Source of the DNA: Neelides folsomi | Taxonomy: Eukaryota > Arthropoda > Collembola > Neelipleona > Neelidae | NCBI GenBank assembly: GCA_034687125.1 | Contig: JAQGBZ010000067.1 | Location: 62,001-126,000, forward strand | DNA: 64,000 nt | Direction: 5' to 3' | Shown here: positions 1 to 64,000 of the stretch, in pieces | Layout: each line of letters begins with the position of its first letter | How positions within the stretch are numbered: position 1 is the stretch's first letter | The notes under the pieces: model-generated | What the model was told of the DNA's origin: nothing | What the model saw: only the letters and a program-made list of their open reading frames with translations | Databases searched by the model: none | Translations under genes and position numbers: made by a program

Positions 1-149
1 GAATCAAGATCAAATTAATCTTATCAAAAACTTTTTTACAACTAGTAATTACAATTAAGTTAATAATAAGTCGTATCTCGACTTTGACCATTTTTAAACA
101 GTGACGGTCCACTGATTCTGTTTCCGGATTTGGATACAAAACTTTCAAA

Positions 150-2599
150 ATGGTAATTATTTTTGATATAATACATAGATCCATCTCAATTATATTTAAC
201 AATGAACGTGAAAACATTACAGATACATTACAGATGATCAGGACTGTGAAGTTTAGGTGCATACATATTTTTTATTACTTAAAATCTATGGCTAAGGTTT
301 TGGCTGTGCACGTTCTCTGCCTCATAGACCTCAAAAACGCATAGTTTTTCATACATATTTTGGAATCTGTACATATTTTACATATTCGCACATAAAAATA
401 TGTATTCACACATATTTTCCAACTTTTAGGAATGATAGAGTTTATTTAATTAAATTATAGAAGAATTATATTAAATATTTATTCATATGGAATATTTGAT
501 GTTCTCAAGAAACAAATAGTGATCGATTTCTCCTTTTTCTTTCTGATGGTACTCACTACATGTAAAAATTTGAAAACTACAGCCATATGAATTATTTTAA
601 AAGTTGTCCTATGATTTATCCTATGATTAATCTCCTTCATGTCATTCACGATGTCGTTGAATTGACAATTTTCCCACGTGTTGGTGCTTTAATTGGAAAT
701 GAATGTCAAGTTAATTTAAAAAAAAGCTGTACTTTATATGATTTTCTTACGATATTGAGTTTAATTATATTTAACCATCATTAACATAAATAAACGATAA
801 TATTTCATCAACACAAGTCTATTAAATATTCAGATATATTGTAGCTAAATTCAGATCAAAATAAGCATTGTAGTCTTTTGCAAAGTACTTTATTTTTATA
901 CCAAATTTTTATTCCTATGATAAAACATAAAATAACACCAAACAGGATGAATTTTTGTAGCGACCTCCAATAATAATATTACATGAAAGTTTGTTTACTC
1001 AATGCGTAGTACAATCATATAATAGAAAAAATCAGTTATTAAAGTTTAAAGTTTTGCAAAGTGTATAAAATGTTTGAAAAACCTATCGGCCCAGTGAGCT
1101 TCTATATGAGATACGGTCCTTTAATAAGGTTTTTCAAAAGAATTCCGATTTGGAAACAATACGCTAATATTTAAAAACATTAATATATCCTATAATATGT
1201 AGTTGACGCATTTTGATGATATTTTTTTTATCTTTTCAGGGTGAACGTAAAGGTCAAAATAAATACTACCCGCCTGACTATGACCCCAAGAAAGGAGGTC
1301 TCAACGCGTTCCTTGGAACTCATGCTCTTAGGGAAAGAGCTAGGAAGCTCCACCTTGGGATCCTCATCATCCGATTTGAAATGCCATATAATATTTGGTG
1401 TGAAGGGTGCAAGAATCACATCGGAATGGGAGTGAGGTAATGTATTTATTTTTTAAATTATTTCATATAAACAAAATTTGTTTAACTAGAAATGTTGACA
1501 ATTAAAAATATGATTTTAGATACAACGCAGAAAAGACCAAAGTGGGGATGTATTATTCGACACCACTTTATCAATTTAGATTTAAATGCCATTTGTGTGA
1601 CAATCACATTGAAATGAAGACTGATCCCGCGGTAAAAATTAGTATACATTATTAAACCTATCCATTTTCTAAATAGCTTAATTGAAATCATTAGTTAAAA
1701 TTGATTTGATGAATTATTTTAGAATTTAGATTATGAAATTGTAAGTGGAGCGAGACGACAAGAAAGACGGTGGGATCCAAATGAAAACGGGCAAGTAGTA
1801 CCAGACGACAAGAGACTTATAAGAAAACTCAACGATGACGCTATGTTTAAGTAATTTGACATTCGTAACTACATAACTATATTATATCCTATTTTGTGTT
1901 GCATTATTCTTTAAAAATAAATAATTGTTCAGGTTGGAGCATGGAGTTGAAGACAAAGGAAAAATGAATGACGCGAATCCTTCGTTAATCAGATTAGAAG
2001 AAATGCAAGATAGATTCAAAGATGACTATATGATCAATAAACTTGCAAGAGATAAATTCAGGGTAAGATTCTAATGAAACTAATGATTGATTTTAAAATT
2101 GAACGTGACATGATTACATTATTGATTGGTTTTTAATAACCTCATATTAATAAAATTAACAGACCGAAAAGAAGGAGCTAAAGAAAGCAGAAGAAGCGGA
2201 TAAAGAATTTTGCTCAAAATTTTCATTAGATATTCCACTTGTGGCAGAAAACAGCGAATCTGCTCGGATTGCTTCTCTCATTCGACTTCAACCCTCTGAA
2301 GGTAATGTATTCGACATTTCAAAATTGTCATTTAATATACATAAATATGTAGGTAATAATTATGTAAATTACAATGTTATCATTTTTTTTATTTAGCTCC
2401 TGAGGAAAGAGATAAGGCAAAAAGATTAGCAATTGAAGCAAAATCGCATTTCCCTACTTCATCCACTTCTATAAGTTCATTATCAAGAGATTCCCTTGGA
2501 ATTTCATTAGTCAAATCTAAAAAACAAGAAGTTAAAAGTCTACAAAGTCAAAGCCTCGTTGGACCTTACGACTCCTCCTCTTCTGATGATTCGCCGTAA
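150..2599 (+). CDS. CCDC130: CCDC130/YJU2B-type CWC16 splicing factor
   Basis: Homologue of CCDC130 (YJU2B), a CWC16/Yju2-family nuclear protein linked to the spliceosome. Seven coding exons read cleanly: 150-152 (ATG only), 1240-1436, 1520-1631, 1723-1850, 1933-2062, 2163-2301 and 2397-2599; they sum to 912 nt, or 303 residues. The N-terminus M-GERKGQNKYYPPDYDPKK and the run RFEMPYNIWCEGCKNHIGMG are near-identical to the animal family. Two CxxC pairs (CEGC near residue 50, CHLC near 85) form the expected zinc site. The C-terminal third is charged and ends in a Ser/Asp-rich tail, usual for the family. The start is placed at 150 because that ATG is directly followed by a GTAATT donor and joins in frame to GERKG, matching the invariant family start; the 1.1 kb first intron follows. 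The first exon is inferred, the rest is clear. Confidence 0.93.
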
Positions 2600-2603
2600 T
2601 AAA
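2598..2603 (+). terminator. poly(A) signal overlapping the CCDC130 stop codon
   Basis: AATAAA begins on the second base of the TAA stop (TAATAAA). Cleavage 15-30 nt downstream would give a 3' UTR of only a few tens of bases, which suits the convergent gene whose stop lies 57 bp away. Confidence 0.6.
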
Positions 2604-2652
2604 TATTTTTGTTTAAACTTTTTTTATTAATAACTTTGTACATTTACATTCA

Positions 2653-2658
2653 TTTATT
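2653..2658 (-). terminator. poly(A) signal overlapping the PGGHG stop codon
   Basis: On the minus strand the PGGHG stop also reads TAATAAA, mirroring the arrangement in the convergent CCDC130 gene. The two transcripts would overlap tail to tail, or nearly so. Confidence 0.6.
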
Positions 2659-5600
2659 ATCCTGGGAATGGGATTCCAATTTCATCTGAGGGAAGTGCAC
2701 ATAAAGTTGGTGTGACCGATTTAAGTTTAAACAATTGCCTTGTGTCGTTAAAGACGTGCGAGGCTCCTAAAGTATCTATTTAAACAACGAAAGAGAATAA
2801 TTAGAAAAGAAATAATGAAATATCAATCGGATTATAAAAAATATTCATACTAAAATCATATTCTGCCCCCGCTTCGTCGCTCAACACCAGATGTGTTCCA
2901 AGGCTCTTTAAGAGAAATTTGACCGAATTGTGTTCTATCAGAAGGTCAACTGAATTTCCAAGATAGCTTATACCTAGAAGAATTTAATTTTAGTAATTGC
3001 AATAATATTGGATTCTTATAGTTAATTCGATTGGTTAAACCATTAATGTTAAGTCCAGTTGATTTCGGTGGTGGTCTTGGTCTTAAAAACTGAAGTTCCT
3101 CAACATGAAGTCTTAAACCTCCATAAGCAGTTAAAATACTTTGGAGGAATCCTCCCATTCCAGTTATAAAATTGATTGCTCCCAATGTTGGAGGTTTTGC
3201 TTCAGTCCATACCTTTAGATTTAATTCAAGATTTTATATTAAATAACCTCTAGCCTAATTATCATGAATACAATATTATAAAATTTTTATATGAATACCT
3301 TAAATGGTTCTCTTTTATACCAATCGTAACTTCTCTCAAAAATCCTCTCAGCTCTAATTGAATCTCCCAATTCTACATGTCCAATTGTGTGCATTGCCCA
3401 AGTCATGGCTGGTCCTGAGTCTCTTGTCACTTGTTCATAATAATCCAAGTCGTTTCTTCGCGTTTTCTCATCCATTTTGTACATTAGAGGATATCCTACA
3501 AGTACAACATCAGCTTGCTTGATCAGACTCCCATTGTATCCGTCAAATTCTGGATGAAAATCCATAATTTCATCGTATGGTAATTTGAGACTTTTTGCTG
3601 TTGAAACCCACGCTTCTGGAATATCTAAATCTGGACAATAGCATTCCTCAACATATCTAAAAAGTTATTAATTTTAAGTTTTTAAATGACTCAACTGCAT
3701 TATTACTCATATGAAAATAATTGTAGTAAGTTGTGTTTATACTTCGCAAAAAATATGGAATATCCAGCTTGAATATTCGTATAAATTGAATTATTCACTC
3801 CATGCTTATCTTCATCAGGTGGCATTACAACTAAAGATGCATAAAAATGCGTTAACCATAAGCCTTTACAATACCTCTTTAACTGTAATTTTTCTATGAA
3901 ATTAGTATTAAACTTACTATTAATATCATAGAACTTGGTCTCAGAATTAAAATCCACTCTTGATGCCCAAAACTCGGCGATTTCTTTTAGCAATCCACAT
4001 CCCGATAATTCATATTTGTCTGTCTTATTCATGAGCCATTGTGCATCTCTGGTCATTCCAATATACTGCCGAATTGCAAAAGCGATATCTCCTGTAATGT
4101 GAACTTGCATATCTCTCGTTTCTGGACAACAGTCCGGCGTCACTTCTCTTCCTGTATATCCAGACTCCCAAGGAAAACGTGTTCCTGTATAGCCGGTTTC
4201 GGTTGCTCGGTCTCTTGCAGCAGCAATTCCGTTCAAACGATAATTTAAAAGTTCTCGGGCCGCGTCAGGATACAAGTACACAATTGGTGGAAACATCCAA
4301 GTTTCTAATAATTTTAAAATCAAAATAATCAATCATACCTTCATTAATTAATGTCCTAGTCTTAGATCTAATTAAGAAAACTCTTAGTGCACAATAGACA
4401 TCACCTGTATCCCAAAATGAATGTCCTTGATAATCGGCAAGTAATTCTCCATATGCAAGTCCTCCAGGACTTAAACCATAAAATTGTTCTTGGGGACTAT
4501 TGGTTGGAGTTGTGACTGGAAGAGCAGAAAGAATGTAATACAAAGCTCCGTTCACGACTTTGGCAACTGCCAAATTCCCCACAACTTCAATTTTCCCCTC
4601 TTCGTTCCATAAAGTGGTCCAGCGTGTTACATGAGAATTGTAAACGTCCAAGTCGTTTCCGTCGGTAACCAGACTCGCAACTAAATACATTGTTAATTTT
4701 AGTAATTAATTAGCTTTTAAGTTTCAGAGTGGCTCACCTCCATCAAAATCACTTTCTGTTGTTTCGGGACTGAGGCCGTAGGATGCAAAATAAGTAACAG
4801 TTTCTTCACCTTGCACTATAAGAGCTTTTGGGACCTATTAATTTTAACTAAACTTTAAATCCAACTAAGAAATTAATGTGGTTTGTTCATGAGTTAGAAA
4901 ATTACGATAGTTGCAATGACACAAGCAGCAGTTGGATTTGGTTGATATTTTGCATCTTCAACGGTCAGAGTTCTTCCACAGGTTTTTGTAGCTGGGATTC
5001 CTGCTGGAAATTTGCTATAAATTTCTTCTGGTTCAAAATCCATGTCTTCACTCATGGCTCCCTTATTATTGGAGAATCTTAATGTTAATGGCACTGCAAC
5101 TAAATATTTACCAAAGAATATTATTTCTACCATTAATTTTGATTTTTTCTTTTAATAATTAACGTTTACCGGTTTCTGGCAATGGTTTGATGTAAAATTG
5201 TGACACAATAACCCTTGTGTAAAACCTATGAGCAAATGTTCTGTGCTCAACGGTATAATTTTCCAATTTAAAAGTTTCAACAAAGACTCCTGTTTAAAAT
5301 TTTAAATTAATTGCTTAAATGCTTTTAAATTTTATTCAATTTAAAGTTGTACGTTCCTCGGGGTCAAAATTGCTAAATTTTACTTAATTATATTCTATTG
5401 ACCTTTTTCTACATCTAAGGAAAACTTTGCATCAGTTTTTCCAGGATTTATAATTCTTATGTTATTCTTTGAAGGAATTCGTGCTCGATGACTTTCACCC
5501 CGATCACCATTGTACAACCCATTTAAATTCACCTAAAATATTAGTACAAGAATTAATGTCAATCACGTAGAAATGAAATTCAATTTACTTTGTCTGTGTA

Positions 5601-5866
5601 AACTGTAGTGGCTAAATGTCCATTGCCTACTGAAGCCATATACCGAGGGAGAAATTGTCCCGATTCGTCCATAGGAAGTCTTTAGCAAAATGAAAAGATT
5701 TATGCGAATTTATAAAAATTCCTTGTTTATACGTGGAAATATCTTTTGTTATAATTGAAAATTACTCGGTGGCTGTGAAGACAGTTGCAGTTTCACTGAC
5801 ATCTTCGAAATTTTGACAATGGCAAACAGTAAAGAAAAAGAGACACAATAAAGAAACCCGGAGCAT
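2657..5866 (-). CDS. PGGHG: PGGHG-type glucosidase (GH65, acid-trehalase-like)
   Basis: Homologue of protein-glucosylgalactosylhydroxylysine glucosidase (ATHL1), a GH65 enzyme that removes glucose from the disaccharide on collagen hydroxylysines. It is multi-exon and every junction checked keeps frame. Recognisable blocks in order: MASVGNGHLATTVYTD, GHSFWDTETWMFPPIV (split by an intron after the first base of the Glu codon), RFPWESGYTGREVTP, PPDEDKHGVNNSIYTN (the Glu sits where the GH65 general acid lies), HPEFDGYNG, KQADVVLVGYPL, GPAMTWAMHTIG and INFITGMGGFLQ. Exon 1 encodes MLRVSLLCLFFFTVCHCQN, a good signal peptide, so this form should be secreted or luminal; this differs from a simple cytosolic enzyme and fits a collagen substrate. 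The start is the only ATG giving the signal peptide. The usual PDEYH motif reads PDEDK here, so the Tyr is lost. Alternative reading: acid trehalase, but the collagen-glucosidase branch fits better. Confidence 0.9.
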
Positions 5867-6895
5867 TTTTAAAGTTCATACATAAATTATGAACTAAAAT
5901 CATTAACTATTTGTGACTACAGGCAAAGACAATTAAAGCATCTAACCTTGTAGAATAATCTAGGCCAAAATGATAAAATGTTTAAAACATTGAATTGGGG
6001 TGCAATTAGATGAAATAGCATTATGTCTCTGTGTATTTGAGTTACCTATTATTGAATATTTAATATGATAATTTCAGTCGGCGAATAAATACGAACGAAT
6101 AAAAGATTTTTTAAGCCTCAATAAAATATGATCTATAAAGGTATAAATAACACGATAAAAGTATCATAACGCTTATTCTGATATTACAATGGGCCGTGTC
6201 TATCTTATCATCTTGCTATATTGTAAAGCTCACAATCAGTCGTAATATAATGTGATCTCTTTCCCATTGTTAATTTATATTACCTAGCCCTATTTGTATG
6301 AGTCAATGAATGAATGATTAAGCAAATAATTTAATATGATGGCTGTCCAATTAAATATCTTAAATCAAAGCTGATTTCCTATGTGGATTTACTCATGCTC
6401 AAGTGGAGTGAATTTCCATATTTAAACAATATGCTTACTTTTAACTTTAAAGTGATGAGACAAAATTTCAAAAGTAAAGTTGATTTTCAAATGCTCGGAT
6501 AGTCTTTATTTTAAACGATATAATATTGTATAGGTAGAAGAGAGAGACTTTGCATACCCTATGCACTTTTATGGTGATAAATCAAAAAGTAAAGTACAAA
6601 TACATATTAGGTAGTATTATACACAAGATTTTACAATAAAGTATTTTCAGACTTAATAGCTTGTTAATTACATTTTACATTAACATTAAGTATACTAGAT
6701 TAAAGATTTATCTTCTAACTAAGGACATAAGATGTCTGTCTGTTTATGAGAGTTCTCTATCAGTGTAGAACATCTAACTATAATTATCATCCCATTATTA
6801 ATGATCTATAAATCATGAGATTTTTTTTAAGTAAGAGTATCTGCCGTTAAATCAATTTAGCTGGAGTTTCATGTTGTTTAAATTGTTCCACGAAA
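5867..6895. other. intergenic, AT-rich, nothing recognised
   Basis: About 1 kb between the PGGHG start and the OBP-like 1 stop. No open reading frame with protein-like composition, no repeat structure and no RNA gene was seen. The part next to 5866 presumably holds the PGGHG promoter. Confidence 0.5.
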
Positions 6896-7767
6896 TCATC
6901 TCATGGTCTTGCAAGCCTTTAAGACAAAATTGTAAGGATTAGTATAAATATTTATAAAGATTATGTGTTAAAGATCAGGGCTTATGTTGAGTGTTATTAG
7001 AATTTACAACTTACATCTGTGAATGCTTTAGCAATGCATTGACTAATTGGTATAAAAGTTTGACAATCTTCAATTTTCATAGTTGGTCCTAATGAAGGCA
7101 ATTAAACTATTACATTTAATCCTAGGCATAGCTTGTGTGAATCTAATCAATTGAAAGAAAACAAACCGTTATCATCGTAGCATTTCTCCATTGCCATTTG
7201 AATTTTGCTCTTCACTGCTTCAGGTAATGAAGGGCTGAGAGAAGATCCAATACTGTCTTTCATTATTTTTCCTTCTTCATTCACAAGATTTTTCTTTAGG
7301 TGGATGCATTTAGTGTAGCACTGCAATTAATTAAACAATAGTTATATATTTTTATTTTCTATGATATTAATTAAAGAAGAGAATCATGTTTGATCATTGA
7401 TTTGATATATAAATTCAAAATAAAAGCATTGATAAACAAATAATAAATATGCTTACCGGATGTTTATCATCAGTTAAATCTTTAACCATTTCCACTCCAG
7501 CCTCTTTGAGACAATCTTCAACTTTATAGAATTCGTTCATTGCGCTCATCGCATCCTCACCTTTGCACTCATCCTTCATATCTTTACCTTTTTGGGCTGA
7601 AACCTAAATATGGAAAAATATAATTTACAAATATTAAAAATAATATGACAAAAATCTACAATTAATCCAAAATTCTCAAAAACGTTAAAAATTAATTTTT
7701 TAATTTTACTTACAATTACTGCACAGAGAACAAGAGTGAAAACTCCAAAAACGGCGTAATTGCCCAT
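6896..7767 (-). CDS. odorant-binding-protein-like 1 (PBP/GOBP, 8 Cys)
   Basis: Small secreted PBP/GOBP-type ligand carrier. Five exons: signal peptide MGNYAVFGVFTLVLCAVIV, a helix exon starting VSAQKGKDMKDEC, then CYTKCIHLKKNLVNEEGK onward, an exon with EDCQTFIPISQC, and a seven-codon last exon ending ACKTMR. The six classical cysteines are present: C1-x18-C2-x3-C3-x41-C4-x12-C5-x8-C6; the x3 and x8 spacings are diagnostic, while C1-C2 is shorter than the usual 25 or more. Two further cysteines (DEC before C1 and ACK after C6) suggest a fourth disulfide. Intron positions and spacing match OBP-like 2 at 12.4 kb, so the two are paralogues. The ligand is unknown; it could bind odorants or serve general transport in haemolymph. 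A TATA box lies about 125 bp upstream of the ATG. Confidence 0.85.
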
Positions 7768-7890
7768 TTTGTAACGAAGTTAATAATTAAAATTTTGGGA
7801 GAAAAATTATATTAAAAATATGAAAAATGTGACAGATTGTGTAGATGAAAATAGAAAGAGAACTGAATATTAATAAATGGGTAAAATTTT

Positions 7891-7901
7891 AGTTTATATA
7901 C
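7891..7901 (-). promoter_or_regulatory. TATA box of OBP-like 1
   Basis: GTATATAAACT on the minus strand, about 125 bp upstream of the start codon, would place transcription start near 7865 with a 5' leader of about 100 nt. Inferred from motif and position only. Confidence 0.5.
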
Positions 7902-8737
7902 TCCTTCAACTCCCAATTAACACATTAAAGATTTATTAATAGTGCGAGTAACATGCAAAATTTTTGAATCCACTTGGATTCTTTGAGCTAAAGGTCAGCG
8001 TCAATCTCATCCCTCTTTTAATGTCTGTAAGACAATTTAATTGCAAAGTTAATGTGACAATGGATTTCCGTTCATGTTGAGCCATTAAAATGCAGCTTGA
8101 CTGTCTCTTCATTACTTGATCTAAATTATGACCTTCAATTCGCTAATTAAACTCAACTGGACATGGAATTGTTCTTTCTTATATGAATAAATTATTATTT
8201 TAATAGTTGGATATAAAATGTGGGGATATTCGTGAGTTGGGGAATTTGATGCATGAAGGGATTTTGACAATGATGAAACAATATTTCTGTACATATGAAA
8301 ACTCATTTATTATTACCATGATAAATGTTTTTCGGAGATGGTCAGTCATTGTTGCATCCACTATAATTCATTTTCACGCAATGACAAAGTATACAAATTA
8401 TCATTTTCAAATTCCAAATAGAGAAATAAAAATATGCCATCTGAAAATGTCAATTAAAAAAGTGAAGCAATCAAGCAATGTCGAATATAAAATCTAATTT
8501 TTTTACACGTATAGTATTAGGTAAATGCATGTTAGAAATTATTATACTCCATATATGTCAATTTGATTCAAGTGTGATAAAAGTACTTAATAAGTATACA
8601 GTGTGTAATCGCAAATTCTATTCGAATTAATATGGTGCACACGAAAAATTAAACCAAGATTTTAACAGTAACCCAAACCAATTTAAAAGTTTAAATTAAA
8701 GGAGCACAATTTAATAAAGAAAATTTTTTAAATAGAT

Positions 8738-9193
8738 TTATTTTGAAGATATGATGGACATAGCAATTGCAGAGGCTGAACGTCCTGCTCCTGTATTTAA
8801 ACTTCTTGATTGTGCCATTGCTTCTCCCCTACTTGAAGACTTCTTTTTCTTCTTAAGCTTTTTCGGTTTTGAAGTTGTTGTTTCTTCAGGCGGAGGTTGA
8901 TTGTCAACCTGGCCAGGTTGTGGTTCGCCAGGAGAAGGGTCGGCGGGATCCGATGGCGGTTTCGGTTTCGATCCTTGAACTTTCACTGCGTCCAAGTCCT
9001 TCTTCATTGCACTCATGAGTTCAAGGGCGGGGGACGGAGAATCCAGGGCTTGGGCACTCATGGCCTTCTGTACTTCAATTGCCTGAGCTCGACGTGCCCA
9101 CGAGGATCTGCCCATGCTGAGACTTTCGAGTAGACCCGGATGACCGTCCACGATCAGAATCCCAAGAGTGAGGATGAGGATGGAGATGACCAT
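8738..9193 (-). CDS. secreted lysine/proline-rich protein, unknown
   Basis: Single-exon ORF of 151 residues whose product I do not recognise. It opens with a hydrophobic signal peptide (MVISILILTLGILIVDG), followed by an Arg-containing stretch (SWARRAQ), an Ala/Ser/Pro segment, a Pro-rich linker around residues 75-105, a run of lysines (KPKKLKKKKKSSS) and an Ala/Ser-rich tail ending SIISSK. Only one cysteine-poor, disordered-looking chain is predicted. RR and poly-Lys sites could be cleaved by convertases, but no Gly-Lys/Arg amidation signal is present, so a neuropeptide role is not supported. The start is preceded by a tandem run (three AGAGCGACA-like copies) with no upstream in-frame ATG. 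It sits between the OBP genes on the same strand. The GC-richer codon use compared with its surroundings and the intact signal peptide argue for a real gene. Confidence 0.65.
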   Translation of the reverse strand: MVISILILTLGILIVDGHPGLLESLSMGRSSWARRAQAIEVQKAMSAQALDSPSPALELMSAMKKDLDAVKVQGSKPKPPSDPADPSPGEPQPGQVDNQPPPEETTTSKPKKLKKKKKSSSRGEAMAQSRSLNTGAGRSASAIAMSIISSK

Positions 9194-9988
9194 CCTTGAA
9201 CGCTCTTGTCGCTCTTGTCGCTCTTAGACTTATGGTGGGGAAATATGAGTTGAGAAAAGAATTCACATTTAATACTCTGCAATTAGCTCACCTTATGTTC
9301 GTGTGTGTTTGAACTGGAAATGGAAAGCGAAATTCAACTCTCTCCTTTTTTTATTAATCCAATTTCTATTCCATTTGAATTTTATTTCATCAAAGTTGAT
9401 TGTAAGATGGGTCAGCATTTACTTTATGATCGTTCATTCAGAATTTGAAATTAAATTTAAGTATTTTGACATTGTGCGTCATATGACATGCATACATAAA
9501 TATATGTGTAAAAAGCAATATTCATAATAAATATCCCAAATAACATTAATGTTACCTACTATAAGTAACTTTTTTTTATTGTTTTATACTAATTTATTAC
9601 AAAACATTTAAACATAACATATGATTTCACAACATCAGTCTAATTACATAACTATTTTTAGTTATCGATAAAACATTAAGCACTATTCATTCATATTTCA
9701 TCGTTAGGATATAAAATAAATGTTAATTTAGTAAAATAAAAGTTATTTTTATATTTAAGAAAAGATTGGTGCTCCCATTTAATAAATATTCTTGAGCCGT
9801 CTCGGAAAATCACATAAATAAATACTACCCATTTAATACATGCTTACCTATATTACACATCTTAAAAACACAAAATAATATTATCATGGCTTCGATTTTC
9901 ATAATTTATGTATGTAGATTCATCATCGTTTTCCAGTAGGAGTTAAGGCAGGGTTTCTATATAATTGTTGTTGATTCAACCCGTTATT
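9194..9988. other. intergenic, AT-rich, nothing recognised
   Basis: About 800 bp between two minus-strand secreted-protein genes. It must hold the promoter of the 8.7-9.2 kb gene and the 3' UTR of the 10-11.9 kb gene. On the minus strand a good donor (AAG then GTGAGC) near 9290 could belong to an untranslated first exon of the 8.7-9.2 kb gene; this is speculative. Confidence 0.4.
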
Positions 9989-11884
9989 TTAAAGTCCAAC
10001 ACCTCCGATTAATCCTGTTAATGCTAAATTTGGCAATTGAGTCAATTGAGGTTGTGCCTGTATTTGTGGAGCTAAATTGTTTCCATTTAAGACATTTCCT
10101 CCCAAACCACCTTGTAATGTAAGGGGTTGACCCAAAGGTTGGCTGTTTAAAATCCCATTATTATAATTATAAGGTAAACTATTCTGTGGCGTTGTGAGAA
10201 TATTGTAAAGTTGTGCGATGAGAACTTCTGTTGGAACCAAAAAGTTATTATTCTGTTGAGGATTTATTAAAGGATATTGAACTAATGGCAATTGCTGTTG
10301 TATTGGTTGTGGATAATAGGGATTTAGAGGTTGTATTTGACTACTTTGCCCAACATTTGATGGGATTAATAAAGGCATTGCTGGGGCTTGAACAGGTATT
10401 GGGTTTTCAATTTGTTTTACAATGTCCGGTTGAATTACGACCGGTTGATGAAATTGCATTTGGGCAACTGGAAGTTGAGGGAAAATGGAAGCAACGTAGC
10501 GATAAAGGTCATTTTCTGTTTGGTTCTTATCTTTATCCATCGTGATTTGCTTCGGTCGAACAACTTGAATTTGTTCGTCTTCCTGTTCTTCATATTCCTC
10601 AAGATGCTCAGTCTCTTCGATTATATTTTCCAATTTTGATCTTAATTTGCTCAAATCAACACGCGTTGAATCACTGAGTTTTGAAATTAATTGTTTCATT
10701 AGTTCTTTGTCTTCAATTTTTTGCTAAAGAAAAGAATACATATCATAGTTTAAATTAATGTTATTAATGATAATGATTTACATTTATGTTTAAAATAATT
10801 AGTAAGCGTGGAGTTAATTTACGTACCGCAGTGCAAGCAAAGTTTTGACATCCGGGACTATTAAATTGAAAGTTATCCAAAGGGGTTTCAATCACAATTT
10901 TAATCTCCTTCAAAAGCTCCTTTAAATTGGGAAGATTTGGAAGTTTGAGATTTTCAAGTTTTGCCGAATCTTTTGATTTTAGCTCACTAGTATATTTTTC
11001 ATCCCATTTGGTTCCATTGAGTAACTTGTCCAGCTTAATTTTCAATAGCAATTTCTTCATTGTTAAACTCCGGAGTTTGTCTTTGCTTAAATCATCCTCG
11101 TCCCAACCTTCCACATTTTCTTCGACTAATTTATCAACTTTTCCGTTGGATTTCTCACAATTTTCTGCACCGTTTTTTTGAACTTGTAGATTTTGATTTT
11201 GGGAAGTTGATTCGGATTCAAAATTGGAATAGAGTTTGCCTTCAAAGATTCCGGCCGACCAAGCCGTTCCATTTTCAATTTGACTCAATCCCTCTCGTTC
11301 TCTTTCAAAATTTCCTTCTTTGTTTAAAATTATCAATTTCTCAATCTCGACATCAATTTCATTTGCGAATAATGGCTCTTTGAGAATCTCATAAACTTGA
11401 TCCACAACTGAATTCATTCTTACCACCAAGCCTTGTGGATCATTTTCAGGATTTACTGCCAATTCATTCTAAAAAGAAATAACTTTAATTGATTATTGAA
11501 GTTTTTTTATAATAAAATTGTATAAATACAATTATTGTTCAATTAAAATTTATATTCAAACAGTAAATTATTGAAAAATAAAATGTAATTGATTCACAAA
11601 ACTGACAGACTTATTTTATTATATGGAGATAGACTTTTTGAAGCAATATTACTTACAGATACTTCATACTCCCCTTCGTTTTCTTCATGGTCTCTATGAA
11701 TTGGCAAAGATCTTTTTTCATTCTTTACTTCCAATCCAGATCTTTCACGCTTAGAAAGTGAGTGAAGATCTTGTGAATTTTCTTCAGTCTTTTTCAATGT
11801 TTCAGATTCAAGTGGACCCAAAGGATGAGTAGAAGCGATATTTATCAAAGCGAATAATAAGATGAGAAATCTAACAACTTTCAT
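9989..11884 (-). CDS. secreted acidic/Gln-Pro-Asn-rich protein, unknown
   Basis: Three exons with phase-0 junctions (exon 1 ends EYEVS, exon 2 starts NELAVNPENDPQ and ends NFACTA, exon 3 starts QKIEDKELMKQ), giving a protein of roughly 580 residues. A clear signal peptide (MKVVRFLILLFALINIASTH) starts it. The N-terminal part has two dibasic sites (LSKRERS and NEKRSLP), so a short propeptide may be removed. The middle is charged and likely helical, rich in Lys/Leu/Glu, with an NGT glycosylation site and a CQNFAC pair. The last 150 residues are low-complexity Gln/Pro/Asn/Leu (for example NPYYPQPIQQQLPL and LPYNYNNG), ending GLIGGVGL. I recognise no domain. It may be a lineage-specific structural, cuticular or glandular protein; the composition alone does not decide this. 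Confidence 0.7.
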
Positions 11885-12386
11885 GTTTTGGGGGACTCTT
11901 TAGAATAATACGGTTGTTAAAATTGTTGATTTAAGAGTTGATTAATGAATTTATGAAGCTTACATGGCTTACTTAATTTTATTATTGATTATTTTACATT
12001 ACATATTATATTAACATACTTTTCTATATCAGCTCAAACTATGGCATAACATTAAGTAAATCTGAATAAATACGGAAGCTTTGAATGTCATTGTCCTATA
12101 TTTTTATAAAATATTTATTTAATGTTCTAAAAGTCCTTTCATTTTAATGTTGTTTTACATCATTAGATTTTTAGCATGATAAATAATGTGTAATTAACTT
12201 TTAGTATGCGCATACTTATTTGTATTTAGTTTATGACCCAAGTGAAAATGAAAATAAACCCAATTAAAAGATATTCTTTTTATTAATGAAAATATGGGAT
12301 GATAATTCATGTAATGTAGCAATGCTATTTAACTTTTAGTACGCTCAATCACAATGTATTCCATACAATTTACGCAGAAAAACCGA

Positions 12387-13293
12387 TTAGGGTGGAGTTG
12401 GGAAGCAGAGCTGCAAATATACAAATGCCATTTAACAGAAATATAATGAATTTTTTTAAAATATTTAAATTATGAATGCTCGAACCTTCATCATTGCTCC
12501 TTGGACGCAAGTTGAAAGTAGAATATAAGAAGAGCAAGACTTTTCTTTAGGTTTCAATTTTGGTCCTAAATGATTAATAATATAAAAATTATTTAATGAA
12601 AACTTTGAAAATATTCAATTAATTGAAAAGTTACAAACCATTTTCATCCAGACATTTTTCAAATGACATTTTTAGCGATTCTCCCATTTTTTCATCGTCA
12701 ACCATTGTTTTGATTCTTTTGAGTATGTTTTCCTTGTGAGGATGACCTTCGTCATCAACCTGAATTGGAAAATTAATTTTGATAATCTAATATACCATAG
12801 TGTATATAATTTTTCAATATTAATATTTTGATTAAATGAGATATAAATAAACGATAAGTATGGTGAATTACAAGTCCTTGCTTCTCAAAGTTGCATTTTG
12901 AAAAACACTTAAAAAATGAAAAAATTGATTATTTATAATTTATATAACTTATTTATAGTGATGGGTTAAATTCATATGTGTAAACTTACTCCCAACTTTT
13001 CCATCGTCAGTTCCATCATGTCAGTCACCCCCGATTCCTTTGCACAGCTTTTCATAATTGCTTTTTCTCCATCGTCCATTTTAATCTTCGCCCCTTTACA
13101 TTCCATTTTGTCAAATGCCATTACATAGGAAATCTATTAAAATTGACTACATTATAAATTAAGAAACATAAATGTAAATTAATAATGAAAAAGAAAGGCA
13201 ATGTTTAATTGAATAAAGAATTTAAAATGTCAAACTCACTGAAACCCAAAGTTGAAATATAAAGAGAACGGTGAAATTTTTAATGCCCTTCAT
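12387..13293 (-). CDS. odorant-binding-protein-like 2 (PBP/GOBP, 8 Cys)
   Basis: Paralogue of the 6.9-7.8 kb gene, on the same strand. Six exons in frame: signal peptide MKGIKNFTVLFIFQLWVS; an exon with MECKGAK and the first core cysteine; a short exon CFSKCNFEKQGL; an exon VDDEGHPHKENIL to EKCLDENG; an exon PKLKPKEKSCSSYILLSTC to GAMMK; and a last exon LCFPTPP. Core cysteine spacing is C1-x18-C2-x3-C3-x42-C4-x14-C5-x8-C6, plus one extra Cys before C1 (MEC) and one after C6 (LC), exactly as in paralogue 1. The intron just before the C2 cysteine is shared; here an additional intron follows GL, splitting an exon that is whole in paralogue 1. The protein is acidic and Met/Lys-rich. Expected product: a haemolymph or sensillar small-ligand carrier. 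A TATA box sits about 80 bp upstream. Confidence 0.85.
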
Positions 13294-13366
13294 TTTATCG
13301 AAAGTTTTAAAAAATTAAAATCTTACTTCTGAGTCTTTTTGATAGAAACTCAAACAGAGATTTTTT

Positions 13367-13378
13367 CCTTTTATATGC
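13367..13378 (-). promoter_or_regulatory. TATA box of OBP-like 2
   Basis: GCATATAAAAGG on the minus strand, about 75 bp upstream of the start codon, is a strong TATA-box match; transcription would begin near 13340. Confidence 0.6.
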
Positions 13379-14985
13379 TATAAAATGAATAGAATGTTAA
13401 ATTATATGAAATTTAACTCAAATCATAAATTATTTTAATAGCTTAATTTCCCAAATAAGCTTTGCATTCATATAAGGCCAAATAACTTTTAGTTAATGCA
13501 GGTTAGTTTGGTAAAAATGGAATACCAAATTAACTATTTCACTAGACGTATATTTACATATGTGTTTAAGTAACAATTGTATGGGAAATCTGACATAGAG
13601 TCGGGCTTGTATGTCTGAGCAATTATGTATCCTATTATTTATGCAACCATACTTTATTGGTATAACGTAGGTATAATAAATTATAACCTTCATAACATAT
13701 ATTATATCTGTATTTATGTATCCATAAATATAAACCTGTGTGTTAATACATAGTTATTAGTGTGTATATTACAATCATTATTTTACATTTTGCGACACTT
13801 TAAAAGTTAACTGACATTTGAGATAAATGGCTTCTTGTGTTTTGAACTTAGCCTTAATATTTAAATGATTTATCATTATTTTATTATATAAATAAGCATT
13901 CTATTACCTATTGATTAATATGGTATGCATTTGCATAATATATGTCAGGTAATATTATATTTATGAAAAAGTAATTTTAAATTGAAAATGAGATAATGAA
14001 ATTGAACTTTTATTAAATTTTCCATTTCAATATTTTACTAATTACATTTTCGAAACAACGACGATGAACCTTTTTTTAACATTACCATTGCTTATTGGAT
14101 CTATTTATTTACAATTGATGTTAGAATAACTAACCATAAGAAGTTAATTGAAAATATTTTATTTTATAAAATTGTCATTATATATTAATTTTACTCATGA
14201 GACAAATAGCTTTAATTACTTTGTACAAATATAAACATACCATTGCTAAAGACAAGAGTGTAAGACTCGTATAAGGCCAACTAACAAGGTTTTACATTTA
14301 CGATTACGAGTCAATTGACATTCAACAATGTCTATGTTTTACATCATTTATACAAATACGAAATTTACGATATTACACACGTACAAAGTTTTAGTATAAT
14401 AATGAAAATCAAATTGCGTTATTTAATTGTATCAGCGAATTAAGTCACAATTTTTTATTTTATTGTTCATTTTACTTGAAAGCGTAAAATTCGTATTTTT
14501 TAATCAATTGAACCTTAATAAATAATAAGTATGTCCTATAGGTCGTTTTAAGTTTAATATAAAGTTATATAATATATTAATATACTAGACTGTTAAGATT
14601 GACAGAACGACTATGATGTTTTTATATACACTCATATTAAATATGAGACACGTTGTTTGAAAAGTATTTTGAAACGAGTCAAATACCAAAGATTATAAAT
14701 AAAGTAACGAGACCTCTTGCTTATACATTATTAACAATTCTTATAATAAAATATCTTAAATGAATTTATTATTAACGATTAATTAATATTTAAGATTTTT
14801 AAAGTTATACTTCACATCCCTCTGGTATGATTAAATTAACATAAATTTAGCACATAAGAAAAATGCGTTTACCTTAATACATACTTGGAAAAATTGGGTA
14901 TTAACAGGAAGTACTTAACTATAAATATTGAGACAATATTTAAAAAATTATTATGTATTTGGTTAAAAATGCGAGGCGATAATGT
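13379..14985. other. intergenic, strongly AT-rich, nothing recognised
   Basis: About 1.6 kb between OBP-like 2 and the WDR26 stop. Very AT-rich, with no coding-like frame, no clear inverted repeats and no RNA gene seen. Confidence 0.5.
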
Positions 14986-17414
14986 TCAATTACTCGCCCT
15001 CGAATTATTGAGTTGCGAGGTTGTTGGAGAAGGACCCCAAAGGCGGATTGTCCCATCATCTGAAACTGAGACGAGCATTTCAGGTCGGACGGGATTCCAA
15101 GTTACACAATTGACAGTCCTTGAATGGCCAACTAAAGCTGCAATTGGACGTTCTTTCCGAATGTGCCAAATGTACACTTTATTGTCTAAAAAATAAAGAA
15201 AAGATTATAACATAAAAATTAATAATAATGACAAATATCGATATTTTATTTTATTTTACATTTAAACAAAAAGATACTTTCAAATTTTCAATTTACCTTC
15301 AGAGCCGGAAGCAATAAAGTTTTGGTTGATTCCTCCGAAACATGAGTGAATTGTGTAAAATCCTTGAGTGACTCCTTGAAATTTTCTCACAAGAACCCGA
15401 TCTTCTAGATCCCATAAATGAGTGCCCTGAGTGGCGACATTTAGAAGAGCAAGCCGATCTGTCGCGTCGATGGTGAAGCTCATAATTGAATACTCTTCTT
15501 TCAATCTTCAAAATAATTCATGATTATAAAGATTAATTATTTATTGATAAAAATAGTTAAAGTTTTGCCAAAACGTACATGTTGTGATCATGATTTGAAG
15601 TGTTGAAGATATATCCACGAATTCTGTTGTGAGTGTCAGCTGCAAGAACAGTTTTTCCATCACCTCTGTATCCCAAACATTGGACACGAACGCCTTCCCA
15701 TGAATCAAGAACATTTCCTTCCAAGTCCTACAGTATCCATGCATGAAATTAATACAAGATTAACCTAAATATTAAAATCTTTCCCAATATCTTTAAATCA
15801 AATTCTCAGAGATATCGAGATTTATGAAAATATTTAATTTTTCTTACACAAAAGTAGAATTGTCCTCGAGTTCCACCAGTTACGAATCTCTTTGAGTCTG
15901 GATGCCAGGCAGCGGAAGTGAGAGAATCCTCGGGGCCGGGGGCGACTTTAACATGGAGTTCTCCAGTGATGGCATTCCAAATGAAGAGTTCGGGGGAGTC
16001 GTCTGGACCACAAGCGATGACATAGCAAGAGTCAGGGCTCCAGCTCAAATACGAAACTCCATATTGGTGACCGTCCAACGTTTTTCGATGACTCACACGA
16101 AGATCAATCTGACAAATAGGAAATAAATAAATATCAATAAATTGAAATGTGGATTTAAATTCCAGTAGAAATTTATGACAGAGTCTGTATGAATTATCAA
16201 GAGGATTTTTTAGATTTACCGGGTGAACGTCCCATAGGATGAGCGTCGTGTCTTTGGATCCAGTCGCAAGTTTTGTCCCATCGGGAGAAAATCGACAAAA
16301 CCAGACTTCATCCGTGTGGTCGGTGAGGGTTTGGAGTGTCACGGCGGGGAAACTCTCTTTCGAACAAACATGGTCGACAAGGAGGGACAACTCTTCTTCC
16401 CATTGCGTATTGTGATAGGGGCATCGTTCGGTTTGCCATTCAAGCGACTGTCTCAGGAGAGTATCCCTACCAATTCACATAGATTAATAAATACTCACAA
16501 GTTAGTATAAGCGCCATTTGTGCAAAATTGAGGTTAAATGAATAGATTTCATAATGAGCTTACAATCTCCTCGGAGGGAGCATAATGGCAGGGGGAAGAA
16601 ATTGTTGAAGTTGTTCCATGAGCAACGATCGGGACTCTTTCCCTTCCCATCCTGCTTGTTCTCGAACTTCCTCCGGGGTTGCACACATGATGTAAGCGGA
16701 GAGTTGGTGAACACGAGTTGTGTTGTGGTTCAAGGGGGTCAATTCATAACGAAGAGTTGAGAGGGCTTCGATCACTTCTCCGGCTTCTAAATGCTCCAAG
16801 TACTTCTGCTCCAATAGAAGAAACTGCATCTCCTAAATTATATAAATGAACTCCCATAAAACTTAAATTATAAAAGTGAATCTAATTGTATGTTACATAA
16901 TTATAATATTTTACAATGAGATTTTCTGGGTTTTCTAGTAGGCCTTTGAGTTCGTGAAGATCATCGTGAGCCTCTTGCCATTTTCCTTTCATGACATGAG
17001 TTCGAAATTTTGCCGCGACTGGATGATCCATTCGGCATTTCGACTCCTCCATTAACATTTCAGCGCTTTTCCTATTAAAATCAATTAGCTTTGTTAATAA
17101 AAATTTCTAAATTTGTAAGATTTAGTATAACAATTTAAAAATATTTTTTAATTACGAAAGGCCCATTGCAATCAAATGCTGTCCGATGATCCTCACGATG
17201 TCTTCGTTACATTTTTTGTCTCCGATTGAAGATGCGATGGAGGATTGACCATCTTCCTCCACGTGAACTCCATTCGTCGCCACTCCATTTTCCTTCACAG
17301 CACTTTCACCTTCACTACCATTCTTAGCCTGTTAATAAAAAAGGTTAGTTTAAATCACTCACCCAATCTTAACTTTTAAATCCTATTTATTTAACTTACT
17401 TGCTGAGTCTGCAT
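14986..17414 (-). CDS. WDR26: WDR26 homologue (GID/CTLH ubiquitin ligase WD40 subunit)
   Basis: Homologue of WDR26/Gid7, the LisH-CTLH-WD40 scaffold of the GID/CTLH E3 ubiquitin ligase. Reading order: acidic N-terminus, LisH ([14 protein letters not shown]), CTLH ([39 protein letters not shown]), the block [13 protein letters not shown], then WD40 repeats beginning with [20 protein letters not shown] and [15 protein letters not shown], through [38 protein letters not shown] and [11 protein letters not shown], and ending [30 protein letters not shown]. Similarity to animal WDR26 runs end to end. The ATG at 17414 ([13 protein letters not shown]) is chosen because family N-termini often start this way; the same frame stays open upstream to a splice acceptor at about 17512, so a further 5' coding exon is possible. 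C-terminal stop at 14986-14988. Nothing appears broken. Confidence 0.9.
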
Positions 17415-17512
17415 ATTCTTGCTTAATCTAGGTTTCTTTATAGGGGGCGAGTCTTCGGGGGGCTCGGCCCTCCCTTCTCCCCTCCCTAAGGAGGCCAGAC
17501 TGATCTCACCTG

Positions 17513-19546
17513 GAAATTAATGCCTAATTAGTCAACTGTCAAGATGTTCAAATTTAAATAAGTATAAATTATTTGTGATCATTACGCCGTCTTCGAAGGA
17601 GTAAATCTCATGAATCGTCCCCGGACGGAATACAACAAGACCCTTCGTTTTAAGTTGACTAAAACCAAATTCAATTTACTTTTAGTTATTGAAAATCATT
17701 GTCAATTTGTCAACTTAAAGTTAATTTACAAAAAGAAATCAACTTCTAAAGTTCAACTCCAAGTTTTAGTATCTAGATATAACCCAAATTATGTAATGAA
17801 TGTTATAATATAACAAATTTCCATTGTTTAATCTTATTATTCAATTTTGTACCAAATAAGTTAAAGAACAAAGTAAAGAATATCGAAACTATTATGTATT
17901 TAGTGAATATTATCGAAATCAAGATGTAAGGACTTACTTTCTCAGAAAAGACTTAATTGAAGATGACAGAATCTTGAGCTCAGCCCTCACACATTTCCGG
18001 ACAGCATCTTATGGAATATAATATCTTATGAAATTCAAAACTAATCCGTCAGTCCGAGTCCTGTCCAAGTCCGAGTCTGTTCCCTATTTAACTATCCTGC
18101 TAGTTATTCTCAGGTTTCGTCGAATAATCCACCTTACTTCACACCTAAAATCAAAAATGTAAAAATTAATATTACATTCTCAGCAAAAGAAAATGGCGAA
18201 CAAAATAATATTTTTACACTTCAAAATTACTCAATAGGTCATTGTGGTTAAGATCAAAGGGTCAATTGATTGCCAATAATTATTACTCTGATTAACACGA
18301 TGGATGAATTGCGCAATGTGGTGAATCTTGCTTTGATAATTCTAATTGCTCTTTGACTTCCTCGACGTATTGTGCAGGGAGAATCCCCAGATGACCAACA
18401 GACTCTTAGAGTGTTAAAATCGGGGTTTTGATTCCAATCAACGTCTTTTGGATCTCTCAAAGATGAGGATAAAGATTGAATTAAAAATGTTTTTAATGTC
18501 CTAAATTCAGCAGAGTTCACGTAGAATTCACTTCATGTTTTTCCTTCTCGTCCTCTGTCGGGTGGATTTTGGGTGGGTCAGAGAAATTCACTTAAGTTTT
18601 CCATAGAGGAACGCAAAGAGGAATTCCCTTCGTGTCGTCTGACACAGCCGTCAACTCAATTCACCCCAATACGCCCCCTAACAAAGAAAGTGTTCAACTT
18701 TGAAGCAAGTCAGTTAGTTAATTCATGTTGGACTGTCTAAATGTCCAAAATGACCTATTATACAAGTCATCGATATAAAGATGAACGTCGAAGAGTAATA
18801 TCAGTAATTTATGGCATTGCTGATTAAATGAGATTGATAAAATAATGGAAGATTTATTTAATTTGTGATTAAATGAAAGAAAGATGTTTTTATTCTCAAT
18901 CATTTTATTTCCGAACTTCTCGAATATACACATGATGGATGATTAACATGATGTAAATACAATTAGGAAAATTCTATAATATGGGTATGAGTATGAATAT
19001 TTAACATACATTTACTATATATTACATTAAATATTTTAAAACTTATAACATTAAAAATTGTAATGAACCTTGTGAAATGATTAGCTTTTATGATTACGAT
19101 TACCTATGATAAACAAATATTAAATCAATTGCTTTATTTAAACGAATGCAAGATTAATATTTAACTTAATAAGTACTTATTATATTAATGTAACAAGATA
19201 TGTTATCAAGATTTAACATAAAATCTACATTCTAAAACATTATTTTTAAGGATAGCCTAACCTTAATTTAAAACATAATAACTGTTAATACATAATTATC
19301 TCTTCATTAAGCTAACAATATTTAAACAATTAAAACCTAGTTAGTTGTAATTAAAAAAAGAAAAATTGTAGAGAGTACTATGTTTAGATAGTAGAAGCCT
19401 AGAGGTTAAAATGAGTGATCTTATTTACTCGTTCCCTAATGAAAGAATTGGTAATTTTATATTAAATAAATGATACTTTAGGATGTTAAAATCCAACACT
19501 TTACCAAACTTGTATATCGAGAATGTGTTTCCATTTTTAATAACTC
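17513..19546. other. WDR26 upstream region and spacer before the sulfakinin gene
   Basis: About 2 kb. The part near 17600 contains a possible untranslated WDR26 exon ending at a GTAATG donor (minus strand). An 88-codon minus-strand ORF at 18254-18520 has no recognisable features. The rest is AT-rich and featureless to my reading. Confidence 0.4.
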
Positions 19547-19992
19547 TCACTTTCCAAATCTCAGATGACCTACAAGAAAAAATATCATTGTCAATAAGAA
19601 GGAAATACAATAGTTATGTATTTATATCAACGGTATTTAGAAATAATTTCTTTTAAATGTAACAGGCCTTACCATAGTCGTCATACTGCCTCTTTTGCAT
19701 TAAATTATCGTCATCGAAGAATCCGTCATCATCGTCGCCCTGTATCGAAAAATTACTTTAACAATTACTTGTATCAGAAATAATTCGAAATAACTTGAAT
19801 TGGGAAAATATGTGAAATTAGATAAATTTTAACCCCGTATCGCATGAACCGGAATTTTGATGGAACAACTCTCATTTTCTGCTGTAGTTGAGGTGAAGTG
19901 TTAGCTGGTCCTGCGGCCCTCGCCGACTCTCCCAACGAGAGACAGACGAGGACGAGGACGATGGAGACGAGAAGGAAAATAGGGCGAAACAT
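19547..19992 (-). CDS. Sk: sulfakinin neuropeptide precursor
   Basis: Encodes the arthropod CCK/gastrin-related satiety peptide sulfakinin. Three exons, 19834-19992, 19673-19739 and 19547-19569, total 249 nt (82 residues). The order is signal peptide (MFRPIFLLVSIVLVLVCLSLGES), spacer, a strongly acidic stretch (GDDDDGFFDDDN), a KR cleavage site, then QYDDYGHLRF followed by GK and stop. Expected product: pyroGlu-YDDYGHLRF-amide, with the Tyr after DD sulfated. The last two exons split the Gly of YGH; the last exon is only 23 nt, so automated annotation could easily miss the active peptide. Many insects have two sulfakinins per precursor; here only one is found, and the chain ends in a single Lys. 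The exon 1 donor (GTTAAA) is weak. A TATA box lies 50 bp upstream. A cryptic donor (GTGAGA) overlaps the stop, so a longer isoform is possible but not supported. Confidence 0.92.
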
Positions 19993-20040
19993 GGTGAAGA
20001 TGAAGAAGTGGATTGATGAAGATGCGGAAACTCCGGTTCT

Positions 20041-20049
20041 CTTTATATA
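20041..20049 (-). promoter_or_regulatory. TATA box of the sulfakinin gene
   Basis: TATATAAAG on the minus strand about 50 bp upstream of the sulfakinin ATG, giving a predicted 5' leader of some 20-25 nt. Confidence 0.55.
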
Positions 20050-20514
20050 TTAACACTTTTCATGAAGGACCCTCCAGGGACGACGAGCGAACGGAAAATT
20101 GGGGAAATTTAATTCAATTTCAACCTCATTTTTTCTTCTTTCGAGCTCATTGACGTCGAAATGAGTGACAGGCGGTGGAGGAGATGCCCGAACTAAATTT
20201 TTAAATTTTATCCCTTCGATCCTCCCTTGTCTCTTGATTTCCCCATTGAATATTCATGGAGCTTTCACTTCTTTCAAAACTTTGAGTTACTTTAACATTC
20301 GTGGGCGGACGCAGAGGTCGGAGTTGAAAAGTGTTGGTACTTAATGTAGATATTGTTCTACAAATGTACATATTTCATATTGTTATAATATGGTATATAA
20401 TGTACAGGTATACATAATAGTAGATAAAATATCAGTAAATAATCGAATATGAATTTATATCTTTCAAGGTGGTAAAAATTTCAAAGATCTGACATAATTT
20501 TATAGATGGATTTA

Positions 20515-20934
20515 TTAGTTTTCATTTCCAGCTCCTCCAGCACCATGTTCATAAGGATCGACTCCCAATTGTTTGTCTCCTGGCTCATCTGGAGTTGGAC
20601 CTTGACCCGTTCCTTCAGACCATAAGTCGTAGTCATCATAACCAACTTTTTGACTCGAGCACTCCAATGTCAAAAACATCAATATTGTTAAAGCTGAAAA
20701 AATATAGAGAGTTAGAATATTAAGCACATTGCATTTACATATTTATGAAATTTAACTATTCTTTGGTCAGTTTGATCTGAGATAATAGAAAGTTAATGAC
20801 CTATGATGGATGACAATATTTTGTATACATTTGTTATGTTATAAATGAATGAATAATTCATACAGGTAATTATGTACTTACTTACTGATTAAAATCAAGC
20901 AATAGTCTCCAACAAATCTTTTAATACTTTCCAT
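20515..20934 (-). CDS. small acidic secreted peptide (YDDYDLW), unknown
   Basis: Two exons in frame: the first encodes MESIKRFVGDYCLILI, the second begins LTILMFLTLECSSQ and together they form a signal peptide. The mature part is about 43 residues, acidic and Gly-rich: it contains KVGYDDYDLWSEGTGQG, then a Pro/Asp/Glu segment, and ends AGGAGNEN. There is no cysteine pair and no amidation signal. The YDDYD motif, with Asp beside Tyr, is a likely tyrosine-sulfation site, as in the adjacent sulfakinin. It lies about 500 bp upstream of that gene on the same strand. Function unknown; it may be a secreted peptide or a glandular product. The start was set at 20934 because it restores a complete signal peptide, whereas the ATG at 20727 is intronic. 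Confidence 0.6.
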
Positions 20935-21170
20935 AATGCAGTTAAAGGTTTGGATACTTATTATATTCTAAAAGTAATTTATTTTTAAGAATCCTAAAAG
21001 AAAGAGAATTGAATTAAGAATACCAATAAAAACAATGAGTAATTTAATTTGTTATCGTACATAGTACTAATCGTAAGAATGCGCCTTATTATTAGTTAAA
21101 GTTAGTTATATAACTATTTTATATTGTCTTTCAGTTTTGCGTTGTAATATTGTAAGCCTATGCACATAAG

Positions 21171-22128
21171 AGAAATGACTCGATCTCGTGACGGGCATGC
21201 ATCTCGTGACAATTGGACAAAAATTAAGCCGGGGCCTTAGCCTAAATTTAAAAATACGCTTTCCTTCGCCGAGCCCTCGAGTTACTCGGGTCGAGTACCT
21301 AGTTTATTTATTACCATTACATTTTATAATACATTACAATTCGATGTTTTACTTCTCCTCAATTTACTAGTCTTCAAATTTCAACTAGAATTGAAATCCC
21401 CTTGAATAATCAAATTATTTATTTTTAATATATAATTTCATTTGTGACATGAATATATCATTTAGAGAGTATAAGAAACAGCTTGTATTTTGAGAATTTT
21501 TTATAAATTTATGCTCTTGATTTATATTAAATTTGTATATGAATTCACTATTATCACTATTATTTTGATTAATTCTATACAAATAACGTAAATTTGTTGA
21601 TTTGTCTCACAATCCTTTTGAGCTTCATGTGATTCATGTAATTCAAAGATATCAGGTAAAATTCTATCAAAAAAGACAATATTATTTGCAACCATAAAAT
21701 CCTCTTTTGTAAATACATTGCCATTAAATGGCCAAATTCCACATTTTTCGAATCCAGACGATATATTGGTATATTATAGAATTTTCATAAGCATCTTTAA
21801 AAATTCTCAGAAGTAGTTGTTCATTTATAAATTGCCCAACATGAGTTGACATCCAGCTTTGTTTTACATTCAAGGGGATTTCAATTCTAGTTGAAATTTG
21901 AAGACTAGTGAATCGAGGTGAAAAGAATGTTAAGATAAAGTAAAACGTCGAATTGTAATGCATTATACGATGTAAATGTAATAATAAATAAACTAGGTAC
22001 TCGAGGGCTCGGCGAAGGAAAGGGTATTTTTAAATTTAGGCTAAGGCCACGGCTTAATTTTTGTCTAGGGATTTTTTTGTCCAATTGTCACGAGATGCAT
22101 GCCCGTCACGAGATCGAGTCACTTCTCT
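21171..22128. mobile_element. pogo/Tigger-like DNA transposon with long inverted arms
   Basis: Left arm 21171-21407 and right arm 21868-22128 are inverted copies of each other, with small indels between them. Ends read AGAGAA(A/G)TGACTCG and are flanked by TA on both sides, the Tc1/mariner target duplication. Each terminus carries two direct copies of ATCTCGTGAC spaced 18 bp (21183 and 21201; mirrored at 22087 and 22105), resembling transposase-binding repeats. The interior encodes, on the minus strand, a fragment of a DDE_1 transposase C-terminus. The element lacks an intact transposase and is non-autonomous. The arms differ by indels, so insertion is not very recent. Confidence 0.85.
21560..21963 (-). 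pseudogene. pogo/Jerky-like transposase C-terminal remnant
   Basis: Read on the minus strand, one frame gives NVKQSWMSTHVGQF and LLLRIFKDAYENSI, then after a frame change near 21770 another gives SGFEKCGIWPFNGNVFTKED. The latter matches the hallmark GF.K.GI(W/Y)PFN..(I/V)F...DF block that closes the DDE_1 domain of pogo/Tigger/Jerky-type transposases. No N-terminal CENP-B-like HTH, nor the catalytic DDE block, is present in the window. It is a broken fragment inside the inverted-repeat element. Confidence 0.75.
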
Positions 22129-22130
22129 TA

Positions 22131-24113
22131 CCTAGTATTTAATAATGAAAAATTAATTTAATACATAATTATAATAACCATAATACACTTTCACATTTGA
22201 ATAAGCTTGTCAGGATGCGAGGCAATGCAATGTAATAATGCATATTTGAGTGGATGGTAATTGAAGAAGTTATAGTAATTCCTTATAAAGAAATCTAAAA
22301 CTACATATGTATAATTGCATCGCCATCCTCCCCATAAAACGAATGGTTGAGTCCTGAAGGTGAAAAGTGGAGATTTATATTAAGGGGTCGAAATGACATA
22401 AAGAGTCGTTAATAGCCATGTTCAGCCTCCTCGACGTGGGGGTGCATAATAAAGAACGAGACGCTCGAAAAGAATTGAGACATTAAAAGTACTCGTTTTA
22501 AACACAACCCTTAAACGTGTAATTGATTTCCCTTAATCCTCCTCCGGTTCCCCTTATGGAGTCTCGGAGGAATTCACTCTGGAACTCTCCGCATGCAGCC
22601 GCTCATAATACTTTAAATCCCTCAACATCCCTTTCAATCTCACCGAGCAAAATTAGTCTTCGGTTGAAAGGTGGAAGTTGTGTGAAAGTGCATCCACTTA
22701 TAAATATACCAATATGGTCCATGTAAACACGGCTCCAATTTGACATCTCTCCTTAAAAGAAATGGTTAAAATGTGTTAAAAAGAATTGCATTGAGAAGCT
22801 CTTAAAATTTCGCCCAAGATCCTATGGGAGAACCGATAAGACTTTTGTGAATGGGGAAAAGGGAATGAATGAGACTCAAAGGTCGTCATTGTTTTCCCTC
22901 AAATGAGTATGAAAACCAGATGGGGAATATTGTCAAACTCCCCATGTGTCTTAACTTATAATAGGGAGGATGAAAAAGGAAATATTTTTTTCTACATATG
23001 AAGTGTACGAAGCATAAACGTGTGTATTCTTTCAAGAGTCTTAAGAGTCCAAAAAGTGTCTAGATATTCCATGTATTAACCTTCTCTTTAACACGATGGA
23101 ATAGTTTAACTATAGAAAAATCAAGTAAAATAAGTCTATAAGTATTGTAAAGTTTATAAGCATATACCATGTGGCCATAATAAGTATATAATCAGTAATC
23201 GGTATGAGTATGTACAAAGTATGTATGTAGGTGGAAGAACCGAAGGAAATAAATAAGATTGTTCTCCTATGACTTCAAGATGCGATCCTTCGTAATTGTG
23301 CGTAGAGATATAACAACAATGTATAAGGGATGTATAGTATACTTGAGATTCGGAAGGTATATTGAAAGGGAACATGGAGTGGAGATTCATGTGTGTGTAT
23401 ATGTGGGAGTAAGAAGTTTGTCTGGGAGTCATTCGGCTCAAACCAACCCGAGGAAGAACGTCGTTTCCTTCGCGTCTCCTTGAAAGGGTCAACAGGCAGC
23501 ACGAGCTTATAATATTTCATTTTATCTAACTACTTCCGCTATACTCAACAAAAGTTCTTACTTGTGTCATTCTCTAACCAGTCCATTATTTTCATTTCAT
23601 ACCTCTTTATACAATTGTAGTAGAAATCATTACATAAATATAATTGACTCTTTTGATTAGTGCAAAGTTTGGGTTTTTGATATATTGATATTTTAACATA
23701 TTTGGACATTTTTCATCATTGGAGAAGGTCAGTTGTTGAATAACAATAGGAGGAGATCAATTGAATTACCAAAAGCTGTTCAATTGAGACAATTGAGAGT
23801 GACAGGTTGGAAGTGAAGTGAATAGAAAAGGAGTGAAATTGGATTATGTTGACTGGTGTGAGGAAGTGAGAAATCACAAAGGAGCCTCCTTGTCTGGTAA
23901 GGACGTCAATTGAAAGCCACATGAGAATTCTGCTTTTCTTCTATTCATCTTTTCGCGAATACTTTGATTTGGTGGAAAAGCTATTCTTAATGTTTTGAAT
24001 TAAATAAATATTTTCTTTGACAGCCTCTGCTCAACTCATAAAAATCAACCGACTTTGTTTATCCAACGGGTAGCAGAAAGATTTACCGAAAAAGTGATTT
24101 AGCGGCGGCGAAC
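22131..24113. other. iGluR upstream region, no gene recognised
   Basis: About 2 kb of noncoding sequence with visibly higher GC than the spacers to its left. Short ORFs (for example 22523-22726, 23154-23492 on the minus strand) look random. It probably holds the promoter and 5' UTR of the glutamate-receptor gene; no TATA box or core motif stands out. Confidence 0.4.
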
Positions 24114-27100
24114 ATGGAAATTCGCACATTGTTTCTCCTCCAACTACTCGTCTTCACTCAAGTCTCTGCGAAGATCCCGATCTCTGTTCGAGTCGGTGAG
24201 TCAGAAATCATTTTTCAATCATTAATACATTTAAATATGTAAACAACATTGGGCATTAGCTCATCATGAAACACTCAGTTTTAACATTTTAGCTATTTTT
24301 TCAATTATCTTTTTTGTCGTCCAACATCTGGAAAAATAATAAGTTTAATGCATGGTTCCAATCTCCCTTCATTCCTCATCTTGATTCTTATAAGAACTTA
24401 AAAGCAAAGAAATCATCCCTGGGGTTTATATGAGAAGGGTTTGAAAAACGAAGGGAGGAATCAAAAGGGATTCGTTCGTGTCAGAAGATCCCATGATTAA
24501 TCATCAACTTCATCGCAGTCATCCTCGACAAATTCCTCGAAACTCCCGCTAACGAAGGGACAATGATAGGGAGAGTTGTAAAGTGTTGTGTAGCCCTTAG
24601 GAAGGATCCCTTTCAATAGAATCTCATTACGGCCTCAATCCTCTCAACACTGTCAGAGGTTCCCTGCCTTAACACCAAACGTCTTCAGCTCTACAAACAA
24701 GGTTGATTTTAATCAACTTCAATTCTTCTCGATCGACAACTGTCGACACGGGGAATTAAACTTGTCATAAACATTTAAGTTTATTTTACGTCATTCACTA
24801 TTGTGAATTTATAATTTAATAACAAAATTACATACAAATATCACTAGTTATCTCGTAATTCCAATCACAATGTCACAATTAATACCTACTACATACAATC
24901 ATACACTTATTGGATTACTTGTAATAAAATTAATATTTTTATTTACAGATAATAAAGGAAATACCTAAATAAGCCCTTTAGTGAGAATACAGTTTTCATA
25001 AGGGCGTATATAATCCCCGTTAATTGGAAAAGAAAAGAGAATAAATGTTGAGAAGGAAGGGATTAAAAAATTGGGCAATAAATAAAAGAATCAAATAGGG
25101 ATAGGTAGGGGAATCGAGTTACGCTGCAGGTGAGAAGAAGAGCTCCTGTGACAATAGCTTATAAAATATCTCTACTGATAAGTTTGATAAGTATTATAAT
25201 AGCAATAACGGAAGATCCCTTAGATATTAAGAAACAAAGGGAGAATCAAAAGGAAGGTAAAAAACTTCACTGCGGGAATTGGGATGGGAAAATGTGTATG
25301 TGGAACCTGAAGGGCCCCATTGGCCCTTGAAGGTGGCCGAACTTCATTTAAAAACGCATCTATTCTTCTCCACCCGGCCTTGGCACTTCTTCTCCAGAGC
25401 CAGATCCTCGAGGAACATGACAGTTTTTGAGGTGGATATGGATATCCTATTGTCCACAATATCTTCATTTGAATACCTACATGTCTTCCACGGGTCAAAA
25501 AACATTTTCGTTTCAATTCCATACATCTCCGACGTGCTCATCTTCTCCGATAAGACTCAGCTCAGGAATTCCAGACGCTAATAATAAAAAAATATATATA
25601 AACGTCCAAGTCTCCATTAGTCTATTGTGAGCTCCCGACCGTTAAATCTTAATTCACTTCAGCTGAGCGGTTTGTCAAATATTTTATGTCCTGTAAGGAT
25701 ATTTGTTCGAAAATAACCCCTGAAAAACATTCTCAATGGGTGGAAATGAAAAATAGTTAAATAGGTGGATTTAAGCCAGAGAATAATAAAAAGCCGTTTG
25801 AATGCTCTCTTGGTAAATGGGCTCATAAAAGAGGTGAAATCTCCAACTCATCTCTTTTGAAGAGAGATATTATAATATTATTTCTTAAAAAGGTGTTCCA
25901 TGACCAGAGGGTCAATTCTTCCACACATCACGAATCCTCAAAATCTCCATTTGGAAATGGAAGAGATGGAGCCGGGAGCTTGGGTTTTTGCATTTATGAA
26001 CCCACGTGGACATAATAAATAAATATTATATATCTCCTACATATCCTGTATTACAATATTACATCCAGTTCCAGTACCTTATTATATTACATATTGGAAT
26101 GCATCTTGAGATTTAAGGTTCGAAATGATGAGACACGGTTGGATTGCAAAGGAGAGTTGAAAGGTCCGAAGTTCCCATCTGAGGCTTCATTTCTCCAATC
26201 CTCCTCATTGGACTCATTCATGAATTATGAGTTAAGGAGTTTTAAAAAGCGTAAGGGGAGATGATGGGAACCGTGAAATATTTCATGTCAGCTCATTCCA
26301 CCGGTCCTTAAATCATACCCATTCAAATCTCCCATTATGAATCCTATAAAACTCCATTCCACCTCCCGCCCATAAATAAGAGGAAATTGAGGAATTTTGC
26401 CAAAAGTTCATCGGAAAAGGAAATTAAATTTTAATTCGAAGGAAGCTATAAAATGGGTTGATATAAGGATAAAAAACAAGAGTTATTATTCCAATACTCC
26501 CAACATCTTTTCATCCCGTAGTATTCAGATATTGAGATAAAGGAGTAAAAATACGCGGATGGAAAAAATTCCCTTCCCAGTTGTCTCTCTGTGTGTTTTC
26601 TCAATTTTTTAACGGATCTCGACAGAAGGATAAATAGAGGGAGGATTCCGTATATTATACTTGAGGAACTTGAGATGTGATTAGAGTAAGATGTTCGAAC
26701 TCATAGCGATGAAAGGATTAATAGCATGAATAGATCCCCCAAGGGCTCTCAGGAGAATCAATCCAAGAAAGACCTAGCATTTGGGGGAGAAAACATGAGT
26801 TATTTTTAATGGGAAATAATGGGAGATGACAAAACAACCACGCCTTGATTTACAACCCCACACAATTTCATCCGCTCTTTTAAACCAGGTGAAATCATGA
26901 TCAAAATCATCAATCCAATTATGTTACCTCCAAATACGATAAGTCGTAATTATCCCAATAATGCTTCCTTCATTTTCCTGGAATGTTCAAAAGTTCAAAA
27001 GTTGTTGTTCAAAATTGAAGAATTTGAACTGAGGGGAAAATATTTTCCCAGAGCTCTCAACTTCCTGATGAATTTGACGAGATTTGATCGAGTTGAAGAT

Positions 27101-30100
27101 AGGAGAAACAAGGCAAGGAGTGAAAGCTTCCTTTTCACCCCTTTCCTCGTAAATAGATGCGGAGTGAGTTCTGAGATTGAGGAGTTGATTGAAACTTTGA
27201 AGGGTTGAGGGGGGCAAGAGATAAACGGGGGGGGGGGTTTCGGGGGGGGGGGGAATTCCGTTAAAAATAATGTCCTCAACTCAGGGCAGACGAGCGAGTC
27301 AAAGTTGTGAGATGGAGTTCTTTACGAGATTAGATAATTGTGTGGCATGAGGATATTTCCGTATCTCCTAATGGAAACTGTCGACCCAAAATAGAAGCAA
27401 CTGCTGTGAAACGATAAATTACATTGTCCCCTCAACCCTCCACCTCAATTTCAAAAAACGAGAGCAAGTAATGAAGGTGCTCCTCAATGTACATGCCAAG
27501 TCAACATGTGCTTCTTCCACCACTCGAGCCCTTAAAAGGAAACTCCGAGATTCAAAGGGGGGTGAAAAGGAAATTACACACACGTTTTTGAAAACCTCCC
27601 TGGTCTGTTGAAGATTTAAATGCATTAGGCAAAGAGCTTTCTTCAATTCCTCATCCCCTGGCTGCTTTCTTCGTGTCCAGTCAACTTAAAAGAACGGTGG
27701 ACCGGAACTCACGAGGGAGTAAATCAGCTCGTTTGGTTCTTCCAATTTCATAATGCTCAAAACACATATTGATACATTTGGTCGAAACATGGAATTTTTT
27801 TCCCCTCCGCTTCCTCTCTTTAAAAGTCCAAACAAATGAGAATTTTCAACTCGATTGAAATTCCAGAGATTCCAAATGGGAAAAAATCCTTTGTTTTCTT
27901 TGAGTTAACAACCGGATTTGATTCCCTATTTTACAAATACCCCCTTCTTATCTTACACCCTTTGTAAATGTGTGTAAAACGAGATTAAATGAATTAAATA
28001 AACAAACAAATGGATTTGTTTCAGAGTAAATCTAATAAATTCAAGACAATTAACAATTTTTGAACGTTTCATTTTCTACTGGCTATAAAAGCTTCCTTTC
28101 TTTAAAAAATATTGAATATTTGTTAATAAAATGAAATGAAATAAAAATTAATAAAAGCGTTAAAGTTGTTTTATTGTTTTAACAGGGAGCGTTTTTCTTG
28201 AGAAGGAACAAGATGTCCATGGAGCTTTTCAAGTCGGCGTCAAGTCGCTCAAAACTCGCCATCTTCTCAATGAGACGGACATTGAATTTGACATTCAGTA
28301 CGCGACGTTAAATGACTTTTTTCATCTTTACACTCGAGCTTGTGTTGAACTTGGTTATGGGATTATTTCCCTCTTTGGCCCAAGCGACCCAACCCTCGAC
28401 GTCCAACTGGAATCAATTTCAACTTCTTTGGGAATTCCGCTCATCTCGACGGCTCCAAGAAAGAGTGGAAGTGTTTTGCCTGAACAAACCCTCACTCTCT
28501 CGCTTCATCCCACTCAAGTTCAAATGATGAGTTTGATCAAAGATCTGGCGACTCAACTTGGATGGAAAGACATTTCCATTATTCATGATCCACTTTATGG
28601 TTAAAAATCGAAATATCTTTTAAAGAATCTAATTATTTTAAGCTTTAACTTTAAAATATTATTTTATTAAAAGAAAATGAACAGGTATTTAAGATTCAAT
28701 TTATAAAAAAGGATTTTAACATTAAAGGTGTTCTTGAAACTTCTTCCTTGGCCGAAAAACTTCAGATGTTGGGAACAGTTAGCGTCCATCATGCTTCAGC
28801 CGATTTACGAGCAACACTTGTCCAATTGAGACTCAAAGGCGCTCGAAACATCATCATTGACACCGGAGTGGAAAATGTTGAAAATGTGATCCAAGCCACT
28901 TTGGATACAGGGATGATGACAAAAGCCTATTCCTATATTTTTACGATGCTTGTAAGTCATATTTAAAGTATATTCCATCTTCCCCATCCATCTCATGTCA
29001 TAAACCAATATATTTAACCCAGCATCTTTGTAAAGATGAGGATCTTTTAAGGATCTTTTTAAAAAGTTTTTTTATAAATATGCGACCATTGAACCACCAT
29101 ATGTGTCTTTAGCTTCACAATATTTGAAATATTACATCTACATCATTGAATAATACATTTTGGAACTTGTGTCCCGAAGTTTATATTTATTACATGGGTG
29201 TAAAATGAGGGTGAATTTAAAGAAGGGAGGTTCGGAAGTAAGAAAGAGAGTGACAGTAGGAGTGACAGTTATTGACATTATATGCCCCTCGTTGTTTCCT
29301 CTTTTAAAATTCTGTTTCTTGGTTCTCTCTGTACTTACTCTATGTGATATATGAGAGATCTAAGAAATTGGAAGAGGGTGAGATGAAGGGGCGAGATGAA
29401 GGGAGATGATAAGGGAATTTGAGAAGGCAATGGGGGCGTGCTTCTACCACAACGTCGATCTCTTTCATCTCTCCGAGAGAGTTAATAAATAAGGGCCCTT
29501 AAACTCCTCCGACTCTCTTAATGACCCCATGGACACTTTTAAGGACATGCGGAGCGGGAATTGGAGCCGACTCTCTTACTCACAAGCCCTTGTCTTCGGC
29601 TTCAACATTCTGGATGAGAAGAAGCTGGAGGAGATTCAAAAAGACGAAGTAAGCCCACTTTCACTCCTAAACAACCCAAATGGGGAGGAAATTCTTGTGA
29701 ATACTTCCTAAGGATGGTACATTAAGTAACGAGGGAATGAAAAATGACAGGGGTTGGAGAAGAGCACGAGGGTCGGGCTGACACTCGACGCTGTGGAAGT
29801 TCTCGCACGCGGGCTCGAGGGATTTGACAACTCAGGAACTGATTTGTCACCGCCAGCTCCGGCTTCCACTTCCTGTGCGGCTGAGAAGAAATGGGAACTT
29901 GGGGAGGAATTAAGAGACGCCTTTACTTCTGTATTTCCATTTTATCTATCAAAACAATTTAAATCTTGTTAAACTTATTAACAGATACTTAAACAGTTTA
30001 CACTAACTACTCTATATTATAACAAAGAGGATACCAATAAGCTAATAGGGATTGGGTCTTGCTTCTTTTTATTAAATACCATTAAATTTAATATTTATAA

Positions 30101-33100
30101 AGTTTTTAAATTATTCGTAAGGAATGACGAATTTAATAAATACAAGGTAAACTTTGATGGAGTCAGCGGACCGATCGCTTTTACAAATGGAGTTCGTTCA
30201 AAGCTCAGTGTGGACATTCTTAAACTTCAATATGAAGACATCGAATCTCCTTCATTTTTGCCTGTTGGCAAATGGACCGAAGGACTCGTCGACTCTACTG
30301 ATGGAATTAAAATTTTTGATAAAAACTTCATGACCAATGAAAAACCAGCAATTAATAAAACGCTGATCATCTCCATTTCACAGGTGATGGAATTTGTATA
30401 GGTAATTTGAAGTTTTTTTAACATACCGGGATTTCAGACTTCGAGCTGCTATGAAAGATTTGAAGACGGAGTTGAAAAAGGTTTCTGTGTGGATTTGGCT
30501 CGCGAACTTTCATCTTCCGTTGGTTTCAATTACAATTTTCGACCTTCTACTGATGGACGGTATGGGAAACCTGACCCGCTCACTGGACAATGGGATGGAA
30601 TCATTGGAGACGTCCTCAGAGGAGTAAATGTCAATTTATCATTTCACTAATTAAGCAATTAGTCAAAGTTCTGCTTCACCTATTTAACAGAGATAAATAA
30701 TAGGCAGAGAAGGAAAATGAGTAGTAGGATTATCTGCATAAAAACCATGTCTAATTAATTATCCTCGTATTCATAACTCAAATAATGTTTTCAATTTATC
30801 ACACCCACTTGGTGAAGGTATTGACGATTAACCTATAATTCAATTCATAAGTATACATACCTTCCATGCTTATAAAATACCTATACCATATGTCATTTAA
30901 TATATGATCCATCTTGTAACTCAATCTAATGTGTATTATTAGGAAGCGGATCTTGCATTGGGAGATTTGACAGTCACAGCTGCACGTCAAGCCGTCGTTG
31001 ACTTTTCCAATCCCTTATTCCACACCTCCATCAAAGTTCTTTACAAGGTAATTGAATCAATCTTCTCACATATCATCTCAGACTCTTTTAATGAAAATGA
31101 AGAAAACTAGTCAAATTTGTTTTTTTATTTTCTTGTTTGAGACCTCATATTTTTATTATTCATTGGTTCGGATATTTTTAACTTCCAATTTTTCAAATAA
31201 AAAATATTTTCAAAATTAACTATAAGCACTTTGCCCTCCATTACTAATTTATTACTTATTTAAATACATAAATAGCAGTGTAAAGAATATGAAGCACTTT
31301 TGAAAGATATCCATTTGTGTATTATAATCCGCTTGGAATCCCAGGCCCATCAAAATATTTGTTGTAAGCTTCATTTTTTACAGAGAACATCTTATGAGCA
31401 AAAATAAAATTCGTGTACGTTTAGATATGATTAGACACTGACATTAGAAAGGACAAGAGAGAAAAAAGCTGGGTGGAGAAACATGAAATCTCACTTTGTT
31501 CTTCTCCTAATTCTCACTCTATTATTTCCCCAACAATATTTTCCTCGTGGCTCCAAAATTTTGTCCCGATTGTGAAGCTCCCTTGTTGCTCCCTGCTTGG
31601 AGTCCAATCATCGTCTCCCCAGCCCTCATAACATCTTCGGAGAAATGTCTCACGTTCTCGTCTGCTGGTTTGGGCCCAAGGAAGGGACCGCGCCAATCAG
31701 GGTGCTTGTACGCCTAGAAAAATTTATAATTAATTTTATTTTAAAATTATTTTTGTCCAGATTATTTAGATAAAAGCTGACTATGCTGGTTAATAAGTAT
31801 TAACTTCTACATAAATATGTATGGTACTTGTATTATGCATATTATATGAGTGTAATAGTTATTAATTTGAAAAGCTTACGGCTCTTCCAATGGCAAAAAT
31901 AGTCATTGTGACAAGAGGAACATTTTTCTTCTCAATAAGATCGCAAGATTGGAACAAGTCAACATCAGGAACTCCATATTTTGTGCACGCTCGGAGAAAC
32001 CTTTGATCAAAAGATGAATATTTGAGAGGCTCGTCGAAAGAAAGAATCGTTGTTTGAAACAAAGGGGTCATTAATCAAGGGGCTTACTGTTGGATATTAT
32101 CCATGAATTTGTAATCTCCTCCAGAGACATTAATCCTTTTAATGACTCCTGGCTGGAGGCGGTTGATGAGTTTACACAAAATGATTCCATCTCTCAATGC
32201 ATCTTCGTATGACATTCCTTTAAACCATCAATATTTCACATGAGCATTCCAATATCAATAGTTTAAACCTTTAATCCTATTCTAACCATACAATAAAATC
32301 CCTTCCCTTGGTCTTTAATCATCCCCTAAATCTTAAATTGACCTACCCATTGGAAAGCTCTCTCCAATAACTTGCTCAATCCACATCTGAGCCGCGTATT
32401 CCTCTTCTGGAATACGTTTTCCAGCAACCTGACAAATAATAAAAAATATGGATTTTTACATAAGATTGAATACTGGATACTAGCATTTAAAAAGATAAAA
32501 TAGTTTATTAATTAACTTTATCAAAATAAACTATCCGAAATAAATGAGCTTGTAAAGTAAACAAGGGGTATAATTAAACACAATTAAACAACATATAATT
32601 GTTTATTCACTAAAGTAATAAATGGAACAGACTTACTTGCCATTGTGGTCTCGACATTGTGATTCCTTATGGTGTCTTTGAGTTTGTAGTTATCTCTCTC
32701 GACCTATGCAATCAAATGGAGTGAAATTGTGAATAATCTCCCTTTTTAAAAGGTGGTGTACGTGGGAATGATGTCTATTTTCGCCATTTTCTAAAATTAA
32801 GTGTTAGTCTGGCCGTGATGACGGAATCGCCCACTTCGATCACCCTCATTTTTGACTCCCGAATGAAAAATGCTTCCTCGCGCTCTCATTCCACTCCACC
32901 TTATTATAAGTATACTTATAATACTTGTTACACATCTTCCTCAATCTGATATCTTTTCTATGTTCGAGTACATTTCTTCATCTGATTCAGCCAGTTAAGA
33001 GATATACAGAATCAGAATGACTAACTATGAATATAAGTTATTATGTAGGAAACCTGGCCCACACATTCCCCCGCTGCCGCTCCAAGATCCTCTCAAAGGT

Positions 33101-35210
33101 CTTGCACACATTCCTTTGGCGTATTGAAGAAGGACTGTTTATTCTCTTTCAAGGTTTCGTTAACGTTAACCTCCTTTGAAGGATCTGCGGCAATTACGTA
33201 GATAAATATAGTTAGGGAGTTGACAGGTGAGGTTGGTTGGTGTGGAGGGAGTTGGAAGAATCTGAGCGATAAGATGGGAATTGCAAAGGACATTTCCATT
33301 TCAATTCTCTGCTCCTTATTTAACAAACCGCTCCTACTCATAACATTCAAAAAATGTTTATTTGAAAGGAGTTGGGAGCCAAAAATCGGATCTTGTGTAG
33401 GGATCCGGCCGAGAGGATGATTATGATTCAACACACTCCTCATACCAATTATCTGTTCTTTAATTTATGACCATTTGCTTTGGCAAATAGAAATGCAAAT
33501 GAGGACCATTAATTATTTTCCTCATTTCCAATAATACATAGAAATATAAATAACCCTGCTGCATAATGCCATTATTGATATGAATAAAGGCTTACAATAA
33601 ATAAACACTCGTAACATCTGGTTGAATTAAATATGACCGTAAATCCTCAACACTTTATTGCTTAAACTTTTTCATTTATCATATCAACATTTTAAGAAAT
33701 TCTCTTTTGTAATGCCGAACCATAGGATAAAATATGTGTTTTGGGTCTGATACAGTGATTTTAAAGTAATTACTAAAAATGCGCAAATTACTTTCCCTAG
33801 TATAATAGATGTTGGTAATACTTTTACTTTGTTGAATATTCTAGAAAGGAAATGTTCCACGTGGAGGTCTTGGGTCATTTGCAACTCCATTTAGTTGTTG
33901 GGTCTGGCTGAGCATCGTCGTTGCATTTATTTGCACTGCGTTTGTTCTTCGATTTGTGGCGTGGGTAAGTCCATGGGAAATTAAAGAGGAATCAGCGGTG
34001 GCTGGATCGGAACGAGGAAATGACCCGCTTGGTAATAACCTCTCTTGGGCAAATTCGGCCTGGATCCTTGCCAGTACTCTCGTCCTTCGAGGAACTTCCT
34101 TCCGTCTTCAAGTAAATATTAACTACATATCACACTCAACATATTAACATCAAGATGTTAAATTACCTATTAAAATGATATTACAAATGTTTGTTTAATT
34201 ATTAATTATAATTATTATTCGGATGATGAAAATTCAATAATTTTAGTAATTTACCCAATGTATAAAAATATCTTATTTTAAAGGCCTTGTCCACCAGAAC
34301 AATTGCCATCGTTTGGTGGCTTTTCTCTCTTGCCATCCTCATCATTTACGGAAGTCTGATCGCGGAACAATTTGACTCAAATTTGGAGTCTGAGAATTTG
34401 GAAAGTCTCTTGAGGAATCCTGCATTTGAATTTGGAGTTCTTCAAGACGGAGCTACAAATGGATTCCTGAGCAGTAGCAAGCGTGAAGACATTCAGAGAA
34501 TTTGGTGGAGAATCCTCAAAGCTCCTCAAACTTCCTTGTTCTCCTCCATTGAAGAGGGAATTGAAGCCGTGAAGGGATCAAATGGAAACTTTGGATTTGT
34601 GGCCGAGGAGCAAAATCTTATGTTTGCTGCTGAATCTGACTGCTCTTTGGGTCTCATTGGACCACTCGATGCTCGTTCTTTTGCCATTGCAATGCAAAAG
34701 GGTAATTAAAAGAAATCACATTGCTTTAATATTAAATTAATAGAAATCCCGTACAACATTTCTAATAATCTTTATCGTAAATTATTTAAAATTTAACAAA
34801 TTTTGAAATAAGGATCCGGACTTCGCGAAAGCATTTCTCAAGGAATTCTTCGATTGGGTGAAAATGGAGTTTTAAGGCAGCTTGAAGAGAAATGGTGGGG
34901 CGGGGGCGGATGCAACGGAAAGAAAATTCATCAAGTCCCTTTGAATGAGTTTGTTGGACCTTTGACCATCCTTGTTTTCGGTCTCACTGCTGCGGTTCTT
35001 ATTGCTCTTGCAGAAAGAATATTTCATCATAGGAGATCACACAGAGGGTTTTTCAGGGTAAGTATAATCTCAATTAAAATTGAACATTATAAAAGTAAAT
35101 GAAATATCTTACCTTAATTTAATTGCAATTTATGCATCATTTAGACAGCGACCGAAAATGGGAATGGGAATGGGAAAATTGCAATGAACGACACGGAGTC
35201 AGACGAATGA
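24114..35210 (+). CDS. ionotropic glutamate receptor, kainate-like with divergent pore
   Basis: Twelve coding exons (24114-24195, 28186-28599, 28728-28951, 29544-29648, 29751-29930, 30147-30383, 30438-30623, 30943-31047, 33845-34111, 34284-34701, 34813-35057, 35145-35210) sum to 2529 nt, 842 residues. Order: signal peptide (MEIRTLFLLQLLVFTQVSA), amino-terminal domain (FGPSDP near 85; AYSYIFTML near 238), LBD S1 (residues ~415-511), M1, pore loop, M3, LBD S2 (VAEEQ; EKWWGGGGC) and M4. It is a cell-surface ion-channel subunit. Conserved for ligand: LTVTAAR (core Arg), the T of DGATNGF and E of VAEEQ. Odd: the EP(P/Y)YV stretch and Pro of PLT are missing, M3 reads IIYGSLIAEQF rather than SYTANLAAFL, and the Q/R region reads STLVLRG. 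This may be an IR-like or modulatory receptor. Intron 8 hosts the Mp20 gene. Confidence 0.88.
24196..28185 (+). other. iGluR intron 1 (4.0 kb), long noncoding block
   Basis: Sits between the signal-peptide exon and the amino-terminal domain. It is GC-richer than most spacers here and has many purine-rich tracts, with no convincing exon. At 27228-27252 are two long G runs separated by TTTC. The size and composition suit an intron bearing regulatory elements, but nothing specific is identifiable. Confidence 0.5.
31522..32657 (-). CDS. Mp20: Mp20/calponin-like muscle protein, nested in an iGluR intron
   Basis: Homologue of insect muscle protein 20 (calponin/transgelin family), an actin-binding protein of synchronous muscle. 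Five coding exons: MSRPQWQ; VAGKRIPEEEYAAQMWIEQV to FPMG; a CH-domain exon SYEDALRDGIILCKLINRLQ to FMDNIQQ; an exon FLRACTKYGVPDVDLFQ to FAIGRA; and a last exon starting AYKHPDWRGPFLGPKPADEN. It has one CH domain (about residues 20-130) and one C-terminal calponin repeat, IGLQAGSNKGASQSGQNFGA, ending KILLGK. The length (about 185 residues) matches Mp20. The whole gene lies on the opposite strand within iGluR intron 8 (31048-33844). Exon junctions are all in frame. Chd64/transgelin is the alternative name; the single calponin repeat favours Mp20. Confidence 0.93.
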
Positions 35211-35390
35211 AGGAACGTTTCGCCATGCGTTCACACCTTCGCAACTTTATTACCACACCACTGTTCATATTTGTATCACTTTAGGCTTACTTTAACTCTA
35301 TTACGAGACTTCATTGTTCATACATAACCAATTTTAACTTGTTTAAATTCTGTTCATTCAAAATGAGCTTTTCATGTAACTTATTGGTCT

Positions 35391-35396
35391 AATAAA
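35391..35396 (+). terminator. poly(A) signal of the iGluR gene
   Basis: AATAAA followed by a T-rich stretch, about 180 bp after the iGluR stop codon and ahead of the MTFP1 start. Confidence 0.55.
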
Positions 35397-35730
35397 CTTT
35401 TTTGCTGTTTTTCATAATTTGGATCAAGCATATCTAGAATTTTCGATCCCATATTTAAATAGTCGGTATATTCATATTGGGTGAAAGAAACAATTAGCGA
35501 TCTCATTGTCTCCATTAATTGACTCAACGCCAAGATCAACGTTTAACGTCAAGATCCTAACAAAATGAGAAAGAGGAACTTTGTATTCCTACTAGAACTC
35601 GCTCATTATTTCTCACAATTCAATCCTGAACTTTTCGCACATCCGACATTCACATTTTGTTAGATTATCTTTTAAATTTGTTAGTACTAGCACTGTCTAA
35701 ATTAATTCACATATTACACCTTTATTCTGG

Positions 35731-36422
35731 ATGACCAACGAAAGCAAGAACTCTGAAGATGTCGACATTTGGCGTGACACTCCAATACGTCTTTTGGGTA
35801 TTATAAATGAAATAGCAATAATAAAATCATAATAGCACCTTTAAACTAAAATGATTTTAAAATATTTTAGTAAAATCTCATCTAAAATCTCACTAAAATC
35901 TAATCTCATTTTATGTGACATTCAAGGGTATGCGAACGAAGTTGGCGAATCATTTCGGTCACTTGTAAGCAGAAATTTAGTTCGGTTAAGTTATGGAGTT
36001 GCTTTTGGATATGTTCTTGCTGATACTGCCGATAAAACTAAAAAGGCATCAAAGGTAAAAATTATAAGTTGTTTTAATTGTCAATGAATTCATGATTGTA
36101 ATATAGTAAAATATCTCAGTAATTTAATCATTTAAAATAAACCTCATAGGGAGATGAAGCGTTAGTTGCAGTAGATACATTAGTATGGCAGACGCTTGCA
36201 AGTGTGGCCATTCCAGGATTTACAATCAATCGTCTTTGTGCATTGAGTCTCTTCTGCCTCGTACGATGGTCCAGACTCGGCCTCTCTACTCAAAAATGGT
36301 TGACAACGGGAATCGGTCTCTCGTCCATCCCATTCATCGTAAAACCCATTGACAAATCAGTAGATTACATCCTCGACAACTCTCTTCGTCCGGTTCTCTT
36401 CAAAGGGAAGAGCGGACATTGA
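35731..36422 (+). CDS. MTFP1: mitochondrial fission process protein 1
   Basis: Homologue of MTFP1 (MTP18), an inner-mitochondrial-membrane protein required for fission. Three exons: MTNESKNSEDVDIWRDTPIR (start exon), GYANEVGESFRSL to KKASK, and GDEALVAVDTLVWQTLASVA to the stop. Hallmarks: RDTPIRLLGYANEVGE, RLSYGVAFGYVLADT, VWQTLASVAIPGFTINRLCA (a membrane segment), and IPFIVKPIDKSVDYILDNSL near the C-terminus. About 160-170 residues, the family size. The start at 35731 reproduces the short acidic N-terminus before the conserved RDT. It follows the iGluR gene by some 500 bp on the same strand, with no evidence of co-regulation. Confidence 0.95.
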
Positions 36423-37419
36423 ATACTTCAACAGGACTGAAGAATGACAGCTTCCACAATGGCAATAACTACAAATATTATAAATTTAGTAATCTATCAT
36501 ATTGCATGGATAGCCTATAAAATAACTTTTTCCTAATTAAAAACGACTGGGTCTAGGCTCTGCTAATAATGAACAATGAGATTAACAATAATTTATATTC
36601 CTAATCATTCTTATTGTTCGAGTGCTAATTATAAGCCAAAATAGCAATAATGTTCTTCAATAGTCAGACAAGACAAGTTCCAAAGACGAATACTTCAAAT
36701 GCAATTATAGTGCCTTAAAAACTTAATTATCGTAGAAAATTCACTTATTAATTGTTAGTGAAAGTTCTTTTGGTGCGAAATAACCAAAGAATGTAAACAG
36801 TAAATACTTTTTCCTAGAACAGTATTATCTATTTTAAATGACAATCTTAAAGTTGTTTCTTTACTCGTAAGAGTTCATGTAGTTTTATACCCAGAAAGCT
36901 GATTTTATTACATAATAGTCATTATATTTTAAATAAATAGCTTACAATTAATGTTTGTGAAACTAAAAACGGAACTAATAGAAAACTAAAGTGCCTAACT
37001 AAAAGGTGATTTTGTGTTGTTCATGAATGAAAAGATAAATAAATGAAAATTTTAGAATTTTTAACGTAATTGTCATAATTCAATTGATCCATTAAAGATT
37101 AAACATCAATCAGAACGAACGAGAAGAAATTGAGCATAAAATGATTCTTAATGCAAAATGATTGACGCTCTAAATTAAAGCGATAACTGAATACCAAAAT
37201 CCATGATTAATTTATTTACGTTCAAAATAACATGATTGTAGGTATAATATATTAACTCTCGTATATTATATAAAACACATAGAATTTGTACAAGAAAATT
37301 GTTCATGCTGTGACAAAATGTATATTACAAGTTAGATCAACACTTATTGGTTAAACAAACTAATCCTTCGTAGATTAGAAAATCTCAACAGGCGAATGAA
37401 AGAAATGAGATTTTATTTC
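36423..37419. other. convergent intergenic region, nothing recognised
   Basis: About 1 kb between the MTFP1 stop (+) and the RIC1 stop (-). AT-rich 3' flanks, no ORF of note and no repeat seen. Confidence 0.5.
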
Positions 37420-40400
37420 TTATTGGATGGAGCAAGAAGAAGTTTCCGCCTGTTCTTCAATATTTGTCGCTCCATTCAATGGATCAGGTGGAGTTTCACT
37501 CGGCGTCTCAACTTCTTCTCCATCTTCTGTTGAAGGAGGCAAAAAAGGCTCATCATCCGACTCCAAAATGGATGAAATTGATCCAATTGAAGCGACTGAA
37601 GCTCGCGGACTTAACTTCCGACCAAAGGAAGCAGGTGGAGGGCCAGCGGGGCGGGCGAGGGCGAGGACCGCTGGTTTCGACCCCAAATTCGGTTCCGTCT
37701 TTCGCCTATTCAACTCGGCTGGATGGGTCGAATCGTTGAGAGAGGCGTTCATAGAAGCGGACAAGAATTTGTTCAGCAAGCTACTCACTTGCACACTTAC
37801 AGCTCCGATGAACTTCTCGTACCCAAGACTAAATGAAAATTATCTTTAATAGAAATTCAACTTAAATGTCACACTGAAAAGATGGACAATTTAAAATTTT
37901 ACATAATAGGTCGAAAGAGCTCAAGGAAAGTTTTAATTTAAAATTAAATTAAACTAAACTTGCCCAAAGTTAAAAATTGGTAGTGAAACATTATTTTACC
38001 ATTGGGTATTTGACCATATCGAAAGAGCCAAAAGTCCATCACGAAGATTCCTCAAAACTTCTGGCGTTGCATCTCTTGAGGCATTGACGGTTCTTACAAC
38101 ACCAAGTGCATCTCTCAATGCAATTGAAATGATAAGTGACCAATCCAATCCGCCTATAAAAACCGTTCAATTAAATATTTTTATTTTAATAAATAATTGA
38201 ATCGAACTATAATTCAAAGTATACATAATTATTATAATTAAATACATAAGTTTATATAATAATGAATTCATATAACGTATAAGAAAATTAAGCTAAAAGA
38301 ATTAAAAATTAAAATACTTACCAGCTTCCCACATAATCTGTTGGAGAAATCTTAGCTCAATTCCAGTTTTCGATGAATTCATAATTGACATTTTCTGAAT
38401 CTCTGGAACTAACTTATCACCGAAACTCGTTGAAATCTCAGATGATGGAAATGGACTTGCACCATCACACATATGACTTTCCTCACTAAAATAATAAAAT
38501 AGACATTTAAATGTAAGTAGTTTATCATATTATTTACAAGAATCAATCAAAATAAAACCAAAATCTATCTGTAAAAACATTTCAAATACCTCAAAACAGA
38601 AAGAGAATCATCGAGATTATTTGGAGATGGAAAAAGTCGAGCTTCAATGGGAACGTTCCCTGGAGTGGAATTGTAACCCGAGTCTCCTCCACCATTAGGT
38701 CCATTTTTCCCACTCCGCACTTCAATCAGAAGTGGCTTCAAGGGAGAAGTCGCTTCAGAAAGTGGCAAAGCTACAGATTCACTTGAAGGAGTTCTCGAAT
38801 GTCCAACAGCAGGTCGAAAGTCCGGCCAGGGCCATGCAAATTCCTCATGAATCATTTTAAGTCCAGAGACAAAGTCAGTAACAAAAGTTGATCTTCGTAT
38901 TTTTTCTTTTCTTAACCAAGTGACGAGATGGAAATCTAAATGAGCTGCAAGTCGCCCAAGATCTCTCAATCGCCCTTCTCCCAATATTTTCCTCGCATGG
39001 GACTCCACAATTGCATCAACATAAACAACCGATGGTTCTTGTTGTATTTCTTTGCTCTCAACTGAGCTAAGCTGTGTATGTCCAGAATTCGCCCCTGGTG
39101 AGTTTCCTGCCCCAGAGGAGGAATTTGGAGATGGATGTCCTTGGATTGATCCACGGGACTGTGACTCGGAATTTGAACGGCCCAACTCTTTATGTTCTGG
39201 CAGCCTCGGGACCACTCCAGTTGATGAAGAACGAACTCGAGGAACTTGCATGGTTCCAAGAACCATTGAAATATCGTATTCAGATGGACTCACTGGAGGA
39301 CTTGCCATGTTAAACTTCATTACAGATGATCGTGGAGGATCTACGTCGCTCGGATCTTTGATAAAAGATTAAATTATTAATCGATAAAATATATAATTTA
39401 GTTTACAAAGAACTAAATAAATTAAATATTTACCAATAGCTTTGAGGAATCTTGACAAATCATTTACAAGGTCCCATTTTCTCGCTTCAAGAGCTCTGTC
39501 CATCAGTTGAATTGCGAATTTCCGACTCACAGTTGGAGATTCTAAATTTTGTATTACAAGGAGGTAGGTGGCTGCAATGTCAAGTTGTCCACGAGCAAGG
39601 CACTCATCGAACAAAGCTCGTGGACGACCGGCTGCTGAAAATAGATGAGGCCAAAGAGCAAGCTCTGTTTTTCGAGCACATTGGCCCACAGCTCGCAAAT
39701 AAACCGGAAACTCTCGAACGAATTCAAGAACGGACGGAAGAAGCGCGTCAGGGATCGGATCTTTGCTGGTCGCTTCCTCTTCAAGAACCTTTTACAAATA
39801 AAGAATTAATTTACAATCTCCAATCCACTGTTCCGCTAATTCACAAGGGTTAAATATTCACAAGTAAAAATATAATAATTACCTCATGAAGGAGAAGTTC
39901 GAGAGAGTGAGGGAAATATGGAAGCTTTGAACAACTCCTTGCAATTTCCCAAGCGTAGTAACCTAAATTTCTACGAATTAACTGCCGAAGAATTTGATGT
40001 AAATATACTTGACTCTAAAATTTTAAATATAAATTAGTCTCATTTTAAAATATTTTCTCATTTTAAAATACATTTGTAATAAGATTAAAACTTACGGTTC
40101 GTTGTAGGATGCAGAATGGGAAGAGAGCGTAGGGAATTGAATCGGGACTCGGAGCACCAACGGTATATGAAAGACTATCATTTTCAGCTCCTAAAATTAT
40201 TGCTTTCTCGAACAGAATAGCTAAAAAATAGAAATTTTTGTTGATGTTAAATCTATTGAATAATAATTTAAAATTGAATATTATAATTTTAAAAATTACT
40301 CAATGGGTAAATAGAAACTGGAAATCCGAGCATAATCCTATTCGAGATAAAGGTGTGAATGCTCGAATGGGATTTCTCTCTCAATGGGAGCCAAACTCTC

Positions 40401-43109
40401 ATTTCCTGTCCACAGTAAAGCCAGAGAGCTTCACTCAAATAAGGATTATGTGAAGATGCACTGCCTCTTGGGAGCCAAACCATCTCAACACATGAAGCAA
40501 GTACAGTTGGCGTTATATATTGCGGCTAAAAATTTAAATCCAATATCATTAAACCTTTCTTAAAATTACGAAAATAAGATAAAAAATTGAATTTTAGTAT
40601 TAAAATCTTACAGCATTTCCTTGTGTATTCTCCTGAACCAGGAACTCATGATGAAGGATCATAAGTCGTCCAGAAACATTAAGAACAACTGAATGTTCTT
40701 GTGGTGCAGGAGCAGGAGAAAATGAGGTTTTAAGGGTTGTAAGGTAAACAGAAATGACACAAGCAGGATGGACGCAAAGAGCCCCGATATCAATTGTTTG
40801 GAGACATTCGCAAGGTTCGATTCCTCCAGCTCCCCAAACATCTTTCAAATCTCTCCTTAACTGAAATATGGCAAGGGTCGAATCTGCAGCAAAGACGAGG
40901 AGTTTATCCCTATCAAGAGACAGGAGGAGAATTTGGCTTGGTAGTCTTTTCACAAGAGCATTCTTCCGATCTAATTTCGCATCTCTTGGGTAAAATCGAA
41001 TTTCATCTCGATCGGCACCAATATCGTATACAGCTACAACGAGAAATCCTTCCCACCACATCATTCCACCAACGACCACAAAGTCACGCTCTTGAGCTTC
41101 GTTTCCAAACAAGTGCCATTTTCGTTCAACAATTGAGTAATGAGCTAAACCAAATCTTCCCGATACTCCAATATGAAGTCCTTCACTGTCCATTGCAGTG
41201 TACTAAAAATTAAACAATTAATGTTACATTTAACATACAATAATATGCGAACTTAAATAAAACCCAACTAAAAGTATGTGATTCAAATGTATTGACTTAC
41301 CCTAATTGGCCAATTAGGAGCGAGGTATGTATTCGGAATGGGCACAACGACCCAATTTTTGTTATTTCCAAGTGGAGCTGCAGAATGATGCCCTTTCCTT
41401 GAATCCTTTTGGGGACCACCAAAACCTTCACCGGAGAAATTAATAAGCAAACGATCTTCTCCTTGAAGGTACAAATGTTCAACTTGGCTCATGCTGGGAT
41501 TCACTGTAAGCGAACTCTTGACAAAAGAGACAGAAGCGAAAAGTCCGCCTCCTCCACCACTCATCTCACTCGTATTTCCTTCAACGGCCATCCATAATTG
41601 ATATCCCTCTGCAGCCCAGTCGAAGGATTTAAATGTGTTTTGGGCGAATGGTGAAACATCACCAGTCCACGACCATGAAGATGTCAAAAGAGAACCAAAG
41701 ACACTCCACAGTGCAAATCCTCCCTTGTCCCAAGATACAGCCATCGCACAACCGTCTTAAATGAGGAAAGAGAAAGCTATAAGAAAACTTGAATATCATT
41801 TATAATTTTATTTTAAAATTATTATTTACCAGGCGTCCAAGCCATGGTTTTAACAGCTCCAGGTGATCCAGGAAAATCTTTGGATGAGAGCCGGAGAGTG
41901 AAAAGTAGCTGAAGTGCTCCGGATGTATCATCAACGCAAAAAACGGATACTTGAGAACTCGCTCGTCCAAAGGAGAGCAAACGGTATTTGTGATTGACAG
42001 CAGAACACATCGCATCTTCGACACCTGGAGCCCAAATTCCTTGAATGCTGTTTGGATCATAAGCTTTTGTCGAAGCGTTGAGGAATGCGGCTCTTCCGTC
42101 GCTCAAAACAAGCGAAAACCCCCCAACCAAAGGAGAATAATGAAAGTCAATCGGGTAAACTTGCTCCTAAAATTAATTTAAAGTTAATTAACAATCGAGG
42201 TATAATTTACATTTAACATTATATATTAACATTATATTTAAATCTGGTACGATGTAATGTAATTGCATACGAGAATAGGAATTGCTCTTGATGCATGTTG
42301 ATCGAGTGAGAATGGAATTCGGCGGAGATCAATAGCAAAATCGGAGTTAACTGACCCATCCCATCGGTATCGCAAAATATGATTCTCATCAGTAGAGACC
42401 ATGAGCTCGTCACGAAAAAGAGCAGCGCAACCAACGACCCGACCTCGGACAGCAATTTCTTGAACCTATTTTAATTATAAATTTTTTAATTTGGACTACT
42501 TTAACTAGGGTATTTAATGATTTACTTACGAGTTGAAGAGTTATTGCTGGAATCGGCTCTTTAAGAAACAACTCATCACTTTCTCGTTTCAGTTTTTTGT
42601 TATCTGAATCCACTTGCTCATACAATGTCTGGTTTCCAGTGCCCAAACAATAAAAGAGCAAATATCCACCTCCAGTCTATATATATATTTAAAATTAAAT
42701 CAATTAAATGTTTTAAACATCATCAATATGTTTAGTAATAAACTTACAACAATGACAATTGATGTTGAATCTGGTTTCCAAATCAAAGTGACATTTCTCC
42801 CAAGTTTCTCTATTGAGTTGGTAGACCTTTGGTGAGAGACAACAGGAAGGCATGGCTAATGGTAAAATGAATTATTTATGAATTTTATATAATCAAAAAT
42901 ATGATATTATATAACCCTAATCAAAATTGAATAATGAATAAATATTAAGAGGATTGTTAGCAAACCTTTGATGTCCAAATTGATAAGGTTGAGTGAGTAA
43001 GGACGGCAAAAATTATTTTGTCCCTATTGGCCACAACTTGGGAGACAGGAGAACCCGGACCACCCTCAGGAATTCGGAGAATCTTTGGCCATCCAAAAGT
43101 GAAATACAT
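37420..43109 (-). CDS. RIC1: RIC1, Rab6 GEF complex subunit
   Basis: Homologue of RIC1, which with RGP1 forms the guanine-nucleotide exchange factor for Rab6 at the Golgi and supports retrograde trafficking and procollagen secretion. It starts MYFTFGWPK, matching family MYFLSGWPK, and runs through an N-terminal beta-propeller ([85 protein letters not shown]), then helical blocks ([80 protein letters not shown]). Many short exons. The tail after [10 protein letters not shown] is a Ser/Pro/Glu-rich low-complexity region, as in other animals. A Ser-rich insert ([20 protein letters not shown]) lies before the last helical blocks. Stop at 37420-37422. No disruption noted. Confidence 0.93.
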
Positions 43110-43784
43110 ATCGACGTCCGATCAATTTCACCTCGAATAGTATGGGGGAAGTTTTTTAATTAATAATTAAAGGTTGAAGTCGTCAGTCATCTCTTGACAT
43201 ACTGCGATCTTAAACGACAGGAATTTTAAGGTATAAAAACTAGAATGTGTATCACATTGCTGGATTAGTATTAAAGTTTATAAAGCTTCGTTCATTTTAA
43301 TTGACGAACTACCATATTTAAATGTTTTCCTGAACTTGAGTAAAAAGTGTCCTAATTTTCACTTGACTTCATTTTAATGTCTTTACAGTTAAACAAATCC
43401 ACGAGGAAAGGCATATTATATAACCGATTTACCATGTTTCTCAAAGCACCCCTTCTGCCTTGCACGATCAATTGATTATCCCATGAAGGATTGGATATAA
43501 TGCGATTTAATGCATATTGCGTAAAGAAAACAAGTCCTTTATAACTAATGATGAGATATTACGGATTATGAATGAATTCAAAACTTAAATGTAATTTATA
43601 TTCTTCAATTTATTAGATTGATTTCAATGATTGGAATTGAGAAATAAAACCAATTATGGTAACATTTGAAAGCACTTTTCTCTAATATAATAAAATACTA
43701 CATAATTAATGAAATAAACTATAATTAATTGTAAATAGCAAACAATACATTTTCCCTCACTCCTCCCCTCTACTAATGTTAGTT
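43110..43784. other. RIC1 upstream region
   Basis: About 670 bp upstream of RIC1, AT-rich. It should contain the RIC1 promoter; no TATA box or other motif is convincing. Confidence 0.4.
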
Positions 43785-44164
43785 ATAGTCAATTCCCAAA
43801 ATCGGTGCAGGTGAGTTTGAAAAATCCGCATATAATTTCCAGAGATACGAATTACAATTTAATTATGACAATTAATTGTAGTATTGCATATGCAATATTT
43901 AAACCAATTCATTACTCATCTACAAAATACATACATAACTATTTCAATAACTTTTCATTGCATTTGAATTTTATTGATGTTTTAATGCAAGAATAAAATA
44001 ATGAAATTGAGGCCAAAATATAAAATAAACATTAAACATTTTCAAAAACAATATAAATTAGCATTACTACAATTAATAGTAACAGTGAAATTGTAATTCG
44101 TATCTCTGGAAATTATATGCGGGTTTTTCAAACTCACCTGCACCGATTTTGGGAATGAACTATA
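43785..44164. mobile_element. MITE-like element A, ~80 bp inverted repeats
   Basis: Left arm 43785-43859 and right arm ~44085-44164 are near-perfect inverted copies (AATTCCCAAAATCGGTGCAG and GTGAGTTTGAAAAATCCGCA are visible on the left). Ends read TATAGT on both sides and are compatible with a TA target duplication. The interior is some 220 bp of AT-rich noncoding sequence without an ORF for a transposase. Non-autonomous and close to intact, so the insertion may be fairly young. Confidence 0.8.
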
Positions 44165-44176
44165 GTAAAATTCACA

Positions 44177-44759
44177 CATACTGGCAAGTTTATAAATTCC
44201 TGGCACACCGCGCCAACTATTTTAAAATAGGAGCAGAATTTTGTACGTTTGATTTACATTAAACGTTTTAAAAATTCTTGGAGTTATTTAGAAATTCAAT
44301 ATTCCAAAATACTGTTTCTTTTTAAATGTTATGGCGCGGTGTGCCAGGAATTTGTAAACTGACCAGGAAGCTTATGATCAAAAACGTGATAATTAAAATG
44401 TGTGTCAAAATTGTAACGTTATAAGTTATCACGCTAATTATCTCGTGACAACGCTGTTTTAAGAAAATTATCACGTATCACAAAATCTTGTGATAAATAT
44501 TTTTAAAAGAACTTTGGCACAATTATCCTTTAAATTTCCTAATCTAAAAAACTGATAATCCCCTTCATGAGCGTTTATTTCCATAGAATTTGACACAAGT
44601 AATTTGAGTGACAAATTTATAACGTCTAAAGAGCGTTTCAAATTTTATCACGCAAAATTTATCACACAAAAAATTGCAACGCCAAAATGTGCATAAAAAT
44701 TACGAGCGTTTTAATTACCATGCGAAATATCACGTTTTTGACCATAAGCCTCCAGTATG
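44177..44759. mobile_element. MITE-like element C, interrupted by element B
   Basis: Outer ends CATACTGG (44177) and CCAGTATG (44752) are palindromic partners. Inside them the inverted arms GCTTATG(A/G)TCAAAAACGTGATA (44370 region) and its complement (44722-44750) match closely. The inner part holds many short (A)TCAC/GTGAT repeats. Element B occupies 44185-44366, between the left end and the rest of the left arm, so element C is older. No coding capacity. Confidence 0.65.
44185..44366. mobile_element. MITE-like element B, nested in element C
   Basis: About 180 bp with inverted ends of some 32 bp: the left reads AAATTCCTGGCACACCGCGC and the right reads its complement at 44333-44353. The interior is AT-rich and non-coding. 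It sits just inside CATACTGG, so the flanking CTGG/CAGG may be part of a target duplication; exact borders are uncertain. Confidence 0.65.
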
Positions 44760-44936
44760 TTACTTTTTAGCACAATTGTATAAGAATTTTAATAGTACAA
44801 TATATGACTTTGACTTAAAAATATAAATATTAGTATTATTTTTGACCCTTCTTACTTGAAATGCAAGATTCATATTTGCACTAATACAACTATTAAAGTC
44901 CACAATAAGGTTTATGCACAGAGTGGGCAGAAAGAT

Positions 44937-46249
44937 TCACTTGAATACTTGCTTGTGAAGTTGAATCGTTTGTTCTCTGAGGTCTTCTAATTTAGATTGA
45001 ATTAAATCGGTGATGATCTTCCTTTTCATCATCGGAGTCTCGTCTTTCACCTTATCCACTGTACTTACTAAGTCTATTGGGTTACCCACATTAAAAGTCA
45101 CTCTTTTTCCCATTCGAGGGATGTAAGGCTTATGATTTGGTAAAACATCGGCCATTCCTGCAATCAAAAATCGGAAATATTAAATATTTATACTTTTATA
45201 ATTTAATTTCATTAAATATTACTGGATAGCACATTATTATTTATTATTCTTCCAAGGTTCAAATTAATAATTAATATTCACCCATGTGCCAAAAAGGAAT
45301 GACGATAGGGAGTGTTTTCACTTCATCAATAATTCTCCCCACGCCCCATTTGAGCCTATACATTTTCTCTCTCTCCATGTTGATCTTTCCCTAATTAAAA
45401 TAAATATTTTGAGAGATAAAGATATTGCATGGATAAAAATGCAAATAAAAGCAAAATGCAAATCGTGAGAACCTCAGGGAAGAGATGCACCCAATCTCCT
45501 TCATTGAGCCGATCAATTGCAAAGTCAATAGCCTTTTGGTAAACCCCAGACCCGCGGACAACAGGAACACCTTTTCCTGCAGCGAAGAATGTCGAATGCC
45601 ACTTTTTTGTGAAACAAATATCATGAGCAGCAAGCGTCCATCTCATTCTATCACGATCCCAAAGCTCAGAGTGTTTAAGCACCATTCCTATAATTCAATA
45701 TACATATTACAGATATTGTAAATTTTGATATTCATAAACTTAAAAAGAAAATGAAGTTTAGTATATTTTATAAGTAATATTATGTTTTACCAAATAAAAA
45801 AGGATCATCAATACAGCTTTCATGGTTTGAAACTGTAATGAGTGGAATTCCTTTCCGTCTTTCATAAGCAACTTTTGTCAATTTTTCTAAATTGTGTATT
45901 TGAGGCTTATTCAATAAATCTAGAAAATAAATTAATATCATTTTGAATATAAATATTTTAAAGCATTTAGATTTTAAAAGTAATATTTACATATACTAAT
46001 ATCTTACTCAGAATGACTTTCCCACATTGGCCAACAAGAAATATGGTAATTTTGGATTTGAGATGCCGTAATCGGCTTATTCCATAAGGCTCCGGAAATG
46101 GCCAATCGTGATTTGACACAGGATAAGTCAGAGACGAACGATTACGAATAAAAGCTGTAGATATCAGATTTCTATAAAAAAAGAATCAAATAATGAATTA
46201 TCATTAAAACACGTATAATATTATTTATTATTAACCTATTTTCATTCAT
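44937..46249 (-). CDS. TAFAZZIN: tafazzin (cardiolipin transacylase)
   Basis: Homologue of tafazzin, the mitochondrial phospholipid-lysophospholipid transacylase that remodels cardiolipin. Order: an N-terminal region ([20 protein letters not shown]), the HX4D acyltransferase motif within [16 protein letters not shown], then [64 protein letters not shown] and [20 protein letters not shown]. About 265-270 residues, a normal length. The catalytic His and Asp are present. The gene has about six short exons. The start at 46249 (MNEN joined to RNLISTAF) is inferred: a short ATG-bearing exon with a GTTAAT donor whose phase fits the next exon; an alternative 5' exon is possible. Stop at 44937. Confidence 0.93.
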
Positions 46250-46581
46250 ACATCAATGATTCATTCAAACAGTTAGAACTCCATTTCCAAAGATGAAATT
46301 AATGTCTAATTATTACTTCTGAAATATTACCTTATTTGATGTTATCTTCCACTTATCTTATAGTTTAACAATAAATACTATGATGTCTAATTACAAATGT
46401 AAAAAATAACCAAGTATTAACATGTGATTAAAATGCAAGATTATAAATAGGTATTTAAAAAGCAAACAATTTATTAAAGATATTAATATTTTTCTTCATC
46501 AATTTCTTAATGAAAATGTTGAACAACTGCAAAGTACAAATTCAAATGAAATTTCAAAATTCAATTCCAACAATAGATAAA
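46250..46581. other. spacer between tafazzin and TELO2
   Basis: 330 bp of AT-rich sequence between the tafazzin start and TELO2 stop; both are on the minus strand. Nothing else seen. Confidence 0.5.
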
Positions 46582-49500
46582 CTAAAACTTGATATCTAGA
46601 AATGAAGCAGCGGTTGAAGCGTCGATGACATAAGCCAATAAATGGCAGCATAATTTCCTGACATCCTCAGCTGGATCGCTTTCAGCCTTTTCTTTAATAA
46701 GTCGCAGAAGAGAACCAGGAAACAATTCAAGAATCACTTCCTTTCCTTCACTTGTAGTCACAATGGCAGCCAACAAAGCAAACGCTGCTTGGCGCACTTT
46801 CCATTCAGCATGAGTTGCAAACATGTCGATAAGTTCGCCAACTACATAAAAAATATATAATAAGATCACGTCATGATTCACCGAAAAGGAAATAGAAAAA
46901 TCTAGAGATTTAATATAATAATTAATGTTAAATAATTATTAAAGAAATTACTTTGAACGGCTATATTTCTTAAATGAGGTGAGAGAGGTGAAGCTCCAAT
47001 CAGCAAAAAACCCAAAGTCTGCAATACTTGAAGAATGCAAACATCCTCGACAGTAGCTCCAAATCGAATGAGCCGATTGGCAAGTGGAGACCAAACGACG
47101 GGCAACAATTTAATTGAATATTCGTCTTCCACCATCACCTTTGTTTTCTTTTGGGTTGTGAAAAAATGACGAGTTTTGGCGGCAACCCTTCTGTCGATTA
47201 TTTCTCTCCATGTGAGTTCTTTCAGTTCCTCTTTTCCTTCCTCTTCTTTTTCAATCCCCTGAAGAATCTTCTCAGGATTGCGAAAGTTAAACACACATTT
47301 GGAACAAAGACGAACTGAACATTTCTGCTTGTAATAATTACTAAATTCTGGGGTTAGTGCAAGAGTTCGCTCATCAACTTTTGGTTCCTTCTTCGAAGGA
47401 GATGAGAAGCACGCAAAACATTTTTGTTTTGAAATTAATCCTCCAACTTCTCTGTAAAGATTTCCTACGAATGTTCGATGACCAACCGTGTAACGATCTA
47501 AAAAATTAAAGAATAATATAATTTCAAACAAATAGTTCAGCATTCATTATTTTACTTATCACAACCATACTCAATTTATTTTATCATAACGTATTCTTAC
47601 CTTTATCGAATACAACTTTTCCAAAAGTATTGAAGACTTCAAATGAATAAAGACGAGATATTTCATAAAGGGCTGACATGGTCGCTAGTAAAGGAAATTC
47701 GCCTTTCTCGAAATCAAGTATAAGGCTAAATAAATCATAATTTAAAAAATGATGTATTTAATAAATATAAAGGTAAGGCATATTTAATTTTAATTGTTTC
47801 ATGAACATCTATTTTACCTTGTCAAGGCTATTCCCATATTTGAATCCATTTTCAGTCCTTTTGATAGCAAAAGGGGAATTTTCGATAGACCAATAAGCCT
47901 TAAATTATATGCATCGTCTTCTTTCTTCCCAATATTCTCAATAAAAATCTCATGAATGTCAGTGAAAAACACAGGGGCTTCTTTTGCTTTCGTCTTCCCA
48001 ATGTCATTAGATTGATCATATGGCTCAAACTCCTGATTTCCCAATTCCTCTTCTTCCGTATCGTCATCACTGTCGTAAACGGTGACGGAACCTCCACTGA
48101 TCAAAGCAACTTCTTGGGACTCATTTTCAAGTTGACTTTCATAAAAACTTACGATTTTCTTAAAAAGAGGAGACTGCGATGGAAATGTCAAAGCTTCAAC
48201 TTCTCCCTTTGGAAATGCAAGAGAGGCAGCAATTTGTGCAAGGGCGCATCCAGCTCCTCGTTTCTCTCCATCGAGACTTTCAAGACAAGTAGAAACTTCT
48301 TGGAAGATTGATATGAAAAGGGATTTTGCTGAAGAAGAAGCCAAAGAGTTGAGTTCTTTTAAAAGAGCTGTGAGGGCTAAGGAGGTTGAAGTGAGAATTG
48401 CGGGATCGACATGAGAACTTTTACATAAACTTCCCCAGTTCTTAGCCAAACCAGAGAGAATTTCTTTGTTTAAAGTTTCATCATCAGTGACAACATAAGA
48501 AGCCCAATTGGTCCAAAAGCCTAGTCTGCATGTAAATGTCTTGACTGGGATTCCAATGGTAAGAACATGTTTCCAAGAATCATTACTCAAAAAATCGGCT
48601 TTGGGGCTCAACAACTTTGAAGCAGCACTGTTAATTAAATAATCAAAAATAATTTAATGTCAACTTTAATTTTTAAGTAGGTTAAAAAACTTGTACAAAT
48701 TACGTATGTAATTTAAAATTGTATATCTACAGATAGGAAAAAACTCACAGACCTTTCATTTTGAATTCCAACGAGGAGGGCAGTTTTGGTAAATTTGGAT
48801 GCCGTTTGTGATGAAAAACGGAGAAGGATTTTATTCAGAAGTCTCCTCGCAATGAAATCTTTTCCAAAATGAACATGAAGAGCAGTGATGAAATTCGTAA
48901 ATGGATTTTTTAATCTTGGGGAAACCTCCGAATGGAAATATTCTCCATCAGAGTGGAATCGGAGATAAATTCTGTCGAGGAAGGTAGCAAATGGAGCGAC
49001 GATCACTTCCTGTCCCTCTAATTGAGAATCAGTTCTGATACCATAGACAAGGGCGAGAAGAGCCAGAACAATTTGACTTAAAAGGAATTGGAGAAATTCT
49101 CGAGTGTTGAGATGAAATGTGTCCAAGATGAGGAAGAGGCTTCGAAAGAAATTTGTCCTCTTTTCCCATATAATCCAAATATATTTATATCAATCTAAAT
49201 CGGATCTAAACATCACTACGTAATTGAATTGATAATCATATTTATATTTAAGATAATATTATCTAACCTAGCCCGAATATTTATAAGCTGTTTTTCTACC
49301 ACATGCATTCATTAATTATCAGTCATACAATATTCACACCATAATTGGAATTTTGTAAAAATGTTAGAAATATAATAAAAGTAATTACCTCTGAATTGTT
49401 ATCGTGGGTAGCATGATTCTTAAAGAGCGTAATGAAAATGAGGGCTTGGGCGAGACAATCAGAGTTCATCCAAATCTCAATGAGTTTTCTTGCAGTTTCG

Positions 49501-49844
49501 CCAAATTTGATATCATGAGTTGCAGCTTTCAGTTCGAGGATGACATCAAGTGATTGAACGGGAAAGGAAGCAAGAGGAAGAGGATCGAATATGAACCCTG
49601 ACACGCTCTGCGATTCAAAGTTTGAGCTTGGGAGTTCGATCAGTGCTTCAAGGAGCTTTTGGCGATAATCTAATTTATGAAGCGTTTCTCGTCTTAAATG
49701 TCCTTTCGCTGCTTCCCAAACCTATGAATTAAGCATTGATTTGATCACATAATATTAACCTCATTTAAAATAATCTCAACCTTAAACATAAAAGGTTTAA
49801 AAGCATACCTTGCGACCACTTTCTTCGCTAAGTTCTACCTCCAT
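46582..49844 (-). CDS. TELO2: TELO2/TEL2 homologue (TTT complex)
   Basis: Homologue of TELO2 (TEL2), the alpha-solenoid scaffold that with TTI1 and TTI2 matures PIKK kinases (mTOR, ATM, ATR, DNA-PK) via Hsp90. Marker blocks: the acidic hinge (DSDDDTEEEE) followed by EFEPYDQSND, matching family LVPYDMSGD; TWREIIDRRVAAKTRHF, matching WRxVVxxRIxxKT; and the helical end EWKVRQAAFALLAA, DPAEDVRKLCCHLLAYVID. The N-terminal half (from MEVELSEESGRK at 49844) is poorly conserved, as is usual. The chain is about 900-950 residues, near the family range. Odd: just after YREVGGLIS is a CFAC and CSKC pair with about 40 residues between them, looking like a zinc-binding insert not known to me from this family. 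The start ATG is second in a pair; the first upstream ATG hits a stop. Confidence 0.85.
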
Positions 49845-50104
49845 TGTCCATTCTAAATAAAAATAAAAAAGCATTTCATAAAAATAATGAAAATGATTAC
49901 ATTGATTACCAAAAAACATTATATTTACATAAAATTACATTAATTATTTCTTACATTTATTAAATAGACAGTAGCACGGGTATTTTTATTCCAAAAAATA
50001 ACCGGATAGGTCGTTTTGTGTTGGTTTTGCGTATTCAACTAAACAAATAGTAAAAGGTCAATTCCTTGAAATTCCTTTTTCTAACAATCGGTAATCAGTT
50101 TTAA

Positions 50105-50308
50105 ATGGCCGAATTTATAAATAAGATAGGATATCGAATTTCGGAAACTGCCGAGTCGACGACGACGTCGAGTTTTGTGAACAAGAACAAGAGGAGCACA
50201 AAAAGGAAAAAAGAAAATTTAAAGGCAAAGTTTAACTCCGCGCTAGACTTTAGGAATGAAGCAACATTGGAATATTCAGCTTTTAGAATGCAAATAATAA
50301 TATTTTGA
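50105..50308 (+). CDS. short lysine-rich ORF, doubtful
   Basis: 67-residue ORF opening MAEFINKIGYRISETAEST, then KRSTKRKKENLKAKFN, ending RMQIIIF. Lies 260 bp from the divergent TELO2 start, so it could be transcribed from a shared bidirectional promoter. The charged composition is protein-like, but no family is recognised and no donor precedes the stop for splicing to the downstream exon. A spurious ORF remains possible. Confidence 0.3.
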   Translation: MAEFINKIGYRISETAESTTTSSFVNKNKRSTKRKKENLKAKFNSALDFRNEATLEYSAFRMQIIIF

Positions 50309-50637
50309 CTGGCACAATAAGAACGGTCGAAATTTCTTACAATTTAATTAAATGTAACGTACTTACAATTAAACATACCTTATTAAGTTTTAAATGAGAT
50401 ATGACATTATTTATTTATTTCAGGGTGAAGAATGTAAGAATGGAAATTAAAGTAATATACAGATTACCGCAAACATTCTACGATGTTCAACTTGCTATAA
50501 TGTATCACACTATACCTATAATGATTTTATAAAATAAACGGATGCAAAATAAAATATAAAATCGTTTCCAAATTCTAAGAAAAATTTAAAAGTTATGATC
50601 ATAGACCACTTTATTATATTGCCCTTTACCTATAAAG

Positions 50638-51456
50638 ATGTTTGCGACACTGAAAGCAATTGGACTATTGAGTCAGCTCATAGCGAAAGATCACTTCGAA
50701 GATCCGACACACTGCTCCCCTTATCCTCTCTCTTACATTGATGAATTGAAAAATTGGACAGAGTCAGGGAAAACTGAACCGAAACCCCAATCACCTACAC
50801 TTCAGCTTCCCTGCACTCCAACAAAAGAAATTCATAATTATTGGTCCATGAACGGCTTCGTCTGTCGCGATCGAGACCTATGGAAGAAGCCTGGAATGTC
50901 CGACACTCAAATTGACATTGCAATGCTTGAAGATTATTCAAAGGAAAATGGAATTACAATGCGAGGTTCTTCAGAACACGATCTTAAGAAATTAAGCGAA
51001 AGAGAGAAATTATGCAGACCGCCTAAGAATCCCAAGAGATGCTCGCCTATTATGCAAGTTTGCAGGGATTATGCTCTTGGCATTGTAAAACAAAGTCCTG
51101 GGGACAACGTTGAAAGCGAAAAATTCCCCACAAACATAGAAAAGCACGGATGTCCAATTTATGATCATCGGGATCCGAAATTTAGGGAATCACAATATTG
51201 TTCTCACAAGGCGGGTTGCACGTGCTCGAAGCTTGAATGTCAATGGACTGAAGGAATGACAAACAAGAAATTTGTCAATTACATCCTCATGGATTTATGC
51301 GTTCATGACGATGACAGCGATTATTGTCATTATGATGAGCGAGGTCAAACAGATTTTGCTAAAGTCAGGGGATTGGCAGCATTGTCGACAAAGAATCGTG
51401 CATTTGAACTTTCCTTTTTCATCATTTTCTACGTCACAACTTCTCACATATTTTAA
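50638..51456 (+). CDS. intronless Cys-rich secreted protein, unknown
   Basis: Single-exon ORF of 272 residues that I do not recognise. It opens with MFATLKAIGLLSQLIA, a plausible but modest signal peptide, and ends FFIIFYVTTSHIF, a hydrophobic tail like a GPI-attachment signal. About a dozen cysteines are spread through the middle: HCSPY, PCTPT, VCRDRD, LCRPPKNPKRC, VCRDYA, GCPIYD, YCSHKAGCTCSKLEC, LCVHDD and DYCHYD. The Cys-x-Cys cluster around HKAGCTC is striking. Alternating Asp/His patches (HDDDSDYCHYD) could bind metal. Predicted: a secreted or surface-anchored, disulfide-rich protein. A good poly(A) signal follows at 51498. An upstream 5' exon with a better signal peptide cannot be excluded because an AG immediately precedes the ATG. 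Confidence 0.75.
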   Translation: MFATLKAIGLLSQLIAKDHFEDPTHCSPYPLSYIDELKNWTESGKTEPKPQSPTLQLPCTPTKEIHNYWSMNGFVCRDRDLWKKPGMSDTQIDIAMLEDYSKENGITMRGSSEHDLKKLSEREKLCRPPKNPKRCSPIMQVCRDYALGIVKQSPGDNVESEKFPTNIEKHGCPIYDHRDPKFRESQYCSHKAGCTCSKLECQWTEGMTNKKFVNYILMDLCVHDDDSDYCHYDERGQTDFAKVRGLAALSTKNRAFELSFFIIFYVTTSHIF

Positions 51457-51497
51457 CCAATTATGACAAAACAATTAACTCCTATTGGTACAACCGA

Positions 51498-51503
51498 AAT
51501 AAA
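51498..51503 (+). terminator. poly(A) signal of the Cys-rich gene
   Basis: AATAAA about 40 bp past the stop codon of the intronless gene. Confidence 0.55.
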
Positions 51504-53548
51504 CCTTTATTAAACAATGGAAATGTATTTAGTACTTATTAAGTAGCTTTATTCTCAACTTTTATACAAGTGGATATTTATTATATTTTTATAATATTTT
51601 TATGTGTAAATTGGAGCTTATCTATCACTAATAAATAGAAATAGCCCATCATATCCGACTCTTGTTAAATTATCACAAAAACACATTCATTAGACTTTTC
51701 TAATTTCTAAAATAAATTAAATTAAGACATCGAGACTCATCACATTAAACTAGTTACCTCAATTCTAGAGAAGAAAATATCTTATTAATCAAAATCATGT
51801 AGTTTTTAATCAACATTAATAAACTAATTATTTTATTAAATAATTCTATACTACAGTACAAATATAATTCTAAATTTTAGACGATTAGATAATTCAATTA
51901 ATAAAATCAACAATAGCAATTTTAAGAATTAATAAGGAGGGAACTGAAGGGAGGAAGTTTAACTCATTGCGTATTACGGTACTGAAAAACTAATCTATAG
52001 ATCATATTCTACCAGTATTTAATTAATTAAAAATACACAAATTTAAAATTGATATTAGGTAATGTAAGTATTGTATAAATTATATTTTCTTTCCTATAAC
52101 ATACCTCTGCTCTGCTAATAGTTTTGAATTGGTAACTGATTACACATTACATATTACACTCATGCTCAATTTTTTTCATATTTATTAAAACATTTAGTTA
52201 CGCTAATTAACTTTACTAATAGTATAGTACAAACATTTTGGCTTTTATAATCGGTATACAAATTGGAATGATGATTGAAAACTACAGATAGACACTATAA
52301 ATATTATTTTAAAAGCTTATTAAACTTATAGACTCTCAAGCTTTTAAATACCGAACATGCTGATTACAGTATAACATAAACAATGGTTTGATCTGTAACT
52401 TTTATAAAAATCTGCTATTATTATTAGACGAAATTCTAATAATAAAAGATTTTTAAAGGTAATTTAAAAAATAATTAAACTGGGAGCAACAACATACTTG
52501 TTTCATACTAAAACTAAGGTTGAAAACCTATTATTTAGATATAAACTCAACGCCAATCAGATCCTCTAATTAAAGCTCTATGCAAGAAAGTGAGGACCAC
52601 CCGAGTGAGTTTATAATTTCAGATAAATAGTAATCTACCTCAGTATCTTGTACTATTATTATAAATTCATTGATAATCTCGCAGTATTGGGTTTCATTTT
52701 GTCATTTTCTTAAATGAATGCAAATACATTTTTGATTTTAGTTAATCTTATCTTAATATAGCTCTTATTCAAAATTGTATGATCTTATTTAAACAATCAT
52801 TTTCTTCAAATTTTTTATCCACTATATTAAATATATGACAAAATTGGATTTGCACATTCATTATACTACTCAATAGTACTCAATTAATTATACCAAATAT
52901 GGGATTATTATAATATTTAATATTTTCTACTTATACATACATATTAAAGTCCTGTTGATATTATTTGTAAAATAGTAACAATTTCAGACGTTTCTTTTTT
53001 AATAGGACCATATTCGTTTTCTTAATAATTATGTATTACTTATTGTTATTATATTTAACATTTATTGAGTATAATTTCTGATACTTGAACCTCTGGCCTT
53101 GATATATTTTCAATAGATATTTTTTAATATTGTGTATTACATATTAAACGATAATTTAAACATTAAAGTATTTAGACTTTTAAATTTAATTTAATTTGAA
53201 TTGTGGAATTATTATAAGTATTAATAAAGATATTACTGAAGAGTTTGCAAAAACTAGTAACATAAACCGTTCTTAAATACGAAAATCCGTAAACTAACTT
53301 TCATGTTCAACATTCAATCGACAAGCGAAACTGATAATTCACAATAAATAACTAATATGGAATAAATACTTAAATGTATTTTACCTTAATAAATTCTTCA
53401 CAACATATGTTTTAAGTTTTTCTAAATTAAACTCATTCTAATGGAACAAAATTGTTAAAAACGATCAAACAATAATAAAAATAACGAATAAAATAAAGCT
53501 TATAAGCTTAAGTAGGAATAAATGAGAGTTGGTGAGAAATTTTCTATT
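51504..53548. other. intergenic, very AT-rich, nothing recognised
   Basis: About 2 kb with no coding-like frame, inverted repeat or RNA gene seen. Its AT content is about the highest in the window. Confidence 0.5.
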
Positions 53549-56500
53549 TCATTTCTTTCCACTGGTGAGAGATGTTGTGAAAGATTCCAGAGAGACAAGA
53601 GCTGCCATGCCCTCTTGAACCATCGACTCAAGTTCAGTAGGAAGTGTGATGTCTTTGAATGTCATGAGCATCTGAAGACCCGTCTTCAATGTGGTGCTGT
53701 AATTCTGAAGTTGTTCTACGTATTCCTTAACTCCCAATCGCTTATTCTGGAAATCTCTCGACGAAAGGATCGCTTGTGCAAAGAACTTATTGTATAAAAG
53801 AATGCCTAAAAATTCCCAAAAATTCAATTCAAATCTGATAATTTTAAATAATATAAAATATCATTTAGTTTAAATTATTCAAAATATGCAATACCTCTGT
53901 CAATTGAGATTCCAGGACGTAGAGCAGTTAAATGAGGTTCACAGGCTTCGCAGTATTTGAGAAGAAGTTGAAAATCACGAATTACAGATTCCTCGTAGAC
54001 TTTTGTGAAATCCGTACTTCGGTCATTTGAAATCCTTAAGTTGAGAATTCGCTCAATAAAGCACCAAGCCATAATGACCAAATAATGAGTCGGGTTTAAT
54101 TCCCGGTTAACTCCATATTTGAAGACATATTCCGAGAGGCGATCGAGACCTTTGAATGATTTTGGAATTCGAAGTAGTGTTTGATAAGCTCCTTCTTCCC
54201 TCCTAGCAATGAGCGAAAAGGGGAATTCTTCTTGACAACTATTGCAAGACCAGACTGACTCATCCCACATTGTTGGATCTTCGGGAGACACAAGTCCGCG
54301 AGTACAATTTAAACATGCCATAGCCCCAGAAAAGTCTTTGACACTTAATGGGTCTACACACCGTTGACATGTGCATTCAATGGAAGAGGACCGGAGCATT
54401 TTGCCTCTCATAAGATACGGCAGGTACGGAGTTGGGCAAAAATCAATTGTAATGAAATCTCCTTTTAGTATCGGAACGGCTGCTTTTGTCACGAGCCTCG
54501 GCTTGTCAAAGTCTTTTTCAATTCCTTCTTCAATAAATGAAACTGTGTTTGGAATACACTGGTGGGCAAATAGGAGTTGAACACCGTATAAAACTTTATA
54601 CCTATATTTAATAATAAACAACATTTTAAGATTTTTTTAAAGATAAATAATAATTTTAATAATTTAATTTAAACTTAAATCTTTGTTTTTACTTACGTGC
54701 TCATGAGATAAGGTTTGAAAGAAAGGGCGGTGATGGTAGCATGAACATTGAGAATGAGATCAGCATTATATCCAAGAAAGTTGGCTGAAATGGGGACTAG
54801 TGATTTCCATTTCCTCTTGAACAAGGAAAACTCCTCGGACCGCTTGTATGTCTCGACTCTTACATGACCCTGCAATTGAAGAAATCCCTCCCACTTCCCA
54901 TTACCCCAATTTTCTAAGAGAAGTGCACGAAGGATTTCAATGTCAAGGTACAAGCTGTGGTAGCAACGATTCAGTTTCTGTTTCTCCTTTATCTGATTTA
55001 TTAAAAAATTAAGTTATTTTTGATAATTGTGATTATACGTAATAATTTAAGTTTTAGTATATTACGCCAAGGTTCAGAATAGCCGAACACTCTCCAAGTT
55101 GATGAGGAATTCCATATTCGCAATTTGCTGAGCATAGAGGAAGTGAGCATTTGGAACATTCCCAAGGGGTGTCAACAAATTCGGCAGTCTTAAAACATCC
55201 AAGACAAACAGGGGATTTGGCACTACAGACCCATTCACTTGGACCACATTCTCCCGATTCCCATTTCTCACCAAATGAACAATCATCAGGGAAATTGTCA
55301 ATACACTCAGCGTTCATTACATGAGTCAGATGATCGTCAACCTCCACAACAGGAAAAATAAGGAGGGGATTGTCATCAAAAATCAACTGTCCAGCATGGA
55401 GATTTCGGACAGCCACTGCGACTGAGTATCCTATTTAAATTAAATTAAAATTAAAATAAATAATATCATAATTTCACAAAGTCAAATTAATAAAATGAAC
55501 AAATTGGCAATTAAACAGTTAAATTAAATAATGAACTTACCAGATTCATTGACTTGCATTTTATACGGCGTACAATTATTTTTATGACGCTTCCAATCTG
55601 CTTTCTGATGGTCTTCTCCGCAATAGAAAGCGGCTTTACAGCTACTGCACTTCTTCGTCCCGTAACTCCGACAAGAAGGAATTTGGCATAAAACAAACTC
55701 ATGAGGATTTCCGTCACTCCAATTAAGCTTAAGTCCTCCGGTTTCTCCTAAAGTACTCTGTTGAGGAGGTTTTGTCACCTCTGGAATTTTTTCTTCAACT
55801 TTTGAAGGAGAAGTGGAAAGATATGAAGTGTAAGCAAGAGATTTGGGAATTAACTTCTTTTTCATTTCCTCATAATCGGCGACTCCATTGCAGTCCTTAA
55901 ACAAATCCTCCTCAACATCTTCAGCTACTTCTTCAATTAAATTGAGTCCTTGATCCTTATAAGAATAAGTTTCAAGCTCGAAGTTCCCGTAACTCGAAAC
56001 AAGATTTTTCTTATCATTTAAAGGAGTTAATTCATTTGGTTCCTTTTCGTTCTCATATGTAAGTTTAGTCTCATAAGTTTTGCCCTCCACTTCTCCTAAC
56101 TCCGAATTTTCAATAACATTCTCAGGATCGGGCGAATTTAAATTCCCAGGTGGCCTTTTTAATTTACCCTTAAGTCTTCTCTTGCGGCTCTTTTTATTCT
56201 TGGGTCCACCTCCAGCATCTGTTCCTTCGCTGTTTGAAAGGGTCCCATTTTCAGGATGTGATTCTACAATAAAAATCATGATAATTATTCAGATTCACTT
56301 AAAATAAAAAATAGTAAATATATTAAAAATTATTAATTAAAAAATATATTAATTTTGTTAAAATCACCAGTCCATAGTTGAGGTTCAGAATTTGTCTTCT
56401 CTGGTTTATGAGAAATGTGATGATTGGATGGGCTAATATTGTTATTGTCGTTGAGCGTAAGATTTCCCAACTTTTCAACAGCAAGTCTTGAAAGGTCTTC

Positions 56501-56725
56501 CACTGTTTCTTTCACATTGTTGTTCCTTAATTCTAATTCTCGTTTCCCGTCCTCACTGATGTCCTCGTTGTCCAAACGGCCATGAATTGGAACTTGGATT
56601 AGGTTATTGAAATTGACTGTAGTAAAGAAAGGAGAATCGGAGTCTTGAAAATTGGAATTGTTGAGCTGAGTCTCCTGAGTGCCTTGGGCCTTGTTCTTCC
56701 CCCTTTTTGACTTCTTTTTCATCAT
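53549..56725 (-). CDS. SmydA-like SET/MYND protein
   Basis: Arthropod-type SMYD protein (SmydA group). N-terminal ~390 residues are disordered and basic/acidic (starts MMKKKSKRGKNK, with KKSRKRRLKGKLKRPP). Next comes a MYND zinc finger: CQIPSCRSYGTKKCSSCKAA, then YCGEDHQKADWKRHKNNC. The SET region is split and Cys-rich: GQLIFDDNPLLIFP, VCLGC, WECSKCSLPLC and HQLGEC, then FAHQCIPNTVSF, KGDFITIDF and a post-SET CTCQRC. The family NHSCxPN block reads AHQCIPN here, with the Asn replaced, so SAM binding or catalysis may be weakened; several SmydA proteins are thought to be inactive. The tail is helical (TPR-like). Chain about 770-800 residues, long for the family because of the N-terminus. Exons join in frame at each junction checked, including WT-E and DRG-I. 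Confidence 0.88.
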
Positions 56726-59700
56726 TGCCCTTCCTCAGGTCCTGTTGGTCAATGAATTATAAATTAAAATATAAATGAAATTCCCGAATTAAAGACTTTT
56801 TACCTTCGTCTTAAAAGGAACCAAGAAGCGGTGATATGGTGCAAGTTGTGAACCAAGACAGAAAATAAAAATGAAGAACCTAAACCAAGAATGACAACTA
56901 GAAGAAAGTCATTTAGATTTCAAACCCATTAACCGAAAAATCTTAACCCGAAAAAAGAAAAGACGATTTCCAATCTTCGCGTATATAAAAGTGTTATTGT
57001 GAATTTTGTGCATTAAAAATGTACAAGAACCTGCCTTGGTTTGAATTGATGCGGCTCTTTCTAAACAGGATTTAAACTTTAGCCAATTTTACAAAGTTTC
57101 ATTTCTCCCTTACAATGCACAACTTATTGTGAAAGACTGAAAGACCGTTACATATTTAGTATTTTTGCTTTTATATTAACAGAAACATAAGTATGAAAAT
57201 TTTATAGGTGTGAGTAACGTAATCGTTAAAATCAAATAATTTTGATTAATATCATTAATATTTTGTATTTTAAACACATAAGAACTTAAAAATGTTATTT
57301 GAATCACTGTAATATGAATCTGAATCAATGTTAATACAATTTGTCACTATTCACAAATAAGCATTGCATATGCCACGTTCTCTTCATTTTCATTTTAGGT
57401 AACATTTACTGTTGTTTCATTATCAATTGTGAATGAAGTTTTACTTTCCTCTGCCTTTTAGTTAGTTGGTTCAAATCTGTCGATATTCCGAATTAGGATT
57501 ATTTAGCTTCTTTTATGTAAAGAAGACTAATGATAAGATCCAATGTGTTCTGAAGATTTCCGAGATGCAACAACAACGAATCACACGTTCAATTCTCGTT
57601 CGTAAAAGATAGAATGGAAGAGCCGGTTCAGTCCTTACTTCAAAGTAGCTACAAGCTTTAAAATTACTCTTAATAAAACCTGCATTTTTATGAAATCTGA
57701 ACAAGATTTTCCGTTTATTTAAAATTCACGAACAAAGCGATTTCGTAGGCAATTTTTCAAATAAACTATCTACTCTTGCCTACATAGTATGTAATAGTTA
57801 GTACATTTGTACGGTACCTACCTACATTACATATTTATAGCAATATTATAGGAATGTATAGTTTACACATGAATATAAAATGAGGTAGCAGAACTTGATA
57901 TGTAATAAAAGGTATGAAGGGTTTTGAACATAGAGTATGTCTGTACGTAGATAAATGTGTTCATGTTTGTGTCCGAAGGAAGGAAAGAAGGAGGAGAATT
58001 CCTTTCATCTTCTCGTTTCATCCTCCTGTCGATTCCTCGATAAGACTTTCACAGTTCGTCCCTTGGAAGTACTAGAAGGGACAATTCACCTTTAATTCCC
58101 TCCATCTGGCCTGCTTTGAAGTAGGCGTGTTATCGTAGAGGCCTCAAGAGCCCTCAAAGGCCTTCAGGAGCCTTCACTTTAATCGAGTTTTGTTTCTCCT
58201 ATCTCCAATCTTTTTTTCAATCTCAAGAGCCGAAGCCGAAAAGAGAAAGGAAATGGAAATTTAATCCTTATTTTTACCCAGCCTCTTTGAAATTAACAAT
58301 AAACTACACATGTCCTTTTCTTTCCTACATTATAATTATGAAGGCATGCACATATTTGCTTTACCCCGTTACCTCCCTTTTATTTCCTATCGATAAATGT
58401 ACAGGAAAACAAATAAGCCTTTGTTTGATTTACAATATGCCACATCATTCCATTACAAGGTGAAGTTATTCGGGTCGAACTTCGGGAAGAATTTCTATCA
58501 AACTTCATTTGTATATTCACAATTTAACCTTTTTCTATTAAGGCCATTATTAATTAAAGACTTTTGAGTAAGTAGCATTGTGTGGCTCACAATATAGGGT
58601 CTAAATTTTGTATGGGGATGAATTGTAAAATGAATGTTTATCAAATGTCTTTGATACAGATCTGAGTCGAAATGAAAGGTTTGAAAGGTTGGTGGTTTAA
58701 GAATGGCCACATCGGAAGCATCTGCTCTTTGACAAAACAAGAAAAGGAAAACTCGCTCGCGTCATTTTCTGTCCTTTGGCGACAGACATTCTCGTTCGAT
58801 GAGGGATCCACCCAGTAGTGAGGAAGAATCTCTTTTCTTGCAACAGCTCCCCATTCATCTCGATTCATAGATAGTCTGCGGAGATAAAATGGGCATAACT
58901 ATTACTTATCTTCGGCCTCTGAGAAGTGAATGGGGGGAAAAGGAAGGATGAGAGCGAGACGAATGAAATCCTCTTTTATCAAACCTTTGAACCAAAAAAA
59001 CCCATTCCTCATCACAATAGAGTGTAAATCTAATTAAAAGACACACACACACCACACACGGGCCGAACTTCCTCATTTCCCCTCGGTCCCAGCGTGGAGG
59101 CCGAATTGGTCTAATAGGAAAGTCAAAGTTTGCTGTGTGTGGGTTTCGGGCCTTTGGCCCACCTGTGAGCTCCTGGACAAAAGGAGCCAGTCGGGTAAAC
59201 ACGGTATTGGACAATGAGGGAGAGAAGCTTAAGGGAAGTCATCCCATTGAGGCAAGGGATAATAAAATCCGTATCCTTCCTATCCAGCCAACTCCCTTAA
59301 ATATTTTGACCGGTGGGGGGACTGAGAGGATGAATTATGGGACCTACGGGGCCTCGGACACAACGTCACATATCTCAAGGGCTCCCAGGGATTACCATCA
59401 AATGCCGAATGAGATACTTTCAAGCCCTTTTATATACTGTTATGCACTCATACCACAAGTATGTCCACTACTCATAAAATCCTCTCCCAGATACCGCAAA
59501 CCATCATATTTTATCCTTATTACCTGCGACCATCATTTTTCACCTCTTTTTTTCCTTTATGTTAAATTCATTATGTAAAAATATTCAATCAATGCAGAAT
59601 GGCCCTTGTTTGGGACTGAAAGAACGAAGGGAGCACAAAGGGATGCGCACAAATAATGATAATGAAATCGCTTTAATCGGTTCTATTTCAACCGCGTAAT

Positions 59701-62246
59701 GCACTTAAGTATTCAACCAAATAGCTCGAACTCCCTTTGAGGATTAGGCCAAATGAAGTTCAGGGGAGAAGCAGAGCTATTAATTTTTCCTCATTGTCCA
59801 AGGAGCCCAGGGTTATTGTCAAATGCGTGAGGATCACCCGAACAGGGGGGAATCCTCATTTACTTTCCTTTACCATTACTATTGTCAGGCCTTTGGCTTA
59901 TCTCATGCACCCATCGTCCCTCAAAATTGAAAACAGTTACTAAAAGGGATCGAATGAACGACCGACCCCGCGGTCGGATTACACCACTGGGGTTCAACTC
60001 TCAATATCTGAGAGTTTGAGAATGCTCAGAATGAATTTCTCTCCTTCCACATGGAGGTTTCCTTGAGGCATGAAATGAGCCCCCTTTTCGCATTCTTTCT
60101 AAATTAAGTGGACGGAAGTGAGTCGTCGGCCGAACTTGTTGGACCAATTACTTCTCATTTGTCTTGACGAGGGAGCAGATGGGACACATGAGTTCAATTT
60201 GCTCACAGCCCTAGAAGAATCTCTAAAATCCCCCCAATACGCACACTTCAATCATCTCTTAAACCAGCAACTTCCTCAGTAAACACCCTTTTTCAATTTG
60301 TAAAATCTCTTCCTGTCTCCCAGACCTTCCTGAAAATGAAATTCTGCGACATGATTGTTAAAATTCCTCACAACTCCCCGTCTTCCCCTCAGCTTCTTGT
60401 CATTTGTCATTAGGAGGAAAATGTTTTTTTTCTTTATTGACTTTGGAATTGTCTTAATTCAAAAAATTGAAAATTGACTTAACCGCATCGGTCTTCATTC
60501 ATGTTGGTTAGGTGCCAATGAAAGGAATCAACAGAAAGGAACTCAAAAATTGATATATAAATATTTATACCCTTTGTGCCTTAGCCTGAATGAAAAGGGT
60601 ATGAGAAGCATAAGGAGCCTGAGAAAGAACCAGTGGGATGGATGGGAGTCCTCGAGTGAGGAGAAGAACCGTGTCAATCGGATGGAATTCCAAATTCTTT
60701 TCATACAGTGTATAAAAAGGCCACCTTTTTCATTTTTTCTCCCTCTTCCTCTCGCTAATTCATTTGAATCCCATTTAGAGCCGCCGTGAATGCATTTGAG
60801 GGTAAATAAAAGCAATGTTGGTTTCGTTTCTACTGTTTGTGTAGGCCACCCTAGGGAATGGCGCATCCCACCCAGAATCCACGAACCCATGTTGACAGTG
60901 AGTCTCATCCTTTTATTCTCCTTTCTTCTCCCTCTGGACACCCTCAGAGGCTACAAAGAAACACCCTAAATAGGATAAACCATTGGGACACACTCCGCCT
61001 CCTTCTGCCCTCACCCAAGGGAAAGAGACAGGGAAAATGATACTCTTTATTGTTGTCAATGGATGAAAAGGCACAACGCATACCGAACCGGGTCAAACTT
61101 GCCTAAATAGAGTATAATAAATCCTAATATCCGTCTCTTTCATTTAACATCCATTTGCTCATAAAATTCACTGGCTCTTCCGCGTATTCATTTTAAAACG
61201 TTTATAGCCTCACTTTATCACTCCGACTATTCAAATCAAATCAGCCCGAAAAAATTTCAATTTGTAGCTTTGTTAAAAAAATTTTCACAAGTATGCACTT
61301 AAACTCTTCAATGCAATTTTCTATCCTATTCAGTTCAAAAAAGATAGGTTTATGGGCTTTAAATATAAATCCAAACTATTGGTATGAATTATATGTATAT
61401 CACTACTCTATTTTCATCATCTTATTCGCATACGAATAACTGCACATTTCGGATTTTGAAATATGTAAGAGCACATTTACAGAACAATATATTTTATAAT
61501 GGTTAGATAAAACCTATTTTTGAATAAGATTTATCTACGCGATTATAAGACTTTTTTTTAAATATTTCAACTTGGTCTTTGTTGAAGGATTCCATTTTTC
61601 ATAAAAATGGAAAGATATTAAAATTACAAAGAGGAATTGTGACTTTGTGACTGTAAAAATAACTAAAAATTCCTAACAATCGGATTCTCCTCTGATAAAA
61701 CTCAAGTGATCATTTACTTATGTAATGCACACTACTGGGGGTGGGAACTTGGAATGCTAAAGAGGCTAAAGAAGATATTCCTTACGCAGGTAAAAAAGTT
61801 TTATAAATTTTGTGTCTTAAAAATAATTTGTGAAACTTGAGTTTCAGGAATGTCATTTTCCCTTCACTCTCCAGGATGTCTGAATTAGGAAATAAAAGAA
61901 TGCGGGAGTCTCTTGGGCAGGAATTGTCTTGTACTCTGTCACCCACAGGAGTATAACTTACGACCCCCGATTTCTTGATAAGCGCCGAGGAAGACAACGT
62001 GTCTAATTTGTAATATGGTCATTGGGGCAGTAAATCTGACTCTTCCCCCACGTACAAGCCGTAGATTTGGAGAAGTTGTGAGGATCCCCTGCAGCTTCTC
62101 CAGTCCCACCACTCGTCCTCCGACCCTCTTTTGGGAATCATACTGTGGGACCGAGGTTGATCCTTCTCAGTTCCTCCGTCGCATTCCGACCCTTCGCACC
62201 TCTCTGTCTCTCAACCTCCATTCCTTAGGTTTCCCCCTAATGGAAC
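56726..62246. other. 5.5 kb noncoding block upstream of the LRR gene
   Basis: No gene recognised. The first 1.2 kb is AT-rich; from about 57.9 to 61.1 kb the sequence is visibly GC-richer, with mixed purine and pyrimidine tracts and a CA-type microsatellite at 59041-59060. Long ORFs (59135-59578 on plus, 60543-60941 on minus) have low-complexity, non-protein-like translations. The block resembles the iGluR intron 1 and upstream region. It may be the regulatory or 5' untranslated part of the LRR gene. Confidence 0.4.
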
Positions 62247-64000
62247 ATGGAGACATACCTTGCCCTCGTCGTGTTCTCCATTTTATTCGTTACCACAATT
62301 AGCTCGTCGGAGTTATCAAGTGATCCCCATTGTCTCTGGAGATGGAACAACGGTTCCTTACAGTGCAGCGTCAACTCTCTCGCCGACAACGTCAACTTCA
62401 ATTTGACAGCTGAGGAAGAAGGAATTGAAAATAAGGTGAGTCAATACAAAATTTAGGGTCTCGCTCTCAAATGGCATACTTAAGGATACTTTCATTCAGG
62501 AGAAGCCCACACAAGTACTACAAGTATATTATAGTCATTGTCCCTTTAGTCTAGACATATTCATTTTTCGACTTTAGCCCATTTTCTTATTTATTTATAT
62601 ACCAATTTTCTTTAAAGTGAGTCAGAAAGTCAACACACGTGTTCAAATATTTCGTTTTGACTTGATTCAAGAGACTCGGAAAAGCATGTTTAAAAAATAA
62701 TGCCCATTTGACCAACACAATAGGTAGTTTTGAAGAGGAAAATCCTTAAGAGTTTAATTTTTAAGTGGAGTGACCATAAATGTCGAGCCTGGATGAATTG
62801 GGTAGTAAAATTCCCGTCATTTTCTCTTTTAAACTCAATGCTCCCACCATGCTCCCACCAAAGACAATTTTTTCTTCTCCTTTCATCTTGTAGATTCTTC
62901 TATGGAATATTTCTGGCTGTAACTTGTTATATACCAAAACATCTCTTCCTGTACAATCTTGTATATCTCATCGTCCTTTGTACCTTTTAAAGTTCTGGGT
63001 TGTTCTGGGCAAGGCCAACGTCTTCTCACTTTTAAAACTGACCAAGCTCGCGTTAAAACTTTATAGGTCTGTAATAAAAATAAAAGCATTTATTCAATGA
63101 GCTCTGAATTTAATTTACGACATATAATCGGCTTTATATCTCTCATGGATTGAAATGTACAATTAGGCTCAATTACCATTTAGGGTTCAAGAAGGTTGAA
63201 TTCGTTACAGAGAAAAGTTTCCCATTGAATAAATCTCTCAACTTTGACAAGTTGAGACGTAATTGGTGTAATTGATCATAATTGTATGCTATTTCTTCCT
63301 TCTCCCAACCTATTCTTTCCTCGAACTAATACAATAGAAAACCAGAACCCTTATTAAGATAACAAGATAATCTCCAACAGCTAAATCAATACAACAATAC
63401 AAATTCTAGAAACTCTAAATTACAGGTATTAAACTCTAGAAGATAACAACATAATTTGCTCAAGTGTAGGTTTCAATTGAGTTCTCAAACAAGACCTACC
63501 GCAGTTTCGTGTAGGAATTCCAAAGTGTCTTATGGATTTTATGACTTTGTTGTTAATTCAAATTGTTTGTCCAACAGGTGAGAGAGCTGATCATCGATTG
63601 TCGCGAAATTAGTCGAGAGGAAGAATCCCCTTCATTGATTCTCCGTCTCCTTCCTCGTCTCACCCACCTGAGCATCTCAAGATGTGGGAAAGTTCGGAGT
63701 TTCCTCTCCGGTCGTCGAAGCCCCGTCCCGCTCACGTCCCTCTCATTACGAAACAACAGCATTATTGCCCTACCGCCTGCCTTCCTCTCATCTTTCCCAG
63801 CACTTCGATCCCTCGACCTCACATCCAACTCCCTAAGTTCCCTCTCAATCAAAGGGAATTTATTCGGGACCAACGAACGTCTTGCAATTCTCCGTTTGTC
63901 TTCAAACCGTTTGAGTTACATCGACAATGAAGTTTTCTCTTCACTGGTCTCACTCAATTCCTTGTATCTGGATGGAAATTCCCTCGAGTCCTTCCATGTT
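62247..64000 (+). CDS. leucine-rich-repeat receptor-like protein, possibly Toll, partial
   Basis: Two exons: 62247-62435 and 63578 to the window edge (phase-0 junction ENK-VRELIIDC), 204 residues so far. Signal peptide METYLALVVFSILFVTTISS, then an N-terminal Cys cap (CLWRWNNGSLQCSVNSL) and LRRs: LLPRLTHLSISRCGKVRSFL, LTSLSLRNNSIIALPPAFLS, FPALRSLDLTSNSLSSL, LAILRLSSNRLSYIDNEVF, LNSLYLDGNSLESF. The cap C-x-W...L-x-C and the 'DCRE..REEE' segment before the first repeats resemble long Tolls (Toll-6/7/8/18w group), but the LRR ectodomain alone cannot separate this from other LRR receptors. Gene continues beyond the window, so no transmembrane or TIR domain can be checked. The 1.1 kb intron contains no obvious exon. 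Confidence 0.75.

Follow-up and report, generated by a model that had tools for sequence, protein, structure and literature searches.

A kainate-class glutamate receptor gene of Neelides folsomi with an altered M3 gate motif and a kept amino-acid pocket

Gene model and layout

The gene was modelled within a window of 64,000 nucleotides (contig JAQGBZ010000067.1, positions 62,001 to 126,000, forward strand; positions below are those of the window), where it extends over 24114-35210 (+) and encodes 842 amino acids in 12 exons (Table 1). The interval of the original prediction, 30438..34701, was found to hold exons 7-10 only. All 11 introns are GT-AG, and the frame is unbroken, with neither a stop nor a frameshift across the 842 codons. 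Nonsense changes make up 4.3% of the possible single-base changes (324/7578) and none is present although the terminal branch of the gene in the tree measures 1.85 changes per column, which argues for selection on the frame. A recently silenced or decaying gene, outwardly intact, would fit this long branch, the two motif losses described below and the 54-bp intron beside one of them; it is nevertheless unlikely in view of the open codons, the regular introns and the retained pocket residues.

The domain order obtained by profile search (ANF_receptor, Lig_chan-Glu_bd, Lig_chan, M4) is that of a kainate-class iGluR. The amino-terminal domain is complete, as had been predicted (PF01094, profile positions 3-351 of 353, E 7.8e-29); M1, the pore loop, the start of M3 and M4 are all present, and the S2 cysteines 720 and 773 are kept. 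No other Lig_chan match was detected on the contig at E 0.001.

Table 1. Positions of the exons and of selected features of the gene in the window.
Feature	Position	Strand	Description
Exon 1	24114..24195	+	Signal-peptide-like start; start ATG, GT donor
Exon 2	28186..28599	+	Amino-terminal domain
Exon 3	28728..28951	+	Amino-terminal domain
Exon 4	29544..29648	+	Amino-terminal domain; phase-0 join aligns with GluK2 YIFTTLD
Exon 5	29751..29930	+	Amino-terminal domain
Exon 6	30147..30383	+	End of amino-terminal domain and first S1 strand
Intron 6	30384..30437	+	54 bp; CAG/GTGATG donor, TTTCAG acceptor; site of the shortened S1 loop
Exon 7	30438..30623	+	S1; begins TSSCYERF; without P-(Y/F) loop; Tyr456 kept
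Exon 8	30943..31047	+	S1; Asp484 (PLT position), Thr486, Arg491
Exon 9	33845..34111	+	M1 and pore loop
Pore tip STLVLRG	34073..34093	+	In exon 9
Exon 10	34284..34701	+	M3 and most of S2; Gly656, Thr658, Glu708 kept
IYGSLIAEQF replacing SYTANLAAFL	34344..34373	+	M3, exon 10
Exon 11	34813..35057	+	End of S2 including second S2 Cys; M4
Exon 12	35145..35210	+	Cytoplasmic tail and stop

Receptor class

Closeness to kainate receptors was measured among solved structures only: the best relative over the full length is GluK2 (1.4e-97; best AMPA chain 2.3e-78), and the amino-terminal domain alone scores 99.5 bits with GluK2 and 51.1 bits with GluA2. Intron positions, given in GluK2-segment numbering, fit best those of a kainate-like gene on C2 in this genome: introns 76, 111 and 197 are common to the gene and C2 in position and phase, and intron 339 is common to C168. 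The two mapped IR25a-like genes have introns at 190 and 349 instead of 197 and 339. Among the tree rows, C2 has the highest identity to the gene (33% over 326 columns). The tree places the gene with the AMPA/kainate rows (83/95, not starred; 85/92 with C78 added), and constrained groupings gave p_AU values of 0.171 with kainate receptors alone, 0.0905 with AMPA receptors, 0.084 with all IRs and 0.077 with the IR25a/IR8a-like genes, none of these groupings being rejected.

By these sequence comparisons the gene is a kainate-class receptor in class and anatomy rather than an IR, because of its amino-terminal domain, its full-length similarity and most of its intron positions; the tree by itself falls short of formally excluding an IR. 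The ancient IR-like receptor of the original prediction is thus not favoured, its IR groupings not being formally rejected. An IR-like chemosensory receptor or co-receptor would accord with the p_AU of 0.084, with the frequent occurrence of relaxed M3 motifs in the genome's IR-like genes and with an intron at 198 in the IR8a-like C116, which lies one residue from 197 in another phase. This reading is nonetheless very unlikely, given the kainate-type amino-terminal domain, the C2 intron pattern, the complete amino-acid pocket and the fact that the genome already carries IR25a-like and IR8a-like genes of its own. These IR-like genes suggest an arthropod source, and a COX1 on C742 is read with the invertebrate mitochondrial code. 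Divergent IRs are recognised by having no iGluR-type amino-terminal domain, and the gene has one.

Amino-acid pocket, M3 and pore tip

Under the best splice model, the end of exon 6 (LIISISQ) is joined directly to the start of exon 7 (TSSCYERFEDGVEKGFC), and the EP-(P/Y) stretch is absent, in agreement with the original prediction; the resulting S1 loop is six residues shorter than that of C2 (EKPYVMLKSDSNLTGNARYEGFC). A weaker donor at 30396 (TTT/GTATAG, 42-bp intron) would give ISQVMEF/TSSC, with a Phe and no EP, and a donor at 30402 was rejected as an alternative exon 6/7 junction since a stop is read first. An in-frame NIPGFQ, equal in length to the lost EKPYVM, lies inside the intron just upstream of exon 7 and may be a vestige or due to chance.

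The Asp predicted at the Pro of PLT is present (30964-30966). Drosophila CG3822 (KaiR1D) has it too, as do two of three kainate-like paralogues for which models were built; it is therefore not a lesion. The pocket residues Tyr456, Thr486, Arg491 (the core Arg, 30985-30987), Gly656, Thr658 and Glu708 are all kept, the survival of the Arg and of the S2 Thr and Glu having been correctly anticipated. In PMC6307864 (GluA2 numbering), amino-acid binding is tied to Arg485 and an acidic residue at 705, and glutamate to Gly653 and Thr655; the gene has the corresponding residue at all four positions. Nothing but the P-(Y/F)-bearing loop of S1 is missing from the glutamate site, and the predicted loss of part of this site is mostly wrong, since the residues that contact the ligand directly are kept. 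The shorter loop could weaken binding; as predicted from its residues, the pocket probably binds glutamate.

Few stretches of animal glutamate receptors are as well conserved as SYTANLAAF. In this gene, M3 has a normal start (ALSTRTIAIVWWLFSLAILI) followed, as originally read, by IYGSLIAEQF, and the usual gate motif, treated here as usual rather than defining for the kainate class, is absent. The M3 profile match stops at the Tyr, and it passes through the motif place at all 36 other places of the genome scoring ≥10 bits, 12 of which were in the profile itself. Below 10 bits the survey is uninformative; there, a weak IR-like place (C53, 7.7 bits) likewise stops at its Tyr. The gene keeps two of the seven gate columns (those invariant in eight AMPA/kainate references), C2 and C168 keep 7/7, and the divergent IRs C88 (2/7) and C164a (1/7) are as low as the gene. 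The same comparison, in which the gate contributes few columns, gave 13/26 columns kept in S1 and 17/28 in S2, so that a faster change of the gate than of the rest of the protein is not demonstrated. According to PMC6307864, the motif is well conserved in most sequences.

The model rests on the genomic sequence of one assembly, and a true M3 in an unseen exon or a wrong sequence of exon 10 would make the altered motif an artefact. This is very unlikely: M3 and S2 lie in frame in the one exon, SYTANLAAF is absent from both other reading frames of exon 10 at M3 (a frameshift there was rejected, as these frames do not restore the motif), and no Lig_chan match at E 0.001 lies elsewhere on the contig. 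A six-frame search of 23-36 kb with the M3 profile yielded no alternative exon with the motif; apart from exon 10, the matches scored 8.7, 5.4 and 4.4 bits, and the best of them falls within intron 7, which separates two S1 exons. Of the findings that the original prediction had named as speaking against it, the kainate class was thus obtained and an exon restoring the motif was not found in that interval.

At the pore tip, the Q/R site is occupied by Leu with the predicted Arg adjoining it (STLVLRG). GluK2 has QQG where the gene has LRG, and the fourth position beyond the Q/R site is Glu in GluK2 and Ser in the gene.

Mutation of the lurcher site gives constitutively open channels, and this site falls in the replaced M3 stretch. 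A pore without a sealing M3 end might not close fully, and the subunit, by itself or within heteromers, might then leak cations steadily; a constitutively active placozoan AKDF receptor is mentioned in PMC12226733. The M3 alignment is, however, ambiguous (ungapped, one residue lost or five lost), and it decides which residue occupies the lurcher site (Glu in the ungapped version, Ala in the version that loses one residue); a leaky channel is considered improbable.

Possible role and comparison with known receptors

Our preferred reading, held tentatively and with somewhat less than even confidence, is that of a single-copy, intact kainate-class subunit that binds glutamate, lacks a normal gate and acts within heteromers as a modulatory partner. 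The complete amino-terminal domain would permit assembly, and the kept pocket would probably bind glutamate. The upper end of M3, with which almost every relative closes and opens its channel, is replaced or shortened and ends in acidic residues; with this altered end and the Leu-Arg pore tip, a normal homomeric channel is most likely not formed. The modulatory role, which the original prediction had put forward for an obligatory subunit, is the most plausible reading: joined in heteromers to canonical kainate subunits encoded elsewhere in the genome (on C2, C163 and C168), the subunit may change gating and Ca2+ permeation.

Signalling of the adhesion or metabotropic type has been reported for delta receptors. 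A non-ionotropic receptor of this kind, in which ligand binding and the amino-terminal domain are used and the channel is vestigial, would account for an altered gate and pore beside a kept domain and pocket, but the gene still has M1, a pore loop, the M3 start and M4; this alternative appears rather doubtful. In its favour, the C78 gene, which is AMPA-like by the tree (99/97 with C110 and C170), has the same pattern more strongly: its pocket is kept, M3 is changed after SYVAN (SYVANYSAERSKGD), and no pore loop is readable between M1 and M3. The two genes as one clade gave a p_AU of 0.0511. As one is AMPA-like and the other of the kainate class, the combination of kept pocket and changed M3 would, provided that both genes are functional, have arisen two or more times; the case of C78 is equally in favour of complete loss of channel function, or of decay.

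It is conceivable, although on balance unlikely, that on two or more occasions in this lineage a receptor gave up its gate and retained its ligand site, producing "sensors without a gate" with a role as obligate partners or non-channel receptors. If true, such genes would reveal for which subunits of a tetramer a gate is necessary, and a natural kainate subunit with the ligand site and without SYTANLAAF would be a ready-made experiment on the need for the motif. The literature searched yielded no kainate-class receptor of this kind, as far as the available portions of the sources extend.

Lower conservation of SYTANLAAF is described for Lambda and some Phi iGluRs in PMC6307864, a study that found Lambda in sponges alone and no Phi among protostomes; one arthropod Phi is reported in PMC12226733. 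The present gene, in contrast, is of the kainate class. The divergent IRs of the same genome (C164, TYIGILTSNMT; C88, TYSGNLVAFLT) share a relaxed M3, but their M3 match still passes the motif place, and their introns and pocket differ. C78 shares the kept pocket and the changed M3, and differs in being AMPA-like, in retaining EEPF and PLT and in having no readable pore loop. C2 keeps EKPY and SSYTANLAAFLT, which the gene does not, and has its Arg at the Q/R site itself rather than beside it. The kainate-type Drosophila CG3822 (ligand-binding domain, PDB 5dtb) is the best solved relative of the paralogue C168, through which the likeness was seen; it too has Asp at the PLT position (AIADLTI) and, unlike the gene, keeps the P-Y loop (LSNPYCM). 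Vertebrate GluK1-GluK3 (best chain GluK2, PDB 8f0o) have the same domain order, amino-terminal domain, pocket, S2 cysteines and M1-M4, from which the gene departs in lacking SYTANLAAF and, in the S1 loop, EEPY.

Gene model and copy number

The receptor gene was modelled with 12 exons, GT-AG introns and a continuous frame of 842 residues; the feature first noticed covers exons 7-10 only. The predicted protein runs from a signal-peptide-like start through the amino-terminal domain, S1, M1, pore, M3, S2 and M4 to a short tail. Pfam matches were obtained to ANF_receptor (7.8e-29), Lig_chan-Glu_bd (2.3e-27) and Lig_chan (8.7e-16), the last of which stops at residue 628, within M3. Spliced alignment guided by a segment of the vertebrate kainate receptor GluK2 reproduced the model's four introns from 30624 to 34812; 5' of exon 7 this alignment took in a spurious segment and did not recover exon 6.

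A search of the N. folsomi genome (75.1 Mb, 840 contigs; the window is C67:62001-126000) with the S1-M4 part gave 25 matches, namely five to the gene itself and 20 at 21-41% identity, and no second copy was found. Stops would arise from 4.3% of the possible single-base changes, and none is present in the 842 codons. At the sequence level, this open frame, the kept pocket and the kept S2 cysteines would speak for selection.

Coordinates of the receptor gene and of other genes and matches in the window
Feature	Position	Strand	Remarks
Receptor gene	24114-35210	plus	
Calponin/transgelin-like gene	31525-32428	minus	nested in intron 8 of the receptor gene, opposite strand; CH domain 3.1e-19, calponin repeat 5.6e-11
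MTP18/MTFP1-like gene	35.9-36.4 kb	plus	downstream of the receptor gene; PF10558 9e-17
GH65-like match	3290-3664	minus	
WD40 match	15809-16474	minus	
RIC1-like match	41286-41756	minus	weak, under curated cut-off
Leucine-rich repeat match	63557-64000	plus	

M3 gate, ligand pocket and pore tip

The predicted loss of the gate motif SYTANLAAF was borne out: M3 opens normally (ALSTRTIAIVWWLFSLAILI) and continues as IYGSLIAEQFDSNLES (GluK2 counterpart, SYTANLAAFLTVERMES), and, although the stretch can be aligned to GluK2 in more than one way (ungapped, one residue lost, five lost), the motif is retained in none of these alignments. An M3 profile of 15 rows (three vertebrate receptors and 12 genes of the same genome, the gene under study being excluded) was run over six frames of 79 loci of the genome. 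Best matches of at least 10 bits were obtained at 37 places, this gene included; at all 36 others, 12 of which were themselves rows of the profile, the match spans the place of the motif, and here it ends at Tyr (22.3 bits). The survey is incomplete, because one Lig_chan search alone gives 72 matches. Weaker and less informative places, named by contig, read AYKGTLFKFFT (C66), IYKSKIISFLV (C178), AYKSKLFGALVFP (C236), GYKAKYFEYIIFP (two on C259), AYRSLTMQVILS (C53, the match likewise ending at Tyr) and SYVANYSAERSKGD (C78). The AMPA-like genes C110 and C170 (L041, L001) carry SYTANFAAVRT, with an Arg in the gate; this was found at no other place surveyed.

Of the columns that do not vary among eight AMPA/kainate references, the gene keeps 13/26 in S1, 17/28 in S2 and 2/6 in the M3-S2 linker; for the membrane parts the counts are 6/11 up to M1, 4/5 in the pore, 5/8 at the start of M3 and 3/6 in M4. 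Its gate keeps 2/7 and, set against these regions, therefore cannot be set apart statistically from the rest of this fast-evolving protein. Gate columns are kept at 7/7 in C2 and C168, 7/10 of its own set in C110, and 2/7 and 1/7 in two divergent ionotropic receptors (IRs); the gate is unlike that of every kainate-like gene (three) and every full AMPA-like gene (two) among those modelled.

A partial loss of the glutamate site, also proposed originally, applies to the S1 loop but not to six pocket residues, Tyr456, Thr486, Arg491, Gly656, Thr658 and Glu708, which align with Tyr450, Thr480, Arg485, Gly653, Thr655 and Glu705 of the AMPA receptor GluA2 (GluA2 numbering). In PMC6307864, amino-acid binding is assigned by Arg485 with an acidic residue at 705, and glutamate by Gly653 with Thr655; by sequence alignment, 4/4 are present. 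The one clear change in the pocket region is the S1 loop (TSSCYERFEDGVEKGFC), which lacks P-(Y/F) and is six residues shorter than that of C2 (EKPYVMLKSDSNLTGNARYEGFC); an alternative, weaker donor would insert VMEF. Immediately 5' of exon 7 (30420-30437) lies an in-frame NIPGFQ of the same length as the lost EKPYVM, either a vestige of it or chance. Asp does replace the Pro of the S1 motif PLT, but hardly as a lesion, the same Asp being found in C163, C168 and fly CG3822 (structure of its ligand-binding domain, 5dtb).

The pore Arg is not restricted to this gene: C2 (LRQG) has Arg at the Q/R site itself. In the gene under study, Ser stands four places past that site, where GluK2 has Glu. The pore tips VGGG (C168) and LRQG (C2) both occur in otherwise canonical kainate-like genes.

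Receptor class

Over its full length the gene's best solved relative is GluK2 (1.4e-97; best AMPA chain, 2.3e-78), and the amino-terminal domain alone scored 99.5 bits with GluK2 versus 51.1 with GluA2 (solved structures). Fifteen loci of the genome were modelled against GluK2 for comparison. Similarity and the tree together assign C2, C163 and C168 to the kainate-like genes, C110 and C170 to the AMPA-like ones, C9 as GluN1-like and C290 as perhaps another NMDA type. On the same basis three genes are IR25a-like, one on C34 and two neighbours on C698; C116 is IR8a-like; and C88 and two genes on C164 are other IRs, a class described in PMC2924276. C178, a weak locus, was excluded from the tree.

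The gene's end branch in the 19-row tree is long (1.85), and its grouping with the AMPA/kainate rows has a support of 83/95. Constrained placements gave p_AU values of 0.084 (all IRs), 0.077 (IR25a/IR8a-like), 0.171 (kainate), 0.288 (C163 and C168), 0.242 (C2), 0.0609 (GluK1 and GluK2), 0.0905 (AMPA) and 0.0416 (NMDA), the last alone being <0.05.

Gene structure helps more than constrained trees. Introns lie at 76, 111 and 197 (phase 0), and also at 339 (GluK2-segment numbering); the first three are shared with C2 in position and phase, and 339 with C168. Intron 76 is widespread (also C34, C698, C116); 197 is present in 5/5 genes of the kainate- and AMPA-like sets, of which C2 alone has it in phase 0. 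The two IR25a-like genes mapped have introns at 190 and 349, and C116 has one at 198. The exon 6/7 junction, matched by eye, falls at position 7, where C2, C163, C168, C110, C170, C34 and C88 also have an intron.

A second receptor with a changed M3

The AMPA-like gene C78 (L080, C78:2500-8000) groups with C110 and C170 (99/97, 20-row tree) and keeps its pocket (EEPF, PLT, Arg, GST, S2 Glu), with SYVANYSAERSKGD as M3. Between M1 and M3 its genomic frame holds three in-frame stops, and a GT-AG pair at 5107-5178 (72 bp) would join the flanks in frame, skipping any pore loop, which C78 thus apparently lacks. Constraining both genes as one clade gave p_AU 0.0511. If both work, the gate was lost with the pocket kept twice.

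A partial literature search turned up no description of a kainate-class receptor lacking SYTANLAAF. Kainate receptors are reported to be expanded in arthropods, and conservation of the motif to be lower in Lambda and some Phi receptors (PMC6307864); some M3 divergence is described for placozoans in PMC12226733.
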